Shown here piece by piece: positions 1-64,000 of a stretch of DNA of 64,000 nucleotides. The notes beneath the pieces are model-generated. The model saw only the letters and a list, made by a program, of their open reading frames with translations. It was not told where the DNA came from and did not search any database. The stretch's first letter is position 1; every line of letters starts with the position of its first letter. The DNA comes from Lachnospiraceae bacterium FE2018 (GTDB lineage: Bacteria > Bacillota > Clostridia > Lachnospirales > Lachnospiraceae), in contig JNKK01000001.1 in NCBI GenBank assembly GCA_000702845.1, positions 1 to 64,000 on the forward strand. The letters run 5' to 3'. The position numbers and the translations under genes are program-made.

Positions 1-7
1 CTTAAAC

Positions 8-360
8 ACATGCAAATTCTTTTGTATAAAGATTATGCATGCTTTTCAACATCAGATAAACATGCTGTTTTTTCTGTTTTCAAGAAAATGCATGCTTTAT
101 ATCTCAGCGCAGGCATGCAGTTCTTCGCTGTTTTGAGAATATGCATGTCTCATATCTCAGCGCAGGCATGCAGTTCTTCTCTATTTTAAGAAAATGCATG
201 TCTCACGCCCTTGCTTTTGCATGCTAATCTGCCATTTTCGAAATATTTGCATGCCTCACGCCATTATCTCGGCATGCAGATCTTCTTATATTTAAAATAA
301 TGCATGCTTTAAAGCAATCAGCAAGCATGCAAAAACACTTAAGAACAAACACATGCATGC
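8..360 (-). repeat. 53-bp-period GCATGC array, copy 1 (downstream of dnaN)
   Basis: Hexamers GCATGC (or one-base variants ACATGC/GCATGT) start at 8, 37, 60, 90, 113, 143, 166, 196, 219, 249, 272, 302, 325 and 355. After the first step of 29, the gaps alternate exactly 23 and 30, giving a 53-bp period. Read on the minus strand, which is the transcription sense of dnaN, each 23-bp pair reads GCATGCCTG-loop-GCATGC and could fold as a hairpin because the hexamer is self-complementary. The 30-bp linkers are AT-rich. The array runs into the window edge, so its true length is unknown. The same sequence family recurs at 8204-8685 in the opposite orientation. No protein is credible here. Function is unknown; a phased protein-binding array or repeated RNA hairpins are both possible. 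Confidence 0.9.
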
Positions 361-434
361 TCATATCTCTTTAAAAAGAATAATTGAATCGGGCAAATCC
401 CTGCATTCGATTTTGCACGGATATGCATTCCTCG

Positions 435-1544
435 TTACCTCGCTATATTTACAGGAAGCACAATATAATTATACTTTCCTTCATCATCTCTGATATAACA
501 TGGCGCCACCGGTCCGATGAAGTACATTGCAACATCTTCGTCATCGATCACACGAAGTGCATCCAGCAGGAATTTTGGATTAAATCCGATCCGGATATCC
601 TTTCCCTCCATCTCAATATCCATTGCTTCATCCATGGAACCGATTGCTGTATTGATCGAAAGCTGCATTGTATTGTCACTGATATTCAGAATCACCGGCA
701 TTTTATCACTTTCCCGCACAAGCAATGATGCGCGGTTGATGCAGTTAATCAGTTCCTGTTTATGAATCGTAACTTTCGTCTCGTAGTCATTGGACAGCAT
801 CTGATCTACACTGAAATACTCTCCGTCGATCAGTCTGGAAAGTACCATGGTTCTGTCAAATTCAAAAATAACATGATTGTCAGAGAAATAAATCGTTACC
901 GGATCTTCCAGTCCGCCGTCAATAATCCTTGAAAGTTCCTGGAGTGTCTTGCCGGGTATAATCACTCTTCTGTTTTCCACATCTGCGCCCAGTTCCTGCA
1001 TGCGAATGGCAATTCTGTGACCGTCAAGCGCCACAATTCTGAGATTGCCGCCATTCATTTCAAATAACTCACCGGTCATGATTTTATTGGTCTCATTTGC
1101 AGCTGTTGAGAAAATCGTCTGATTGATCATCTGCCGGAGTGTAAACTGCGTAACCGATACAGAAGCATTGCGCTCGACAATCGGGAGATATGCAAAGGTG
1201 TCGCCGGCCTGTCCGGGAATATCAAACTTTGCTTTTTCACATGTGATGCGCGTCAGAAGGTTTTCGCCGGTTTCGATTGTAACAGTGCTGGCAGGAAGTC
1301 TTCTGATGATTTCAGAAAAAGTCTTTGCGTGCAGCGCAACCATACCCCGCTCAATAATTGTACCTTCTGCGATTGTCTCAATACCAAGTTCCATATCATT
1401 GGAAATGAAACGAATCTGATCTGCAGAGGCATCAATAAGAATACATTCCAGAATCGGCATGGTTGTTTTAGATGAAACAGCTTTCATAGCGATATTGACG
1501 CTTTTTAAAAGTTCCTGGTGCTCAAACGTCAGTTTCATGTGCAC
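435..1544 (-). CDS. dnaN: DNA polymerase III beta subunit (sliding clamp)
   Basis: The 369-aa product has the usual length of the bacterial beta clamp and reads in the family pattern from the start (MKLTFEHQELLKSVNIAMKAV) to the C-terminal LPVNIAR-like end. The clamp forms a ring dimer around DNA and tethers the replicative polymerase and many repair proteins. It lies downstream of dnaA in the same direction, separated by a 243-bp segment carrying DnaA boxes, which is the classic Firmicute layout. Methionines 1 and 3 both precede KLTF; ATG at codon 3 (1536-1538) is an alternative start. Downstream (below 435) is the GCATGC array instead of the usual closely following yaaA/recF genes, which would lie outside the window. 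Confidence 0.97.
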   Translation of the reverse strand: MHMKLTFEHQELLKSVNIAMKAVSSKTTMPILECILIDASADQIRFISNDMELGIETIAEGTIIERGMVALHAKTFSEIIRRLPASTVTIETGENLLTRITCEKAKFDIPGQAGDTFAYLPIVERNASVSVTQFTLRQMINQTIFSTAANETNKIMTGELFEMNGGNLRIVALDGHRIAIRMQELGADVENRRVIIPGKTLQELSRIIDGGLEDPVTIYFSDNHVIFEFDRTMVLSRLIDGEYFSVDQMLSNDYETKVTIHKQELINCINRASLLVRESDKMPVILNISDNTMQLSINTAIGSMDEAMDIEMEGKDIRIGFNPKFLLDALRVIDDEDVAMYFIGPVAPCYIRDDEGKYNYIVLPVNIAR

Positions 1545-1565
1545 GGGCTCCTTTCAGAAATCAAA

Positions 1566-1782
1566 AGTGGATAACATATAAGTATTTAAGAGATTCTTAT
1601 TCTCATTCTTAACAGATGTTGATATGTGGAAAACAGGAACAGATCCGCAAAATAACTGAAAAAGTTATCCAGATACCTCCGTGAATGAAACCGGTATGAT
1701 TTGTGAATGAACTGTGGAAAAGAAAATCATCCACATTCATCCACATCCTGTTCACATTGATTCCACATGGTTTTGTGGAAAA
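1566..1782. other. oriC: oriC region: cluster of DnaA boxes between dnaA and dnaN
   Basis: The intergenic segment holds at least seven DnaA-box-like 9-mers in both orientations: AGTGGATAA (1566), TGTGGAAAA (1625), TTATCCAGA (1665), TGTGGAAAA (1713), TCATCCACA (1727), TCATCCACA (1737) and TGTGGAAAA (1774). Each is close to the consensus TTATCCACA or its complement. The density is far above chance in 220 bp. In Firmicutes, boxes are commonly split between the regions up- and downstream of dnaA. Here the visible cluster is downstream of dnaA, while the upstream side (3117-3260) is AT-rich with no good box. The position of the unwinding element cannot be fixed by reading. Confidence 0.8.
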
Positions 1783-1787
1783 ACTTA

Positions 1788-3116
1788 TTAAGCAGGGTTG
1801 ATTTTTTTCTTCAGCAGATGGATCACTGCCTTCAGTTCCTCATCTGTCTTAAGATCTTCTTCAATTTTATCATGGCCGTGAATAATCGTTGTGTGATCAC
1901 GGCCGCCCAGAAGCTTTCCGATGTCTGTAAAATTGGTTTCGGTATACTGACGGATCAGGTACATGGAAATCTGACGGGGATAAGCGATGTTCTTCGATCG
2001 CTTGCTGCCGCGCAGATCATCAATGGACAGACCGAAATGATCTGCGACAATGTCCAGAATATACTGCGGTGTAATAATCCGTTTTTCGCTCGGTGATATA
2101 ATATCAATCAGTGCTTCCTCAGCCAGCTGGACATCTGCCTCTCTCTTATAGAAACGGGCTTTTGCCATTACTTTATTAAGTGACCCTTCCAGCTCACGAA
2201 TGTTAGACTTGATATTTTCCGCGATATATTCCAGTACTTTATCGTCTACTTTATTTCCGTCAAGTTCAACTTTTTTCTGAAGAATTGCCATACGCGTCTC
2301 AAAATCAGGACTCTGGATATCCGCCATGAGACCCCATTCAAACCGCGATTTGATTCGCTCTTCAAGTACATCAAATTCTTTCGGCGGGCGGTCAGAGGAG
2401 AGGATAATCTGCTTGTTGGCCGCGTGCAGCGCATTAAATGTGTGGAAAAATTCTTCCTGTGTTGATTCTTTTCCGATGATGAACTGGATATCGTCGATCA
2501 GAAGGACATCAATATTTCTGTACTTTTCACGGAATTTTGTGAGAACAGCCGGGCTGCCGTTACGGATCGCGGCGATGACTTCATTGGTAAAGTCTTCGCT
2601 TGTGACATAAAGAACGCGCATATCAGGATTGTTTCTTATTACAAAATGCGCAATCGAATGCATCAGGTGGGTTTTGCCGAGACCGACGCCTCCGTATACA
2701 AACAGCGGATTATAATATTTTCCCGGAGACTCTGCCACGGCAAGTGCCGCTGCATGCGCAAATTTATTATTGCTGCCGACGACAAAGGTATCGAATGTGT
2801 AGCGTGGATTCAGTCCGGCATCCATCGTCCGCATCTTCAGATACTGTTCGTCTTCATTTTCTGAAAAAGTAAATACAACATCACAGTCAATTCCAGTTAT
2901 TTCTGCGATGGCCACCTTCAGCGGAAGAAGGTATTTTCTTTTAATATAATCTGATGCGGTCTGCGGAATCTGACCGTCGACATATGCCGTATTATTTTCA
3001 AAACGGGAGAGGTACAGCGGCTTAAGCCAGGTTGTAAAGGAAATACTTCCCATCTCCTGGTCGTCGCGAATATACTCCAGTATATCGTTCCATTTACTGT
3101 TGATCAGTTCTAACAT
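1788..3116 (-). CDS. dnaA: Chromosomal replication initiator protein DnaA
   Basis: The 442-aa product shows the four-domain DnaA plan: an N-terminal interaction domain (about 1-80), a short linker, an AAA+ ATPase domain with Walker A GGVGLGKTH and Walker B LLIDDIQF, and a C-terminal DNA-binding domain with the signature GGRDHTTIIHGHDK. It binds the boxes in the adjacent origin and opens it. The start MLELINSKWNDIL fits the family. It is transcribed leftward with dnaN. The upstream 3117-3260 segment presumably contains its promoter, with an extended -10-like TGTGATACTAT readable on the minus strand near 3225-3240. Confidence 0.98.
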   Translation of the reverse strand: MLELINSKWNDILEYIRDDQEMGSISFTTWLKPLYLSRFENNTAYVDGQIPQTASDYIKRKYLLPLKVAIAEITGIDCDVVFTFSENEDEQYLKMRTMDAGLNPRYTFDTFVVGSNNKFAHAAALAVAESPGKYYNPLFVYGGVGLGKTHLMHSIAHFVIRNNPDMRVLYVTSEDFTNEVIAAIRNGSPAVLTKFREKYRNIDVLLIDDIQFIIGKESTQEEFFHTFNALHAANKQIILSSDRPPKEFDVLEERIKSRFEWGLMADIQSPDFETRMAILQKKVELDGNKVDDKVLEYIAENIKSNIRELEGSLNKVMAKARFYKREADVQLAEEALIDIISPSEKRIITPQYILDIVADHFGLSIDDLRGSKRSKNIAYPRQISMYLIRQYTETNFTDIGKLLGGRDHTTIIHGHDKIEEDLKTDEELKAVIHLLKKKINPA

Positions 3117-3266
3117 ACTATAAATAAACGCTTTCTGTTCTGATAATCTGTGCCTCTTTTCTCTTTGTAAAAAAAGGACTTCAGACTATATTTTGTGTTT
3201 GATAACGAAAATATTCCTTTTATATAGTATCACAAAAAACATGAAAAAAAAACACTAAGAAATTCC

Positions 3267-3295
3267 TTGACGCAAAAGGGGTTTGTGAATATAAT
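3267..3295 (+). promoter_or_regulatory. Sigma-A-type promoter of rpmH-rnpA
   Basis: TTGACG at 3267-3272 and TATAAT at 3290-3295 are separated by exactly 17 bp, a near-consensus housekeeping promoter pointing rightward. It is about 50 bp upstream of the rpmH start, which has a strong ribosome-binding site (AAAGGAGGTG, 3331-3340). Confidence 0.85.
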
Positions 3296-3348
3296 GAGGA
3301 TGTTATTCTCTGTACATAATCCAGAGTAAAAAAGGAGGTGTTGGGACC

Positions 3349-3483
3349 GTGAAAATGACATTTCAGCCGAAGAAGCTTTCAAGAAAGAGAGTTCATGGCT
3401 TTCGTAAAAGAATGAGTACGAAGGGCGGAAGAAAGGTATTAGCTGCCAGAAGACTGAAAGGCAGAAAGAGTTTATCAGCTTAA
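3349..3483 (+). CDS. rpmH: 50S ribosomal protein L34
   Basis: This 44-aa reading frame starts at GTG 3349 (or ATG 3355) and is strongly basic. It contains the L34 core [20 protein letters not shown] and ends KGRKSLSA, which matches the family's usual 44-residue length. L34 is a structural protein of the large ribosomal subunit. A strong Shine-Dalgarno sequence lies nine bases upstream of the GTG. It is the first gene of the rightward operon that is conserved next to dnaA in bacteria. Confidence 0.96.
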
Positions 3484-3492
3484 CCAGATTGC

Positions 3493-3516
3493 AAAGACCG
3501 CAGTGATGTGGTCTTT
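3493..3516 (+). terminator. Hairpin between rpmH and rnpA (possible attenuator)
   Basis: The arms AAAGACC (3493-3499) and GGTCTTT (3510-3516) form a 7-bp stem followed by CTTGTTATT. This could partially terminate transcription after rpmH and lower expression of rnpA and the genes behind it, which would suit the large excess of L34 needed over RNase P protein. Confidence 0.5.
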
Positions 3517-3535
3517 CTTGTTATTATAAGAAACC

Positions 3536-3874
3536 ATGCGTAATTCAGAGAGCCTCAAAAAGAATAATGACTTCAGGCTGGTATACCGGACAGGCAGATC
3601 GTACGCAAACAAAAACCTGGTGATGTACGTGAGAAGAAATGATCTTGCCAGAAACCGGATCGGAATATCCGTCAGCAAAAAGGTAGGCAACAGTGTTGTG
3701 CGCCATCATCTGACAAGACTGGTCAGAGAAAGTTATCGTCTGCATGAGGAGAAATACCGCATTGGTTATGATGTGGTGATTGTAGCAAGAGTAAATGCAA
3801 GGGACTGTACGTATGCTGCGATTGAACGTGCAATGTTACAGCTTGCGGCAAAACACCATCTGCTGGAGGAATAG
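3536..3874 (+). CDS. rnpA: Ribonuclease P protein component
   Basis: The 112-aa basic protein has the RnpA pattern: an N-terminal LKKNNDFRLVYRTGRSYANK segment, the basic helix signature around RNRIGISVSKKVGNSVVRHH and LTRLVRESYR, and a C-terminal ARDCTY-like strand. It binds the catalytic RNase P RNA and assists 5' maturation of tRNA precursors. It sits 52 bp after rpmH and 6 bp before yidD, as in most bacteria. Confidence 0.96.
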   Translation: MRNSESLKKNNDFRLVYRTGRSYANKNLVMYVRRNDLARNRIGISVSKKVGNSVVRHHLTRLVRESYRLHEEKYRIGYDVVIVARVNARDCTYAAIERAMLQLAAKHHLLEE

Positions 3875-3880
3875 ATAAAG

Positions 3881-4090
3881 ATGAAACGTATTCTGATTCG
3901 TCTGATTCGTTTTTACCAAAAGCATTTATCACCGTTGAAGAGCACGAAGTGTCCCTACTATCCGACGTGTTCCAATTATGGTCTTGAGGCCATTGAAAAA
4001 TACGGTGCCCTGAAGGGAGGCTTACTGGCAATCTGGAGAATTTTGAGATGTAACCCCTTTTCTAAAGGCGGATACGACCCGGTTCCGTAA
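3881..4090 (+). CDS. yidD: Membrane protein insertion efficiency factor YidD
   Basis: The 69-aa protein carries the YidD motif [19 protein letters not shown] and the following [15 protein letters not shown], with the conserved cysteines. YidD is a small membrane-associated factor that helps YidC/Sec-dependent insertion. The gene fits between rnpA and yidC with the canonical order and short spacing. Confidence 0.95.
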
Positions 4091-4137
4091 GCTGCACACA
4101 AGGAATGTGCGCATCGCGCACGAAAAGGAGTCTTATT

Positions 4138-5475
4138 TTGGAACTTTTATTAACAAAATCGACGACACCAATCATCGGTTGGATTGCAAGACTGCTCGGT
4201 CTGATTATGAATGGAATTTATGAGGGTCTTGCTTATATCAACATCAATGCATTTGGAAAGTCTGTTATCATTTTTGGTGAAAAGGTCAGTTATGCAAATA
4301 TCGGTCTTGCGATTATTTTGTATACGATCATTGTCTATATCGCAATGACGCCGCTGCAGATTAAGCAGCAGAAAAATTCCAAAATGATGAGTGTTGTCAA
4401 CCCGGAACTGCAGAAGATTCAGCAGAAATACAAAGGCAGGAATGATCAGGCATCCCGCATGGCGATGCAGGAGGAAACGCAGGCTCTTTATAAAAAATAC
4501 GGCGTTTCCATGTCCGGCAGCTGTGTGACACTGGCAATTCAGATGCCGCTTTTATTCGCGCTGTATCAGGTTATTTATAAAATTCCGGGCTATATCACCA
4601 GAGTCGGTGATATTTTCAGTCAGCTGGCAGCGCAGATCCAGAGTACTTCAGGATCTACTGCTCTGCTTCAGAAATTCATCGAAGAAAGCTCGGTCCGTGG
4701 AATCCGGTTCAGCGATGAACCGACATTGAATCAGATTACGGACTTTTTATACCTGCTGAAGCCGGCACAGTACAAACTGCTTGCTTCTGACGGATATTTT
4801 TCTTCTCTCAGTACACAGATTGCTGATGTCAGCAATTACAGCTCGAAGATCAACAATTTCCTGGGAATTAATATTTCGGAATCTCCGTGGGATGTTATCC
4901 GGAGCAGTTTTGCGAGTCACTCCTGGCTCCTGCTTCTGATCGCGGTTCTTGTTCCGGTACTTGCATGGTTTACCCAGTGGCTGAACTATAAGCTGATGCC
5001 GCAGGCTTCCACAGGCGGCGACAATGCCGCAATGGACAGTTCCATGCGTACCATGAATATGACCATGCCGATTTTCTCTGCATTTCTCTGCATGACATTT
5101 TCCATGGGTATCGGTATCTACTGGATTGCCGGCGCACTCATTCGAAGTGTACAGCAGGTTGTAATCAACCAGAGAATCGCAAAGATGGATGCCAATGAGC
5201 TCATCGAAAAAGCAAAAGAAAAACAGGCGAAAAAGGCAGAAAAACAGGGCGTGACCCGTCAGAACCGTCAGGCACCCGGTCAGAGTACAATTACCAATAC
5301 TGCCCACAAAAACGCAAGAAAAATTGCGGATCCGAAATATAAAGATCTGGATAAGGCAGATTTAAATTATTCCGAAGCAGCAAAAAATGCGCCGGAAGAC
5401 AGTATAACGGCCAAGGCAAATATGGTTGCCCGTTTTGACGAGAAAAACAGCCGCAAAGGAAATAAGAAAAAATAA
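4138..5475 (+). CDS. yidC: YidC/Oxa1 membrane protein insertase
   Basis: The polytopic protein of about 445 aa carries the Oxa1/YidC core: a membrane segment, the PLQIKQQKNSKMM cytoplasmic hairpin, NPELQKIQQKYKG, and later membrane segments including GIGIYWIAGALI. It inserts membrane proteins with or without Sec. The open frame runs further upstream to 4105, but TTG at 4138 is the better start because AAAAGGAG (4123-4130) lies eight bases before it. The C-terminal tail is charged and probably cytoplasmic. jag follows 15 bp later. Confidence 0.93.
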   Translation: MELLLTKSTTPIIGWIARLLGLIMNGIYEGLAYININAFGKSVIIFGEKVSYANIGLAIILYTIIVYIAMTPLQIKQQKNSKMMSVVNPELQKIQQKYKGRNDQASRMAMQEETQALYKKYGVSMSGSCVTLAIQMPLLFALYQVIYKIPGYITRVGDIFSQLAAQIQSTSGSTALLQKFIEESSVRGIRFSDEPTLNQITDFLYLLKPAQYKLLASDGYFSSLSTQIADVSNYSSKINNFLGINISESPWDVIRSSFASHSWLLLLIAVLVPVLAWFTQWLNYKLMPQASTGGDNAAMDSSMRTMNMTMPIFSAFLCMTFSMGIGIYWIAGALIRSVQQVVINQRIAKMDANELIEKAKEKQAKKAEKQGVTRQNRQAPGQSTITNTAHKNARKIADPKYKDLDKADLNYSEAAKNAPEDSITAKANMVARFDEKNSRKGNKKK

Positions 5476-5490
5476 CAGGGGGTCTTCGTG

Positions 5491-6405
5491 ATGGAATTTA
5501 TTGAAATTCAGGCCAAAACAAAACAGGAAGCAATTACAAAAGCCTGCATCGATCTCGGAGTTTCCAGCGATCGTCTTGAGTATCAGGTGATCAGTGAAGG
5601 CAGCAGCGGTTTTCTTGGAATTGGTGCAAAACCGGCAGTCATTCGTGCACGTAAAAAAGAAGAACCGGCAGAAGTCGAAATGTCTGCAGCTGAGGAAGTC
5701 CTGAAGGAGTCTGTCAGAGAAGCAATTTTAGAAAATGAAAAGAAATCAGATGATGCAGCTGCAGCAGAACAGTCTGAAAAAACAGCAGATGTTCCGGCTT
5801 CCGTGAAAGAAGAAAAATCTGCAGAATCGGAAGATACATCCGAAGCACAGGCAGATGATTCTGATAATACTGCAGCGGATGAATCCGCTCCGGAGCGTTC
5901 CGAAGAAGATATTATTACAATGAAAGCTTCTGCTTCCAAATTCCTGGACAGCGTATTTAAGGCAATGGAACTTCCGGTTGATATTACAATGGAATATGAT
6001 AAGGAAGCAGATGCGCTGAACATTGATTTTGCAGGAAAAGATATGGGTATTCTGATCGGCAAGCGCGGACAGACACTGGACTCTCTTCAGTATCTGACAA
6101 GCCTTGTTGTCAATCGTGACCAGAAACATTTCGTAAGAATCAAGCTGGATACCGAAGACTACAGACGCCGCAGAAAAGAGACGCTGGAGAATCTTGCATC
6201 CAACATCGCCCGCAAGGTGAAAAAGACAAGAAGACCTGTTTCACTCGAGCCGATGAATCCATATGAGAGACGGATTATTCATTCCAGCCTGCAGAGCAAC
6301 CGGTTTGTAGAGACACACAGCGAAGGCAATGAGCCGTACCGCTACGTAGTTGTAACACCGGCCAGATATGAAAGATCCGAACGCTCAGGGAAATATGAGC
6401 GGTAA
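5491..6405 (+). CDS. jag: RNA-binding protein Jag/KhpB
   Basis: The 304-aa protein has three parts. The first is an N-terminal Jag domain (about 1-52) with the motif EGSSGFLGIGAKPAVI. The second is a long acidic Ala/Glu/Ser-rich linker (about 55-145). The third is a KH domain with GILIGKRGQTLDSLQYLTS followed by an R3H domain around NPYERRIIHSSLQ. KhpB-type proteins bind RNA and affect cell elongation and division in Gram-positives. ATG 5491 is taken as the start; GTG 5488 directly precedes it. It is the last gene before a strong hairpin terminator. Confidence 0.94.
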   Translation: MEFIEIQAKTKQEAITKACIDLGVSSDRLEYQVISEGSSGFLGIGAKPAVIRARKKEEPAEVEMSAAEEVLKESVREAILENEKKSDDAAAAEQSEKTADVPASVKEEKSAESEDTSEAQADDSDNTAADESAPERSEEDIITMKASASKFLDSVFKAMELPVDITMEYDKEADALNIDFAGKDMGILIGKRGQTLDSLQYLTSLVVNRDQKHFVRIKLDTEDYRRRRKETLENLASNIARKVKKTRRPVSLEPMNPYERRIIHSSLQSNRFVETHSEGNEPYRYVVVTPARYERSERSGKYER

Positions 6406-6425
6406 GTTGTTTTAAATGTTGTGTG

Positions 6426-6485
6426 AGAGACGGATATATGTTTCCCTGCTCAGATAGAATTCGCAGGAAACATATATCCGTCTCT
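6426..6485 (+). terminator. Long perfect-stem terminator after jag
   Basis: A 20-bp arm (6426-6445, AGAGACGGATATATGTTTCC) is repeated in perfect inverse complement at 6466-6485, with a 20-nt loop and a following TTTATT. A second, imperfect copy of the right arm (GAAAACATATGTCC plus TTCTCTTTT) follows at about 6511-6532. It separates the rpmH-jag operon from mnmE. Confidence 0.8.
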
Positions 6486-6676
6486 TTATTGTAGTGCTGG
6501 AGTTCGCCTGAAAACATATGTCCTTCTCTTTTTTGTGGAGGTAAAGGTAGGACTTGAAAGAAGTCCCGGCTTTTTGTAAAATCGTAGGCGAATGTAAGAA
6601 ACAAACAGTTTGTGTATTGCAAAAACAGCAGGGACCGGCCTGATATTTACCGGAATGAAATGCAGGGGGATTGGAT

Positions 6677-8107
6677 ATGAGCCGTTATGAGGATACGATT
6701 GCTGCAATTTCTACGGCAGCTTCGCCTGCCGGAATTGCTGTTATCAGAGTCAGCGGACCGGATGCAGTCAGTGCTGTAGATCAGATCTTTGTTTCTCCCG
6801 TCAGGAAAAAGCTGTCCGGACAGAAGGGAAATACCATTCACTACGGGTGGATCCGGAAGCCGCCGGAACATATTTCTGCTGATGCAGCTGATGAAGATCG
6901 GACTGATGACAAGGGAAGCATTGTCGATGAAGTACTGATTATGCTGATGAGAGCTCCGCATACTTTTACACGTGAAGATGTTGTGGAGATAGACTGTCAC
7001 GGCGGTGTGTTTGCTGCTCAGAAAGTTCTGGATACAGTCCTGCAGACAGGTGTCAGACCTGCCGAACCCGGTGAATTTACAAAGCGCGCATTTCTGAACG
7101 GACGAATTGACCTTTCACAGGCTGAAGCAGTAATGGATATCATTTCTTCAAGAAACCAGTATGCGCTGCAGTCTTCCGTCCGCCAGCTCTCCGGTGCACT
7201 CTCCGGCCGGATTCATGAAATCAGGAAGAAGCTGCTTCATGAGACGGCTTTTATCGAGGCTGCGCTGGATGATCCGGAACATATAGATATCGGAGAACAT
7301 TTAAGTGAGCTGAATTCAATTGTCAGTGAACAGAAGCTGCTGATCTCTGATCTGATCCGTTCCGCAGATTCCGGAAAGATGATCCGGGAAGGAATAAAGA
7401 CAGTAATTGTCGGGCGTCCAAATGCAGGAAAATCATCGCTGCTGAATGCACTTACAGGTGAAGAAACAGCGATTGTAACAGATATTGCCGGTACGACACG
7501 GGATGTACTTGAGGATCAGGTTACATTTGGAGGAATTGCGCTGCGTCTGCTTGATACCGCCGGAATCCGGCAGTCTGATGATAAGATTGAACAGATCGGT
7601 ATATCCCGGGCGCGCTCACACGCAGAAGACGCGGATCTGATTCTGTATGTGGTGGACAGTTCAGAATGCCTTGATGAAAATGATCAGGATATTTTTAAAA
7701 TGATCCGCGGGAAAAAAGCAATTGTGCTGCTGAATAAAAGTGACTTAAAAATGATTGTCACAAAAGAGGAAATCAGCAGTTATACAGACTGCACAATTCT
7801 TGAAATATCTGCAAAGAACAGAGAAGGATTTACTGAACTGGAAAAGTGTATTCGTGAAATGTTCTTTTCCGGTCAGATTTCGCAGAATGATGAGATCTAT
7901 ATCACAAATGCACGCCATACCCGCGCATTGCAGGATGCATATGACAGTCTGACACTGGTACAGGAAAGCATTCAAAATGGAATGCCGGAAGATTTCTTTT
8001 CCATTGATCTGATGGCTGCATGCGATGCACTTGGAAGAATTATCGGCGCAGATGTCAGTGAAGACCTGATCAATGAGATTTTTTCAGGTTTTTGTCTTGG
8101 AAAATGA
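6677..8107 (+). CDS. mnmE: tRNA modification GTPase MnmE
   Basis: The 476-aa protein has the N-terminal tetrahydrofolate-binding domain (SPAGIAVIRVSG; PGEFTKRAFLNGRIDL), a central helical region, and an inserted G domain with GRPNAGKSSLLNAL, DIAGTTRD, DTAGI and NKSD. It ends in the invariant FCLGK. With MnmG it installs the 5-carboxymethylaminomethyl group on wobble uridines. ATG 6677 is preferred because the AGGGGG ribosome-binding site (6664-6669) is well spaced from it; the frame also has TTG at 6671. Its partner mnmG is 0.7 kb downstream, separated by the second GCATGC array, whereas the two genes are usually adjacent. Confidence 0.96.
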   Translation: MSRYEDTIAAISTAASPAGIAVIRVSGPDAVSAVDQIFVSPVRKKLSGQKGNTIHYGWIRKPPEHISADAADEDRTDDKGSIVDEVLIMLMRAPHTFTREDVVEIDCHGGVFAAQKVLDTVLQTGVRPAEPGEFTKRAFLNGRIDLSQAEAVMDIISSRNQYALQSSVRQLSGALSGRIHEIRKKLLHETAFIEAALDDPEHIDIGEHLSELNSIVSEQKLLISDLIRSADSGKMIREGIKTVIVGRPNAGKSSLLNALTGEETAIVTDIAGTTRDVLEDQVTFGGIALRLLDTAGIRQSDDKIEQIGISRARSHAEDADLILYVVDSSECLDENDQDIFKMIRGKKAIVLLNKSDLKMIVTKEEISSYTDCTILEISAKNREGFTELEKCIREMFFSGQISQNDEIYITNARHTRALQDAYDSLTLVQESIQNGMPEDFFSIDLMAACDALGRIIGADVSEDLINEIFSGFCLGK

Positions 8108-8203
8108 ATCGGGATTTGTCGGGATGTTCATTCTTCTAAATAGTACGTGAGCATGACGGGGAAAGAGCATGAAGCGTGCTTTTTTCTAAAAAAGGGAAGA
8201 ACT

Positions 8204-8685
8204 GCATGCCTGTCCAGAGACAGGAAGCATGCAAATTTTTCAAAAATGGCAGAATAGCATGTCGATACAAGGGTGTGAAGCATGCAATTTTTCAAAGAAG
8301 GGAAGAACTGCATGCCTGTCCTGAAACATGAGGCATGCAAATTTTTCAAAAATGGCAGAATAGCATGCTTATATAAGGGTGTGAAGCATGCAAATTATCC
8401 AAGAGGGGAAGAATTGCATGCCTGATCAGAAGAATGAGGCATGCGTTTTCTTGAAGTAATGAGAATATGCATGCCTGACAAGAAGCTTGAAGCATGCGTT
8501 TTCTTGAAGCACAGAAGAATTGCATGCCTGCTTAGAGACAGGAAGCATGCAAATTTCTTAAAAATGGCAGAATAACATGCCGATACAAGTGCGAGAAGCA
8601 TGCAATTTCTTAAAGAAGGGAAGAACTGCATGCCTGCTCTGAGATATGAAGCATGCATATTTTTGAAAATAGAAAAATTGCATGC
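8204..8685 (+). repeat. 53-bp-period GCATGC array, copy 2 (between mnmE and mnmG)
   Basis: GCATGC or one-base variants start at 8204, 8227, 8257, 8280, 8310, 8333, 8363, 8386, 8416, 8439, 8469, 8492, 8522, 8545, 8575, 8598, 8628, 8651 and 8680. The gaps alternate 23 and 30 without exception until the final 29. Nine hairpin-capable pairs result. Pairs of type A (GCATGCCTGTCC...) alternate mostly with type B (GCATGTCGATACAAGGG...), and the linkers alternate too, so a 106-bp higher-order unit is visible. The best hairpin, at 8204-8232, has an extra inner stem CCTGTC/GACAGG. The sequence is the same family as 8-360 on the other strand. Apparent minus-strand reading frames here are products of the repeat. 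Confidence 0.93.
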
Positions 8686-8793
8686 GTACACAGTTGTTTT
8701 TAGACAATCCGTTTTTGTTCTTTGCTGCTTTGCCAATTTGTATGTGACAGGAATAATATCCCTGCAGCCCCGGTTTATATAGGAGATATTGAT

Positions 8794-10719
8794 TTGATAG
8801 AACATAATTTTGACGTAGTGGTCGTCGGAGCCGGACATGCCGGCTGTGAGGCTGCGCTCGCCTGTGCGCGGCTGGGACTTAAAACGATCATATTTACGGT
8901 CAGTGCAGACAGCATTGCCATGATGCCCTGCAATCCGAATATCGGAGGAAGTTCAAAAGGACATCTTGTGCGTGAAATTGATGCACTTGGCGGGGAAATG
9001 GGAAAGAATATTGATCGTACGTTTATTCAGTCCAAGATGTTGAACCGCTCAAAGGGTCCTGCAGTACACTCTTTGCGCGCGCAGGCTGATAAAAAAGATT
9101 ACAGTCAGTCTATGAGGAACGTGCTGGAAAATACGGATCATCTTACGATACGCCAGGCAGAAGTCTCTGATCTGATGATTGAAAACAATATATGCTGTGG
9201 TGTGAAAACAGTATCCGGTGCTGTATATCACAGTAAGGCAGTTGTATTGTGTACCGGTGTTTATCTAAATGCACGGTGTCTTTGCGGAGAAGTGATCACT
9301 CATTCCGGTCCGAATGGCCTGCAGGCAGCGACACATCTGACACAGTCTTTAATTTTACATAATATAGAAGTAATGCGGTTTAAAACAGGAACGCCTGCGA
9401 GAATTGATAAACGGACAATTGATTTTTCAAAGATGGAGGAACAGAAAGGCGACGAACGGGTCGTTCCATTCTCCTTCTCAACTGATCCGGAAGATGTTCA
9501 GATTGAACAGGTTTCCTGCTGGCTGACTCATACCTGTGAAAAAACACATGACATAATACGTGCGAATTTAGACAGATCACCGATCTATGCAGGCATTATT
9601 GATGGAATTGGTCCGCGCTACTGCCCTTCCATTGAAGATAAAGTCGTTAAATTCGGTGAAAAAAACAGTCATCAGGTATTTATTGAGCCGGAAGGCCGTT
9701 ATACGAATGAGATGTATATCGACGGCATGTCAAGTTCTATGCCGGAAGATGTACAGGAAAAGATGTATCGATCAGTCCCGGGACTGGAAAATGCCAAAAT
9801 TGTAAGGAATGCCTATGCGATTGAGTATGATTTGATCAATCCGGTTCAATTACATCCGACGCTTGAATTTAAAAAGTATCGCGGCCTGTTTGCAGGGGGT
9901 CAGATTAATGGCAGCTCCGGGTATGAAGAGGCTGCTGCACAGGGCCTTCTGGCAGGAATCAATGCCGCGATGGAGATTCTTGGTAAAGAACAGATTATTC
10001 TTGATCGTTCAGAGGCATATCTGGGTGTTCTGATTGATGATCTTGTAACAAAAGAGACGCAGGAACCGTATCGGATGATGACAAGCCGTGCGGAATACCG
10101 GCTGATGCTGCGCCAGGATAATGCTGATCTGCGTCTCAGAAAATATGGCTACTATGCAGGATTAATTTCTGAATCGGAGTATGAGAAGCTTCTATTAAAA
10201 GAGCGTCAGATTACAGAGGAAATCGACCGTCTCAGACGTACCTTTGTCGGCATGACGGATGATGTTCAAAAGCTTTTGGAAAAAAACGGTTCAACACCGC
10301 TGAAAAGCGGCAGTTCCCTTGCTGACCTGATCCGCAGACCGGAACTGGATTATGATATTCTGGCTGAGATTGATCCGGAGCGTCCCGCTCTTTCGGATCC
10401 GGTAAAGGAACAGGTCAATATCAATATTAAATATGAAGGTTATATTGAGCGGCAAAAGCGTCAGATTCAGCAGTTCCGAAAGAAAGAAGTACGTTTAATC
10501 CCGGATTCTGTTAATTATGATGATGTAGAAAGTCTCCGGCTTGAGGCGCGGCAGAAACTGCAGCGTTTCCGTCCGAGGAGTATCGGACAGGCATCCAGAA
10601 TTCAGGGAGTCTCTCCTGCTGATATTTCTGTTTTAATGGTATATTTACAGTCCATTTCCCGATCTTCAGCGCAGGAGTCTCCTGATTTTAGTAATGAGAC
10701 AAATACTATACAGGAATAG
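8794..10719 (+). CDS. mnmG: tRNA uridine-5-carboxymethylaminomethyl modification enzyme MnmG
   Basis: The product of about 641 aa has an N-terminal FAD-binding motif [21 protein letters not shown]-type (residues about 7-27), the [21 protein letters not shown] segment, the conserved cysteine-containing regions, and the C-terminal MnmE-interaction helix domain ([18 protein letters not shown]). It partners MnmE in wobble uridine modification. TTG 8794 is chosen as start: AGGAGA at 8781-8786 is correctly spaced and the family begins just there. The frame extends 24 codons upstream toward the repeat array, but that extension is not family-like. rsmG follows after 3 bp. Confidence 0.95.
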
Positions 10720-10722
10720 AAT

Positions 10723-11469
10723 ATGAATCAGATTAATCAAAAAGAGATCCTGTGTGAAGGAATAAAGCAGACAGGTTTCCTATTAAATGAATATCAGGCA
10801 GAACAATTTCTGAAATATTATGAATTGCTGGTTGAATGGAATCAAAAGATTAACCTTACGGCGATCACAGAGTTTGAACAGGTGGTTGTAAAGCATTTTG
10901 CTGACAGTGTTTCTCTTCTGTCTGCAATTGAAATTCCGGTTCATGCGTCAATGATTGACGTGGGAACCGGAGCAGGTTTTCCCGGAATTCCATTGAAAAT
11001 TGTACGTCCCGATCTGAATATCACATTACTCGACTCTCTGAATAAAAGGGTTGGGTTTTTAAACGAAATAATCTGTTCAATCCATTTAGAGGATACGGAA
11101 GGAGAAATTCAGGCAATTCACGGAAGAGCTGAGGAATTATCGCGAAGTTCCCTGTATCGTGGGCAGTATGACTTCGCGGTCTCCCGTGCCGTTTCAAACA
11201 TATCAGTTATATCAGAATACTGTATTCCATTCCTGAAGGTAAATGGAATTTTCGCTGCATATAAAAGCGGCGGGTTTGCTGAAGAAAAGCTGTTATATGA
11301 GAATGGAATTAAAAAACTGAATGCTGAAATTGATTTTATAAAAGAGTTTCAGATTACAGGGGCAAATGAAACAGCAGATCGAACCTTTGTTATCATTCGA
11401 AAGACTGATTTGACACCAGATCAATATCCGAGAAGATCAGGAATTCCGGAGAAACGTCCCTTAAAATAA
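10723..11469 (+). CDS. rsmG: 16S rRNA (guanine-527-N7)-methyltransferase RsmG
   Basis: The 248-aa protein contains the SAM-binding motif DVGTGAGFPGIPLKI and the family segments EWNQKINLTAI, KHFADS and VSRAVSNISV. RsmG methylates G527 of 16S rRNA. It is translationally close to mnmG (3-bp gap), giving the usual mnmG-rsmG pair. The C-terminus (about the last 12 residues, Arg/Pro-rich) is slightly longer than typical. Confidence 0.95.
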   Translation: MNQINQKEILCEGIKQTGFLLNEYQAEQFLKYYELLVEWNQKINLTAITEFEQVVVKHFADSVSLLSAIEIPVHASMIDVGTGAGFPGIPLKIVRPDLNITLLDSLNKRVGFLNEIICSIHLEDTEGEIQAIHGRAEELSRSSLYRGQYDFAVSRAVSNISVISEYCIPFLKVNGIFAAYKSGGFAEEKLLYENGIKKLNAEIDFIKEFQITGANETADRTFVIIRKTDLTPDQYPRRSGIPEKRPLK

Positions 11470-11495
11470 AATACCAGAATAATAATAGTTAAAAA

Positions 11496-11511
11496 TGTTT
11501 CACGTGAAACA
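11496..11511. promoter_or_regulatory. parS: parS centromere site 1
   Basis: TGTTTCACGTGAAACA is a perfect 16-bp palindrome identical to the bacterial parS consensus bound by ParB/Spo0J. It lies in the rsmG-parA gap, immediately upstream of the genes for the proteins that use it. Confidence 0.97.
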
Positions 11512-11542
11512 TATGTACGCCGATCCATCGATCCGTATTAAA

Positions 11543-11558
11543 TGTTTCACGTGAAACA
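11543..11558. promoter_or_regulatory. parS: parS centromere site 2
   Basis: This is a second identical perfect palindrome, 47 bp after the first (start to start), followed by an A/T-rich stretch. Two close sites could nucleate ParB loading and may also put parAB under autoregulation. The parA promoter probably lies between here and 11705, with a TATACT at 11615-11620 as the best -10. Confidence 0.97.
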
Positions 11559-11705
11559 TTTTTTTTATACATAATAAGTGCTTTCATAAAACAAGACAGA
11601 GTGTTATACTATATAAACCATATTTTTTGAAATAGGGTTAATGGCAGATGTATTTGGGAGAATATAACATATTTCTGCAAAAAATAAGGAATAAGGGGTA
11701 TAAAA

Positions 11706-12467
11706 TTGAGTAAAATAATTGCTCTTGCAAATCAGAAAGGCGGCGTTGGAAAGTCAACAACAGCAATAAATCTTTCCGCAGCTCTCGCAGAAATGCGAAA
11801 AAAAGTACTTACGGTTGACATTGATCCTCAGGGAAATACGACCAGCGGACTTGGTCTGGAAAAAGACGGTGCTGAAAACTCTGTTTATGAACTGATCTCA
11901 GGCAGCTGCGAGGCAAAAGATTGTATTGTTGAACTTAAGAAATATCACCATATAATACCGTCCAACATCAATCTAGCCGGTGCAGAGATCGAACTGACAG
12001 AGTACGATGATACAGCATATCGTTTAAAAAATGCGATATTGGAAATCAAAGAAGATTATGACTATATTATTATTGACTGTCCTCCCTCACTGGGACAGCT
12101 GACAGTCAATGCCATGACAGCTGCTGACAGCATCTTAATTCCGATTCAATGTGAGTATTATGCGCTGGAAGGATTGGCTCAAATTCTGAATACAATTGAA
12201 CTGGTGAAAAACGGGCTGAATCCTGATCTTAAAATAGAAGGCGTTGTATTTACAATGTTTGATGTCAGAAATAAGCTTTCAGGCCAGGTTGTAGAGAATG
12301 TCAGAGCAAATCTGGATGAATATATTTTTAACACGGTCATTCCAAGAAATGTTCGTCTCGCAGAGGCACCCAGCTATGGGATTCCGATCAATGAATATGA
12401 CAGATTGTCAGTTGGTGCAAGAAGATATAAAAAACTGGCACGGGAACTGGTGAAGAAGGAAGGATGA
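11706..12467 (+). CDS. parA: Chromosome-partitioning ATPase ParA/Soj
   Basis: The 253-aa protein has the deviant Walker A box KGGVGKSTT at residues 11-19, the DIDPQGNTTSGLG motif, and Walker B DYIIIDCPPSLG. It lacks an N-terminal DNA-binding extension, as expected for the short chromosomal (Soj) type. It acts with ParB on the parS sites directly upstream in origin segregation and control of DnaA. The start is TTG 11706; AAGGGGT lies upstream. parB begins 4 bp after its stop. Confidence 0.96.
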   Translation: MSKIIALANQKGGVGKSTTAINLSAALAEMRKKVLTVDIDPQGNTTSGLGLEKDGAENSVYELISGSCEAKDCIVELKKYHHIIPSNINLAGAEIELTEYDDTAYRLKNAILEIKEDYDYIIIDCPPSLGQLTVNAMTAADSILIPIQCEYYALEGLAQILNTIELVKNGLNPDLKIEGVVFTMFDVRNKLSGQVVENVRANLDEYIFNTVIPRNVRLAEAPSYGIPINEYDRLSVGARRYKKLARELVKKEG

Positions 12468-12471
12468 TGAA

Positions 12472-13593
12472 ATGGCAGTAAAAAGAGGCCTGAATATGGC
12501 AAAAGGTCTGGAATCTCTGATACCGCAGGGCAAATCTTCTTCTTTAAAAAAGACAGATGAACAGGCGGATCTTAAGAATAACCAGACAATTCAACCGGCT
12601 GCAGAGGAAGACAGCGAAGAAAAGAAGGAAAAAAGGCAGGAAACAGCTGATAAAACATCCTCTTCTGCCACAGCAAAGAAAAAAGCGGCAGAAAAGAAAA
12701 AAGTGACGGCACAGAAGACGACACAGAAAAAAACTATTGAAAAGAAAAAGCCGGCAGTACAGAAAACAGACACCGCAGGCAGCAAATCCATTGATGACGA
12801 GCCGGAAAAAAATGTTCCTGTTGAGCTGAGAATATCACAGGTCGTTCCGAATCAGAATCAGCCTCGTACAGAATTTAACGAAGAAGCGCTGGAAGAACTC
12901 GCGGATTCGATCCGTCAGTTTGGTGTGATTCAGCCGCTGCTGGTGCAGAAATCAGGTAAATACTATGAAATTATAGCCGGTGAGCGTCGATGGCGTGCCG
13001 CAAAACTTGCCGGATTGAAGAAAATACCGGTAATTATCAGGGAGTATTCGAAGCAGGAAATCGTAGAGATTTCATTGATTGAAAATATTCAGCGTGAAGA
13101 TCTGAATGCAATTGAAGAAGCACGTGCATATAAACGCCTTTTAGAAGAATTTGACCTGAAACAGGAAGATGTTGCAAAGCGGGTCTCAAAAAGCCGCTCT
13201 GCAGTGACTAATTCCATGCGTTTGCTGAATCTGGATGAACGTGTACAGGAAATGCTGATAAATGATCAGATATCAGCAGGACATGCGCGCGCATTGCTCG
13301 CAATTGAAAATCCGGAGATTCAGTTTGCTGCTGCTTCGGAAATAGCCGCCGGCCACCTGAGTGTCAGAGAGACGGAGCGGCTGGTAAAACGCCTTATGAA
13401 GCCTGTAAAGAAGAAACAGGAACCGGCCGCAGATACGCAGATTGAAGCTGCCTATCATGCGCTGGAAGAACAGCTGATGCAGCGGATCGGCACGAAGGTA
13501 TCAATCAGCCGCGGACGCGGTTCACGCGGGAAAATAGAGATTGAATACTATTCACAGGAAGATCTGGATCGTATCTGTGATCTGATTCGATAA
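12472..13593 (+). CDS. parB: Chromosome-partitioning protein ParB/Spo0J
   Basis: The 373-aa protein contains a ParB/Srx N-domain with the CTP-binding motif GERRWRAA at about residues 170-177. A helix-turn-helix region (LKQEDVAKRVSKSRSAVTNSM) and a C-terminal dimer domain follow. It loads at parS and spreads as a clamp. An unusual Lys/Glu/Ala-rich stretch (about residues 25-110) sits before the ParB domain; many family members lack this and are nearer 290 aa. The N-terminal GLESLIP motif, typical for ParA contact, is kept. Confidence 0.95.
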   Translation: MAVKRGLNMAKGLESLIPQGKSSSLKKTDEQADLKNNQTIQPAAEEDSEEKKEKRQETADKTSSSATAKKKAAEKKKVTAQKTTQKKTIEKKKPAVQKTDTAGSKSIDDEPEKNVPVELRISQVVPNQNQPRTEFNEEALEELADSIRQFGVIQPLLVQKSGKYYEIIAGERRWRAAKLAGLKKIPVIIREYSKQEIVEISLIENIQREDLNAIEEARAYKRLLEEFDLKQEDVAKRVSKSRSAVTNSMRLLNLDERVQEMLINDQISAGHARALLAIENPEIQFAAASEIAAGHLSVRETERLVKRLMKPVKKKQEPAADTQIEAAYHALEEQLMQRIGTKVSISRGRGSRGKIEIEYYSQEDLDRICDLIR

Positions 13594-13642
13594 GATGACC
13601 ACCGTCACAAAAGCACTGCACAGGTGCGTCGTGCAGCTCGCG

Positions 13643-13659
13643 CGCGATCGGAGATCGCG
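13643..13659 (+). terminator. Small GC-rich hairpin after parB
   Basis: CGCGATC (13643-13649) and GATCGCG (13653-13659) form a 7-bp stem with a 3-nt loop, followed by ATTTATG. The poor U-tract makes termination uncertain. Confidence 0.35.
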
Positions 13660-13725
13660 ATTTATGCTGATTGTTTATAATCAAAGATTGTGTTATAAAT
13701 TTAACGAGGGAGTTATATATAAACT

Positions 13726-14247
13726 ATGAAAGAATTATTCAATGGGATCGGCACTGGATTCGGTACGATATTCATTATTCTGATCATAGCAGTCATTGTT
13801 TTACTGCTGCTGACCGGATGGCTGATCCTCAGACTGAACCGTCTGCAGTACCGTATGCAGGTGTTTATGCGTGGAAAGGACGGAAAATCACTGGAACAGA
13901 ACATCGTTGACCGTCTGCAGGAAATCGATAAGATGAGCGGGCGTGTTAATATTCATCATTCCGATCTGGTGGCGCTGGGACATCAGATCAGCAGTACCCT
14001 GACCCATTACGGGATTGTGAAATATGATGCATTTGATGATGTCGGCGGTAAACTCAGTTTTGTACTTGCTATGCTGGATGACAGGAACACAGGGTTTGTA
14101 CTGGACGCGATTCACAGCCGTGACAATTGTTTCGTTTATCTGAAGGAAATTGTAAATGGCGAATCATATATTATGTTAAGCGAAGAAGAAATGCAGGCGC
14201 TCAGAATGGCTGCAGGTTCCGATGAGGAGAACGAGCTGGAAATCTAA
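13726..14247 (+). CDS. DUF4446-family membrane-anchored protein
   Basis: The 173-aa protein has one N-terminal membrane helix (about residues 6-30, rich in Ile/Leu/Val) and then a soluble part with MRGKDGKSLEQNIVDRLQEID and VKYDAFDDVGGKLSFVLAMLDD. This pattern matches DUF4446 proteins, which are commonly found directly downstream of parB in clostridia. The conserved position suggests a link to the origin or cell envelope, but no function is established. It could be co-transcribed with serS. Confidence 0.8.
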   Translation: MKELFNGIGTGFGTIFIILIIAVIVLLLLTGWLILRLNRLQYRMQVFMRGKDGKSLEQNIVDRLQEIDKMSGRVNIHHSDLVALGHQISSTLTHYGIVKYDAFDDVGGKLSFVLAMLDDRNTGFVLDAIHSRDNCFVYLKEIVNGESYIMLSEEEMQALRMAAGSDEENELEI

Positions 14248-14340
14248 GGGCAGCAAATGTCCTGTTATTACCATGACAGAAGAGAAGACATTATAAAAAA
14301 AGACTGAAAATATTACTACAGAAAAGGAAGGCTGGATCAT

Positions 14341-15630
14341 ATGATTGATATTAAGTTTTTGAGAGAGAATCCGGAAATCGTTAAACAGAACATCAGAAAT
14401 AAGTTTCAGGACAACAAGCTGAATCTGGTGGATGAGGTAATAGAGCTCGACTGTGCCCGCAGAGATAATCTGCAGGAGGTCGAATCACTGCGCGCAGCCA
14501 GCAACAAAGCTTCGAAGCAGATCGGTGCTTTAATGGGACAGGGAAAACGTGATGAGGCAGAGGCTGTCAAGAAGGAAGTTGCCGCTTCAAAGGACAAAAT
14601 CAAAGAACTGACTGCAAAGGAAAAGGAAATTGATGAGGAAATCATGAAGCGGATGATGCTGATTCCGCAGATCATTGATCCGTCGGTTCCGATCGGAAAA
14701 GATGACAGCGAAAATGTGGAAATTGAGCGTTTTGGCGAGCCGGTTGTTCCGGATTTTGAAATTCCGTATCACACAGAGATCATGGAACGGTTCAGCGGCA
14801 TTGATATGGATGCGGCAGGACGTGTCGCCGGAAACGGGTTCTATTATCTGATCGGAGATATCGCGCGTCTGCATTCGGCAGTACTTTCCTATGCGCGCGA
14901 CTTCATGATTGACCGCGGTTTTACTTATGTAATCCCGCCCTTTATGATCCGCAGCAATGTGGTGAACGGCGTTATGAGTTTTGCGGAAATGGATTCCATG
15001 ATGTATAAGATCGAAGGAGAGGATCTGTTCCTGATCGGAACCAGCGAGCATTCCATGATCGGCAGATTTATAGACCAGATCATCCCGGAAGAACAGCTGC
15101 CGATTAATCTGACCAGTTATTCCCCGTGCTTCCGGAAAGAAAAAGGCGCTCATGGCATAGAGGAGCGCGGTGTCTACCGCATTCATCAGTTCGAGAAACA
15201 GGAGATGATTGTTGTATGTAAGCCGGAAGACAGCATGGAGTGGTACAACAAAATGTGGCAGAATACGGTCGATTTCTTCCGTTCCCTGGATATTCCGGTC
15301 CGCACACTGGAGTGCTGCTCCGGTGATCTGGCTGACTTGAAGGTAAAATCCTGTGATGTTGAGGCATGGTCCCCGCGTCAGAAGAAATATTTTGAGGTGG
15401 GAAGCTGTTCCAACCTCGGCGACGCGCAGGCGAGACGTCTGAAGATCCGCGTGCAGGGCGAAGATAAAGAACGTTATCTTGCGCATACACTGAACAATAC
15501 GGTTGTCGCTCCGCCGCGTATGCTGATTGCGTTCCTGGAGAACCATCTGCAGGAAGACGGAAGTGTCACAATACCGGAGGCACTGCGTCCGTATATGGGC
15601 GGCAAGGAAGTGCTGATTCCGAATAAGTAA
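14341..15630 (+). CDS. serS: Seryl-tRNA synthetase
   Basis: The 429-aa protein has the N-terminal antiparallel coiled-coil arm (about 1-105) and a class II catalytic core. The core includes FVIPPFMIRS-like motif 1 context, motif 2 around PCFRKEKGAHG with RGVYRIHQFEKQE, and motif 3 toward LNNTVVAPPRMLIAFLENH. It charges tRNA-Ser. The length is typical. It starts at ATG with GAAAGGAAGG upstream, and the next gene starts 9 bp after its stop. Confidence 0.97.
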   Translation: MIDIKFLRENPEIVKQNIRNKFQDNKLNLVDEVIELDCARRDNLQEVESLRAASNKASKQIGALMGQGKRDEAEAVKKEVAASKDKIKELTAKEKEIDEEIMKRMMLIPQIIDPSVPIGKDDSENVEIERFGEPVVPDFEIPYHTEIMERFSGIDMDAAGRVAGNGFYYLIGDIARLHSAVLSYARDFMIDRGFTYVIPPFMIRSNVVNGVMSFAEMDSMMYKIEGEDLFLIGTSEHSMIGRFIDQIIPEEQLPINLTSYSPCFRKEKGAHGIEERGVYRIHQFEKQEMIVVCKPEDSMEWYNKMWQNTVDFFRSLDIPVRTLECCSGDLADLKVKSCDVEAWSPRQKKYFEVGSCSNLGDAQARRLKIRVQGEDKERYLAHTLNNTVVAPPRMLIAFLENHLQEDGSVTIPEALRPYMGGKEVLIPNK

Positions 15631-15638
15631 GGAGTTTT

Positions 15639-16520
15639 ATGCATAGTTTTCTGAAATCCATTGGATTTAGCCGGATTCATACGATCCGTGAGCAGGATGA
15701 ACTGATCGGTGAAGTACTGCGCAGCTATGACCTGAAAAAGGTTGCGGCAGACAGAAACAATCAGCTGTTTGCGCAGATTTCGAAGGATTATGCGCAGGAT
15801 ATGGGTATCACTGTCTGCGGTTACTATGATGATGAAAATCTTTTTCACATGGAATACTATTATCCGTATTTCAACGGGACACAGATTACATCTTATCAGC
15901 AGATCGCCGTGGAAAAGCAGGCGGGCGCTGAGGCATATGCAGGCGCCTGTGATGATCTCAGAGTCGGGACGACATTGATCTTCTATCTGCTGAATACAAG
16001 TGAGTATCTGAGAGAAAAGGGGAAGAGAAGATATCCGCAGGAGATGCAGAATGCGTCCGTATCGCTTTCCGCACTGTCAGACGGCGGGGTCATTCTGCTG
16101 CCGCTTGAAAAGAGCAAACTCCAGCAGGAGCGGGATGCCCAGACGCGGAAAAAGCGGAATTCCCTGTATATGGCGGCCGCAAACGGCGACCAGGATGCGA
16201 TCGAGAGTCTGACGATGGAAGATATTGATGCCTATACTATGATCTCCCGCCGGATCCGGCATGAAGATGTTTACACCATTGTCGATTCTTACTTCATGCC
16301 ATATGGTCTGGAATGTGATTTTTACAATATCATGGGAGAGATTACGGAGTGCAGAGAGATCCGGAACAGCCGGACAGGAGAGAAACTATATCATCTTGGG
16401 GTTGTCACGAATGAAATTCCGCTGGATATCTGCATCAATCAGAATGATCTGACCGGTGTTCCGCTGCCGGGCAGACGGTTCAAAGGAACCATCTGGCTGC
16501 AGGGTACCATAAACTTCTGA
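15639..16520 (+). CDS. DUF3881-like protein of unknown function
   Basis: The 293-aa soluble protein begins MHSFLKSIGFSRIHT and shows no signal peptide, membrane helix or recognised catalytic motif. Sequence style and position just after serS suggest the DUF3881 family, which is found mainly in Lachnospiraceae; this assignment is from memory of the family and unverified. There are acidic clusters (YYDDENLF, SLTMEDIDAY) and the end RFKGTIWLQGTINF is beta-rich. It is likely in an operon with serS and ends just before a terminator. Confidence 0.6.
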   Translation: MHSFLKSIGFSRIHTIREQDELIGEVLRSYDLKKVAADRNNQLFAQISKDYAQDMGITVCGYYDDENLFHMEYYYPYFNGTQITSYQQIAVEKQAGAEAYAGACDDLRVGTTLIFYLLNTSEYLREKGKRRYPQEMQNASVSLSALSDGGVILLPLEKSKLQQERDAQTRKKRNSLYMAAANGDQDAIESLTMEDIDAYTMISRRIRHEDVYTIVDSYFMPYGLECDFYNIMGEITECREIRNSRTGEKLYHLGVVTNEIPLDICINQNDLTGVPLPGRRFKGTIWLQGTINF

Positions 16521-16529
16521 AAAAAAAGT

Positions 16530-16550
16530 CCGGGGTTATACCCCGGGCTT
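16530..16550. terminator. Bidirectional terminator between DUF3881 gene and Hpt gene
   Basis: CCGGGG/CCCCGG arms (16530-16535 and 16541-16546) with a short TTATA loop are flanked by AAAAAAA on the left and CTTTT on the right. It can terminate the rightward serS operon and the leftward signalling operon, which converge here. Confidence 0.8.
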
Positions 16551-16626
16551 TTACAATGAAATCATCTGACAAGGTCATCCAATAAAATCATCCATCAAAA
16601 TCATCCGACAAAACGATATAACAAAA

Positions 16627-17049
16627 TTATACGATAACTCTGCAGTATTCAATCCACATGTGGTCGACCTGACGAAGGTGATAGAGAATATTATCGCCTG
16701 CAAGAGCCAGATATTCTTCCAGATTCGTCTCTGCAGCCGGAACAGCCGCATCTTTTCCATCTCCGTTTTCTTCTTCGTACCAGGGCCGCAGATCTTCTGC
16801 AAGCTTTTCAAGTGCATCGGTCAGCGGCGTCAGACCGAGACTGGCAGCGGCGCCTTTCATAGTGTGGGCGACGCGGAATGCTGCTGCGTAGTCCTTCTGT
16901 TCCAGACGGAAATGCAGCAGGTCGACATCATTATTTTCACAAAAATCCCGGATCAGCTGTCTGTAAAGCGTATAATCTCCGAGTAAACGCGCAATCGCTT
17001 CTGACGGGTGTGCACCCCATTTTTTTAGTTCTTCCAGTTCGTTTCCCAT
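16627..17049 (-). CDS. Hpt-domain phosphotransfer protein
   Basis: The 140-aa helical protein contains the Hpt signature AHTMKGAAASLGL, with the likely phospho-acceptor His62. It begins 42 bp after the end of the CheB-CheR-kinase-receiver gene on the same strand. It is the natural next relay for the receiver domain of that protein (His kinase to Asp to His). No output response regulator is visible next to it, so the final target must be elsewhere. Confidence 0.9.
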   Translation of the reverse strand: MGNELEELKKWGAHPSEAIARLLGDYTLYRQLIRDFCENNDVDLLHFRLEQKDYAAAFRVAHTMKGAAASLGLTPLTDALEKLAEDLRPWYEEENGDGKDAAVPAAETNLEEYLALAGDNILYHLRQVDHMWIEYCRVIV

Positions 17050-17091
17050 GCTGTCATCACTCTCCCGGAGGTCACATTTTTTTGTTATACT

Positions 17092-20000
17092 TTATTGATT
17101 TTCTGATTTTTCGCGGCTGTTGACATCAAACACGCGTGCAAGGCTGTTAAACAGTCTGTCAGGATCAATCGGCTTGCAGATGCAGTCATTCATTCCATCT
17201 TCCAGACACCGCTCCTGCAGGTTTTCCGAGATATCCGCTGTCAGTGCAATAATCGGAATGGTTGCAGCATCTTCCTGATCCAGCTGCCGGATTTCCCTCG
17301 CTGCCTGCGATCCGTCCATGACCGGCATCATGAGATCCATCAGAATTGCCTGATAATAGTATGGACCGTGGGTCTGAAACAGCTGCACAACTTCCTGGCC
17401 ATCGCGTGCCAGCTGCGCGTGCATGCCTTTCGTGCTGAGTATTTTTATGATAACTTCCGCTATGATATGATTATCTTCTGCCAGCAGAATATTCTTTCCG
17501 TACAGTACGCGGTCTTCATAGGTCAGTGACCGGTTGGATCCCAGAGCAATCTGTTCTTCGTTTGCCAGCGCGTACGACATCTTTACGGTAAATTCAGTCC
17601 CCATGCCGGTACTGCTCCTGCAGCTGATGGTTCCGCCCAGCAGATCGACCAGATTTTTGCAGATGTACAGACCGAGGCCGGTTCCGTCCTGATATTCGCC
17701 GCTGACAGCATCCTGTTCGAACGGGAGGAACATTTTCTTCTGAAAGCTCTCACGGATGCCGATGCCATTATCCCGGATGATATATGTATGATCCACGTGG
17801 TTTTTGTGATACTGTACGCAGACCTGAAGTGTTATCTTTCCGCCTGCCGGTGTGAATTTTACGCTGTTCGTCAGAAGATTGACCAGAATGCGCTCCACGT
17901 GTTTGATATCCATCATGACATAGCGGCCCTGACAGCCGTCTACAAGCATTTCAAAGTCAAGACCGGCGCTGCGCGCCTGTTCACCGATGATGGCAGATAC
18001 GGAATTAAGTACGACGTCTTCTTTTTCCGCAGCACTGACGGTTACGATCTTTCCGGCATCGATCCTGCTCGTTTCCAGAATTTCCTCCACCAGATCCAGC
18101 AGATAATTGCTGGAAGTCTGGATTTTCTCCAGATTGTCGCGCACAGAATCCGGCAGATCTTTCTCCTGCAGTGAGAGTTGTGTCAGGCCGAAAATAGCTG
18201 TCATCGGCGTCCGCATGTCGTGTGACATATGGGACAGGAATGTTTCCTTTTCCTGGCCGGATTTGACAGCCTGCCGCAGCGCGCGTGCCATTTCCTCGAT
18301 CTGTACCTGATCGTCCACCTGCTTTGTCGTATCAACGAAGGTCAGAATCAGGCCGCGCAGCTGTCTTCCGGAACTGTCGGTCGGGATGGAGTCGTCCAGA
18401 TTCGTTTTGTCAATTGCGCGGTAAGGTGAGATACGAATCAGGTATGTTTTGCCCGTGACAGAAGCACAGAGCTGTTCGATCGGTTCCATGGCAATCAGTA
18501 CCTGCCGGCACTGCTGGATCAGGTCAATGGTGGCAAAATTGTAAGAGATATAGCGCAGGGAACGTCCGACGTCCTGATCCACTACATTAAACTCTGTGGA
18601 AATATACTCTGTAAATTTCCGGATATTGAGATCCCGGTCTACCATCAGAATACCGACCAGCGTCGTTGACAGGAAATTGGTCATATCGTCATTCAGGCCC
18701 GCAAGCTCTGTGACCTTGGACTGGTATTCGGAGTTAACGGTATACAACTCTTCGTTGACAGACTGCAGTTCTTCATTGGAGGACTGCAGTTCTTCGTTTG
18801 CCGTCAGAAGTTCCTCATTTGCCGCCTGCAGTTCTGCGTTGACGGATTCCAGTTCTGTAACGGTCTGGCGCAGACTGTCCTTTGTCATGCGGAGTTCCTG
18901 TTCCAGATTTGCGATCCGCTGCGCAGCGGCTGTCTCAATTTTATACTGCTTCATGTCGCCGTCGAGCTTTCGTTTGCCGCGAACGAATGAGATTGCCGTG
19001 TGGTTGGCCGGCTGGCCGTGCCGGTCAAAGATCGGCTGCGCAACGATGGAGATGTATTCCGGGTGTTCATCCAGCTGTACCGGCACTTCATCATAAATGA
19101 CACGTTCGTTGCGCGTCCGGGAATCCCGCAGCGCAGTGGATACGGCGATCTTCAGATCATTGCGGATCAGCATGAAGATATCAAATGTCGCCGCACCGAC
19201 CGGAATGGACAGGAACTGGCTGCAGTCTCCGTAGGTGCGAGTCATTTCATTTTTTTCATTGACCAGAACGCTGGCAGGAAGCAGTGTCTCAAGAACTGAG
19301 GTTTCCAGGTCGTTGTCATTGTACTGCACATCAACATCCAGCTCAAAATGCGGCGATACCATCGGTTCAAGGTTGCTCTCGACATTCTGCATCGAATAGC
19401 TGACCCGGTCATGCTGCGGCGCCTTTCCGGAGAGGTTGTGAATGAATATTTTTTCATTTGCACTGTGTACCCGGAAGACATCATCATAGTCTATGACAGA
19501 TTCCGAGCGTCCCAGGAACAGATAGCCGCGGTCATTCAGTGCGGAGTGGAAGATGGCGAACAGATTCCGCTGCAGGATGGTCTGGAAATAAATCAGCACG
19601 TTGCGGCAGCTGATCAGATCCAGCTTGCCGAACGGCGGATCCTGAAAGACATTGTGCTGTGCGAAAATGATCATCTTGCGGATGTCGTGCCGGATTACAT
19701 ATTTATTTCCCTTCCGCGTAAAGAAGCGGGAAAGTCTTGCTACGGAGACGTCATCAATAATGTTATCCCCGTAAACGCCGCGGACAGCGGTCGAGATGGA
19801 TTCATTGTCCAGATCAGTTGCAAAAATCTTGACATCCCTGCGGATGCCAAGTTCTTCCATGGCTTCTTCGAACAGAATTGCAATGGAATATGCCTCTTCA
19901 CCGGTGGAACAGCCTGCTACCCAGACGCGGATCTGCTTTTCTTTCGGCGCGTCCTTGATCAGCTGTTTGATGGCGGTTTCTTTGAGAACATCAAAGTATT

Positions 20001-20853
20001 CCGCATCGCGGAAAAAGCTGGTCACACCGATCAGGACTTCCTTGGCGAGCAGCTTGGCTTCTTCCGGATTGTTGGTCAGATATGCAACATATTCCTGCAG
20101 ATTCCGGTTGTGCGTGACAACCAGACGGCGTTCCACGCGCCGCAGGATCGTCGTCTGCTTGTAGTACGCATAATTGATGTTTGTAATACTTTTCAGCAGA
20201 GAAAAAACCTGCGACATCAGATCCTGATCGGTCAGCATAAACCGCGCGCTTGCGTCGATCATGGACTTTGCGATATGTGCCATTTCTCTTGCAATCGAGT
20301 CGGGCTTTTGAATCAGATCAGCGAATCCTGTAGAAATTGCGTTGCGCGGCATACCGTCAAATTTGGCAGATTCCGGACTCTGTACGATGATCATTCCGTT
20401 GTGTTCTTTGATTGAGCGGATGCCGTTTGTTCCGTCTGAACCGGTGCCGGACAGAATAACAGCGACGGAGCGATTTTCGTAGGCCTCTGCCAGAGAGCGG
20501 AAGAAAACGTCGATCGGGTGGTTCATTCTGTCGGGCTCGTACTCACGAAGCCGCAGAATATCTGAGACGATTTCAACATTATAGCGCGGCGGAATCATGT
20601 AGATGTGATTGCGCTCAATACGCATTCCGTCTTTGATTTCGCAGATCGGCATGGCGCTGTATTTTCCGAGAATATCAACCAGCAGACTCTTGTGGTCCGG
20701 GGACAGATGCTGGACGATGACGAAAGCCATTCCTGTGCTTGAAGGCAAAAATGTCAGAAATTGCTGCAGCGCTTCCAGACCGCCGGCGGAAGCGCCGATG
20801 CCGACAACACAGACCGGATGAAGATTCAATGGTTTTTCGGGCGCAGGACTCAT
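17092..20853 (-). CDS. Giant CheB-CheR-PAS-histidine kinase-receiver hybrid
   Basis: The 1253-aa soluble protein is a chain of signalling domains. A CheB-type methylesterase (about 12-195; VVGIGASAGGLEALQQFL, GTGSDGTNGIRSI) comes first, then a CheR-type methyltransferase (about 205-480; VTSFFRDAEYFDVL, WVAGCSTGEEAYSIA). A leucine/glutamate coiled coil with repeated NEELQ units (about 648-714) and a PAS-like region follow. The end is a HisKA domain with His878 in MSHDMRTP, a HATPase with DNGIGI and GTGLGLYICK, and a receiver with phospho-acceptor Asp1173 (LMDLMMPVMDG). CheB lacks its own receiver. No chemoreceptor, CheA or CheW is nearby, so the methylation domains may work on a non-chemotaxis target or as sensors. 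Hpt follows downstream. Confidence 0.93.
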   Translation of the reverse strand: MSPAPEKPLNLHPVCVVGIGASAGGLEALQQFLTFLPSSTGMAFVIVQHLSPDHKSLLVDILGKYSAMPICEIKDGMRIERNHIYMIPPRYNVEIVSDILRLREYEPDRMNHPIDVFFRSLAEAYENRSVAVILSGTGSDGTNGIRSIKEHNGMIIVQSPESAKFDGMPRNAISTGFADLIQKPDSIAREMAHIAKSMIDASARFMLTDQDLMSQVFSLLKSITNINYAYYKQTTILRRVERRLVVTHNRNLQEYVAYLTNNPEEAKLLAKEVLIGVTSFFRDAEYFDVLKETAIKQLIKDAPKEKQIRVWVAGCSTGEEAYSIAILFEEAMEELGIRRDVKIFATDLDNESISTAVRGVYGDNIIDDVSVARLSRFFTRKGNKYVIRHDIRKMIIFAQHNVFQDPPFGKLDLISCRNVLIYFQTILQRNLFAIFHSALNDRGYLFLGRSESVIDYDDVFRVHSANEKIFIHNLSGKAPQHDRVSYSMQNVESNLEPMVSPHFELDVDVQYNDNDLETSVLETLLPASVLVNEKNEMTRTYGDCSQFLSIPVGAATFDIFMLIRNDLKIAVSTALRDSRTRNERVIYDEVPVQLDEHPEYISIVAQPIFDRHGQPANHTAISFVRGKRKLDGDMKQYKIETAAAQRIANLEQELRMTKDSLRQTVTELESVNAELQAANEELLTANEELQSSNEELQSVNEELYTVNSEYQSKVTELAGLNDDMTNFLSTTLVGILMVDRDLNIRKFTEYISTEFNVVDQDVGRSLRYISYNFATIDLIQQCRQVLIAMEPIEQLCASVTGKTYLIRISPYRAIDKTNLDDSIPTDSSGRQLRGLILTFVDTTKQVDDQVQIEEMARALRQAVKSGQEKETFLSHMSHDMRTPMTAIFGLTQLSLQEKDLPDSVRDNLEKIQTSSNYLLDLVEEILETSRIDAGKIVTVSAAEKEDVVLNSVSAIIGEQARSAGLDFEMLVDGCQGRYVMMDIKHVERILVNLLTNSVKFTPAGGKITLQVCVQYHKNHVDHTYIIRDNGIGIRESFQKKMFLPFEQDAVSGEYQDGTGLGLYICKNLVDLLGGTISCRSSTGMGTEFTVKMSYALANEEQIALGSNRSLTYEDRVLYGKNILLAEDNHIIAEVIIKILSTKGMHAQLARDGQEVVQLFQTHGPYYYQAILMDLMMPVMDGSQAAREIRQLDQEDAATIPIIALTADISENLQERCLEDGMNDCICKPIDPDRLFNSLARVFDVNSREKSENQ

Positions 20854-21230
20854 ATGATACCCTTCTTTCTGTTAGGTAAATCAAATACAAAATGATTCTT
20901 AATTGTACTTTTATTTCGGATATAAAAAGCAATTGTTTGTTTTGTTGCGCTCGCAACGACTATCACACTTTCTATTTTATACAATACCGCAGTAAAGTAA
21001 AGAGAAATTCAATAATTATCAAGCAATTTGCGCAGGGCTGCACCGCAAGAGAACAAGAAGTTACTAAATAAATTTACTAAATATTTGTGGGTGCATTTTT
21101 GACGGCAGTATGATATATTTAATTTCGGGCGGATTGGCGATGCGCCGTCATCACATGATCCTGGCTGGAAACACCTGCAGTATGTAGTATACGGACGGCA
21201 TCAGCCTTTAAATAAAAGAACAGGTGAAGA
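20854..21230. promoter_or_regulatory. Divergent intergenic region between the two kinase genes
   Basis: This 377-bp AT-rich gap separates the leftward CheB-CheR hybrid from the rightward kinase-receiver gene, so both promoters must lie here. I see no gene and no long repeat. GAAGGG just upstream of the ATG of the leftward gene and AACAGGTGAAG before 21231 are the likely ribosome-binding sites. Confidence 0.5.
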
Positions 21231-22835
21231 ATGGAAAACATACTGACAAAATTAAATGAATCGCAGAAAGCACGTCTGTTTGACAAAATTTTTACGTCGG
21301 AATATGAGGGGCTGATTCGTATTGATGTCAAGTCAGGACAGGCAGAAACACTCTATACTGTAGATCCGGTGCTGAAAAAAACAGAAGGTACGCAGTACCC
21401 ATATGAGGAAACGATTGAGCACTATCTGATGGAATATTCTGTTGATACGGATCCGGAGGGTATTCTGCGTGCCTGCAGGATCCCGGTCGTTCTGAAAGAA
21501 CTGGAAGAAGCGCAGACATTTACAATGTATTATACCGTGCGCGATTCAGAAGGAACGCTGAAGAGTAAAAAGGTAGTCTTTTTCCAGATCAATGATGAGA
21601 TCATTGTCATGGCAATACAGGACTTTTCCACTGCATACCGGAGCGTCAGCCATAAGATGGATATGCTCACAAATGAACTGTCCCGCGCCAGGGAGACCAT
21701 TTCTGACAAGGATTCGTTTCTGTCAATGATGGATCAGCATTTGCGGACACCGTTGTACACAATCATGGGGCTTACGCGTATTGCGGAGGAACAGACGACA
21801 AAACAGCATTCTATAGATGACTATCTGCATAAGATTTCCATGTCAGGTTCATACATGCAGGAGACGATCGACGATATGCTGATTCTGCGCCAGATTGCAC
21901 GCAACGAAATGATCCAGAATCCGACGGTTGTAGATCTGGATGATTTCTTTGCAAACATAGAGCGTCTGATTCGTCCGGCAATCTATTCCAAAGGCATGCT
22001 GTTCGAACGGGATACGTGGAATGTTTCCGGTTTGCGGATTGTGGCAGATGTGCATTATCTGCAGCAGATTGTTTTAAAAATGCTCCGCAGTACAGCTGAA
22101 TATGCGGTTCGCGGCAGCAGAATCCGTCTGCAGTCACGTGTACTCCATCAAAATGAAGCTGATAAGACAGTGCGGCTGGAACTTTCGGTGGAATGCCGCG
22201 GCATCGTGATCGACAAAGAACGGCTGAGCATTCTGTTTAAGCCTTATGATTATCTGGAGCAGCGGGTAGACAGCAATATGGGAGATCTTGATATTGCACT
22301 GGTAATTCTGCGCAGCTGTCTGCTGGCGATGGGTTCAGACCAGATTATTACGGAGTCCGACGAGAGCAAGGGAACCCGGATCAGCGTATCGCTGAATGTT
22401 CCTGTGGGCGAAGGAATCCTGGAACCGATCGTATCGCTGCAGACACCGGATTTCACCGGAAAACAGATTCTTCTGGTGGATGACAACAAGATCAGCCGCG
22501 ATGTCAGTGAAAAACTGCTGACCAACACGGGCGCGACCGTTGTGAAAGCCGAAAACGGGCAGCAGGCGCTGGACCAGTATATCGCAGCCGGCGGCGCCTT
22601 CGACCTGATTCTGATGGATGTCCTGATGCCGGTTATGGACGGGCTCACCACCGCCAGACGCATCCGCAGTCTTGAGCACATACCGGGCGCGGGAACGATA
22701 CCGATCATTGCGCTGACGGTAAATGCATTCCAGAGACATTTTGAAGAAAGTCTGCAGGCCGGAATGAACGCGCATCTGGTTAAGCCGATTGATCCGGCTT
22801 CTCTGTATCAGGTGCTGAACAAATATTTGAAGTAA
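21231..22835 (+). CDS. Kinase-receiver hybrid with degenerate ATPase domain
   Basis: The 534-aa protein has an N-terminal PAS-like region (1-130), a HisKA helix with His170 in MDQHLRTPLYTI, an ATPase-like segment and a C-terminal receiver with Asp463 (LILMDVLMPVMDG). The ATPase is abnormal. The N-box position reads LKMLRSTAEYA without the key Asn, the DxGxG box is replaced by ECRGIVID, and the usual GTGLGL is DLDIALVIL. It therefore probably cannot phosphorylate itself and may act as a pseudokinase or be phosphorylated by another kinase such as the divergent neighbour. The receiver looks intact. Confidence 0.88.
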   Translation: MENILTKLNESQKARLFDKIFTSEYEGLIRIDVKSGQAETLYTVDPVLKKTEGTQYPYEETIEHYLMEYSVDTDPEGILRACRIPVVLKELEEAQTFTMYYTVRDSEGTLKSKKVVFFQINDEIIVMAIQDFSTAYRSVSHKMDMLTNELSRARETISDKDSFLSMMDQHLRTPLYTIMGLTRIAEEQTTKQHSIDDYLHKISMSGSYMQETIDDMLILRQIARNEMIQNPTVVDLDDFFANIERLIRPAIYSKGMLFERDTWNVSGLRIVADVHYLQQIVLKMLRSTAEYAVRGSRIRLQSRVLHQNEADKTVRLELSVECRGIVIDKERLSILFKPYDYLEQRVDSNMGDLDIALVILRSCLLAMGSDQIITESDESKGTRISVSLNVPVGEGILEPIVSLQTPDFTGKQILLVDDNKISRDVSEKLLTNTGATVVKAENGQQALDQYIAAGGAFDLILMDVLMPVMDGLTTARRIRSLEHIPGAGTIPIIALTVNAFQRHFEESLQAGMNAHLVKPIDPASLYQVLNKYLK

Positions 22836-22885
22836 CACAAGCGGCTTGCAATGCGTAAGTAAATATAGTAATATGAGTTTTGCCG

Positions 22886-22912
22886 AAATGGCGCTGTCTG
22901 ACAGCGCCATTT
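22886..22912 (+). terminator. Hairpin after the kinase-receiver gene
   Basis: AAATGGCGCTG (22886-22896) and CAGCGCCATTT (22902-22912) form an 11-bp stem with a 5-nt loop, followed by GGTTATC. It lies 51 bp after the stop and just before the first tRNA-Arg fragment. Confidence 0.65.
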
Positions 22913-22927
22913 GGTTATCACATATGT

Positions 22928-22966
22928 GTTTCTGTAGCTCAGCAGGATAGAGCGTCCGCCTCCTAA
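22928..22966 (+). pseudogene. tRNA-Arg(CCT) 5' half, fragment 1
   Basis: These 39 nt are identical to the first 39 nt of the intact tRNA at 23619, from GTTTCTG to CCTCCTAA in the anticodon loop. The sequence then departs completely (AAGCGATTCGAAC), so the 3' half is missing. Confidence 0.9.
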
Positions 22967-23066
22967 AAGCGATTCGAACTCTTATGGCAGGAGGACTTAA
23001 AAAACGAGGTGTTCTGTCGGTCTGAGACCGTCTGAGGCAGAATCGCGGAACGGAGCCGTGCCGACG

Positions 23067-23221
23067 TTCTAAAAAAGGCGAATGGTGCAATTTGCACGGA
23101 GATCTGAGACCGGGCCCGATTTCATTAGAGAAAAGGGCCGAAATATTAGATAGAATTACAGGAAAGGAACCCGGACCTGAAAGGCGAAAAACCTTGAAAA
23201 TACGGGAAAAATCACATACAT
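23067..23221 (+). repeat. 155-nt segment preceding a tRNA-Arg copy, unit 1
   Basis: The segment begins TTCTAAAAAAGGCG and runs to the base before tRNA fragment 2. It is similar along its length to 23464-23618, sharing CATTAGAGAAAAGGG-like, GGAACCCGGACCTGA-like and GCGAAAAACCTTGAAAATAC blocks. In both units the distance from the TTCTAAAAAAG motif to the first tRNA base is exactly 155 nt. There is no reading frame of note. Confidence 0.85.
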
Positions 23222-23260
23222 GTCCGCGTAGCTCAGCTGGATAGAGCGACCGCCTCCTAA
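23222..23260 (+). pseudogene. tRNA-Arg(CCT) 5' half, fragment 2
   Basis: GTCCGCGTAGCTCAGCTGG is the start of a second, clearly different tRNA-Arg 5' half that also stops matching at CCTCCTAA (followed by GGCTGATCTC). Its acceptor arm (GTCCGCG) is not that of the intact gene, so it came from a different tRNA version, such as one carried by an integrating element. Confidence 0.85.
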
Positions 23261-23336
23261 GGCTGATCTCTAACGCAGAACTCGGAAATTTTGGCGGCAG
23301 GTCTTCGTGCTCTGCTGTCGCAAAAAAACTAAATAC

Positions 23337-23375
23337 GTCTCCGTACCTCAGTTGGATAGAGGGTCCGCCTCCTAA
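23337..23375 (+). pseudogene. tRNA-Arg(CCT) 5' half, fragment 3
   Basis: GTCTCCGTACCTCAGTTGG to CCTCCTAA is a third, more degenerate 39-nt half (GTACCTCAG instead of GTAGCTCAG). After CCTCCTAA the sequence reads ACGCATGTTC and does not complete the tRNA. Confidence 0.8.
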
Positions 23376-23463
23376 ACGCATGTTCAACATGGATCGGGGG
23401 TCTGGTTTAAAAGCGAAGGAAGCCATCCCAGAGGGTTTAACAGACAGGGACAAAAAGTTATCG

Positions 23464-23618
23464 TTCTAAAAAAGACGTACAGTGTTTTTTACACACGAAT
23501 CTGAAATCAGACTCGATTTCGTTAGAGAAAAGGGTCGAAATTTTAGATGGATTTACAAGAAAGGTACCCGGACCTGAGAGGCGAAAAACCTTGAAAATAC
23601 GGGAAAAAATCAATACAT
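23464..23618 (+). repeat. 155-nt segment preceding the intact tRNA-Arg, unit 2
   Basis: It begins TTCTAAAAAAGACG and ends at the base before the intact tRNA. It is the counterpart of 23067-23221. A third TTCTAAAAAAG motif at 23851 starts a hairpin downstream. The conservation, with exact spacing to the tRNA, suggests the arm region of an attachment site carried by successive elements. Confidence 0.85.
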
Positions 23619-23692
23619 GTTTCTGTAGCTCAGCAGGATAGAGCGTCCGCCTCCTAAGCGGAAGGCCGTGGGTTCGAATCCCGCCAGAAACG
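23619..23692 (+). tRNA. tRNA-Arg (anticodon CCT)
   Basis: The 74-nt gene folds fully. The acceptor arm GTTTCTG pairs with CAGAAAC (23685-23691) and the discriminator is G. The anticodon stem TCCGC/GCGGA encloses the loop CTCCTAA with anticodon CCT, and the T arm contains GGTTCGAATCC. CCA is not encoded. It reads AGG codons. The anticodon loop CCTCCTAA is where the three upstream fragments break, so it is the likely integration site. Confidence 0.95.
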
Positions 23693-23851
23693 GCCGTGCC
23701 GCCGGTGACCATGCCATCAAAAAGCAGGATCCGGCGGCATATTTTATTTCCGGAGATGTCTCTCTAATGACGTTAGACGACCTCTAATGATTTCAGCGAA
23801 CCTCTAAAACAGAATACAATCAGTGAAAAAAAGAGCTCCGGAGGAGCCGTT

Positions 23852-23907
23852 TCTAAAAAAGTCGTAAGGTGCGAAAATCATGCTTTTTTACTTGCGTCTT
23901 TTTTAGA
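23852..23907. repeat. 17-bp inverted repeat at island left end
   Basis: The arms TCTAAAAAAGTCGTAAG (23852-23868) and CTTGCGTCTTTTTTAGA (23891-23907) match at 15 of 17 positions when one is inverted. The left arm repeats the TTCTAAAAAAG motif of the 155-nt units. It could be a recombinase or regulator site, or a transcript hairpin. Nearby (23763-23815) are direct repeats of CCTCTAATGA. Confidence 0.6.
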
Positions 23908-23930
23908 TCGTTATAGTTTTTCCATTACAT

Positions 23931-23985
23931 AGCGCAGTATGAATGATCTCATCTCAAAAGATGATTTCCCATACTGCGCTTTTTG
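23931..23985 (+). terminator. Hairpin with T-tract upstream of the DUF5688 gene
   Basis: AGCGCAGTATG (23931-23941) and CATACTGCGCT (23970-23980) form an 11-bp stem over a 28-nt loop and are followed by TTTTTG. It precedes the first island gene by about 40 bp and may be an attenuator of island transcription. Confidence 0.65.
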
Positions 23986-24024
23986 TTTGTCTGAAATATC
24001 TTGTCAAAGTCAAAGGAGGATCAT

Positions 24025-25083
24025 ATGAGAACAGAACCGGTAACTATAAATGAGTTTGCGGAGGCGGTCCGGCAGGATCTGCAGGAACGTCTTTCGGGAA
24101 TGTATCCGCAGCTTCAGGTCAATATTCAGCACGTAGAAAAGCTGCAGGGGGAATCGTATCTGGGGGTTCGGATCGACAGGGGTGACGGCCTGGCGTCTCC
24201 GGTCATCGATCTGGAAGGTGCGTTTCATGAGATGAAGGTGGTAAGACCTTATGAAAAGGTTCTTGCGGATCTGGCGGATACAGCCCGTTCGGTCCTGAAT
24301 GCCATGCCGGAGATCAGCGCGGAAAATCTGCGCCACTATGACCAGGCGAAGAACAGCCTGATCATGCAGGCAATCCCGATCCGCGGAAATGAGGAAAGGC
24401 TGGCGGATATGCCGCACCGGGAGATGGAAGACATGGCCGTCGTGTACCGGGTTATGGTCAGTTCGGACGACCGCGGGGAGATGTCCTATCTCGTAACAAA
24501 CCCGCTTCTGGAGGAATACGGGATCACGCCCGAACAGCTGTATGCAGATGCTGTGCAGAGCATGCGCGAGCAGAATTCGTATTCCATCACGCCGCTGTTC
24601 AACGTACTTGCGGAAATCGACCCGGTCCTGGCAGGCGAACCGATGATGGAGCCGGATAACAGCCTGCTGGTTGCAACCAACGAGCAGAAGATATACGGCG
24701 CCGGTGTGATTGCCATGCCGGAGTTCATGGAGGAAGCTGCGGAAAAGCTGCACGGCGACTATTTCATTCTCCCATCTTCGATCCACGAAGTACTCCTGTT
24801 AAAAGATGACGGCAATACGGATTACCGCGGTCTGGAATTAATGGTGAGAGAGATCAATGCAACGCAGGTTGCCCCGAATGAACGTCTGTCGGATAACGTA
24901 TATCATTACGATGCCGGAGAACGGGTCTTCGAAACTGCAAAGCACTTCGCAGAACGGCAGATGGAAAAAGAGCAGGGCGGACGGGGATCGGTCCTGAAGG
25001 GCCTGGCGGAAAACAGGCAGAAGTCAAAGGAGCAGCAGCCAAGACAAAGATCTGCGCCGGAGAGAGGCGGTGCGGTCTTATGA
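24025..25083 (+). CDS. DUF5688-family ICE protein
   Basis: The 352-aa protein of unknown function begins MRTEPVTINEFAEAVRQDL and contains AVVYRVMVSSDDRGEMSYLVTN and EDGNTDYRGLELMVREIN-like blocks. It matches the style of DUF5688, a family repeatedly seen at the start of clostridial ICEs. ATG 24025 is chosen because AAAGGAGG lies right before it; the frame opens at TTG 24001. The stop overlaps the next start by 4 bp, so translation is coupled. The C-terminal tail is Gln/Arg/Lys-rich. Confidence 0.75.
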   Translation: MRTEPVTINEFAEAVRQDLQERLSGMYPQLQVNIQHVEKLQGESYLGVRIDRGDGLASPVIDLEGAFHEMKVVRPYEKVLADLADTARSVLNAMPEISAENLRHYDQAKNSLIMQAIPIRGNEERLADMPHREMEDMAVVYRVMVSSDDRGEMSYLVTNPLLEEYGITPEQLYADAVQSMREQNSYSITPLFNVLAEIDPVLAGEPMMEPDNSLLVATNEQKIYGAGVIAMPEFMEEAAEKLHGDYFILPSSIHEVLLLKDDGNTDYRGLELMVREINATQVAPNERLSDNVYHYDAGERVFETAKHFAERQMEKEQGGRGSVLKGLAENRQKSKEQQPRQRSAPERGGAVL

Positions 25084-25376
25084 AGAGAAGACGCAGACGG
25101 AAGAAACCTTCTGTCAGGGATGTCAGGGACTGCAAAAACTGTCTGTACTATAACAGGAAATTTAAAATCTGCATGATGGGCCTGAACCACTGCATCCTGA
25201 ACCGGGACGCCGTAACGGAAATGAAGAAACAGGATCTGATCGACAGGCCGGTTTTCTGCTGGAACTGTCCCTACGGAAGAGACCGTCCGTGTGTCAGCTT
25301 CTGTATGCGGAACATTCTGGAGGAGTGGAGAAAGGAGCGTGCAGCGTTGAGAAAGGAGATTCAGGTGTATGCATGA
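25080..25376 (+). CDS. Small cysteine-rich basic protein
   Basis: The 98-aa protein begins with a run of Arg/Lys (MKRRRRRKKPS) and has nine cysteines in pairs (CKNCLYYN, CWNCPYG, CVSFC), likely binding zinc. Its start overlaps the stop of the DUF5688 gene (ATGA), and its end overlaps the RepA start. I do not recognise a named family. A DNA- or RNA-binding role is possible from the basic N-terminus and Cys pairs, but this is inference. Confidence 0.7.
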   Translation: MKRRRRRKKPSVRDVRDCKNCLYYNRKFKICMMGLNHCILNRDAVTEMKKQDLIDRPVFCWNCPYGRDRPCVSFCMRNILEEWRKERAALRKEIQVYA

Positions 25377-26230
25377 ATTTTGAACACTTTAATTACGGGG
25401 AAGAGCGGCGGTATTCATTTCTGCAGGTTCCAAAGCTCCTTCTGGAGGAGCCGGAATTCAAAAGCTTAAGCGGGGACGCGAAGCTTTTATACAGCCTGAT
25501 GCTGGAGCGGGGATATCTCTCCCGGATAAACGGATGGTATGACGAACGGGGACACCCGTTCATTTTTTTCACCATCGAAGAGGTGATGAAAAGCCTGTCG
25601 ATCGGACGGTCAAAGGCAATCGGGCTTCTTTCGGACCTGGAAAAGTCAGGGCTGATCCTGCGTGTCCGTCAGGGACTCGGAAAGCCGAACAGGATCTATG
25701 TCGGGCGGTTTTATTCCGGAGAGAACCCGGCAGACTTCAGGAAGTATGAAAATCAGACTTCAGGAAGTCCGGAAATCAACCTTCAGGAAGTCCGGATATC
25801 GGACACTAATAAAACTGATAAAAGTAAAACAGAGAAGAATAAAACCAATCTTATCAATCAGATGGATCCGGTTGATGAGATACGGACATTTTTTGATATC
25901 AGCTGCGGATTTGAGGCGCTGAAAGCTGATTACCCGTACCGCGCTGACCAGCTGGAGGAGATCCGGGAGCTGCTTGTGGAGGTATGTACAACAACGAAGC
26001 CGACGATCCGGATCTCGGGAGAAGACAAGCCGGCAGCGGTTGTGATCAGCCGCCTGAAACAACTGAACAGCAGCCATATCTGCTATGTCATGGACTGCCT
26101 TGGTGAGAACACGACGAAGATTACCAACATCCGTCAGTATCTCCTGGCAGTCCTTTATAATGCGCCGGTCACGATCAGCAGCTATTACCAGACACTGGTC
26201 AGCCACGACATGGCACAGGGGCTGGTGTAA
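25373..26230 (+). CDS. RepA-like replication initiator (ICE-1)
   Basis: The 285-aa protein has an N-terminal RepA_N-type winged-helix pattern: RYSFLQVPKLLLEEPEFK, LSGDAKLLYSLMLERGYLS, a FTIEEVMKSLSIGRSKAIGLL helix pair and LGKPNRIYVGRF. A C-terminal domain ends VTISSYYQTLVSHDM. Such proteins start plasmid-like replication of ICEs. ATG 25373 is used; the frame opens earlier but only as overlap with the Cys-rich gene. ParA follows 33 bp later. A paralogue with the same plan is at 40774. Confidence 0.85.
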   Translation: MNFEHFNYGEERRYSFLQVPKLLLEEPEFKSLSGDAKLLYSLMLERGYLSRINGWYDERGHPFIFFTIEEVMKSLSIGRSKAIGLLSDLEKSGLILRVRQGLGKPNRIYVGRFYSGENPADFRKYENQTSGSPEINLQEVRISDTNKTDKSKTEKNKTNLINQMDPVDEIRTFFDISCGFEALKADYPYRADQLEEIRELLVEVCTTTKPTIRISGEDKPAAVVISRLKQLNSSHICYVMDCLGENTTKITNIRQYLLAVLYNAPVTISSYYQTLVSHDMAQGLV

Positions 26231-26263
26231 AGAACCGGCAGAAACGGAGGTGAAAGACCATTT

Positions 26264-27094
26264 ATGGCAAAGAAAAAGGCAACCATCATTGCCATCGCGA
26301 ACCAGAAAGGGGGAACAGCCAAAACAACGACCTGTGAAAATCTGGGGATCGGGCTGGCAGATGAGGGGAAGGATGTCCTGCTGGTGGATGTGGACCCGCA
26401 GGGAAGCCTCACCATTGCACTCGGCAACCAGATGCCGGATGAGATGGAGCCGACGCTGGCTGACATGATGGAGCGGGTGATCAGGGACGAACCGATCCTT
26501 CCGTGTGAAGGAGTCCTGAAGCATCCGGAGGGCGTGGATCTCATGCCCGGAAACATCGCGCTTTCCGGTCTGGAGGCATCACTTATCAACGTGATGAGCC
26601 GGGAGACGATTTTGAAGCAGTATCTGAACACCCTGAAGGACCGCTACGACTATATCCTTCTGGATGGATCTCCGTCACTGGGTATGCTGACGATCAACAT
26701 GCTGGCAGCGGCTGATTCCGTCCTGGTGCCGGTGCAGGCCCAGTACCTGTCTGCCAAGGGATTGGAGCAGCTGCTCGGAACTGTGTCCAAGGTCCGGCGC
26801 CAGATCAATCCGAAGCTTCGGATCGAGGGCGTGCTGCTCACGATGGTCGATCAGAGGACCAATTACGCGAAGGAGATCGCGGAGCTGATCCGGGAGACAT
26901 ACGGGAAGCAGATCAAAATCTACAAGAGTGAGATTCCAAGATCCATCCGTGCAGCTGAAATAAGTGCGGCAGGCCGCAGTATTTTCAGACACGACCCGAA
27001 GGGAAAAGTGGCGGAGGCATACAGAAACCTGACAAAGGAGGTTCTGGCAGATGGAAACAGGAGCCTGAAACGAAGCAAAGAGGAATGTCTTTGA
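26264..27094 (+). CDS. ParA-family ATPase (ICE-1)
   Basis: The 276-aa protein has the deviant Walker A motif NQKGGTAKTTT with Ala in place of the usual Gly/Val, the DVDPQGSLTIALG motif and YDYILLDGSPSLGML. It is the partition/maintenance ATPase of the element and is distinct from the chromosomal ParA at 11706. It normally sits immediately before parB, but here the 5.3-kb surface-protein gene separates them. Confidence 0.9.
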   Translation: MAKKKATIIAIANQKGGTAKTTTCENLGIGLADEGKDVLLVDVDPQGSLTIALGNQMPDEMEPTLADMMERVIRDEPILPCEGVLKHPEGVDLMPGNIALSGLEASLINVMSRETILKQYLNTLKDRYDYILLDGSPSLGMLTINMLAAADSVLVPVQAQYLSAKGLEQLLGTVSKVRRQINPKLRIEGVLLTMVDQRTNYAKEIAELIRETYGKQIKIYKSEIPRSIRAAEISAAGRSIFRHDPKGKVAEAYRNLTKEVLADGNRSLKRSKEECL

Positions 27095-27107
27095 GAGGAG
27101 GAAGTTC

Positions 27108-30100
27108 ATGAGGACAGGAAAACAGAGGGTGCTTTCACTGATTCTGGTGGTCGTTTTTCTGATCGGAGCGGTTGCCATACCGGCTACCGCGTCCGGAACG
27201 AGTGATAAATCAGAAGCAGCGGAACAGGCATTATCTTCCGTGTCCGCAGCGGATGCGGAAAAAACAGAAGAGCAGGTGAAAGCAGAACAGACAGAAACCA
27301 AAACGGCAGAAGCAGCAAACGCTTCTGTCAGCAGTGCGTCTGTTGCCGAGCCAGAGGAAGGGGCAAAAACGGACGCAGAAAAGCAGGCGGCAAATACAGG
27401 AACTGCAGCCGCTGAAAAGACGGAAACAGATAAAGGAACATCAGACAGCAAAAACTCAGGAACACCTGCAGGAAATAATTCAACTGCGGGATCTTCCACA
27501 GGGAAAACGGAAGCTGCTGATAACGTGAAGGAACAGCCGGCAGAGGTCTCCAAATCCGAAGCCGGAACAGAGCCGGATCCGGAAAAGAAATCCCTGGACG
27601 AGATGACAGATGAGGAGATCCTGATTGCCGGAGAATCGCTCCTGAAAACCGCAATCGCGGAAGCGGACAAGAGACGTGGAGATCTCGATATCATTTTCAG
27701 CGGTGATGACCTGGCACTGTATATCCGATACCAGGAGGTCAAGCGGAAAGCACAGACCACCAGGTCAGGCAGAAAGATGCTGAAAGCTGCATCTGCGCAG
27801 GCGGAGATTAAGCATATTTACGCAAAGGACTACGGCCCGCTGATCCAGATGGCGAGCGCAGTGACACAGGAGTTCCCGTATATGCGGCCGGTCGGCACAC
27901 ACGTTCATTATGATACGGAGACAAACAACGCCGTGTACTGTGCAAATATCAACCGACACTTTGTCAGTGACACAATCTACGAAGTGGCCGGACAGTGGAA
28001 AGACGATGAGATGTATTCCGCACTTTCCTATGTCTTTGAAAAAGGCGTGAGAAAGCTGAACGGGACTGCCAAAAAGAAGTATTCCACCGGAGATTCGACA
28101 CGCGACTGGTACGCAACACAGATGGCGGTCTGGGGAATCCTGCACCACTTCGGCATCAAGGACGCGAAAGGCTGGGATGCCGGATTCGATATGAACCAGA
28201 CACAGGCCATCGGCGGTTACGAAAACGTGTATAACATGATGCACAAGCTGTATGATGACGCGCTTTACTACGCATCCAAGAAAAACGACGGAAGCGCAAG
28301 CGATCCGTACTTTGTTATGGAGAATCCGGATTATAAGCTGATCCTTCAGGGAAAGACGGACGTGCCGTTTTATATCACATCCGCAGAGGAGCCGGTTTAT
28401 ACCCTGGATATCAAGGGTTCATCGAATGCCAGCGAAGCATCCGTTGTCCTGCATAAGAAGGACTACGATAACAGCCAGAGGTGGAAGCTGGAAAGTACCG
28501 GGGAAGCAGGGTACTACTTCATCAAAAATGAGCAGTCCGGAAAGTATCTGGAAACAGACGGAACCGGCAACAACGATGATATCCAGCAGAACACAAAGGA
28601 CGGCTCCGACAAGCAGAAGTGGAACATGATTGCTGCAGCAGACGGAACCGTGCAGTTCGCACCGAAAGCAGCTCCGGGCAAACGCATCGATGTCAAAAAC
28701 GGCGTGTTTGTAAACGGTACAAACGTACGGCTTTACAAAGCAACGAACGGGAAATCCCAGATGTTTCGCTGTGAGCCGGCAGATGTCCGTGTGAAGAACG
28801 TTTCATCCGACGGAAAATATCTGCAGACGGACTGGATCGATGTGGAAGCGGACGGGGATCTGGTTTCCAGAAAGTATTCGCTTGTGGATGCTCCCAAGGG
28901 TGCTTCCATCGTATATGAGAGTGAAACAAATCCGCTGAGCCGTGTAGCAGTACGTGTGCCGATTGCATCGATTCCTGCAGGCGGCCAGTGTGATTTCAAG
29001 ATCAAAGTTGAGGCTACGTTCAGCAAGCCATCGGTGAGCTATCTGGCAATCAACGATGCTTCCACACAGGAGCTGCTGGTCGCGGGTAACTCCTCGCAGG
29101 TAACGGTTTCAGACAGACTCGCGGTCTACACGATTCCGATTTTCGGAGGTGTGAAGGTTAACAAACGCGATGCGGATACAAAGGATACCGTCCCGCAGGG
29201 TGACGCAAGCCTGAAGGGAGCAGCTTTTGAGATCATCAACAAGAGCGGCTATCCCGTTATCGTAAGCGGCAAGGAGTATGCGGACGGAGCGGTCACTAAA
29301 ACGATCACGACAGATGACAAAGGCTATGCGGCAACCGGGAATAAGGATCTGCAGGTCGGAACCTACCTGATCCGTGAGTCCGGCGCCCCGACCGGTTATC
29401 TCGGGGAGGGTGTCACCGAGCGAACCTTCACGCTGACTGCACTGGAGGAAGGCGTCCTGTATGACATGACAGCCCCTGACAACGCGATTCATAACAAGGT
29501 CATCATGGGCGGCGTCAGAATTAAAAAGCAGGACAGCCATTATCAGGATGATGAAGCCCAGGGTGATGCCATACTGAAGGATGCGGAGTTTACCATCACC
29601 AACAAGAGTAAAAACGCGGTTGTGGTCGGAGGGAAATCCTTTGCAAGCGGAAAAGATGTGATGATCATCCGAACCGACGAGAAGGGAATTGCCCAGACAG
29701 CAGCGGATGCACTTCCGTACGGGTCCTATGAGATCCGTGAGACAAAAAATTCAAACGGATATCTGCTGAATTCCGTCTGGAAGAAGTCCTTCCAGATCCG
29801 TGAGAACGGAAAGATCGTGGATCTGACGCAGGAACCCTGTGATGAGGATGTCATCCGCGGCGGCGTTGAGATCGAAAAACGCGATAAGGAGCTGGACAAG
29901 AACGAGGCACTCGGCGGTGCATCCCTTGAAGGAATTGAATTTACGATCACGAACGCATCGAAGCTGCGCGTGTGGATCGATGAAAAAAGCTTTGAGCCTG
30001 GAGCAGAGATCACGAAGATCTATACGGATGAAGACGGTCATGCATCCCTTCCGGCTGATTATTTCCCATATGGAACCTATACCATTCAGGAGACGGCAAC

Positions 30101-32375
30101 CAATGAGAGCTATCTTCTGACGGACGGTGAACCGAGAACATTTAAGATCGTTACGGACGGGGAGATCGTAAAAGCGAATACAGAAGGAGACGGACTGAAC
30201 TTCCGGAACCAGGTCGTGCGAAACGAGATCAGCTTCAACAAGATCGCGGACGGCACCAATGCCCGTATGGACAGAATCGCTTTTGTCCTGACCATGATGA
30301 AGACAGGAGAGCAACATGTGATTGTTACGGATCGGAACGGAATGTTCCATTCCGGCGGAAAAACCAATCCGCATTCACAGAGAACGAATGCAAATGATGC
30401 CCTGCTGGAGAAATATCAGGATGAGGATGCCGTAATCCCCGCGGACGAGACAGATCCAAAAGCGGGCCTCTGGTTCAGCAAAGGCCAGAAGGGATCCGAA
30501 GCACCGGTCAGGGATGATCTCGGAGCTCTTCCATACGGAGAGTACCGGATGGAGGAACTCCACTGTGAGAACAACACCGGCTATACGCGTCTGGACGTGA
30601 AGTTCTATGTGGACGATGACAAGACCGTGCTGCCGGTGATCGACCTCGGTACCATGACGGATGATGAGGAGGAAAAGCCGGAGATCGGGACACAGGCCGC
30701 GGCAGAGGATACCGGAACCAATGAAACACAGGCTTCAAAGAAAACAACTATCATCGATACCGTAAAATACGAAAACCTGAAGGCTGATGGCAAGACCGAG
30801 TACACAATGTACGGGAAACTTATGATCGTGCCGGACGGGGCAGGCGAAGCAAAAGAACTTCTGGTGAACGGCAAACCGGTAACTGCCGAAAAGACCTTCA
30901 AGCCGGAGAAAAAGAACGGGACCGTAGAGATGACGTTCACGTTTGATTCCTCCGCCCTTGCAGGCATGAAGACCGTTGTGTTCGAAGAAGTGCGAAACGG
31001 AAAGCTGGTCGTGGCCGCGCATGCGGATCCAAAAGATGAGGGACAGCAGGTATCGATCGTAGACTTCGGAACCACGGCAACAGACGGGAAAACCGGAACC
31101 CATGAATCGGAGGCTTCCAAGGATACCGTCTTTATCGATGTCGTGAAATATCAGGGACTGACCCCGGGTAAACAGTACGTCCTGAAAGGAACGCTGATGG
31201 ATGCGGATACCGGAAAGGAACTGCTGATAAACGGCAGGCCGGTAACCGCAGAGAAAGAGTTCACGCCGGAGAAGAAAGACGGCAGTGTGGAAGTGGAATT
31301 CCATCTTGATTCCTCCGCGCTCGCAGGCAGGGAAACAGTTGTATTTGAGAATCTCTACCGGGACGGGAAAAAGATCGCAGTTCATACGGATATCAAAGAC
31401 GAAGGGCAGAAGATTAAAACCATTTCGATCGGAACGACCGCAACCGATCAGAAAACAGGAACGCATGAATCTGAGGCATCGAAAAAGGCAGTCTTTATCG
31501 ATGTCGTGAAATATCAGGGACTGACCCCGGGCAAAAAATATGTTCTGAAAGGAACCCTGATGGATGCGGATACCGGAAAGCAGCTGCTCGTAAACGGAAA
31601 GGCGGTAACGGCAGAGAAGGAATTCACACCTGACAAGAAGGATGGAAGCGTAAAGATGGAATTCAAACTGGACACTTCTGCACTTGCAGGAAAGGAAACG
31701 GTTGTGTTCGAAGATCTCTATCGGGACGGCAAAAAGATTGCGGCCCATGCGGATATCAAAGATGAGGGTCAGAAGATCACGATTATTAAGATCAAAACCA
31801 AAGCCATTGATAAGGAAACAGAGACACAAAACGCCGTGCCGGGTAAGAAGACAGTGATTGTCGATACCGTGAGCTATGAGGGCCTTATTCCGGGAAAAGA
31901 ATACACCCTGAAGGGAACCCTGATGGATGCGAAAACCGGAAAGCCGCTGAAGGTGAACGGCAAAGAGGTAACTGCTGAGAAAACCTTCAAGCCTGGCAAG
32001 GCAAAGGGCATGGTGGAGATGGAATTCAAACTGGATTCTTCTGCGCTGGCAGATAAGAAAACGGTTGTTTTTGAGGATCTGTTTCATGAAAAAGTCAAGG
32101 TGGCTTCTCATGCGGATCTGAAAGATAAAAATCAGACTGTAACATTTAAGAGTCCGACACCTACGCCAACACCGACGCCATCTTATACGCCGGCATCGGG
32201 AACTCCCAATGTGAGTACACCATCTACACCGGTAACGCCGTCGAAGTCCACTTCAATCAAGGCAAAGCCGGTAAAGACAGGCGACAACTCCAAAACGGCA
32301 GTCTGGGTTGTGCTGATGGCCCTTGCGGGAGCAGCAGGCACAGGGCTTGCACTCTATCAGAAAAGGAAAAAATGA
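27108..32375 (+). CDS. Giant thioester/VaFE-repeat cell-wall surface protein
   Basis: The 1755-aa secreted protein has a signal peptide (1-29) and an Ala/Glu/Lys/Thr-rich stalk (30-160). A thioester domain follows, with the motif YC at Cys278 and TQMAVW with Gln338, the two residues expected to form the internal Cys-Gln thioester used for covalent host attachment. A ricin-like segment (about 430-556; QRWKLESTGEAGYYFIKNEQ) and SpaA-like Cna-B domains starting near 678, 800, 918 and 1037 come next. Four VaFE-type repeats start near 1215, 1341, 1461 and 1581 (VVKYQGLTPGKQYVLKGTLM). A Pro/Thr linker leads to a sortase-like VKTGD motif, a membrane helix and a basic tail. It starts 14 bp after parA and is probably co-transcribed with it. 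Confidence 0.9.
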   Translation: MRTGKQRVLSLILVVVFLIGAVAIPATASGTSDKSEAAEQALSSVSAADAEKTEEQVKAEQTETKTAEAANASVSSASVAEPEEGAKTDAEKQAANTGTAAAEKTETDKGTSDSKNSGTPAGNNSTAGSSTGKTEAADNVKEQPAEVSKSEAGTEPDPEKKSLDEMTDEEILIAGESLLKTAIAEADKRRGDLDIIFSGDDLALYIRYQEVKRKAQTTRSGRKMLKAASAQAEIKHIYAKDYGPLIQMASAVTQEFPYMRPVGTHVHYDTETNNAVYCANINRHFVSDTIYEVAGQWKDDEMYSALSYVFEKGVRKLNGTAKKKYSTGDSTRDWYATQMAVWGILHHFGIKDAKGWDAGFDMNQTQAIGGYENVYNMMHKLYDDALYYASKKNDGSASDPYFVMENPDYKLILQGKTDVPFYITSAEEPVYTLDIKGSSNASEASVVLHKKDYDNSQRWKLESTGEAGYYFIKNEQSGKYLETDGTGNNDDIQQNTKDGSDKQKWNMIAAADGTVQFAPKAAPGKRIDVKNGVFVNGTNVRLYKATNGKSQMFRCEPADVRVKNVSSDGKYLQTDWIDVEADGDLVSRKYSLVDAPKGASIVYESETNPLSRVAVRVPIASIPAGGQCDFKIKVEATFSKPSVSYLAINDASTQELLVAGNSSQVTVSDRLAVYTIPIFGGVKVNKRDADTKDTVPQGDASLKGAAFEIINKSGYPVIVSGKEYADGAVTKTITTDDKGYAATGNKDLQVGTYLIRESGAPTGYLGEGVTERTFTLTALEEGVLYDMTAPDNAIHNKVIMGGVRIKKQDSHYQDDEAQGDAILKDAEFTITNKSKNAVVVGGKSFASGKDVMIIRTDEKGIAQTAADALPYGSYEIRETKNSNGYLLNSVWKKSFQIRENGKIVDLTQEPCDEDVIRGGVEIEKRDKELDKNEALGGASLEGIEFTITNASKLRVWIDEKSFEPGAEITKIYTDEDGHASLPADYFPYGTYTIQETATNESYLLTDGEPRTFKIVTDGEIVKANTEGDGLNFRNQVVRNEISFNKIADGTNARMDRIAFVLTMMKTGEQHVIVTDRNGMFHSGGKTNPHSQRTNANDALLEKYQDEDAVIPADETDPKAGLWFSKGQKGSEAPVRDDLGALPYGEYRMEELHCENNTGYTRLDVKFYVDDDKTVLPVIDLGTMTDDEEEKPEIGTQAAAEDTGTNETQASKKTTIIDTVKYENLKADGKTEYTMYGKLMIVPDGAGEAKELLVNGKPVTAEKTFKPEKKNGTVEMTFTFDSSALAGMKTVVFEEVRNGKLVVAAHADPKDEGQQVSIVDFGTTATDGKTGTHESEASKDTVFIDVVKYQGLTPGKQYVLKGTLMDADTGKELLINGRPVTAEKEFTPEKKDGSVEVEFHLDSSALAGRETVVFENLYRDGKKIAVHTDIKDEGQKIKTISIGTTATDQKTGTHESEASKKAVFIDVVKYQGLTPGKKYVLKGTLMDADTGKQLLVNGKAVTAEKEFTPDKKDGSVKMEFKLDTSALAGKETVVFEDLYRDGKKIAAHADIKDEGQKITIIKIKTKAIDKETETQNAVPGKKTVIVDTVSYEGLIPGKEYTLKGTLMDAKTGKPLKVNGKEVTAEKTFKPGKAKGMVEMEFKLDSSALADKKTVVFEDLFHEKVKVASHADLKDKNQTVTFKSPTPTPTPTPSYTPASGTPNVSTPSTPVTPSKSTSIKAKPVKTGDNSKTAVWVVLMALAGAAGTGLALYQKRKK

Positions 32376-32450
32376 TTAAAACAACAGAGAGAAGACGTCA
32401 GGACGTGGAGAAAATGGTTCTGACGTTTTCTCTATCCGGAGGGAAATGAG

Positions 32451-32567
32451 ATGAAGAACAGATTAAAAGCATACGCAGAGCGGATCAAAGAAATGCAGGC
32501 AAAGGCCATGGAGGAAACCACCGATGGCAGAAAAAAGAAGGAAGCTGGCGCTCGGAAGAGTAGATGA
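32451..32567 (+). CDS. Small basic protein overlapping parB start
   Basis: A 38-aa frame (MKNRLKAYAERIKEMQAK...) starts at ATG 32451 with GGAGGGAAATGAG before it and ends 44 bp inside the next gene in another frame. It is helical and Lys/Arg-rich. The good ribosome-binding site and its position suggest a real leader-type gene that couples translation to ParB. No family is recognised. Confidence 0.45.
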   Translation: MKNRLKAYAERIKEMQAKAMEETTDGRKKKEAGARKSR

Positions 32568-33450
32568 TCTTTTCTCGACAGAGAAAGAGCGTACAGAGCA
32601 GAAACAGGAACGAGTTCAGGAAATCCCGCTTACGGAACTGCATCCATTTAAGAATCATCCGTTCAAAGTAGTGGATGATGAAGCAATGCTGCGTACGGTC
32701 GAGAGTGTTTCACAGTATGGAATACTCGCCCCGTTGATTGCAAGGGAAAGAGAGGAAGGCGGATATGAATTGATCTCAGGACACAGGCGGAAGCATGCGG
32801 CGGAATTAGCCGGTCTTGAAAAGCTGCCGGTGATCGTCAGGGATCTGGATGACGATGCAGCAACGATCCTGATGGTGGACTCGAACCTGCAGCGTGAAAC
32901 CATCCTCCCAAGCGAGCGGGCCTGGGCGTACAGGCTGAAGCTTGAGGCGATGAAACATCAGGGAAAACGGACGGATTTAACTTCGTGCCAACTTGGCACG
33001 AAGTTGAGAACGGATGAAAGAGTTGCCAATGGAACAAACGACAGTGCGAGAACAGTCCAGCGTTTCATCCGCCTGACCTACCTGATCCCGGATCTTCTGG
33101 AACTGGTGGATCAGAAGAAGCTGGCGTTTAACCCTGCCGTGGAACTCTCCTATCTTTCCGAGGAGCAGCAGAATAATTTTCTTGAGGCAATGCATTACGC
33201 GCAGACGACTCCTTCCCTGTCCCAGTCACAGCGGATCAAAAAACTAGCGGCTGATGGACTGTGTACACTGGAGGCGATGTGCGCTGTCATGTCCGAAGAA
33301 AAGAAGGAGATGATGGACCGCGTCACATTCAAAGGAGACGAGCTGCGGAAGTATTTTCCGAAGTCATACACACCGAAACAGATGCAGGAAACGATTATTA
33401 AGCTGCTGGCACAGTGGCAGAAGAAGAAACAAAGAGATATGAGCTTATAA
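32524..33450 (+). CDS. ParB-family partition protein (ICE-1)
   Basis: The 308-aa protein has a ParB N-terminal nuclease-like fold with ELHPFKNHPFKV, the binding motif GHRRKHAAELAG and DDDAATILMVDSNLQRE. A helix-turn-helix region (ARTVQRFIRLTYLIPDL) and the C-terminal KYFPKSYTPKQMQETI follow. It is the partner of the ParA at 26264. A closely related paralogue is at 42508, with the same PKSYTPKQM end. The next gene starts 14 bp later. Confidence 0.88.
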   Translation: MAEKRRKLALGRVDDLFSTEKERTEQKQERVQEIPLTELHPFKNHPFKVVDDEAMLRTVESVSQYGILAPLIAREREEGGYELISGHRRKHAAELAGLEKLPVIVRDLDDDAATILMVDSNLQRETILPSERAWAYRLKLEAMKHQGKRTDLTSCQLGTKLRTDERVANGTNDSARTVQRFIRLTYLIPDLLELVDQKKLAFNPAVELSYLSEEQQNNFLEAMHYAQTTPSLSQSQRIKKLAADGLCTLEAMCAVMSEEKKEMMDRVTFKGDELRKYFPKSYTPKQMQETIIKLLAQWQKKKQRDMSL

Positions 33451-33464
33451 AGGAGAAAATCGAT

Positions 33465-33800
33465 ATGCAGAGAGCAGAAATGTTTTCAATCAATGTCACA
33501 AGAGAGGAACTGGAACAATTCGGAGATCTGATGATGAGTACAATCAATCAGCTGGAATCCACACAGGAGATATTGACGGATCTGTACAATGTGCTGTGGT
33601 CTGCAGCTCGTAACGCAGACCGCCTGGAGCGTGAGGAGGAAGAGAGTCCCTGCGACGACTGCGATGAATCCTGTCCGTATAACGAGAAGGAAAAAACAGA
33701 GGGGAGTCTGCAGGAGGAGAATCCGCACAGGGTTCCGTCAGTCAAGGAGTTAAAGACAATGACACTAAGGGAACTTCTCCAGATGGCTGCAGAGGCATGA
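33465..33800 (+). CDS. Small ICE protein with acidic Cys cluster
   Basis: The 111-aa protein begins MQRAEMFSINVTREELEQFG, with AAAGGAG upstream. A helical half is followed by an acidic segment with CDDCDESC, possibly a metal site, and a C-terminal helix TLRELLQMAAEA. Function is unknown. It sits in the parB-pcfB interval where ICEs often carry small variable genes. Confidence 0.6.
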   Translation: MQRAEMFSINVTREELEQFGDLMMSTINQLESTQEILTDLYNVLWSAARNADRLEREEEESPCDDCDESCPYNEKEKTEGSLQEENPHRVPSVKELKTMTLRELLQMAAEA

Positions 33801-33847
33801 AAATGAGACCTGCCATACCAGCCAGCCTAAAAAGGGGGTGATCCAGC

Positions 33848-34366
33848 ATGCAGGAAGAAGTTGAGAACAGGACCGTAAATCTTGTCGTGTCAACATCCAG
33901 ACTGACCGTGCGTGCCCTGATGAGCGGAATCGCAAAGTTTCTGAACCGGGCGAATCACCGGGTACAGATCAGAAAGGATGCCAGGTACCAGCAGAAGGTC
34001 AGGAGGAAGCAGGAAGGTCCCCGCGGCAAACAGACCGTCAGGCAGCTGGTCCGAAACAGCAACGGTCTGAAGCAGCTCCCGGTACAGGATGAGCATCTGA
34101 AGGAATTTGAGCGGGTGCTAAAAAAGTACGGTGTAGATTTTGCTATTACCAGAGAAGCCGGATCAGCAGCTCCCAGATATCTGGTTTTCTTTAAGGCCAA
34201 AGATGAATCGCTGCTTTCCAGTGTGCTGGCAGAGTGCACACAGCGGCAGCTGGATAAAAGCAAAGACAGGAAACCAAGTGTATTGAAGCGGCTGGAAAAA
34301 ATGAAAGCTATGCTGAAACCGGCACAGCAGAAAATCCGTCAGAAGGAAAAGGATCTTTCTCTGTAA
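33848..34366 (+). CDS. PcfB-like (DUF3801) conjugation protein, ICE-1
   Basis: The 172-aa basic protein begins MQEEVENRTVNLVVSTSRLT and contains GKQTVRQLVRNSNGLKQLPV and KKYGVDFAITRE. This is the pattern of PcfB/DUF3801 proteins that precede the VirD4 coupling protein in conjugative elements and are thought to work with it in relaxosome docking. Its paralogue is at 44664. Here a LytTR regulator pair separates it from virD4, whereas in the second module the two genes overlap. Confidence 0.85.
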   Translation: MQEEVENRTVNLVVSTSRLTVRALMSGIAKFLNRANHRVQIRKDARYQQKVRRKQEGPRGKQTVRQLVRNSNGLKQLPVQDEHLKEFERVLKKYGVDFAITREAGSAAPRYLVFFKAKDESLLSSVLAECTQRQLDKSKDRKPSVLKRLEKMKAMLKPAQQKIRQKEKDLSL

Positions 34367-34514
34367 GTGATTTTCATCCGGGATTTATTTTGGATGAGGA
34401 GCTAAAGTGAAAAGAGATACGATAAATAGGGAATAACAGTTATGGCGGCTGTTGGCCGCCAATACATAGTTTTCCGGGGAGAAGCTTTTATAAGACAAGT
34501 TCAATGTGGAAAAA

Positions 34515-34606
34515 CAGTAAGACTTTTTCATGTTTTTTACCGTTCATCTCTCTTAAAATACCGATGACCGCAATTCGCAACACAGATCCGGAAAAAACTG
34601 TATACT
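34515..34606 (+). promoter_or_regulatory. Probable LytTR-type regulatory region and promoter
   Basis: The 295-bp gap before the LytTR gene contains ACCGTTCAT (about 34541) and ATGACCGCAATTCGCAAC (about 34563-34580), similar to paired sites seen ahead of LytTR-DUF3021 genes. A TATACT -10 at 34601-34606 follows, without a good -35. A promoter lacking a -35 and preceded by direct binding sites fits activation by the LytTR protein itself. The rest of the gap shows no gene. Confidence 0.5.
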
Positions 34607-34661
34607 GAGAATCACAGAAACAAAGTCCGGACAACAAGCACTATGACAGGAGTGATGATCA

Positions 34662-35102
34662 TTGAAATTTCGAGTCATTATAGATAAAGCAAAAGAGGAA
34701 GAAGTCGTGGCAACGGTTCACCGGAGGACAGATTTGATTGATGAGATCGAATCACTGATACTCAGAGATGAGCAGACCGATGCACTGGCCGCATATCAGG
34801 AGGATGAGATCCGGCTGCTGGAGCTAAATGATGTGGAATGCATCACTGCAGATGACGGAAAAGTCTACGCGATTGCGGACGGTGGAAAGAGATACCTGCT
34901 GAAAAAACGGCTGTATGAGATCGAGGAGTCTTTGCCGCCGGAGTTCATCCGGATCAATAAATCCTCTATCGCGAACCGGAAACGGATCAGGCGGTTTACA
35001 ACGGCGATCTCCGGCGCGGTGGATGTGGAATTCAAGAGCGGTTTTAAAGAGTATGTGTCCCGCAGATGTTTTGCGGATCTGAAACGGAGGTATGGATTAT
35101 GA
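34662..35102 (+). CDS. LytTR-domain DNA-binding regulator
   Basis: The 146-aa protein lacks a receiver domain and consists of an N-terminal helical part (1-45) and a C-terminal LytTR domain (about 50-146; DVECITADDGKVYAI, LYEIEESLPPEFIRINKSS, RFTTAISGAVDVEFKSG). It starts with TTG, preceded by AGGAGTGATGA. Its stop overlaps the start of the DUF3021 gene. This two-gene module typically regulates its own operon and nearby transport genes; here it looks like cargo inserted between pcfB and virD4. Confidence 0.85.
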   Translation: MKFRVIIDKAKEEEVVATVHRRTDLIDEIESLILRDEQTDALAAYQEDEIRLLELNDVECITADDGKVYAIADGGKRYLLKKRLYEIEESLPPEFIRINKSSIANRKRIRRFTTAISGAVDVEFKSGFKEYVSRRCFADLKRRYGL

Positions 35103-35518
35103 AGTATTTAAAGGAATTTTTGAAGCGAGGGATGACAGCTGCCTGGGGCGGACCGGTGATTCTGGCGTTTGTCTATCTGGTTCTCGAAAAATGCGGCGTT
35201 GTGACAACGCTCACTGTCTCACAGGTAGTATTAGCCATTATCTCTATGACGATCATGGCATTTATTGCAGCCGGTATCAGCTTTGTTTACCAGGTGGAGC
35301 AACTGCCGCTGGCGATTGCAACGATCATTCAGATGTCAGTCCTGTATTTTGACTATCTGCTGTTTTATCGTCTGAACGGATGGGTTCCGAATGAAGGTCT
35401 GATCACTTTTACTGTTATCTTCGTAGCGGGATTCGTTGTAGTATGGCTGATTGTTTATTTCTGTGCGGTTCGGCCTAGTGTCCGGAAGCTGAATGAGAAA
35501 CTGAACGCCGAAAAATAA
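35099..35518 (+). CDS. DUF3021-family membrane protein
   Basis: The 139-aa protein has four hydrophobic segments (about 15-35, 42-65, 75-95 and 105-130), consistent with DUF3021. These proteins pair with LytTR regulators, probably holding them inactive at the membrane. The start codon (ATG 35099) overlaps the stop of the regulator, so the pair is translationally coupled. No transporter gene follows, unlike in many such loci. Confidence 0.85.
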   Translation: MKYLKEFLKRGMTAAWGGPVILAFVYLVLEKCGVVTTLTVSQVVLAIISMTIMAFIAAGISFVYQVEQLPLAIATIIQMSVLYFDYLLFYRLNGWVPNEGLITFTVIFVAGFVVVWLIVYFCAVRPSVRKLNEKLNAEK

Positions 35519-35597
35519 ACTATGCGTTTCGCCTTACATAGCGCTCTGCGTATCTGGAAAAGATGCTCAGGGCGTTTTTCTATTTGACTATAAGCAA

Positions 35598-35620
35598 AAC
35601 AGTCTCCTCGGAGGCTGTTT
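35598..35620 (+). terminator. Hairpin upstream of truncated virD4
   Basis: AACAGTCTCC and GGAGGCTGTT pair around a short TCG loop and are followed by TTCTGTTT. It ends the LytTR operon or acts as an attenuator before virD4. A second imperfect hairpin (GCGTTTCGCC...GGGCGTTTTTC) precedes it at 35524-35580. Confidence 0.6.
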
Positions 35621-35641
35621 TCTGTTTGGGGAGGTATAGAT

Positions 35642-36211
35642 GTGAAAGAATCCTTTAAAAAAAGTTTACCATATGTAATTACCGTACTGATCGGTACAAA
35701 TATCGGGGAAGCAATCCGGATGACTGCCGGTGATGACGGTATTGAGAAGCTGCAGTCATTTCTGCAGGTACTGCCGGCAGCATTTCATAATCCCCTGCCG
35801 TCATTTCATCCGGTTGATCTGCTGACAGGTGCAGTCGTGGCTACGTTGTTTGCACTGATCATTCAGGTGAAGCGCATGGATGCCAAAAAGTACCGGAAGG
35901 GTATTGAGTATGGATCAGCCCGCTGGGGAACAAGGAAAGATATCCAGCCGTTTATCAATCCGAATTTTCAGCAGAATGTGATCCTGACACAGACAGAGCT
36001 GCTGACGATGGAGAGCCGGCCGAAGAATCCGAAATACGCCAGAAATAAAAATGTGCTGATTATCGGAGGATCCGGATCGGGAAAGACCAGGTTCTGGTTA
36101 AAACCGAATCTTCTGCAGATGCACAGTTCCTATGTGATAACAGACCCGAAGGGCGAAACTAATTATAGCCATTTTTTTATTACATTTTTTCAAAGAAGGG
36201 AGATGCAATAA
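35642..36211 (+). pseudogene. Truncated VirD4/TraG coupling protein (ICE-1)
   Basis: The first about 172 codons match the second-copy VirD4 at 45146: two N-terminal membrane segments, EYGSARWGT, then Walker A GGSGSGKTRFWLKPNLLQM and YVITDPKGE. The family sequence stops at the DPKGE motif (about 36157), and a foreign tail TNYSHFFITFFQRREMQ runs to a stop at the start of the recombinase gene. The Walker B and C-terminal parts, about 400 residues, are missing and not found further right. The interruption is a precise insertion by the following serine-recombinase element. Confidence 0.9.
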
Positions 36212-38665
36212 ATGGCTAAATTTCAAGGTTTCAAGGCTACGGCGTTATATGAAAGGCTTTCCAAAGACGATGAGCTGCAAGGTGAAAGTAATAGTATTCT
36301 GAACCAGAAAAAGTATCTGGAGGATTTCGCGAAAAGGAACGGGTTTGATAACATCCGGCACTTCACCGATGACGGATTTACCGGGACAAACTTCAACCGT
36401 CCGGCTTTCCAGGAGATGCTCAGAGAGGTCGAAGCAGGAACGATAAGTACCGTGATCGTGAAAGACATGAGCAGGTTCGGAAGGAACTACCTTCAGGTCG
36501 GATATTATACTGAGATCCTGTTCCCTCAGAAAGAAGTCAGATTCATTGCCATCAACAACAATGTTGACAGCGAACAGCCTATGGGGAATGATTTCGCTCC
36601 ATTCCTCAACATAATGAATGAGTGGTACGCAAAGGATACGAGCAACAAGATCAAATCCATCTTCAATGCCAGAATGAATGAAGGCCTTCGCTGCAGTGGA
36701 AGTATTCCATACGGATATAACAGACTGCCCGATGATAAGCAGACGTTAGTCGTTGATCCGGTCGCCTCAGAAGTGGTCAGACAAATATTTGAATTTGCTG
36801 CTGAGGGAAAAGGACCGACAGCGATAGCTGCAGAACTCGAGAAAGAGAAGGTCCTGATCCCTTCTGCTTATACTGCGAAATACCATCCCGAGCAGTCAAA
36901 TAAGAAAGCGAAGGAGGGTAGTTGTAACTGGAGCTGCACCACTGTTTCCGAGATACTCCGCAGAAAGGAATACCTTGGGCATACAGTCCTTAAGAAGTCT
37001 TTCAAACCAAGCTTCAAGATGGACCGAAGGAGTGTAGATCCTGAGGACTGGCTCGTATTTGAGAACACGCATGAGCCGATCATAGATCAGGAACTATGGG
37101 ATAAAGCACAGAAGAGTCTGGATAAGGGGCGGAAAAGGCAGAGTATGCCATATGGCTACTATACCAATTCCCACCGACTGTGCGGATATCTCTTCTGCGC
37201 TGACTGCGGCCACCGTATGTCTATCAATCATCATAAACGCAAAGACGGATCCGATGTATTCTCATTCAGATGCGGTAATTACTCAAACAATGGTAAAAAC
37301 TGCACGGCACATTATATAGCAGCAAATACGATAGAGAAGTTGCTCCTGCAAGCGATCCAGAGATTATCCAGAAGAGTGATAAAGGACGAGAATGTTTTTG
37401 CAGCCAGTCTTAAGGAAGCTTATGAACAGGAGCTGAAAAAGCGCCCGGTCGCAAACCGATCCAAGCTCAAAGAGTCGGAGAAACGTTTCGATGAACTCGA
37501 CAGACTGATCAGGTCATTATACGAGAATTATTCCAAGGGAGTACTGCCGGAACGGCAATACCTGTCTATTATGAAGAGCTACGCTGAGGAACAGGATGCG
37601 TTGGAGAAGCAGATAGCGGAGTTAAAGGCTGAAGCGGTCGAATCTGATCCTCCGGCATTCAAGGGGGATCGATTCATCGAGATAGTTAAGAAGTACAAGA
37701 ATCCTACAGAGCTTACCGATGAGATGCTTCGTGAACTGGTCGATAAGGTCCTTGTTCATGAGAAGGTCAAGGAAGAGGATAAAACAAGTCAGAGAATAGA
37801 GATCATCTTCAATTTTGTCGGTCCTGTTGATCTTACGCCTTTGCCTGAAGAAGTGCAGGAGGCAGAGAAGAAGAAAGTACACGAGGCTGAGCAAAAGGCC
37901 GTAAAAAAAGAGAAGAAGAAAAAGGAAAAGAAAGCAAAAGAAAAGAAGAAACGCGAGAACAAACGGAAGGCAGCTATGGAGAAGCGCCTTGCCGAAAACG
38001 ACGGGCATCTGTATCCTCAGAAAATATGTCCTCAGTGCGGGGAGCCGTTCTGGCCTAATACAGCGCGACAGATCTACTGTAATAAGCAGTGTACCAAGGA
38101 TCATTATTCAGATGTGCTGCACGAAAGGCGCAGAGAAGAAAAAGGCGATCACACATTCAGACAAAAGAATTGCGTGATTTGCGGAAAACCTTTCTGGCCT
38201 GTCAACGGACAGCAGGAAGTCTGCTCTGAGGAGTGCAAAGATATCCGAGATAAGCGGTACAGACGCAAATTATATGACGAAGTCCTTGCTGAAAAGGCAA
38301 AGAAAAAATGGGCATTGAAGAAAGAACTGCGTTTGTCTGAGAACGAAGGTCATCCTTATCCTAAGAGGATCTGTGAATACTGCGGCAAAGAATACTGGCC
38401 GAACAAGCATCATCAGAAATATTGTTGCAAACTCTGCGGTGAGAGAGATTTTACCGCCAAGAATAAGTTAAGGGATAAGTCCGCGAAGGAAGGTCATAAC
38501 TTCTACAAGACCACCTGTGTTGAGTGCGGCAAAGAGTTTTGGCCAGTAGGACCGGCTCAGGTCGTATGCTCTGAGGAGTGTCGTAAGAAACGGCAGAGGA
38601 AACTGGCAAAACAACGACGAGCAGCTGATGAGGCATTAATGAAAGGTTTATCTGCAACGAAATGA
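36212..38665 (+). CDS. Large serine recombinase with four C-terminal zinc fingers
   Basis: The 817-aa protein has a catalytic resolvase domain (YERLS with Ser17; about 8-155), a recombinase domain (about 165-300), a zinc ribbon (CADCGHRMS ... CGNYSNNGKNC, about 330-375) and a coiled coil (about 400-480). These are the usual parts of TnpX/Tn5397-type large serine recombinases. It then adds about 250 residues: a Lys/Glu-rich linker (about 550-600) and four similar C-x2-C ... WP ... C ... C fingers near residues 604, 652, 718 and 767 (CPQCGEPFWP, CVICGKPFWP, CEYCGKEYWP, CVECGKEFWP). Typical members are near 550 aa. The tail may provide extra DNA-target recognition. Confidence 0.92.
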   Translation: MAKFQGFKATALYERLSKDDELQGESNSILNQKKYLEDFAKRNGFDNIRHFTDDGFTGTNFNRPAFQEMLREVEAGTISTVIVKDMSRFGRNYLQVGYYTEILFPQKEVRFIAINNNVDSEQPMGNDFAPFLNIMNEWYAKDTSNKIKSIFNARMNEGLRCSGSIPYGYNRLPDDKQTLVVDPVASEVVRQIFEFAAEGKGPTAIAAELEKEKVLIPSAYTAKYHPEQSNKKAKEGSCNWSCTTVSEILRRKEYLGHTVLKKSFKPSFKMDRRSVDPEDWLVFENTHEPIIDQELWDKAQKSLDKGRKRQSMPYGYYTNSHRLCGYLFCADCGHRMSINHHKRKDGSDVFSFRCGNYSNNGKNCTAHYIAANTIEKLLLQAIQRLSRRVIKDENVFAASLKEAYEQELKKRPVANRSKLKESEKRFDELDRLIRSLYENYSKGVLPERQYLSIMKSYAEEQDALEKQIAELKAEAVESDPPAFKGDRFIEIVKKYKNPTELTDEMLRELVDKVLVHEKVKEEDKTSQRIEIIFNFVGPVDLTPLPEEVQEAEKKKVHEAEQKAVKKEKKKKEKKAKEKKKRENKRKAAMEKRLAENDGHLYPQKICPQCGEPFWPNTARQIYCNKQCTKDHYSDVLHERRREEKGDHTFRQKNCVICGKPFWPVNGQQEVCSEECKDIRDKRYRRKLYDEVLAEKAKKKWALKKELRLSENEGHPYPKRICEYCGKEYWPNKHHQKYCCKLCGERDFTAKNKLRDKSAKEGHNFYKTTCVECGKEFWPVGPAQVVCSEECRKKRQRKLAKQRRAADEALMKGLSATK

Positions 38666-38712
38666 TCCGGGGCATCAATACGAAGTCCCGGATCAAAGAA
38701 AGCGAGGTTGCT

Positions 38713-38850
38713 ATGAAAAAGAGATTCAAGTTTGATGATTATGAGATCAGGATCCTGATACTGGCACTCAATGAGCTGAGAAACCAGCTGATCAGGGAAG
38801 AAAGGTACACTGATGCAGTCGATGAGCTGCTGATAAAATTATTTGACTGA
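38713..38850 (+). CDS. Small helical protein of unknown function
   Basis: The 45-aa protein MKKRFKFDDYEIRILILAL... is predicted entirely helical with a charged/hydrophobic pattern. It starts at ATG 38713 after AGCGAGG. Small genes like this commonly accompany recombinases in clostridial elements. No function can be named. Confidence 0.55.
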   Translation: MKKRFKFDDYEIRILILALNELRNQLIREERYTDAVDELLIKLFD

Positions 38851-39023
38851 TGAAGGGGGTGCTTTCAAAAAACTGCCCGAAAAAGGGGGAAAATCGCATC
38901 ATTTTCATGCTGTAGAGCTGTAATTTTACATACGTTATTGATAACAGGATATATCTATCAGGCCGCTGTTTTGAGTCTTTCAAAAGGCGGCTTTTGACTT
39001 GGAAAAATGAGGAGGGTCCCCGA

Positions 39024-39320
39024 ATGGCAAAGAAGAATGTAACGAAAGAAGAGCGTGAGACGATCGTGAACTTTAATGAGGCAGAAGATACAGCTGTGAT
39101 CTACACTTTCAACAATGACCTGAAGAAGAGGCTGGCAGCATTTGCAAAGAAGTATCCGGATCTCTGTAAGCTGACCGTTGACGATGCCGATTTCGGCAGC
39201 GTGACATACGAGATCCAGAAGTCTAGAATCTCTATCCGACTGGTAGGACCATACAGTGAAGAGCGCAGGAGAGCTGCAAGTGAATATGCAAAGAAGAACG
39301 GCATCAATAATAGAAAATAG
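39024..39320 (+). CDS. Small element-associated protein (98 aa)
   Basis: The protein begins MAKKNVTKEERETIVNFNEAEDTAVIYT and ends RAASEYAKKNGINNRK. This pattern is frequent in Firmicute phages and integrative elements, but its function is not established. GAGGAGGG precedes the start by ten bases. The middle carries PDLCKLTVDDADFGSVTYEI. It is not obviously a DNA-binding protein. Confidence 0.7.
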   Translation: MAKKNVTKEERETIVNFNEAEDTAVIYTFNNDLKKRLAAFAKKYPDLCKLTVDDADFGSVTYEIQKSRISIRLVGPYSEERRRAASEYAKKNGINNRK

Positions 39321-39393
39321 CAAGTTGAATCAAGTAGTTATCCGTGGTATTTTAAAGATGATAATCATAGTAATTACAGCAGGAGAAAGCATT

Positions 39394-39591
39394 ATGGCGC
39401 GACCAAAGAAAAATGGTACTTATCTGAATGTCTGCATTGAAACTCCTATCTATGAAAGATTGGAAGCTCTTTGTGATGACGCAGGGCAGACGAAGACAGT
39501 TGCTGTTGAGAGAGCATTAACAGCATATCTTGATAATTACGAAGAAAAACAAAAGATACTTAAAGAGCTGGAAAGCAGCTCCATGAAATAA
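39394..39591 (+). CDS. Ribbon-helix-helix-like small protein
   Basis: The 65-aa protein begins MARPKKNGTYLNVCIETPIYERLEALCDDAG and continues KTVAVERALTAYL. This is the strand-helix-helix pattern of CopG/Arc-type regulators or relaxosome accessory proteins. It starts at ATG 39394 with AGGAGAAA upstream and ends 17 bp before hsdM, so it may regulate the restriction-modification genes. No toxin partner is beside it. Confidence 0.6.
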   Translation: MARPKKNGTYLNVCIETPIYERLEALCDDAGQTKTVAVERALTAYLDNYEEKQKILKELESSSMK

Positions 39592-39608
39592 AGAAAGGGG
39601 CTGTGATA

Positions 39609-40646
39609 ATGGCTGATATCAAGAAAGAACAGGAACGCGAAGAGCTGCATCGCGCAATATGGGCTATTGCAGATGATTTACGCGGATCCGTTGATGGATG
39701 GGATTTCAAGAGTTATGTTCTTGGAACTATGTTCTATCGCTATATATCTGAGAACCTTAATAATTATATCAATCAAGGCGAGAGGGATGCAGGGAATACC
39801 GACTTCGATTACGCGAAAATGTCGGACATTGATGCGGAGGAGGCAAGAGAAGGTCTAATTGAAGAAAAAGGTTTCTTTATCCTTCCGTCAGAATTATTTT
39901 GCAATGTCAGAAAAAGAGCTCCTTATGATGAAAATCTGAATATGACTTTGGAGACGGTCTTCAACCATATTGAAGATTCTGCAAAAGGCAGCGTTTCAGA
40001 AAACAGCTTTGCCGGCCTGTTTGATGACTTCGATGTCAACAGTAACAAGTTGGGCGCTACTGTAGCGAAGCGTAATGAAAAGCTGGTTAAGTTGCTTAAT
40101 GGTGTAGGGGATATGAATCTTGGCGATGTTAAAGGCCATGACATCGATGCTTTCGGAGATGCCTATGAATATCTGATGACGATGTATGCGTCGAATGCTG
40201 GTAAATCCGGCGGTGAATTCTTCACTCCTGCAGATATTTCAGAACTCCTGACAAGATTAGGAACGGTTGGGAAAACTGAAGTCAATAAGGTTTATGATCC
40301 AGCATGTGGTTCGGGATCACTCCTGCTGAAGGCAGAGAAAGTGCTTGGACGAGATGGAGTCCGCAATGGTTTTTTCGGACAGGAAATAAATATCACGACA
40401 TACAACCTATGTCGTATTAACATGTTCTTGCACGATATTGGATTTGATCATTTTGATATAGCGTGTGAGGATACTTTGACAAGTCCGCAGCATTGGGATG
40501 ATGAACCGTTTGAACTTATCGTCTCAAATGCTCGTGAAGTATTTGGACTAACCGCCAGAAACCGCATAAATAAAGGCTTTCCGGGGCATACGCCTCTTTT
40601 TTTATGCCCTGAGACAAGGGCTGTGAGGCACCGGATGGCAGCATAG
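39609..40646 (+). pseudogene. hsdM: Truncated type I restriction-modification methyltransferase (HsdM)
   Basis: The frame starts MADIKKEQEREELHRAIW and contains the HsdM helical domain, GKSGGEFFTPADISELL and SAM motif DPACGSGSLLLKAEK. It breaks at FELIVSN, exactly before the catalytic PPY of the NPPY motif. The remaining about 40 codons (AREVFGLTARNR...) are unrelated read-through into the next element. A full HsdM is about 500-530 aa, so the protein cannot methylate. No hsdS or hsdR is nearby. Confidence 0.88.
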
Positions 40647-40701
40647 AGGCAGATGCGCCTAAGCTGGCGCAAAGAAAACTGAATAACGAGTACAGGCGAT
40701 A

Positions 40702-40750
40702 AGACGTTTATTTGTTTCCCTTCGGGGACTCAGGTAAACGTCTTTTTTTT
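40702..40750 (+). terminator. Strong terminator before repA of ICE-2
   Basis: AGACGTTTA (40702-40710) and TAAACGTCT (40735-40743) are perfectly complementary and followed by eight T residues. An inner CCCTTCGGGG tetraloop hairpin lies in the loop. A further weak terminator-like segment (AGGC/GCCT plus eight T) is at 40574-40602. They insulate the RepA gene from the broken hsdM. Confidence 0.85.
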
Positions 40751-40773
40751 GCCGATACATACGGAGGGACGAT

Positions 40774-41715
40774 ATGAGTTTCGATTATTTTTACGGTCCG
40801 GATGATGCAGAGCAGTATTCGTTCTACCGTATTCCGAAGAAGTTGATAACCGGGGACGAGTTCCAGGAGATCAGCACGGAGGCAAAGCTGCTGTACGGCC
40901 TGATGCTCGACCGGCTTCAGCTGTCCATACGGAACCAGTGGTTTGACGCTCTCAACCGCGTCTATATCATCTACACGGTCGAAGACATCATGACCGATCT
41001 ACACTGCGGGAATCAGAAAGCCTGCAAGATGCTTTCGGAGCTTGAGAACAAAATCGGGCTGATCAAGCGGAAACGTCAGGGGCTGGGAAAGCCTTCCCTG
41101 ATCTACGTTCTGAAGTTTTCCACAGGCAGTCCACAGAATGATACGGAATCACATTTCAAGAAATGTGAAAATCACACTTCTGGGGATGTGAATATCACAT
41201 CTTCGGACGTGTGGAAATCACACGGAAATAATACTGATCTTAATAATACTGAATTGAATAAGACCAATCCTATCTATCCATCGCCGGAAGCACAGCCGGC
41301 ATCGGCAAAGATCACCGTTTCGATTGATGGGATGAGAAGGGATGAGATGGAGGAACGAAGATCGTATGAAGAATATTTCAGAGATCATCTTGCCATTGAA
41401 GACTTAAAGATCAGTTATCCGTATGACCACGGACGCATTGAGGAGATTTTGGAGCTTATGATCGATACCGTATGCAGCTCTGCAAAGACAATCCGCTGTG
41501 CCGGAGAAGATCGGCCGGTGGAGGTCGTGAAGAGCCGGTTCATGAAGCTGGGCTATGAGCATATCCAGTATGTCCTGGACTGCATCCATGAGAACACCAC
41601 GGATATCAGAAACATCAAGGCGTACATGCTCACTACGCTGTATAACGCGCCGCTGACCATCGACCACTACTATCAGACGAAGGTCAACCACGATTTATAC
41701 GGCTGGAAAGAATAG
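40774..41715 (+). CDS. RepA-like replication initiator (ICE-2)
   Basis: The 313-aa protein parallels the ICE-1 RepA: QYSFYRIPKKLI, STEAKLLYGLMLDRLQLS, IYTVEDIMTDLHCGNQKACKML, LGKPSLIYVLKF, and the C-terminal PLTIDHYYQTKVNHD. It probably initiates intracellular replication of the element. ATG 40774 follows ACGGAGGGACG. ParA starts 8 bp after its stop. Confidence 0.85.
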   Translation: MSFDYFYGPDDAEQYSFYRIPKKLITGDEFQEISTEAKLLYGLMLDRLQLSIRNQWFDALNRVYIIYTVEDIMTDLHCGNQKACKMLSELENKIGLIKRKRQGLGKPSLIYVLKFSTGSPQNDTESHFKKCENHTSGDVNITSSDVWKSHGNNTDLNNTELNKTNPIYPSPEAQPASAKITVSIDGMRRDEMEERRSYEEYFRDHLAIEDLKISYPYDHGRIEEILELMIDTVCSSAKTIRCAGEDRPVEVVKSRFMKLGYEHIQYVLDCIHENTTDIRNIKAYMLTTLYNAPLTIDHYYQTKVNHDLYGWKE

Positions 41716-41723
41716 GAGGACGT

Positions 41724-42551
41724 ATGAAGGACAAACCAACAGTGATCTGTGTTGTCAACCAAAAAGGCGGCACGGCAAAAACGACGACGGTGGAGAATCT
41801 CGGAATCGGGCTTGCACGGGAAGGAAAGAAAGTGCTTCTGGTGGACACTGATCCGCAGGGATCGCTGACGATCAGCCTTGGATATCCCAGACCGGATGAT
41901 CTGGAGACCACGCTGTTTGATCTTCTGAACAAGACGATCAATGAAGACGCGATACAGCCTGCGGAAGGGATTCTTCACCAGCAGGAAGGCATCGACCTGA
42001 TACCGGCAAACATCTCTCTTGCCGGTCTTGAGGTGGCGCTGGTCAACACGATGAACCGTGAACGGATTCTGAAACAGTTTCTGGAGCCGGTCAAGAAGGA
42101 TTATGACTATGTGCTTCTGGACTGTATGCCCAGCCTTGGGATGCTGACCGTCAATGCGCTGGCAGCGGCGGACACCACACTGATTCCGGTGCAGGCCAAT
42201 TACCTTTCCGCGAAAGGATTGGAACAGCTGCTCCAGACGATCAACAAGGTGAAGCGGCAGATCAATCCGAAGCTGCGGATCGAGGGCATTCTGCTGACCA
42301 TGGTGGACAGCCGGACGAATTATGCCAAAGAGATTTCTTCCCTGATCCGTGATACCTACGGCGGACATATCCGGGTGTTTAACACCGAGATTCCCCGTTC
42401 GGTCAGGGCTGCGGAGATCAGTTCCGAAGGGAAAAGCATTTTCCTGCATGATCCCAAAGGGAAAGTCGCGGAGGCATATCAGAAACTGACAAAGGAGGTG
42501 CAGGCCAATGTCGAAAAAAGGCGCAAACATCAGCTTGAGCAGCTACGATGA
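41724..42551 (+). CDS. ParA-family ATPase (ICE-2)
   Basis: The 275-aa protein has NQKGGTAKTTTVENLG, DTDPQGSLTISLG and YVLLDCMPSLGMLTVNALAA. It is clearly homologous to the ParA at 26264. Its 3' end overlaps the parB start by 44 bp in a different frame, which is the normal compact arrangement that ICE-1 has lost through insertion of the surface-protein gene. Confidence 0.9.
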   Translation: MKDKPTVICVVNQKGGTAKTTTVENLGIGLAREGKKVLLVDTDPQGSLTISLGYPRPDDLETTLFDLLNKTINEDAIQPAEGILHQQEGIDLIPANISLAGLEVALVNTMNRERILKQFLEPVKKDYDYVLLDCMPSLGMLTVNALAAADTTLIPVQANYLSAKGLEQLLQTINKVKRQINPKLRIEGILLTMVDSRTNYAKEISSLIRDTYGGHIRVFNTEIPRSVRAAEISSEGKSIFLHDPKGKVAEAYQKLTKEVQANVEKRRKHQLEQLR

Positions 42552-43446
42552 TATCTTCTCAACCGAGGAGAGCCGTGCTGACCAGGCTGCGGAGAAGGTG
42601 CAGGAAATACCGCTTTCCGAGCTGCATCCGTTCAAAAATCACCCGTTCAAAGTGCTGGATGACGAATCCATGGAAAGGACCGTGGAAAGCATACGCCGGT
42701 ACGGTGTCATGGTTCCCGCTATTGCGAGGCCGTCGCCGAATGGCGGCTATGAAATGATCTCCGGCCACAGACGGCATCACGCTTCCGAGCTTGCCGGGAA
42801 AGATACCATGCCCGTGATTATCCGGGAAATGGACGACGACGCAGCGACAATCCTGATGGTGGACAGCAACTTGCAGCGTGAAGAGCTGCTTCCCAGTGAG
42901 AGGGCGTTCGCCTATCGGATGAAGAATGAAGCCATGAAGCGGCAGGCTGGAAGACCCGGAAAAGAAAATGTGGGACAAGTTGTCCCTGATTTCTTCGGGA
43001 AGCGGACAACAGAGCTGATCGGTGAGGCTGCCGGGGAAAGCTACAAGCAGGTTCAGCGGTTTATCCGCCTGACATATCTGATCCCGGAGCTTCTGGATAT
43101 GGTCGATCAGAGGAAGCTGGCATTCAATCCGGCGGTGGAGCTTTCCTACTTGAAGCCCGAAGAACAGAAAGACTTCCTGGAGGCAATGGATTACGCGCAG
43201 GCAACGCCGTCCCTGTCACAGGCACAGCGGATCAAGAAATACAGTCAGGAAGGCAAATGCTCATTGGATGTGATGTGCGCTGTCATGGATGAGGTCAAAA
43301 AGGATGACATGAGCAAGGTCACGATCTCCCATGAAGTGCTTCGGAAGTATTTCCCGAAGTCGTATACGCCGAAACAGATGGAGGACACGATTATCCGGCT
43401 GCTGGAACAGTGGCAGCGGCGAAAACAGAGAGAACAGGCAAGGTAA
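42508..43446 (+). CDS. ParB-family partition protein (ICE-2)
   Basis: The 312-aa protein has ELHPFKNHPFKVLDDESM, GHRRHHASELAG, DDDAATILMVDSNLQRE, a helix-turn-helix (ESYKQVQRFIRLTYLIPEL) and the KYFPKSYTPKQMEDTI end. ATG 42508 lies inside the end of parA with AAAGGAGG upstream. A variable central segment (about 150-170) differs from ICE-1 ParB while the flanking parts are very similar. Confidence 0.9.
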   Translation: MSKKGANISLSSYDDIFSTEESRADQAAEKVQEIPLSELHPFKNHPFKVLDDESMERTVESIRRYGVMVPAIARPSPNGGYEMISGHRRHHASELAGKDTMPVIIREMDDDAATILMVDSNLQREELLPSERAFAYRMKNEAMKRQAGRPGKENVGQVVPDFFGKRTTELIGEAAGESYKQVQRFIRLTYLIPELLDMVDQRKLAFNPAVELSYLKPEEQKDFLEAMDYAQATPSLSQAQRIKKYSQEGKCSLDVMCAVMDEVKKDDMSKVTISHEVLRKYFPKSYTPKQMEDTIIRLLEQWQRRKQREQAR

Positions 43447-43494
43447 CGGTCATTTCTTCGCAGTAATGCAGAGAGATGGCCGCTTTTTTTATTT
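43445..43494 (+). repeat. Intergenic hairpin repeat, unit 1
   Basis: After parB, CGGTCATTTCTTCGCAGTAATGC leads to GATGGCCGCTTTTTTTATTT: outer arms GGTCAT/ATGGCC with a T-tract. The same about 48-bp unit recurs at 44037 between the next two genes with few changes. It is a terminator/attenuator-type element propagated between genes of the module. Confidence 0.75.
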
Positions 43495-43514
43495 CACGAA
43501 GGGAGAAAACACAG

Positions 43515-44039
43515 ATGACAAAAGCAGAACAGAAGAAAATGGAAAAGGCCGCACGGTCAATGTTTATTATGCAGGCATTTGGCTGTGTCCTGGATGCGAT
43601 TTGCGACAGCTCGTCAAATGCAAGGGGAAATCCTCAGATCAGGGTGAACATGAAGAGCGGGAACCGATATATTTACTTCCACCGGTATTTGCAGGATTTC
43701 AATATCCAGATTTATGCAAGCGGTGACGTAGATATCGAGTTCCGGGAATTCTGCCATGATACGAGAACTTATCGGGTATTTTGCTATGACAGTAATACGG
43801 CTGTTCAGGATGCGTTCCTGGAGCAGTTTGGTCAGGATATGCTCATGGTGATCACGGAATTTGTGGAGCAGGCGGACTGGCATATCGTTTTGGATTACCT
43901 GCCGCTGGAGTACACCAAAAACTGGCGGGATATTTTTATCGACTCTCTGGAGCCAGCCGCCAATCCCCAGGAACCGTTCCGATGGAAGCCGGACTGGGTA
44001 AACCCCTATGGGGACAGTGATGAAGATTCAGTACAGTAA
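43515..44039 (+). CDS. Unknown ICE-2 protein (174 aa)
   Basis: The protein begins MTKAEQKKMEKAARSMF after GAAGGGAG and has no recognised motif. It is mixed alpha/beta with FHRYLQDFNIQIYASGDVDI and EFVEQADWHIVLDYLPLEYT, rich in aromatic residues, and ends acidic (GDSDEDSVQ). The two flanking copies of the same hairpin suggest it is a mobile or cassette-like insertion in the module. No ICE-1 counterpart exists. Confidence 0.6.
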   Translation: MTKAEQKKMEKAARSMFIMQAFGCVLDAICDSSSNARGNPQIRVNMKSGNRYIYFHRYLQDFNIQIYASGDVDIEFREFCHDTRTYRVFCYDSNTAVQDAFLEQFGQDMLMVITEFVEQADWHIVLDYLPLEYTKNWRDIFIDSLEPAANPQEPFRWKPDWVNPYGDSDEDSVQ

Positions 44040-44085
44040 CGGTCATTTCTTCGCAGCAATGCAAAGGGATGGCCGTTTTTTTATT
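44037..44085 (+). repeat. Intergenic hairpin repeat, unit 2
   Basis: ACGGTCATTTCTTCGCAGCAATGC to GGATGGCCGTTTTTTTATTT-type sequence repeats the element at 43445-43494. The seven T residues after the GGCCG arm make it a credible terminator for the preceding gene. Confidence 0.75.
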
Positions 44086-44108
44086 TAAAGCACAAGGAGG
44101 TTACCAAG

Positions 44109-44558
44109 GTGAACAGGAAAATCAGCAAGGCAGGAAAAGCCACGATGGAGGAACTGAGAGAAATCTTCTCCGTTCCGAATCCTCTGGGCGAGATCAGGAT
44201 GCTGTCGGTACATCCGCAGCACGGTGTGAAGGTGGTATATGGCTTTGAACCGGAAGCGGTGGAGATCTTTGAGGATGATGCGGAAGCAATCTTCTGTCTG
44301 CACCCGGACAACATCTTCTTCAGCTGCTTATCCACGGAGCTGCTCCGTATCGGAAAGCGTGTCTATCTGATGGGCAGCGGCATTGCCTACAAGCTCGACC
44401 GGGATGACGACTACAAAGATATGAGTTCGGATGATATGGCAAAGACCTGCCTGGAGCTGCTGGAACGAATGCAGCGCGTAAGGATGGGGCAGTTTTGCTT
44501 TTCGGTGATTGATCTGACAGACGAAATCAAGGAGGACAGGTTCGATGAAGAAGAATAA
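44109..44558 (+). CDS. Unknown ICE-2 protein (149 aa)
   Basis: The frame starts at GTG 44109, with AAGGAGG suitably upstream. The product has KATMEELREIFSVPNPLGEIRML and a strand-rich middle (HGVKVVYGFEPEAVEIFEDD), and ends acidic (EDRFDEEE). No domain is recognised. It is followed by an overlapping small basic gene and then pcfB. Confidence 0.6.
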   Translation: MNRKISKAGKATMEELREIFSVPNPLGEIRMLSVHPQHGVKVVYGFEPEAVEIFEDDAEAIFCLHPDNIFFSCLSTELLRIGKRVYLMGSGIAYKLDRDDDYKDMSSDDMAKTCLELLERMQRVRMGQFCFSVIDLTDEIKEDRFDEEE

Positions 44559-44694
44559 CAGGAGCGCTGCCGCGAGGGCGGCTGTTACAAAGCAGGACAT
44601 GAACCGCCAGAATAATGCGGTCCGCAGAATGATGGCCTATCAGGAGAGGATGGTGAAGAAGCCTTGCAGGAAGAAGTTGAAAACAGGACAGTAA
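44545..44694 (+). CDS. Small basic protein overlapping pcfB start
   Basis: A 49-aa frame beginning MKKNNRSAAARAAVTKQDMNR starts inside the end of the preceding gene with GGAGGACAGG upstream. It ends 31 bp inside pcfB. It is strongly basic and helical. Overlap on both sides and a good ribosome-binding site favour a real gene. Function is unknown. Confidence 0.45.
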   Translation: MKKNNRSAAARAAVTKQDMNRQNNAVRRMMAYQERMVKKPCRKKLKTGQ

Positions 44695-45149
44695 ACCTGG
44701 CAATCAGCACATCACGGCTGTCGGCAAGAACAATCGTTGCCGGAATCCGCATGTATCTCCAGCACCAGAGGAACGCGGCTGCGAAGAAGCCGGTCAAGGT
44801 GGAAGGAGTGCATGGGAAACAGACAGTCAAAGAGCTGATCGGACAGAATCAGGGCGTTTCGCGCATGCCCCTGGGAGATGCCAGCATCCGGGACTTTGAG
44901 CGGGAAGCCAAGAAATACGGCGTGGATTTTGCCGTCACGAAGGATAAATCCGTGCATCCGCCGCAGTATACCGTGTTCTTCAAGGCGAGGGACAACGACG
45001 CATTGCAGCAGATCGCGGATTCCCTGATGGCAAAGCAGCTGAACGCGGAGAAGAAGCCGAGCATCGTGAAGCAGCTTGAAAAGCTCAAAGCGCTGGTCGC
45101 TTCGCTGCCGTCCAAGGTACGCCATAAGGAACAGGAACATTCCCTGTGA
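44664..45149 (+). CDS. PcfB-like (DUF3801) conjugation protein, ICE-2
   Basis: The 161-aa protein is homologous to the one at 33848 (QEEVENRTVNLAISTSRLS; GKQTVKELIGQNQGVSRMP; KKYGVDFAVTKDKS). It starts with TTG where the ICE-1 copy has ATG in the same context. Its stop overlaps virD4 by 4 bp, the usual arrangement, supporting a joint role with the coupling protein. Confidence 0.87.
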   Translation: MQEEVENRTVNLAISTSRLSARTIVAGIRMYLQHQRNAAAKKPVKVEGVHGKQTVKELIGQNQGVSRMPLGDASIRDFEREAKKYGVDFAVTKDKSVHPPQYTVFFKARDNDALQQIADSLMAKQLNAEKKPSIVKQLEKLKALVASLPSKVRHKEQEHSL

Positions 45150-46894
45150 CAAAGAATGAGCTGAAAAAGAAAATCATCCTGCATATCCCTTATGTGGCGG
45201 CAGGATTGCTGGCAACGAATTTTGGGGAAGCATGGAGGCTTGCCGAAGGGGCTAACGCATCGGAGAAAACGCTGTCTCTGATCTCTACCCTGGGGGTAGC
45301 CTTCAGCAATCCCCTCCCCAGCCTGCATCCGCTTGATCTGGTGATCGGTATCATCGTCGGCGCGGTTCTCCGTTTTGCAGTCTATATGAAAGGCAAGAAC
45401 GCCAAGAAATACCGGCACAACACGGAATACGGCTCTGCACGCTGGGGAACGCATAAGGATATCGAGCCTTTTGAAGACCCGGTGTTCCAGAACAACGTGA
45501 TCCTGACCCGGACGGAATGGCTGATGATGAGCAACCGTCCGAAAAATCCGGCGAATGCCCGGAACAAGAACGTGCTGATCGTAGGCGGCAGCGGCTCCGG
45601 TAAGACAAGGTTTTGGCTGAAACCAAACCTGCTTCAAATGCATAGTTCCTACGTGATAACCGATCCGAAAGCCCAGGTGCTCAGCGAATGCGGAAAAGCA
45701 TTGCAGCGCGGCGCTCCGAAGCTGGATACAAAGGGAAATCCGGTTAAGGACAAAAACGGGAAGATCGTCTATGAGCCGTATGAAATCCGCGTGTTCAACA
45801 CGATCAATTTTGGCAAGTCACAGCATTATAACCCCTTTGCCTATATCCACAGCGAAAAGGACATCCTGAAGCTCGTCACTGCTCTGATTGCCAATACCAA
45901 GGGCGACGGGAAAGCCGGTGATGAATTCTGGACGAAAGCGGAAACGCTGCTCTATACCGCGCTGATCGGCTATATCCACTATGAAGCGCCGGAGAATGAA
46001 CAGAACTTCGCAACGCTCCTGGAAATGCTGAACAGCATGGACGTGCGCGAGGACGATGAGGACTATCAGAATCCCGTCGATATGATGTTTGAGGCGCTGC
46101 GGAAAAAGAATCCAAACCACTTTGCGGTACGGCAATTCGTTAAGTTCAAGATGGCAGCCGGCAAAACCCTGAAATCCATACTTGTGAGCTGCGGCGCACG
46201 CCTTGCTCCCTTCGATATTCAGGAAGTCCGGGACATCACGATGTACGACGAACTGGAACTGGACAAGCTGGGAGACCGGAAAACGGCGCTGTTTCTGCTG
46301 ATGTCCGACACTGATTCCACCTTCAACTTTTTAATCAGCATGATCTACACGCAGCTGTTTAACCTGCTGTGTGAAAAAGCGGATGATGTGTACGGCGGCA
46401 GGCTCCCGGTGCATGTGCGCTGCCTGATCGACGAGTGCGCGAACATCGGCCAGATACCGAACCTGGAAAAGTTGGTGGCAACGATCCGAAGCCGGGAAAT
46501 CAGCGCCTGCCTTGTCCTTCAGGCAAAGTCACAGCTGAAAGCGATTTATAAGGACAACGCCGATACCATCGTGGGCAACATGGATTCCCAGATTTTCCTC
46601 GGTGGCAGCGAACTGACGACGCTGAAGGATCTGAATCAGGCGCTCGGCAAAGAGACCATCGACACCTACAACACCGGCGAGAACCGGGGACGGGAGCAAA
46701 GCCACTCCCTGAACTATCAGAAACTTGGCCATGAACTGCTACACTTGTTTGTGAAGAGTTCAGTTGCCCAATCTGAAAATTCACGAACAGGGACACGATC
46801 AACTGGATTCCTCAGTCAAATCAAGGCGTACCAGAACTGGTACAGCTTCAGAATGGAGGAATGCGATGACCGAATTGAAACAGCGGATCCATGA
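45146..46894 (+). pseudogene. VirD4/TraG coupling protein with replaced C-terminus (ICE-2)
   Basis: The 582-aa frame retains N-terminal membrane segments, Walker A GGSGSGKTRF, a Walker B region (VRCLIDECANIGQIPNLEK) and the STFNFLISMIYTQLF core, so the ATPase core is present. After NYQKLGHEL (about 46734) the expected last about 50 residues are replaced by HLFVKSSVAQSENSRTG..., encoded by the left end of the transposon, and the frame runs into tnpV. Whether the hybrid still works is unclear. Without its T4SS partners it has no obvious role here. Confidence 0.85.
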
Positions 46895-47243
46895 GAATGG
46901 GATCTGGTATACGCTTGTCGGGGATTATTATATCCCGAATCTGACGTTGCAGGAAGAAGAAAGAAGCATCGGGCGATATGGCAGGCTGCACAGGGAATAT
47001 CTGAAGGAAACGAAGCCTCATACATATAATGACCTGATCCTGACGGGCAGGTTATGGACGTACCTGGCCGACCTGGACGAACAGGCCGAGGAGAGGCTGA
47101 ATCACATCATCCGGCAGTTTCGTGAGAAGGAAGATGTTACAGAGGAACTGAAAATACAGGATCAGATGGAGTGGGTTTGCCGTATGAACAGCATCCGGGC
47201 ACGCGCGGAAGAGATCATCCTGCATGAGATGATCTATGTTTGA
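46866..47243 (+). CDS. TnpV-like transposon protein
   Basis: The 125-aa protein begins MTELKQRIHENGIWYTLVGD and has YYIPNLTLQEEERSIGRYGRLHREYL and DQMEWVCRMNSIRARAEEIILHEMIY, matching the TnpV family of Tn4451-type elements, whose function is not known. It starts at ATG 46866 with TGGAGG upstream and overlaps the false 3' end of virD4. Its place at the left end agrees with the Tn4451 gene order. Confidence 0.8.
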   Translation: MTELKQRIHENGIWYTLVGDYYIPNLTLQEEERSIGRYGRLHREYLKETKPHTYNDLILTGRLWTYLADLDEQAEERLNHIIRQFREKEDVTEELKIQDQMEWVCRMNSIRARAEEIILHEMIYV

Positions 47244-47256
47244 GGCGGTGACGGGC

Positions 47257-47556
47257 ATGACCATTTTGAAAAGATTGGTGAAAATACCATTGCTGCCTGT
47301 GATAGCAGTCCTTACGGCCGCAGAATGGGTCGCATCATTTCTGGTCGCTCTTTCCGGCTGGATCTTTATCGCCATCGCGGGGATCGCGTTCCTGACGGCG
47401 GTTCTGAGTTATCTGATGGGCCTGTCAGACGGCCCGGAGGCACTGCGGATGCTGGGAGCGGCGTTCCTGTTCTGGAGCCTGCCGCATATCGGCAATGCAT
47501 TGATTGCGATGGTGGCAGCAGGCCGTGCATATGCGGAGCATTTGCTCCTGAAATAA
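47257..47556 (+). CDS. Small membrane protein (CD1845-like)
   Basis: A 99-aa protein with three hydrophobic segments (about 8-28, 34-58 and 65-88) and few charges. Proteins of this size and type are common in clostridial mobile elements and annotated as CD1845-like; the assignment is tentative. ATG 47257 (MTILKRLVKIPLL) is preferred; ATG 47236 overlaps the tnpV end. The following about 140 bp contains nothing I can assign. Confidence 0.6.
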   Translation: MTILKRLVKIPLLPVIAVLTAAEWVASFLVALSGWIFIAIAGIAFLTAVLSYLMGLSDGPEALRMLGAAFLFWSLPHIGNALIAMVAAGRAYAEHLLLK

Positions 47557-47697
47557 GTAAAAGCAGATGTGGCCGGACGGACGGTTCGGATGGCGAGGCG
47601 CAGGGATTTTCTCTGCGCCTTTGCCATGCCCGGGAATACTTTCATAAATAATGAGTATTGGCGGGTGCCCGGCAAATCCCGACGGACAGCATAGGCA

Positions 47698-48720
47698 TTA
47701 TTCTAAAAAGCTGTTCAGGATCTCGTCCTGGGCATCCAGCCAGTCCTGGAACTCCATCAGGGTGAGTTTCTTGCTCCCTACCTTCTTTTTCTGTTCAAGA
47801 GCCGATTGTTTGAACTCTGTAAAGGCTTTATTCAGTTCTGCCATCCGTTCTTCCGCAAGGCCGATCCGCTTTGCCTTGTTGATCCGGTTCCGCCAGCGCT
47901 GGCAGACGTTTTTGTAGATCATATCATACTGGTTTGACCGGGCCCGGTCATCAAACTCCTGCTTGCTTTTCTTCGCCTGTATCTTCCGGCAGGCCTCACT
48001 GCAGATGGAGTATCGCTGGCTGGGCGCGAGAAAGTATTTTCCGCAGACAGAGCATTTCTGGAAGCACAGCTGCCATTCCGCGATCCTCTTCTGATAGTAA
48101 AGAACCAGGGGAACCAGTGAATGATATCCCATGGCGCACTCAAAATCGAACCGGCCCATGGGATACCAGATGTCCAAATCATAGTCCTCTTTCGCATAAG
48201 CGTCGGTTTCTATCAGCCGGCTCTTTGTTTTCATAAGGATTTCGCGTTTCTTCGTATAAAGAAACAAGGTCTTTAAGCCACTGGTATCTTTCATATAGCG
48301 TTCGGCCGCCAGTTCTCTGTCCCTCGGAATCCTGGCACGGCGGTATCCGTCCCAGATCCGGATGGCGGCGTATTTCTCCATTGGCGAGCCGTACTTGTAT
48401 TTCGCTTCCAGAAAATCGCGGGCTGTTTTTTCCAGGGCAGGCTGCGCAAAACGATGGGTATGCAGGGCGTCCCACAAAGGCATGGTTCCGTATTGGTTCC
48501 ATGCCTTTTCCTTGTCCTGGGTAAATTCCGTGAGAAGTGTGCCAAGCTCCCGCTCCATGTCCAGGAACACAGTGGCATCTTTAGCCCCCTGCAGCCGGCG
48601 TTGTATTTCCGCCCTTATACCAATCAGGATGCGCTCTTTCAGCTTCTTCCGGTCAAGGAGCAGGGCTATCTCATACCGCTCCTGCACCGGATCGTCCGGC
48701 CGGTCAAAGATAAATTCCAT
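47698..48720 (-). CDS. DUF6076-like protein with one zinc finger
   Basis: The 340-aa soluble protein is transcribed leftward, against its neighbours. A largely helical N-terminal part is followed near residues 215-250 by a finger CSVCGKYFLAPSQRYSICSEAC and then a basic helical end (WRNRINKAKRIGLAEERM). The finger plus helix pattern matches DUF6076 proteins of clostridial elements. Function is unknown; DNA binding is likely from the finger and basic tail. The finger resembles those in the recombinase at 36212. Its promoter region carries phased TGGGAAT repeats. Confidence 0.7.
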   Translation of the reverse strand: MEFIFDRPDDPVQERYEIALLLDRKKLKERILIGIRAEIQRRLQGAKDATVFLDMERELGTLLTEFTQDKEKAWNQYGTMPLWDALHTHRFAQPALEKTARDFLEAKYKYGSPMEKYAAIRIWDGYRRARIPRDRELAAERYMKDTSGLKTLFLYTKKREILMKTKSRLIETDAYAKEDYDLDIWYPMGRFDFECAMGYHSLVPLVLYYQKRIAEWQLCFQKCSVCGKYFLAPSQRYSICSEACRKIQAKKSKQEFDDRARSNQYDMIYKNVCQRWRNRINKAKRIGLAEERMAELNKAFTEFKQSALEQKKKVGSKKLTLMEFQDWLDAQDEILNSFLE

Positions 48721-48734
48721 CTTAACGTCCTTCC

Positions 48735-48860
48735 TTTATGGGAATGATATTTGATTTTATGGGAATAACATATATAAAGCTATCTGTTACCCATACTATA
48801 CCGCATAAGTATTGTAAATACAAGCTAAACACGTTATTGTGCTATTGCGTGGGAATCACG
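48735..48860. promoter_or_regulatory. Phased TGGGAAT operator-like repeats
   Basis: TTTATGGGAATGATAT (48735-48750) is followed exactly 21 bp later by TTTATGGGAATAACAT (48756-48771), and a third related CGTGGGAATCACG palindrome is at about 48848-48860. The 21-bp spacing equals two helical turns. The repeats lie in the 353-bp divergent region between the leftward DUF6076 gene and the rightward HTH gene and may be an operator for one of them. The rest of the gap (48870-49073) is GC-rich, with no gene seen. Confidence 0.5.
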
Positions 48861-49073
48861 TGATAAAAAGTATATTGAAAACTGAATGAGCCGTCCAGAC
48901 TGTCATAAACCGCCAGGATCCGGGGAACCGGGGAGCGCATACCGGAAAGATCCGGGATGACGACACAGCGCCGCGCAGGGTTGCCTGTCAGGAAACAGCC
49001 GTGGAGCAACGGACAAGCGCCTCATAATGGAAACAACAAATCAAACCAATCATGAAAGGTATGGTGATCAGAA

Positions 49074-49301
49074 ATGAGCAAAATAAGACACACAGGGAGC
49101 ATGAACGAATTACCGCTGGTTCTGGAGGTATCCGATATCCAGAGGATCATGGGGATCTCGAGAGCGACAGCCTACGAGCTGGTACACAGGCCGGATTTTC
49201 CGGCGTTCCGTTCGGGGAGGCTTATCCGGATCAGCAGGGAAGCATTCTTTGAATGGATGGCAAGAAACAGGATCGTGGAACCGATCAGAAAGGACGAGTA
49301 A
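49074..49301 (+). CDS. Excisionase-type helix-turn-helix protein
   Basis: The 75-aa protein has the MerR-like winged-helix of excisionases: LEVSDIQRIMGISRATAYELVH followed by FPAFRSGRLIRISREAFFEWM. Such proteins bind element ends or promoters and steer recombinase direction or gene expression. Its stop overlaps the ATG of the next gene by one base. Confidence 0.85.
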   Translation: MSKIRHTGSMNELPLVLEVSDIQRIMGISRATAYELVHRPDFPAFRSGRLIRISREAFFEWMARNRIVEPIRKDE

Positions 49302-49591
49302 TGATGAGACTGAACAGATACGAACTTCGGGCGCTGCACTCCTTTGGATGCGATAACTACGCCCTCACCTGCCAGCGGCTGAACTGGGCCGCGGCCTGCG
49401 CGACTGCCCCGGACGCGAAGAAGCTGTACCGGGAGTTGTCCGCCAGGTTGTTCAATGAATGCACCGAGCAGGACTACCGGCATTTGCGCGGGATGGTGAT
49501 GCGGAACATGGACCCCATGACTGCCACGGGGCCGGAGGACCCGCTGCCGCCTGCCGGGGAGGCGAAAATCATCTGTTTCCCCGCTGCATAA
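49301..49591 (+). CDS. Unknown 96-aa transposon protein
   Basis: Starts MMRLNRYELRALHSFGCDNYAL at the TAATG overlap with the HTH gene, so the two are co-translated. The product is mostly helical with KKLYRELSARLFNEC and TEQDYRHLRGMVMRNM and an unstructured Pro/Gly-rich tail. No named family is recognised. Confidence 0.6.
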   Translation: MMRLNRYELRALHSFGCDNYALTCQRLNWAAACATAPDAKKLYRELSARLFNECTEQDYRHLRGMVMRNMDPMTATGPEDPLPPAGEAKIICFPAA

Positions 49592-49592
49592 G

Positions 49593-49644
49593 TTTGTAAT
49601 GCACTTGATTTCCTATAAAGAATATGATACGATTGCATTACAAA
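49593..49644 (+). promoter_or_regulatory. Toxin-antitoxin operator and promoter
   Basis: Perfect inverted arms TTTGTAATGCA (49593-49603) and TGCATTACAAA (49634-49644) enclose a promoter-like TTGATT (49605-49610), a 17-bp spacer and TACGAT (49628-49633). A regulator bound to the arms would block the promoter, the expected autoregulation by the RelB-type protein whose gene starts 30 bp downstream. Confidence 0.75.
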
Positions 49645-49673
49645 CAAATGCAGAAATGAATGGAGGTGTAACC

Positions 49674-49967
49674 ATGGCAAATGGATTACTTCAGCTTCGT
49701 ATAGACGACACCCTGCGGAAGGAGGCTTCCGACGTATATTCCCAACTCGGTCTCGACCTGCCTACGGCAATCCGTATGTTTTTGACGCGGTCCGTGCAGG
49801 TGCGCGGCATCCCCTTCAGCATGATCCTGCCGGAAGAGGATTATAAAGCGACGGCTGCTGTTGCGGCCATGAAGCGCATGAGCAGCGACGCGGAGAAAGC
49901 CGGTGTGGCCGACATGACACTGGAGGAAATCAACGCGGAGATCGCAGCCGTAAGGAGCGGGAAATAA
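49674..49967 (+). CDS. RelB/DinJ-family antitoxin
   Basis: The 97-aa protein begins MANGLLQLRIDDTLRKEASDV and continues DLPTAIRMFLTRSVQVRGIPF, the ribbon-helix-helix pattern of RelB/DinJ antitoxins. The acidic, flexible C-terminus (TLEEINAEIAAVRSGK) would cover the toxin. It starts at ATG 49674 with a strong GGAGGTG and lies 3 bp before the PIN gene. The operator upstream is consistent with self-repression. Confidence 0.85.
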   Translation: MANGLLQLRIDDTLRKEASDVYSQLGLDLPTAIRMFLTRSVQVRGIPFSMILPEEDYKATAAVAAMKRMSSDAEKAGVADMTLEEINAEIAAVRSGK

Positions 49968-49970
49968 CGT

Positions 49971-50420
49971 ATGAAGCTGTATGCAGTGATAGACACAAAT
50001 GTATTGGTCTCCGCTCTTCTTCGCTGGGATTCCGTGCCCGGCGCGGTGTTGGAACAGGCCCTTGTCGGAAGCATTGTCCCGCTCCTCAGCGATGAGATCA
50101 TGGCCGAATACGAAGAGGTGCTGCGGAGGAAGAAATTCCCTTTCAAGGAAGGGGATATCCAGGCCGTGACGGATGGGATCCGGATGCGCGGCGTGTTCCT
50201 TGACCCGGAGAAGGTGGAGGAAAACCTGCCTGACCCGAAGGATGTGATCTTTTATGCGGTCACTATGGAAGCCAGAAAAGACAGCGACGCTTATCTTGTG
50301 ACCGGCAACATCAGGCATTTCCCGCTGAAGCCCTATGTGGTGACACCGAGGGAAATGCTGACGATCCTGGAGAATGGCGGAAAACCGCTCCCCGAGGAAG
50401 CAGGTGATGATCATGAATGA
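49971..50420 (+). CDS. PIN-domain toxin
   Basis: The 149-aa protein has the PIN nuclease pattern VIDTNVLVSALL with Asp8, the Glu in DEIMAEYEEVL, and later acidic positions (LPDPKDVIFY, DAYLVTGNIRHF). It resembles the PIN toxins paired with RHH antitoxins (COG1569 type), which cleave RNA. RelB is more often paired with RelE, so the pairing with PIN is a mixed type. The end overlaps the MmeI-like start by 8 bp. Confidence 0.82.
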   Translation: MKLYAVIDTNVLVSALLRWDSVPGAVLEQALVGSIVPLLSDEIMAEYEEVLRRKKFPFKEGDIQAVTDGIRMRGVFLDPEKVEENLPDPKDVIFYAVTMEARKDSDAYLVTGNIRHFPLKPYVVTPREMLTILENGGKPLPEEAGDDHE

Positions 50421-53178
50421 CGCGCTTACGCGGAAGGCCGCAAAGGAATTCGCGGAGTATTGGAAGGATAAGGGCTACGAGAAGGGGGAAAGCCAAAAGT
50501 TCTGGCTCTCCCTTCTTCGTGACATCTGCGGCGTGGAGGAGCCTGAAAAATTCATTTCCTTTGAAGACCAGGTACACCTGGACAATACCAGCTTTATCGA
50601 CGGGATGATCCCGGCGACCCACGTGATGATCGAGCAGAAGGGCTCCAAAAAGGATCTGATGAAGCCGATCAAACAGTCGGACGGGACTCTGCTCACTCCC
50701 TTCCAGCAGGCAAAGCGCTATTCGGCGGAACTGCCCTATTCGCAGCGGCCCCGCTGGATCGTGACCTGTAACTTCCAGGAGTTCCATGTATACGACATGG
50801 AGCAGCCGGGCGGCACGCCGGAGGTGATCCTTCTGGAAAATCTGCCGAAGGAATACTACCGGCTTTCCTTCCTGACCCATGTTGGAAACGAGCATTTGAA
50901 GCGGGAAATGGAGGTTTCCATCGCTGCCGGCGAGATCGTTGGCCTCCTGTACGACGCTTTCCTGAAGCAGTACAAAGATCCGGAGAACGAACAGACGCTC
51001 CGGAGCCTCAACGTGCTTTGTGTGCGGCTGGTATTCTGCCTGTACGCGGAGGATGCGGGCATTTTCGGAAAGAAGGAAATGTTCCATGATTACCTGGCGG
51101 AGTTTGATACCCGGCACATGCGGAAGGCCCTGATCGAGCTGTTCCAGGTACTGGATACCCCGGTGGAGGAACGGGATCCGTACCTTGAACCGGAGCTGGC
51201 GGCCTTCCCCTATGTGAACGGAGGCCTGTTCGCAGAGGAAAATATCGAGATCCCCATGTTCACGGAGGAGATCCGGGAACTGATCCTGAAAAAGGCCAGC
51301 GATGATTTCGACTGGTCAGAGATCAGCCCCACCATCTTTGGCGCGGTCTTTGAGTCTACATTGAACCCGGAAACACGCCGGTCCGGCGGGATGCACTACA
51401 CCTCCATCGAAAACATTCACAAGGTGATCGATCCCCTGTTCTTGGATGACCTGAAGAAGCAGCTGGAAGAGATCAAGGCTGTTACCGTCACGCGGACGAG
51501 GGAGAAAAAGCTGCGGGAGTTCCAGGACCATCTGGCATCGCTCTCATTTTTGGACAGCGCAGCAGGCAGCGGAAACTTCCTTACCGAAACGTACCTCAGC
51601 ATCCGCAGGATTGAGAATGAAATCATTGCGGAGCTGCAGGGCGGGCAGATGGTCATGGGCGCGGCAACGAATCCCATCAAGGTGTCCATCAGCCAGTTCT
51701 ATGGTATCGAGATCAACGATTTTGCCGTGACCGTCGCCAAGACGGCCCTCTGGATCGCGGAAAGCCAGATGATGAAGGAGACGGAAAGCATCGTCCTGAT
51801 GAACCTGGATTTCCTGCCGCTTAAAACCAACGCGAACATCGTGGAAGGTAACGCGGTGCGGATGGACTGGAATGATGTCATCCCGAATTACAGGCTTTCA
51901 TTCCTGATGGGGAATCCGCCATTCCGAGGTGCCCGGTTCATGGATGCGAAGCAGAAAGAGGAACTGAATGCCGTCTTTTCCGGATGGAAAAATGCAGGAA
52001 ACCTCGATTATGTGAGCTGCTGGTACAAGAAAGCCGCCGATTATATGCGGGGAACCAATGTGCGCACGGCGCTTGTATCTACCAATTCCATTGCGCAGGG
52101 AGATTCCGTCGCCATTCTCTGGAAGCCGCTCTTCGAGATGGGGGTACACATCGACTTTGCGCACCGGACATTTGTCTGGGACAGCGAAGCAAAGTTGAAA
52201 GCGCATGTGCATTGTGTGATCATTGGATTCAGCATGGGGAAGGAACCGGCAGAGAAATTCATTTATACTTCCGAGAGACCGATTCCGGCAAAGCACATCA
52301 ATGCATACCTTCTGGATGCGCCGGATGCCTTTGTGGAGAGCCGGAACAAACCGCTTTGCTCTGTACCGGAGATCGGTATCGGCAATAAGCCGATTGATGA
52401 CGGGAACTATCTTTTTGAGAAGGAAGAAATGGAAGCATTCATTGAGAAGGAACCGGCCTCAAAAGAGTATTTCCATCCCTGGTACGGTTCCAGAGAGTTT
52501 ATCAATCAGTCACCGCGCTATTGCCTCTATCTTGGGAACTGCCCGCCTGATGCTTTGCGAAAAATGCCGGAAAGCATGAAACGGGTGCAGGCAGTCCGGA
52601 AGTATCGGTTAAGCAGCCCAAGTGAGGGAACAAGAAAGATTGCGGATACGCCCACAAGATTTCATGTGACAAACATGCCGGAGGGTGATTATATCGTCAT
52701 ACCGGAAGTATCCTCCCAGCGGCGGCGTTATGTGCCTATGGGATATATGACTCCCGATATTTTATGCAGTAATCTTGTAAAACTGGTTCCGAATGCATCG
52801 CTTTATCATTTTGGTATTCTGGAATCTAACGTCCATATGGCGTGGATGCGTGCGGTCTGTGGGAGGCTCAAGAGCGATTATCGTTACTCAAAGGATATCG
52901 TCTATAATAACTTCCCCTGGCCTAAGCCGACGGAAGTACAGCGAGAAAAGATCGAACAGACTGCACAGGCGATTCTGGATGCGAGAGCACTTTATTCGAA
53001 CAGCTCTCTCGCAGACTTGTATGATGAAGTTGCCATGCCGCCTGAGCTGCGGCGTGCACATCAGAACAATGACCGCGCTGTGATGCAGGCCTACGGATTC
53101 CCGATCAAGGGATTCACGGAAGCGGACTGTGTGGCAGAACTGATGAAACTGTACCAGGCACTTACAGAGAAAGCGTAA
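50413..53178 (+). CDS. MmeI-like single-chain restriction-modification enzyme
   Basis: The about 921-aa protein combines restriction and modification. The N-terminal nuclease-like motif IDGMIPATHVMIEQKGSK has Asp63, Glu74 and Lys76 (a D-x10-ExK variant). A helical linker (about 150-330), SAM motif I DSAAGSGNFLTETYL (Asp381) and catalytic motif NPPF (Asn501) follow. The target-recognition region ends NNFPWPKP. This is the plan of MmeI-type (type IIL) enzymes and related BREX/DISARM-type methylases; the nuclease motif favours MmeI. ATG 50413 overlaps the PIN toxin gene, giving coupled translation. Confidence 0.85.
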   Translation: MNDALTRKAAKEFAEYWKDKGYEKGESQKFWLSLLRDICGVEEPEKFISFEDQVHLDNTSFIDGMIPATHVMIEQKGSKKDLMKPIKQSDGTLLTPFQQAKRYSAELPYSQRPRWIVTCNFQEFHVYDMEQPGGTPEVILLENLPKEYYRLSFLTHVGNEHLKREMEVSIAAGEIVGLLYDAFLKQYKDPENEQTLRSLNVLCVRLVFCLYAEDAGIFGKKEMFHDYLAEFDTRHMRKALIELFQVLDTPVEERDPYLEPELAAFPYVNGGLFAEENIEIPMFTEEIRELILKKASDDFDWSEISPTIFGAVFESTLNPETRRSGGMHYTSIENIHKVIDPLFLDDLKKQLEEIKAVTVTRTREKKLREFQDHLASLSFLDSAAGSGNFLTETYLSIRRIENEIIAELQGGQMVMGAATNPIKVSISQFYGIEINDFAVTVAKTALWIAESQMMKETESIVLMNLDFLPLKTNANIVEGNAVRMDWNDVIPNYRLSFLMGNPPFRGARFMDAKQKEELNAVFSGWKNAGNLDYVSCWYKKAADYMRGTNVRTALVSTNSIAQGDSVAILWKPLFEMGVHIDFAHRTFVWDSEAKLKAHVHCVIIGFSMGKEPAEKFIYTSERPIPAKHINAYLLDAPDAFVESRNKPLCSVPEIGIGNKPIDDGNYLFEKEEMEAFIEKEPASKEYFHPWYGSREFINQSPRYCLYLGNCPPDALRKMPESMKRVQAVRKYRLSSPSEGTRKIADTPTRFHVTNMPEGDYIVIPEVSSQRRRYVPMGYMTPDILCSNLVKLVPNASLYHFGILESNVHMAWMRAVCGRLKSDYRYSKDIVYNNFPWPKPTEVQREKIEQTAQAILDARALYSNSSLADLYDEVAMPPELRRAHQNNDRAVMQAYGFPIKGFTEADCVAELMKLYQALTEKA

Positions 53179-53956
53179 ATCATCCAGCGGGTCAAAATGA
53201 TCCGCGGACAAATCTGTAGCAAAACAGATTTGCAAAACAATATCATAATGGCCAAAGCAAAGGCGACCAACCGTAGTCGAAAGACGAAAGCTGGTCGTTT
53301 TTGTTTTGCCCGTTAGACGGGACCGGGTGCATCCGGTTCCGCCATCGCGGTGATGCACCGCCGCGATGGAAAGAGGCGAAGCGCCATTGCCTGCCGGCAG
53401 CCAGCCGGTTTTGCAATGGAAGGGAGCCGATACAGCCGGAGGACAGCCATGCTTTCGACGGGAAGCGTGGATGGATGCCGACTGATTTTTTCCGAAGCGG
53501 AAGAACCGCCCATTCGCGGGACGGAAGCTTTGGGAAAACCGGGGAAACGGAAAGAATCCGCTGCGGGCAAGAGCGGAGGATTTCTGTTTTGCCGGGGCAG
53601 GGGTCAAGGGGAATGCAATGCCCATTGTCAGGGGTGCTGGGGGTGAAACTTCCGGCACGGGTCAAGGGCGGCAAACCCTTGTCTGGGTGCAGGGACGACG
53701 TGCCCTGCTCCGGGTCGAGGGCGGAAAGCCCCGCCCAGTAGGGTTGCTGTTTACGGCAGCCCTTACTGGGTATTACCTGCCGAAAATGTCTCACATAACC
53801 CCCGGGTTCATGAGGCAGGAGCATTTGAAAAAACACCAGAACCGAAAAAAAGGAAACCATGGTTTCAGGAAAAATGCAGAAAACTCAGTGAAACGGAAAA
53901 CAGAAAACTTGCAAAGAACGAAATAAGAAAAAATCAGAAAGGACGGTGATGACCAT
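53179..53956. other. GC-rich non-coding region upstream of relaxase
   Basis: This 778-bp segment has several open frames on both strands, but none has a plausible start signal, a family pattern or a steady codon bias. It holds a 9-bp perfect hairpin (CCATCGCGG at 53342-53350, CCGCGATGG at 53361-53369), repeated GGGTCAAGGGC/GGGTCGAGGGC-type motifs (about 53607, 53658, 53711) and a candidate oriT. A relaxosome gene (MobC) is expected here in related elements, but I cannot find one. Confidence 0.55.
53734..53770. other. oriT: Candidate oriT inverted repeat
   Basis: CCCAGTAGGGTTGCTG is followed by TTTACGG and CAGCCCTTACTGGG: an imperfect 14-16-bp inverted repeat with a small loop, then TATTACC. 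It lies 186 bp upstream of the relaxase start, the expected position and form for the transfer origin. This is inferred from location and structure only; the nic site is not identified. Confidence 0.5.
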
Positions 53957-55204
53957 ATGCGGCTGACCAGGCACAACGGCCGAGCGGGGAAATTCGGAAC
54001 CTATAACCCGAAGCACAATGACCGGCAGTTCAATGTAGAGCACAGTGAGCATATCGATCCCACCCGGACAAAGTTCAATATCTATTTTGACTGCTATACA
54101 GGATACCGGGGAAATGGATTTCCGGATCGGGATCCGGAGAGCATCATCAGTTTTAAAGAGATCGAGCGGATGTATTACGCAGAGAACTACGGTGATTTTC
54201 TGGATGGGCAGAACCGCAGGAATGAGGCACACGGCCACGCGAACCGGAACCGCACGGTGGAGGACCTGCTGGTGAACAAAACAACCTGTCCGGAGGAGAC
54301 TGTCTATCAGATTGGCACGATCGACGAGAATGTTTCCGAAGATGTTCTCTTCAACATTGTGACGGATTTTCTGGCGGAGTTCACGCGGCGCTTCGGTTCC
54401 CATGTCCACATCCTGGATTTCGCCCTGCACTGTGATGAGGGCACGCCGCACATTCAGGAGCGCCATGTCTTTGACGCTTTGAACCAGTATGGCGAATTGT
54501 GCCCGCAGCAGGAAAAGGCATTGGAGGAACTGGGCTTTGAGCTTCCGCATCCGGATAAGCCCAAATCGAAATATAACCGCCGGAAGAATGTCTTCGACGC
54601 AGCCTGCCGGGAGATGCTCTTTGACATTACGGAACGATACGGACTGCATCTGGACCGGGAGCCATCCTATGGCGGACGGGCGTATCTGGAAAAACAGGAT
54701 TATATCCTGATGAAGCAGAAGGAAAAGCTGGCCGTACAGGAAAAGCAGATCGAACAGAAAGAATCCGAACTGGAGGAGCTTTCCATCCGGATCGATGATG
54801 TGGAGACACTGATCGACGAGGTGGCAGAGACAGCGTATGGCAAAGCGGTTGAGACGGTCACGGAGCGGGTGCAGGAGGAGACGCATAATGCGGACTTTGA
54901 GCTGATCCGGGACTATGAAAAAGAGATCATGCGCAGCAACTCCCTTACGGATAAGGGCATGTCGTTTGCGCACCAGATCCTCTCCGGCCTGAAGAAAAAA
55001 TTCAGGGGAATGACGGCGGCGATCACAGAAAAACTGAAAGGGATTTTGAAGGATCCGGCAGTTAAAGCGGAGCAGCTTAAGCCGATCCGGGAAAAGACGA
55101 AAGCCTCAGTCCTTGATAAGCTCCACCGGGCCGACGCGGAGCTGAAAGCCCGCAGGTCGGACCAGCCGGAAGGGAAGAAAAGGAACCGGGGTATGGAGCT
55201 GTAA
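53957..55204 (+). CDS. Mob_Pre/MobV-like relaxase
   Basis: The 415-aa protein begins MRLTRHNGRAGKFGTYNPKHN. It contains HIDPTRTKFNIYFD and a histidine motif FALHCDEGTPHIQERHVF similar to the H-x-DE-x-TPH pattern of plasmid mobilisation/recombination relaxases. A coiled-coil C-terminal part (about 250-390) is rich in Glu/Lys. It would nick at the upstream oriT and start transfer using a helper T4SS. ATG 53957 follows AAAGGACGGTGATG. Primase and helicase genes follow. Confidence 0.8.
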   Translation: MRLTRHNGRAGKFGTYNPKHNDRQFNVEHSEHIDPTRTKFNIYFDCYTGYRGNGFPDRDPESIISFKEIERMYYAENYGDFLDGQNRRNEAHGHANRNRTVEDLLVNKTTCPEETVYQIGTIDENVSEDVLFNIVTDFLAEFTRRFGSHVHILDFALHCDEGTPHIQERHVFDALNQYGELCPQQEKALEELGFELPHPDKPKSKYNRRKNVFDAACREMLFDITERYGLHLDREPSYGGRAYLEKQDYILMKQKEKLAVQEKQIEQKESELEELSIRIDDVETLIDEVAETAYGKAVETVTERVQEETHNADFELIRDYEKEIMRSNSLTDKGMSFAHQILSGLKKKFRGMTAAITEKLKGILKDPAVKAEQLKPIREKTKASVLDKLHRADAELKARRSDQPEGKKRNRGMEL

Positions 55205-55357
55205 GTCGAAATCATTTTTACCAAAGGCAGTCGGAAACCGCATTGGGTCATTTTGACCCAATGTGGTCCGAAGAAAAGATAATTCTCACAGTTTTGACAG
55301 GGGTAACAGGCAAAGGCATCTCCGAAACGGGGACCCCTTTGTCGGAAAGGAAATGGC

Positions 55358-56023
55358 ATGAACGTATTTCAAGCGGTGAAGGAATCCGTCAGCACGAGGA
55401 AGGCGGCGGAAGCATATGGAATCAGAGTTAATCGGAACGGGATGGCGTGCTGCCCGTTCCATGATGATCACACGCCGAGCCTGAAGCTGGATCAGCGGTA
55501 TCACTGTTTCGGCTGCGGTGCGGATGGCGATGTAATCGATTTTACTGCAAAGCTCTTTGGGACCGGAAAGAAGGAGGCGGCTGTGAAGCTTTCCTCGGAT
55601 TTCGGCATTTTCTATGACGATGGAAGAATGTCAGAATCGGACGGAAAGAGCAATGCAAAAGGCAGAAAAAAGAAAGTTCGAAAGTTTTCCCCGGAGTATC
55701 GTTTTGCGGAAACGGAACGGTGTTTCTTCCGCATTCTGACGGATTATTACCATCTGCTTTGCAGGTGGCGGGAGGAGGACGCGCCGAAGACCCCGGAGGA
55801 GGAATGGGGCCGGCGTTTTACCGACTCCCTGCGGGACATGACGCTGGTGGAGTACCTGATGGATACGATGCTCACCGGCACGCTGGAGGAAAAGATCGAC
55901 CTGATGAACGGATACAGAGAGAAGGTGAAGGAATATGAGCGAATCCTTGAAGAAGATTCCGGCGGAGAAACTGGAAGCGCTGGAGGAGACGATGGCGGCA
56001 TTCGGGCAGGCCGCGCCGCCTGA
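55358..56023 (+). CDS. CHC2 zinc-finger primase-like protein
   Basis: The 221-aa protein begins MNVFQAVKESVSTRKAAEAYG and has the CHC2 motif: CCPFHDDHTPSLKL, then YHCFGCGADGDVIDF. This is the DNA-binding zinc site of DnaG-type primases. The TOPRIM catalytic domain is absent, so it works as a partial primase or a loader with the helicase-like protein, whose gene overlaps its 3' end by 89 bp. The C-terminal part is helical. Confidence 0.85.
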   Translation: MNVFQAVKESVSTRKAAEAYGIRVNRNGMACCPFHDDHTPSLKLDQRYHCFGCGADGDVIDFTAKLFGTGKKEAAVKLSSDFGIFYDDGRMSESDGKSNAKGRKKKVRKFSPEYRFAETERCFFRILTDYYHLLCRWREEDAPKTPEEEWGRRFTDSLRDMTLVEYLMDTMLTGTLEEKIDLMNGYREKVKEYERILEEDSGGETGSAGGDDGGIRAGRAA

Positions 56024-57317
56024 CTGGTTCGACGGAAGCAGCGTGGACGAGATCGCTTTCAGCGAATATGTGCTGTATAAGCATCCGATGCGCTGCATCC
56101 ATGACCGGCTCTATGACATTGACGGCCTGCTCAGCGACGCGGCGGTGCAGAGTGAGATCCTGGAATATGTCCGCCCTTATGTAAAAAGCAATGTAGCGAA
56201 AAATGTGGAGAAGTACCTGAACGCCCTGAAGCTTGCGGCGTACTGCCCGGAGCTCCCGATCCAGGAGGACCGGATCCATTTCCAGAACGGAACCTATTTC
56301 ATAGAAGACCGCCGGTTTACGCCGGAAAAGGAATTCTGCCTGAATCGCCTGCCGGTCAGGTATGACCCGGAGGCACCGGTTCCGGAGAGGTGGTTGAAGT
56401 TCCTAGGGGAACTCCTCTATCCGGAGGACATCCCGACCCTGCAGGAATTTATGGGCTATACTCTTCTCCCCTCCAACAAGGGACAAAAGATGATGATCAT
56501 CATCGGAAACGGCGGCGAGGGAAAATCCCGGATCGGGCGTGTCCTGCGGGCGATCCTCGGGGACAACATGAACACGACCGCCATTGACAAGCTCTCCAAA
56601 GACAAGTTCTGCCGGGCGGATCAGGAGGGGAAGCTTTTGATGCTGGATGACGATATGAAACTGCAAGCCCTTGACGATACCAACATCCTGAAGGCCATCA
56701 TCACCATGGAGGACAAAATGGATCTGGAACGGAAAAATATGCAGAGCTATCAGGGTTTTCTGTATGTCCGCCTGCTGGGCCTGGGCAACGGATCCCTTTC
56801 TGCTCTTTATGACCGGTCAGACGGGTTTTACCGGCGGCAGATCGTGCTGAATGTCCGTGAGAAGGACGCGGGCCGGGTGGATGACCGCAGGCTCGGAGAG
56901 AAGCTCCGGGCGGAGGCAGAGGGGATCCTTTTGTGGGAGCTGGAAGGCCTGCACCGCCTGCTTGCAAACGATTATGCATTTACGATCAGCGACCGCGCCG
57001 CAGGCAATATCGAGGAGGCGAAGAAGGAGGACAACAACATCCTCGATTTCCTGGCGTCAGAGGGTTATGTACGGTTCGAGCAGAACACCCATGCCACCTC
57101 CCGGCAGCTCTATACGGCCTACCGGAGGTGGTGCGATGACAACGTGGAAAAGCCCTTCGCGGAGAAAACCTTTACCGGGTATCTCCGGAAGAACGAGGAA
57201 CGGCTGAAGCTGAAATATACGCAGAACATCCAGACGGGCGGCGGGAAAACGGCGCGGGGCTATATTGGGATCCATGTGCAGATCAATACGGATGCGCCTG
57301 GCCAGTATCATTTTTAA
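55935..57317 (+). CDS. Phage/plasmid SF3-type helicase-primase protein
   Basis: The 460-aa protein has a helical N-terminal D5-like region, then Walker A IGNGGEGKSRIG, Walker B KLLMLDDDMK and LLGLGNGSLSALYD-type motifs of superfamily 3 helicases (DUF5906/D5 family). A winged-helix-like end follows (TSRQLYTAYRRWCDDNVEKPF). It would unwind element DNA during replication or transfer. The start ATG 55935 lies inside the primase gene in another frame, typical of compact replication modules. Confidence 0.85.
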   Translation: MSESLKKIPAEKLEALEETMAAFGQAAPPDWFDGSSVDEIAFSEYVLYKHPMRCIHDRLYDIDGLLSDAAVQSEILEYVRPYVKSNVAKNVEKYLNALKLAAYCPELPIQEDRIHFQNGTYFIEDRRFTPEKEFCLNRLPVRYDPEAPVPERWLKFLGELLYPEDIPTLQEFMGYTLLPSNKGQKMMIIIGNGGEGKSRIGRVLRAILGDNMNTTAIDKLSKDKFCRADQEGKLLMLDDDMKLQALDDTNILKAIITMEDKMDLERKNMQSYQGFLYVRLLGLGNGSLSALYDRSDGFYRRQIVLNVREKDAGRVDDRRLGEKLRAEAEGILLWELEGLHRLLANDYAFTISDRAAGNIEEAKKEDNNILDFLASEGYVRFEQNTHATSRQLYTAYRRWCDDNVEKPFAEKTFTGYLRKNEERLKLKYTQNIQTGGGKTARGYIGIHVQINTDAPGQYHF

Positions 57318-57659
57318 TGGCGAAGGCATCCTGCCGGAGAATGGCGACGGATTCGGTTCATAAGGAAAGGCCAGACGGATAGACACAGGATCTGTACGTT
57401 TACCACGCCATATGGAAGAAAAATGAATCATTATGATTTCTGATTTGTATTTGAAAACAAGTGTCTATGTGTCTAAACCGTTGATTTTACTGGAAGAAAA
57501 GCTGTTTTTCATCTGTCCGGCATTTGCGGATGATGTGCATGGGAGTGGAAAAAACGAGGACGGCCACCTTCACCATGACAGGCATCCGGACATGCCCGGG
57601 CTGAAAGCCGTCGGTTCAGACGGCTGGGACAACAGGCAAAGACGCAATGGGAGGTATTT
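57318..57659. other. 342-bp intergenic region without recognised gene
   Basis: Between the helicase gene and the small tnpW-like gene there is one open frame (57433-57747), but it overlaps the next gene and has no family pattern. I see a repeated GTGTCTATGTGTCTAAAC and no clear hairpin. A promoter for the small gene is likely here, with GGGAGGTATTT just before 57660. Confidence 0.5.
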
Positions 57660-57890
57660 ATGGCAAAGATTATCAATATGCAGGAGGCACGGCAGAAGGC
57701 TTCCGGGCCTGCCGGGGGAAGGAAGCAGAAGGTGCGGTTTATCGTAAGCCGCGAGTTCGTCGGTCATCAGACGATGGAGGATGCATTCTCCCGGCTGATC
57801 GAACGGCGCACAGAGGAACAGTATGGCAGATGGCGTGACGGGCGGGAGGCATATCCGGAGGAAGGACAGGCCCTTTTGAAAGCCGGGTGA
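57660..57890 (+). CDS. Small TnpW-like transposon protein
   Basis: The 76-aa protein MAKIINMQEARQKASG... has KVRFIVSREFVGHQTMEDAFSRLIERR, a strand-helix pattern resembling the TnpW family of Tn4451-like elements. The resemblance is partial, so the name is tentative. It stands right before tnpX, as expected for tnpW on a circular map. GGGAGG precedes the start. Confidence 0.55.
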   Translation: MAKIINMQEARQKASGPAGGRKQKVRFIVSREFVGHQTMEDAFSRLIERRTEEQYGRWRDGREAYPEEGQALLKAG

Positions 57891-57994
57891 CCGGGTTATT
57901 CAGGATGCCTAATGCCGGGACCGTAAGAAAGAAACGAAAGTTCGAAACCGGCGCAAATGCGCCGCTTTCTGACCGGAGAAAGCGCAGAAACAGA

Positions 57995-58039
57995 TTGAAT
58001 TACAGGCGGGGACATGGTAGTATACTTCTATCGTGTCCC
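57995..58039 (+). promoter_or_regulatory. Promoter with palindromic operator before tnpX
   Basis: TTGAAT (57995-58000), a 17-bp spacer and TAGTAT (58018-58023) form a promoter. An imperfect palindrome with arms GGGACA (58009-58014) and TGTCCC (58034-58039) overlaps the -10, so a bound regulator would block transcription of the recombinase gene. Confidence 0.55.
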
Positions 58040-58058
58040 TGTTCGTTATGGAGGTATC

Positions 58059-59723
58059 ATGATGAACAGGAAGAAAAAACCTATCCGGCAGGTCACTGCC
58101 ATCTATTGCAGGCTTTCCCTTGAAGACGGCCGGGATAATGAGAGTATGAGCATCAGCAACCAGAAGCTCCTGTTATCCGACTACGCTGAGAAAAACGACC
58201 TTATACCCTACGAATACTATGTTGACGACGGCTATACCGGGAGGAACTTTAACCGTCCGGGTTTTCAGCGTATGCTCTCCGACATCGAAGCGGGTACGGT
58301 GGGAACGGTCCTGACCAAGGATCTCAGCCGCCTCGGGCGTAACTACATCGAGGCCGGCAGCTATATCGAAATCTATTTTCCCAAACATAACATCCGTTAT
58401 ATCGCGGTCAATGACGGCTATGACAGCGCGAACCAGCAGAACGACCAGGTCATGGATGTCACGCCGTTCAAAAACATCCTGAACGACATGTACAGCCGTG
58501 ACATTTCCCGGAAGGTGGCCGCCGGGAAGATGGTGCTCTCCCGCCAGGGAAAGTTTGTCGGCGGGCAGCCGCCGATGGGCCTTAAGCAGGATCCTGACAA
58601 CCAGGGCCATCTCATTATTGATCCGGAAACCGCGCCGGTGATTCGCCATATTTATGATCTGGCGCTGGAAGGAAACGGCTGCATGAAGATCAGCAAGATC
58701 CTGATGGAGGAACGAGTCCCGCTCACAAGGATCAAGCCTACAACTTTGACAGATGAGGGCTATTACTATTGGGGGTGTTCCCGGATCTCAAGTATTCTCC
58801 GCAATCCGATCTACAAAGGGGCGCATGTCGTATGCAAGACGCATCAGAAAGGCATCCGCTCCAACACCTACAACATCATTCCCCCTAAGGAAAGGGAGGT
58901 TCTTGAGGACTGCCACGAAGCAATCATTCCAAAGGAAGACTGGGACCGGGTCCAGCAGATCATTGACCACAGGCCGCCGATCATGAAGGGGCAACCCAGC
59001 CCCTTCTATAACCTTTTCCATGGCCTCTTGTACTGTGCGGACTGCGGCAAGTCCATGCAGGCGCGGTATGAGAAGGTCGGGAGGAAGGATGTGAACCGCA
59101 CCACCAAGGAAAAGCGGGAGCCGATCGACAAAACGTACTATATTTGTCAGACGTACAATCGCCTCGGCTGCAAGGTCTGCCCCAGCCATAAGATTGAGGC
59201 CAGGGCCCTTTACAACCTTGTTCTTACGGACATCCAGGAGCTGACGGCACAGGTGATCCGGGATGAGGATGCCTTTTACGGGCGGCTCGCGAAAAGGCTG
59301 GAGAACAGATATCAGACGGACGCGTCTTCTCTTCAGAGGGAACTGAACCGCCTGATGGCAAGAAATCAGGAGATCGACGATACCTTTCTCTCCCTCTATA
59401 CGGATAAGTCCAAGGGGATCCTGACGGAGCAGCGGTTTTTGAAGCTGACTGTGGCGATGGAGAACGAACAGAAGGAAAACAACGGGCGCATTGCCGAGAT
59501 CCAGGCTTTGCTGCGGGATTCCATTGATCAGGAGAGTGATATCCGGCAGTTTATCACGGAAATCCGCCAGTATGAGGCCATCACGGAGCTGAATGAAGGG
59601 ATCTTAAACCACTTGATTGACAAGATCATGATCGGGGATGTGAAGAAGGTAAACGGAGAAAAGGTACAGGAGGTGCGGATTTTTTATAACTTTGTGGGTG
59701 AAGTCGCGGAAACGGTGGTGTAG
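58059..59723 (+). CDS. TnpX-type large serine recombinase
   Basis: The about 554-aa protein has a catalytic domain with AIYCRLSLEDG (Ser20), a recombinase domain (about 165-290) and a zinc ribbon (LLYCADCGKSM ... CKVCPSHKI). A coiled coil (about 420-480) and a C-terminal VRIFYNFVGE strand follow. This is the standard TnpX/CcrB-like plan without extra domains, unlike the relative at 36212. It would excise and insert the transposon through GA-type crossover sites. ATG 58059 or 58062 follows GGAGGTATC. Confidence 0.92.
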   Translation: MMNRKKKPIRQVTAIYCRLSLEDGRDNESMSISNQKLLLSDYAEKNDLIPYEYYVDDGYTGRNFNRPGFQRMLSDIEAGTVGTVLTKDLSRLGRNYIEAGSYIEIYFPKHNIRYIAVNDGYDSANQQNDQVMDVTPFKNILNDMYSRDISRKVAAGKMVLSRQGKFVGGQPPMGLKQDPDNQGHLIIDPETAPVIRHIYDLALEGNGCMKISKILMEERVPLTRIKPTTLTDEGYYYWGCSRISSILRNPIYKGAHVVCKTHQKGIRSNTYNIIPPKEREVLEDCHEAIIPKEDWDRVQQIIDHRPPIMKGQPSPFYNLFHGLLYCADCGKSMQARYEKVGRKDVNRTTKEKREPIDKTYYICQTYNRLGCKVCPSHKIEARALYNLVLTDIQELTAQVIRDEDAFYGRLAKRLENRYQTDASSLQRELNRLMARNQEIDDTFLSLYTDKSKGILTEQRFLKLTVAMENEQKENNGRIAEIQALLRDSIDQESDIRQFITEIRQYEAITELNEGILNHLIDKIMIGDVKKVNGEKVQEVRIFYNFVGEVAETVV

Positions 59724-59728
59724 AAAAC

Positions 59729-59761
59729 AGGTGACTGCTATATGTTTTGGCAGTCACCTGA
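59729..59761 (+). terminator. Terminator after tnpX
   Basis: CAGGTGACTGC (59729-59739) and GCAGTCACCTG (59751-59761) are perfectly complementary with an 11-nt loop, followed by ATTATATATTT. It closes the recombinase gene and approximates the right end of the transposon. The following 158 bp before cls has no gene. Confidence 0.75.
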
Positions 59762-59919
59762 TTATATATTTGGCTTACCTTATATTCTGTCATCATTTTA
59801 TCGTTGAATGAATACTGGAAAGAAGATCTTTGCAAAGATCACTAAGCACATATTCAACAAATGAAAGAGCGTATGGATAGATGGCACAGCGACGATTTTA
59901 ATGATCGGTAGAGTGTCTT

Positions 59920-61527
59920 TCATAGCATTGGTGCACACAAACGAATCAGCATTCTGGCTGCTTTCTTCCATTTGGGAACAGCTATCAGGTTTGAAAGAGT
60001 GATCTGTCTGCTGACATCTGCCATATGTTCCATATCGTTTTTTATGTCTGTAATTACTGAGTTGTTATAAATTACGATACCGTTTTCGAAATGGTGATAC
60101 AGGCTCCGATAGTCTAAATTTGCTGTCCCGACCAAAGCCATTCTGTCATCACATATGCAAAGCTTCGCGTGATTAAAACCTGGACAATATTCAAATATCT
60201 TGACGCCTCCGACTGTCAGTCTTCCATAGTATGATTTGGTACACTGATTCACGATCTTTTTATCTGGAATCCCCGGGACAAAGATTCTGACATCTACGCC
60301 CTTTTTTGCGGCGCTGACCAGTTCATTGCGTATCTCATCTGTAATGATCAGATAGGGCGTAGAAATCCAGATATAATGATTAGCCTTGCGTATAAGCGTC
60401 AGATATATTTCTTCGCTGACCAATTCTTCATCGAGTGGATCATCACAATAAGGCTGTATATAGGAGTGGCTGTTTATGAAAGATCCGCTACTCAGAGCTT
60501 TTTCGAAATCTTTGTTTTTGGTTTCATCATTAAGAAACTTATCGATATTCTGGTCTTCGTTTCCTAATGTTTCCCACATCATTAGAAACTGCCCAGTCAT
60601 GCTGCGAACTGCTTCCCCCATAATGCGCACGCCGACATCCTTCCAGTACCCGTAAGGATGGGTAATATTGAAATATTGATTGGCGATATTGTAGCCTCCG
60701 GTAAATCCGACTGTGCCATCAACAACGCAAAGTTTTCTGTGATCCCGGTTGTTCATAAAGACATTGAGTACAGGCAGTATAGGATTGAATCTGCGGCACT
60801 CGATTCCAAAGGATTCCATCTCTTTCTGGAAACTTTTCCGCAGAGTCAACGTACATCCCATGTCATCATAAATCATTCGGATAATGACGCCCTCTGTTGC
60901 TTTTTGGATCAGGATTTCTTTTATTTTGTGAAAAGCGGTCCCATCTTCAATCGTTAGGTATTCTATAAAGATATATTTTTTTGCGGCTTTCAGGGCATCT
61001 ATCTGTTCTTTCAATGCCATTGATGCGTCCGAATAATAATTTACTGCTGTGCGCTGATAAACCGGGGACCAGGCAAATTTTGTGAGATAGTGTGCCAGAT
61101 TGCCGCACGCAGGATCCTCTTCTCTCAGAGAAGCCGGTACCGGATGACTATCCGTCAACATTTCCCCAATTCGTTTTTCGACATTCTCAAACTTTTTTCG
61201 CATCTTTTTGTTGGCGTTTGCCCGTCCGCCCAACACGTAAATACACAGCCCGGCCACAGGAAATGCGACAATCAGAAGAATCCAGAAAAGCTTGAAAGAA
61301 GGGCTGATATTTCTCGCATAGATATATAACATCACCACCATTGTTGCATAGGTGATAAAGGTTGAAAGCCAGGGAACCTGTTTTTGAAGAACATATAGAA
61401 TTAATATAATCAGACGGATTTGCAGGATGATGAGAAGAAGAATAATGAACGTTTTGATAATACCGCGCAGATGAATACGCTTTGATTCTCTTACTTCTTT
61501 TTGACTGATCCCGGATTGAATATTCAT
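59920..61527 (-). CDS. cls: Cardiolipin synthase
   Basis: The 535-aa protein has two N-terminal membrane helices (about 25-50 and 55-100 with hydrophobic runs) and two phospholipase-D-type HKD motifs: HRKLCVVD with His263 and HAKLCICD with His453, the latter followed by GTANLDYRS. It joins phosphatidylglycerol units to form cardiolipin at the membrane. ATG 61527 is chosen because GGAGGG lies nine bases before it; the frame opens at ATG 61536, which abuts that site. Codon style returns to that of the core genome here. Confidence 0.93.
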   Translation of the reverse strand: MNIQSGISQKEVRESKRIHLRGIIKTFIILLLIILQIRLIILILYVLQKQVPWLSTFITYATMVVMLYIYARNISPSFKLFWILLIVAFPVAGLCIYVLGGRANANKKMRKKFENVEKRIGEMLTDSHPVPASLREEDPACGNLAHYLTKFAWSPVYQRTAVNYYSDASMALKEQIDALKAAKKYIFIEYLTIEDGTAFHKIKEILIQKATEGVIIRMIYDDMGCTLTLRKSFQKEMESFGIECRRFNPILPVLNVFMNNRDHRKLCVVDGTVGFTGGYNIANQYFNITHPYGYWKDVGVRIMGEAVRSMTGQFLMMWETLGNEDQNIDKFLNDETKNKDFEKALSSGSFINSHSYIQPYCDDPLDEELVSEEIYLTLIRKANHYIWISTPYLIITDEIRNELVSAAKKGVDVRIFVPGIPDKKIVNQCTKSYYGRLTVGGVKIFEYCPGFNHAKLCICDDRMALVGTANLDYRSLYHHFENGIVIYNNSVITDIKNDMEHMADVSRQITLSNLIAVPKWKKAARMLIRLCAPML

Positions 61528-61647
61528 TGAACCCATCCCTCCGTATCCATCCTACTATTATGCTGCTTGTGAAAATACAGTCAGTGAGGCTCTTATGTCT
61601 GTATAAATGCCAGAAACAATCCTTTATGCTATGGGTGAGGTGATTAT

Positions 61648-62244
61648 ATGGAACAAAAAGACTGGAAATATGGATTTGCGAAAGTGTTTCGGATGTTGAC
61701 TATACCGCCCATTATCGGTGCAGTGTTTCTGACTATGCTGCGATATGAGACAACAGGTATTTTTGGCAATCCCAATGACTTTAATGTTTCCATTGTGTGC
61801 CTGTGCATTTTTCCTCTTCTGGCATATCCGTATGATAAGCTGGTTTCCGGAAACAAAGGACGGGAGTCACAGCGGAAAATGGCGTTTAAATTCACGCTGA
61901 TTGGCTACGTGTTCGGCTTGGTTTACGCATACCGCTTTGGCTCATTATATTTAAAGGTACTGTTTTCATCGTACTTCCTTGGAGTATTTTTGCTCACCGT
62001 TTTGAATAAAGGGCTGCATATACGCGCAAGCGGCCATGGAGCGAGCGCGATGGCTCCCTTCCTCATTACACTTGCATGGGGAAGCATCCCTGCAGCCCTC
62101 TTTTTTCTGGCACTCTTTATGCTCAGCGCATGGTCTTCAGTAACACTTGGCAGGCATACATTAAGAGATGTGCTGAGCGGAGCGGCATGCCTGCTGCTTT
62201 CATTTCTGGTTTCCGCAGCGCTTTTTAAAGTTCCGTTGTTCTAA
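61648..62244 (+). CDS. PAP2-like integral membrane protein
   Basis: The 198-aa protein has about six membrane segments. It keeps parts of the phosphatidic acid phosphatase signature: ASGHGASAMAP and SSVTLGRHTLRDVLSG, the latter close to the SR-x-H-x3-D motif. Loss of the first signature Lys/Arg motif leaves the activity uncertain. It is divergent from cls with a 120-bp gap, so both might act in phospholipid turnover. Confidence 0.7.
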   Translation: MEQKDWKYGFAKVFRMLTIPPIIGAVFLTMLRYETTGIFGNPNDFNVSIVCLCIFPLLAYPYDKLVSGNKGRESQRKMAFKFTLIGYVFGLVYAYRFGSLYLKVLFSSYFLGVFLLTVLNKGLHIRASGHGASAMAPFLITLAWGSIPAALFFLALFMLSAWSSVTLGRHTLRDVLSGAACLLLSFLVSAALFKVPLF

Positions 62245-62303
62245 GGGTAGACGGTTCGGATCAACAAAGTTCCCGGTTGCCGTAAGGCATGGATTTGTGG
62301 TAG

Positions 62304-62337
62304 ATTATCGTACGTAATCCGCTTCTTACGCGATAAT
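62304..62337. promoter_or_regulatory. Inverted repeat upstream of tetR (operator candidate)
   Basis: ATTATCGTACGTAA (62304-62317) and TTACGCGATAAT (62326-62337) are inverted copies with one 2-nt insertion and an 8-nt centre. The location 41 bp before the TetR-family gene suggests its own operator. Confidence 0.5.
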
Positions 62338-62378
62338 TCCGCGATACCATGCCTGATGCTTTTTGGAGAGAACAATAC

Positions 62379-62948
62379 ATGGCCACATATACCCGGGATG
62401 AGATTAAAACGGCATTTATTTCGCTGTTGGATGAACGGCCCTTCAGCAAGATTACGGTCAAAGATGTAGTACTGAAATGCGGCATCAACCGAAATACCTT
62501 TTACTATTATTTTCCTGATCTGCCGGCGCTGGCAGAGGCTGTTGTGGCAGAGGATTTTGTCAGTATCATGCAGGAAAAGCTGACCCCGCAGACGATTGAA
62601 GAGTGCCTGGATGCCATTATCCGGTTTGCGATGGAGCACCGTCCGACCGTACTCCATTTATACCGCTCCACGGACAGGGAACGTTTTGAAATTTCCCAGT
62701 GGCGTGTGTGCGATTATGTCGTGGAGCAGTATCTCAATACAGTCACAGAAGGCCGGCGCATTAGTGACGAAGACAGAGAGCTTCTGCATGATCACCTCTG
62801 CAGCACGTTTTTCGGTTGGGTCATGGATACCCTTCGCAGCGGCCTGAGCCAGGAGGTCTATGTACGTTTCCGCAGGGTGTGTGCGTGGAAACGTGGTCAT
62901 ATGGAAGAGATCCTTGACCGCTGCGAGAAGGAATACAAAGCTTTCTGA
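62379..62948 (+). CDS. TetR/AcrR-family transcriptional regulator
   Basis: The 189-aa protein has an N-terminal TetR DNA-binding domain (KTAFISLLDERPFSKITVKDV, then CGINRNTFYYYFPDLPAL) and a helical ligand domain of the TetR_C type seen in YfiR/DhaS-like regulators. It starts at ATG 62379 with TTGGAGAG upstream. Likely targets are itself and the DUF308-like gene downstream, which follows a strong terminator, so it would need its own promoter. Confidence 0.88.
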   Translation: MATYTRDEIKTAFISLLDERPFSKITVKDVVLKCGINRNTFYYYFPDLPALAEAVVAEDFVSIMQEKLTPQTIEECLDAIIRFAMEHRPTVLHLYRSTDRERFEISQWRVCDYVVEQYLNTVTEGRRISDEDRELLHDHLCSTFFGWVMDTLRSGLSQEVYVRFRRVCAWKRGHMEEILDRCEKEYKAF

Positions 62949-62990
62949 TTCCATCCGCATAAAAACTTTTTGAATCCGAACTGTCGGTAT

Positions 62991-63023
62991 CCCGATGTCT
63001 GAATTCAGACATCGGGTGTTTTT
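62991..63023 (+). terminator. Perfect palindromic terminator after tetR
   Basis: CCCGATGTCTGAATTCAGACATCGGG (given here as arms CCCGATGTCTGAA and TTCAGACATCGGG, 62991-63016) is a 26-bp perfect palindrome followed by TGTTTTTTT. It is a textbook intrinsic terminator. Confidence 0.88.
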
Positions 63024-63087
63024 TTGTCTGTATTTATCTTCCGCGCAATCAGCTATGCTGAATACAGCAGGAAGAAAGGAGGACAAC

Positions 63088-63684
63088 GTGAACAATCTCA
63101 GCCGTGTTCGAACAGCGAAATATATGTATATCTTTTTTTCGGTCTGTATCTGTATCTATGGAGGGCTTCTTCTTTTCCAACACGAACCGTCCGTGCAGAG
63201 AGTGGCATCGGGTATCGGGCTTCTGCTTACTCTGTATGGATGCAGCAAGATCTGGGGGTACTTTTCCAGAGATCTTTATCGTCTTGCGTTTCAGCACGGC
63301 ATGGCGACAGGCATCTTTGCCGTGGCCGTCGGTATTTTCGTCGTCCTGATAAAAACGATCTCCGCAGAGAAGCTATGTATCATCCTGGGACTGACGATAG
63401 TGATGGATGCGCTGACCAGGATCGAAATGTCACTGGATGCAAAAGCATTCGGAATCAGTGGCTGGTGGCTGATTTTTGTGACAGGAATCGTCAGCGGGAC
63501 TTTGAGCTTTCTCCTGATACCGCGTCCTTTTTTGTTCGGCTCCGGAATGTTTTCGGTGACAGGTGCCGCACTTTTAACAGAGGGCATTCTCAATATCATA
63601 ACGGCGGCGCTCACGATCCACATGCCGACAAAGCAGCACCCGGAGGATGCCGTTCGAAGCGAAAACTCCCCGTGGGGGATATAA
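63088..63684 (+). CDS. DUF308/HdeD-like membrane protein
   Basis: The 198-aa protein has about six paired membrane segments with the internal-repeat pattern of the DUF308 family (VASGIGLLLTLYGCSKIWG; CIILGLTIVMDALTRIEMS; ALLTEGILNIITAALTI). Function is unknown; HdeD is an acid-stress membrane protein in enterobacteria. The start is GTG 63088 after a strong AAAGGAGG. The next gene begins 21 bp after its stop, so they are likely co-transcribed. Confidence 0.75.
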   Translation: MNNLSRVRTAKYMYIFFSVCICIYGGLLLFQHEPSVQRVASGIGLLLTLYGCSKIWGYFSRDLYRLAFQHGMATGIFAVAVGIFVVLIKTISAEKLCIILGLTIVMDALTRIEMSLDAKAFGISGWWLIFVTGIVSGTLSFLLIPRPFLFGSGMFSVTGAALLTEGILNIITAALTIHMPTKQHPEDAVRSENSPWGI

Positions 63685-63705
63685 AGAAGAAGAGGAGGAA
63701 AGATC

Positions 63706-64000
63706 ATGAATCTTGGAAACAGTTTAAAGAAACTTGGAATCGAACAGACCTTCAAGTATGTTTACAAGGACCCGGAGCCCAACATGCGCAAGCTGATGGA
63801 CTGGGCCGATAAGTTTGCGGGGGATGTATTTCCGGGACAGCGGAAGGCGATCCGCGAGGCGATCGAAAACCCCGGGCACCCCTATCACAGCTATATCCTT
63901 CATATGTTTCAAGATATCGATGAAAGCGTCATGACCAGGCTGGTGACAAATTTCTTTATCAATGCCAGCCTGATCGGATGGCCGATCCAGGAAAAACTCC
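63706..64000 (+). CDS. N-terminal part of a probable radical SAM protein (partial)
   Basis: An open frame starts at ATG 63706 after GAGGAGG and runs off the window. The 98 visible codons (MNLGNSLKKLGIEQTFKYVYKD, then MRKLMDWADKFAGDVFPGQR and NPGHPYHSYILHMFQD) resemble the N-terminal region of a radical SAM family common in clostridia whose CxxxCxxC motif would come later. The cluster motif is outside the window, so the assignment is provisional. Confidence 0.6.
   Translation, partial: MNLGNSLKKLGIEQTFKYVYKDPEPNMRKLMDWADKFAGDVFPGQRKAIREAIENPGHPYHSYILHMFQDIDESVMTRLVTNFFINASLIGWPIQEKL

Follow-up and report, generated by a model that had tools for sequence, protein, structure and literature searches.

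A regularly spaced GCATGC hairpin array between mnmE and mnmG of Lachnospiraceae bacterium FE2018 is probably the tandem core of a small dispersed element with terminal inverted repeats

What is the row of regularly spaced GCATGC hexamers that lies between mnmE and mnmG in Lachnospiraceae bacterium FE2018, and how did it come to be placed there? We addressed this question in the window, i.e., the whole stretch of 64,000 nucleotides that was analysed (contig JNKK01000001.1, positions 1 to 64,000), in the remainder of the genome, and in related genomes. The window contains two such arrays, the second of which (37-360) had gone unmentioned in an earlier note on this DNA. The features of the two loci are as follows.

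6671-8107, plus strand: mnmE, with stop codon TGA at 8105-8107; NCBIfam profile TIGR00450 matches with positions 4-446 of 446 on residues 17-478 of 478
8107-8120, plus strand: left terminal inverted repeat (TIR) of the window copy, AATCGGGATTTGTC, with 0 mismatches to AATCGGGRTTTGYC; the mnmE stop is at offset -2
8121-8203, plus strand: leader of the window copy, shortened and worn, from the leader alignment and a register scan; its hexamers at 8151 and 8174 are in register and have one mismatch each
8204-8685, plus strand: core array of GCATGC-N17-GCATGC-N24 units, with a 53-bp period, a 106-bp A/B alternation and a last step of 29
8703-8716, plus strand: possible decayed right TIR, GACAATCCGTTTTT, uncertain, agreeing with GACAAACCCCGATT at 9 of 14 positions in a by-eye comparison
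8797-10719, plus strand: mnmG, with its start set by comparison with relatives
1-401, minus strand: another element of this family, following dnaN, with its trailer at 1-95, its array at 37-360 and its leader at 272-401
435-1544, minus strand: dnaN, adjoined by the second array (37-360)

The core array contains 19 hexamers in register, of which 17 are exact GCATGC and two have one mismatch (GCATGT at 8257, ACATGC at 8575). The earlier note had described the row as error-free until its last step; this is correct for the spacing, which alternates between 23 and 30 up to the final step of 29, but not for the hexamers, given the two mismatches. The register continues upstream of 8204 through the one-mismatch hexamers at 8151 and 8174. 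Phase statistics, which the note had proposed, set the spacing far apart from chance. Exact GCATGC pairs in the whole window (both arrays) occur 10, 9 and 19 times at spacings of 23, 30 and 53, against a random expectation of about 0.02 per spacing, and the window contains 38 GCATGC in total, against a shuffled mean of 23.9 (standard deviation 4.9, 100 shuffles). The 106-bp alternation of A and B units was also recovered: the mean identity of 53-bp units in the window array was 0.71, 0.68, 0.82 and 0.72 at even lags and 0.64, 0.63, 0.62 and 0.65 at odd lags.

The array does split two genes that are normally adjacent, as had been suggested. The mnmE-mnmG gap spans 689 bp in the window, against a median of 49 bp in 78 of 80 related loci (66 gaps are shorter than 160 bp and the maximum is 544 bp; L124, which is without mnmE, and L167, which has a reversed best match, were left out of the count). 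In relatives that lack the element, mnmE ends at the same stop codon. The start of the window copy coincides with this natural stop, the first base (A) of its left TIR being the third base of the stop codon (a one-base overlap); hence, mnmE is intact and mnmG lies downstream. The copy is worn, and its right TIR is doubtful. The leader consensus matches it weakly (8107-8155, E 0.395), and the search with the trailer consensus gave no match at this copy.

Arrays of this type are dispersed through the genome. We found GCATGC-N17-GCATGC 86 times in its 3.2 Mb (119 contigs), and the reversed control pattern 0 times. These pairs belong to some 15 arrays, on many contigs and beside unrelated genes, a number that was inferred by joining contig ends when units or flanking genes were common to them. 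The sample consisted of the window and 18 fetched stretches (19 sources), with 21 array rows, all of them in the 23/30 register; L076 contributes two rows that belong to a single array, and several rows are the two ends of one array split by a contig break. Successive exact hexamers in all the fetched arrays were separated by 171 steps, of which 163 were in register and eight were off by one base, with arrays cut by contig ends partly counted twice; at about 32 further positions of the register the hexamer was not exact. This agrees with the earlier observation that spacing is kept while the spacers drift. The mean consensus over 82 distinct units was 0.97 for the hexamer and 0.63 for the spacers, the former being biased upward because the units were chosen by their hexamers, so that the table of steps is the fairer measure. 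Units were more alike within arrays (identity 0.69, 179 pairs) than between arrays (0.60, 3,307 pairs), and neighbouring units were most alike, ties included, in seven of the ten arrays with at least five units. Alike neighbours and the alternation in the window array are expected from the duplication of one or two units.

The array copies have a leader and a trailer in common, as judged by alignment, and the consensus of these parts matched the genome 23 times at E ≤ 1e-5. The resulting layout is modular, i.e., A-(B)n-C as in BOX elements, and is worn at the window copy. Identified genes end upstream on the same strand in 11 of the approximately 15 arrays; one array (C3/C18) adjoins a divergent gene start, and no TIR was recognised there.

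Judged by MnmG, the closest named relatives are two Eubacterium MAGs from the jejunum of goat and roe deer (92-93%); several further relatives, including [Eubacterium] cellulosolvens LD2006, are at 78% and below. The four other genomes of the genus contain no GCATGC arrays and at most one isolated pair each. In the search for spaced pairs that had been proposed in the earlier note, 38 of 397 family genomes contain the 23-spaced pair, one to three times each outside this genome and once each in the two sister species (G397 and G398), and the reversed control occurs once in each of 10 of the 397. In none of the other 394 genomes of the family sample does the pair exceed three copies. The four-hexamer pattern had 0 matches in a collection of genome contigs, from which own or very near records may be missing. 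The leader/trailer consensus gave short matches at E ≤ 0.01 in 30 of the 396 other family genomes (at best 41.9 bits over 30 bp), in a search that scored two candidates per genome and could miss weak relatives; we read these matches as chance.

The ends of the elements are TIRs of the form AATCGGGGTTTGTC...GACAAACCCCGATT. Allowing at most one mismatch, we found a TIR at either end in five of the approximately 15 GCATGC elements (the window copy and those at dnaN, xseA-xseB, ttcA-like/dapF and the IolO-like locus), the ends of the others being worn or read by eye. Both TIRs are present at this threshold in the IolO-like element, and in the ttcA-like/dapF element they lie at opposite ends, each on a contig of its own; all others, among them the window copy, have one TIR end or worn ends. 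The TIR pattern at this threshold occurs 22 times in this genome, 23 times in G397, 51 times in G398, and twice each in G081 and G382, with no match of the reversed control in any of the five. An inspection of these matches by eye showed no TIRs that face each other at a distance of 0.8-4 kb, as might bound a related autonomous element with a transposase. We fetched 60 loci around TIR matches (36 from G398, 14 from G397 and 10 from this genome), and 26 of them, two weak, have a TIR at both ends, at 64 to 566 bp end to end; 15 of the 24 non-weak elements measure 119-152 bp. The flanking dinucleotides are mostly TA, CA or TG and are often unequal between the two sides, so that a clean target duplication is not apparent. 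IS630 elements follow a TA target rule. A passage of PMC4853749, a paper that describes other MITEs, touches on this rule.

Many TIRs begin on a stop codon. We tested 86 TIR ends in G398, G397 and this genome, all with 250 bp or more of flanking sequence, against ORFs of at least 80 codons, and 24 of them have a stop at offset -2 (14 in G398, eight in G397 and two in this genome); the next commonest offset has four cases. At offset -2 two bases of the stop lie outside the TIR and its third base is the first TIR base. One of the two cases in this genome is the window copy and the other (L094) is probably an antisense ORF; without the latter, and with five same-gene pairs across two genomes removed, there are by our own reading about 18 distinct gene sites. 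A TA before the TIR always spells TAA, so that gene truncation had to be excluded, and we therefore checked where protein profiles end. In ten stop-overlap genes the profile matched to within four positions of its end in six cases (MnmE twice, HisB, DapF, DeoD and a dipeptidase) and to within nine in one; three were uninformative. The window copy is the only GCATGC element for which the exact overlap was shown. The distance from the stop to the first hexamer is 43 bp in the window copy and 43-46 bp in four other GCATGC elements, which suggests, without proving it, that these were placed in the same way.

The sister species have no GCATGC arrays, yet they have other cores at some of the same sites. 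At eight of the approximately 15 GCATGC sites, some with gene assignments made by eye, at least one sister species has the TIRs with a different core: mnmE-mnmG, xseA-xseB, the IolO-like locus, pgsA, ttcA-like/dapF, recR, ribF, and a sigma-54 regulator. Between mnmE and mnmG, G397 has TIRs and another core, on two contigs, and G398 is empty, with a 14-bp gap. At xseA-xseB the situation is reversed, with an occupied site in G398 and an empty one in G397. Both sisters are occupied at the IolO-like locus, where by eye the core of G397 is inverted relative to that of G398. The remaining five sites are occupied in this way in G398 (the ribF contig is without the truB side), and G397 has a single TIR after pgsA. 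The other seven sites had no counterpart among the fetched sister loci, which does not by itself prove absence. A further site, upstream of a gene that by eye looks like murG, has the left TIR in all three genomes, as a lone remnant in the sisters.

Other hairpin arrays are associated with these TIRs as well. In G397, contig C122 (L303 776-953) contains a hairpin array with a 64-bp period inside the same TIRs. In FE2018 itself, contig C59 (L318 1-300) has tandem hairpin units with an 86-bp period, GCATCCGCA...TGCGGATGC, behind a left TIR, and contig C42 (L317 1004-1225) has hairpins that look similar by eye behind a left TIR, with no tandem row called; on both contigs the right end is beyond the contig end. 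An element on contig C20 of FE2018 has its core in common with composite elements of both sisters.

We conclude that the array is probably the expanded tandem core of a small, non-coding and non-autonomous element, with ends and size as in MITEs and a layout as in BOX. The organisation that we favour, with similar confidence, is TIR, leader, a variable number of 53-bp hairpin units, trailer, TIR. The family has TIRs at both ends, and its dispersed copies are present in some relatives and absent from others, both of which are features of MITEs. Two features are unusual, namely the exact placement on stop codons and the fact that addresses are kept while the cores between the TIRs change.

According to passages of PMC3049150, BOX elements of Streptococcus pneumoniae consist of A-(B)n-C modules with a variable number of middle modules, inverted-repeat ends and predicted hairpins, are intergenic, are confined to one species and near relatives, and are enriched between convergent genes. 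The elements described here are similar in their modular layout with variable middle modules, inverted-repeat ends, intergenic position, narrow host range and predicted hairpins, and the likeness is one of layout only. They differ in host group, in the 53-bp module with its nearly fixed GCATGC, in the left end at a stop codon, and in that one TIR pair is common to several unrelated cores; moreover, 11 of the approximately 15 arrays follow a co-directional identified gene, unlike the convergent-gene enrichment given for BOX in those passages. They resemble IS630/Tc1-mariner-type MITEs, and RUP as it appears in the same source, in being short, non-coding, TIR-bounded and often flanked by TA, and differ from such MITEs in their tandem core. 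The part of PMC3733652 on REP, BIME and REPIN describes palindromes that are sometimes arrayed and mostly downstream of genes, as here, but the present family has no GTAG/CGTC tag and no neighbouring RAYT, and is bounded by TIRs. The earlier note knew of no described family of this kind: our searches of the open-access literature likewise gave no element with the 23/30 GCATGC metric, but the layout is that of a BOX-type miniature element. We judge the family to be of the miniature-insertion kind, with the layout of BOX and the ends of MITEs, and with REP/BIME and CRISPR failing on the features tested.

Under this interpretation, a putative transposase would place copies in trans, and insertion at a stop codon would be tolerated, since TR|A restores TAA or TGA. 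Arrays would grow as one unit or two at a time are duplicated in tandem, preserving the 53/106-bp metric while substitutions build up. The hexamer may persist because each copy is self-complementary and could close a hairpin with either neighbour; if stems are interchangeable in this way, one partner could not compensate a change in a hexamer. Once transcribed, the array is predicted to give a series of hairpins between cistrons. Simple insertion does not lead one to expect that three species have unrelated cores at shared sites. A tentative extension, to which we give somewhat less than even weight, is that the family is anchored at stop codons, that its TIRs and chromosomal addresses were inherited, that the core was replaced wholesale in each lineage, and that one lineage filled many of its addresses with an expanding GCATGC ladder; replacement between kept TIRs would be a cassette exchange or a concerted replacement. 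Elements that start on a stop and rebuild it can sit in essential operons without breaking proteins, e.g., at mnmE-mnmG and, in the sisters, at hisB, dapF and others. If the same addresses do carry species-specific cores, they offer a natural series for testing the origin, spread and effect on expression of hairpin ladders.

An alternative that we regard as rather unlikely is an intercistronic RNA element beneficial to the host, in which hairpins lined up 3' of stop codons would stabilise the mRNA or tune it, with the TIRs as closing stem. The co-directional upstream genes fit it, and so does the predicted fold, strong on both strands (z -7.1 and -8.5, 20 shuffles each). The hairpin cores of the sister species also keep their pairing through changes: in an alignment of 13 elements of the 119-152 bp class (of 17 listed; L262, L265, L272 and L302 were left out), 8 of the 41 predicted pairs have changes on both sides. 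The GCATGC unit itself behaves otherwise. Of its 20 inner pairs, 18 have Watson-Crick counts near those expected from shuffling and two have higher counts (22 vs 14.9 and 51 vs 40.1); a compensated change of a hexamer was not seen. In the folding and covariance analysis proposed in the earlier note, the predicted fold was strong but covariation inside the unit was next to nil, and a covariation-backed RNA fold of the unit is unsupported. Rfam matched only a tRNA in the window and nothing in the array locus (L016), and the differing cores and empty sites of the sisters also count against this alternative. Less probable still is a protein bound to palindromic GCATGC on one face of the DNA, for nucleoid organisation or origin control. 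It would account for a hexamer far more conserved than its spacers, a kept register, and two window arrays within about 5 kb of dnaA. Yet, the arrays lie on many contigs beside unrelated genes, none occurs in the other four genomes of the genus, and neither 23 nor 30 bp corresponds to a whole number of helical turns. GCATGC outside arrays is also about as frequent as expected (55 vs 52.1 in 180 kb of FE2018 sequence; 11 vs 13.6 in the window). The earlier note, from which the idea of an origin-specific or phased-binding feature came, had itself named such dispersal as evidence against it, and this version is thus unsupported.

We consider it very improbable that the array is of the REP/BIME type and owes its movement to a REP-associated tyrosine transposase (RAYT). 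The palindromes are regularly spaced, intergenic and mostly downstream of genes, and the genome has five matches to Y1 transposases, two of them longer than 100 aa; but none of 70 exact hairpin pairs has GTAG or CGTC as a tag within 8 bp, the five Y1 loci are free of arrays, with no more than three isolated GCATGC in any of them, and the elements are bounded by TIRs. A CRISPR-like array would share the regular spacing and is scarcely credible: as the earlier note had argued, the units are hairpins and there is no long identical repeat. The 17- and 24-base parts both drift. A store of restriction sites for an avoided palindrome is ruled out by the near-expected frequency of GCATGC outside arrays. 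A plasmid or phage origin was rejected, with no match to the array, and none of the three-hexamer pattern in viral contigs, in collections from which own or very near records may be missing.

Other repeats and structured elements were seen along the way. Palindromic inserts occur in the mnmE-mnmG spacers of more distant Lachnospiraceae (L152 near 3570, L158 near 3565, L164 near 3805). Their core resembles GTACTAAA-TC...TTAAGTGC-GGCGT, which is also found in the composite elements of G397, G398 and contig C20 of FE2018; inserts and composite elements perhaps form a wider hairpin family. Clostridiales-1 RNA (RF01699) scored well above its gathering score at L228 695-858, L229 697-857 and L130 3751-3919, the last inside an mnmE-mnmG spacer. 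On contig C41 of FE2018 (L039), a Y1 transposase gene lies beside an opposite long ORF that is TnpB-like by eye, an IS200/IS605-like arrangement. Within the window, positions 31128-32080 contain 2.6 copies of a 363-bp tandem repeat, which is probably a repeated protein domain.
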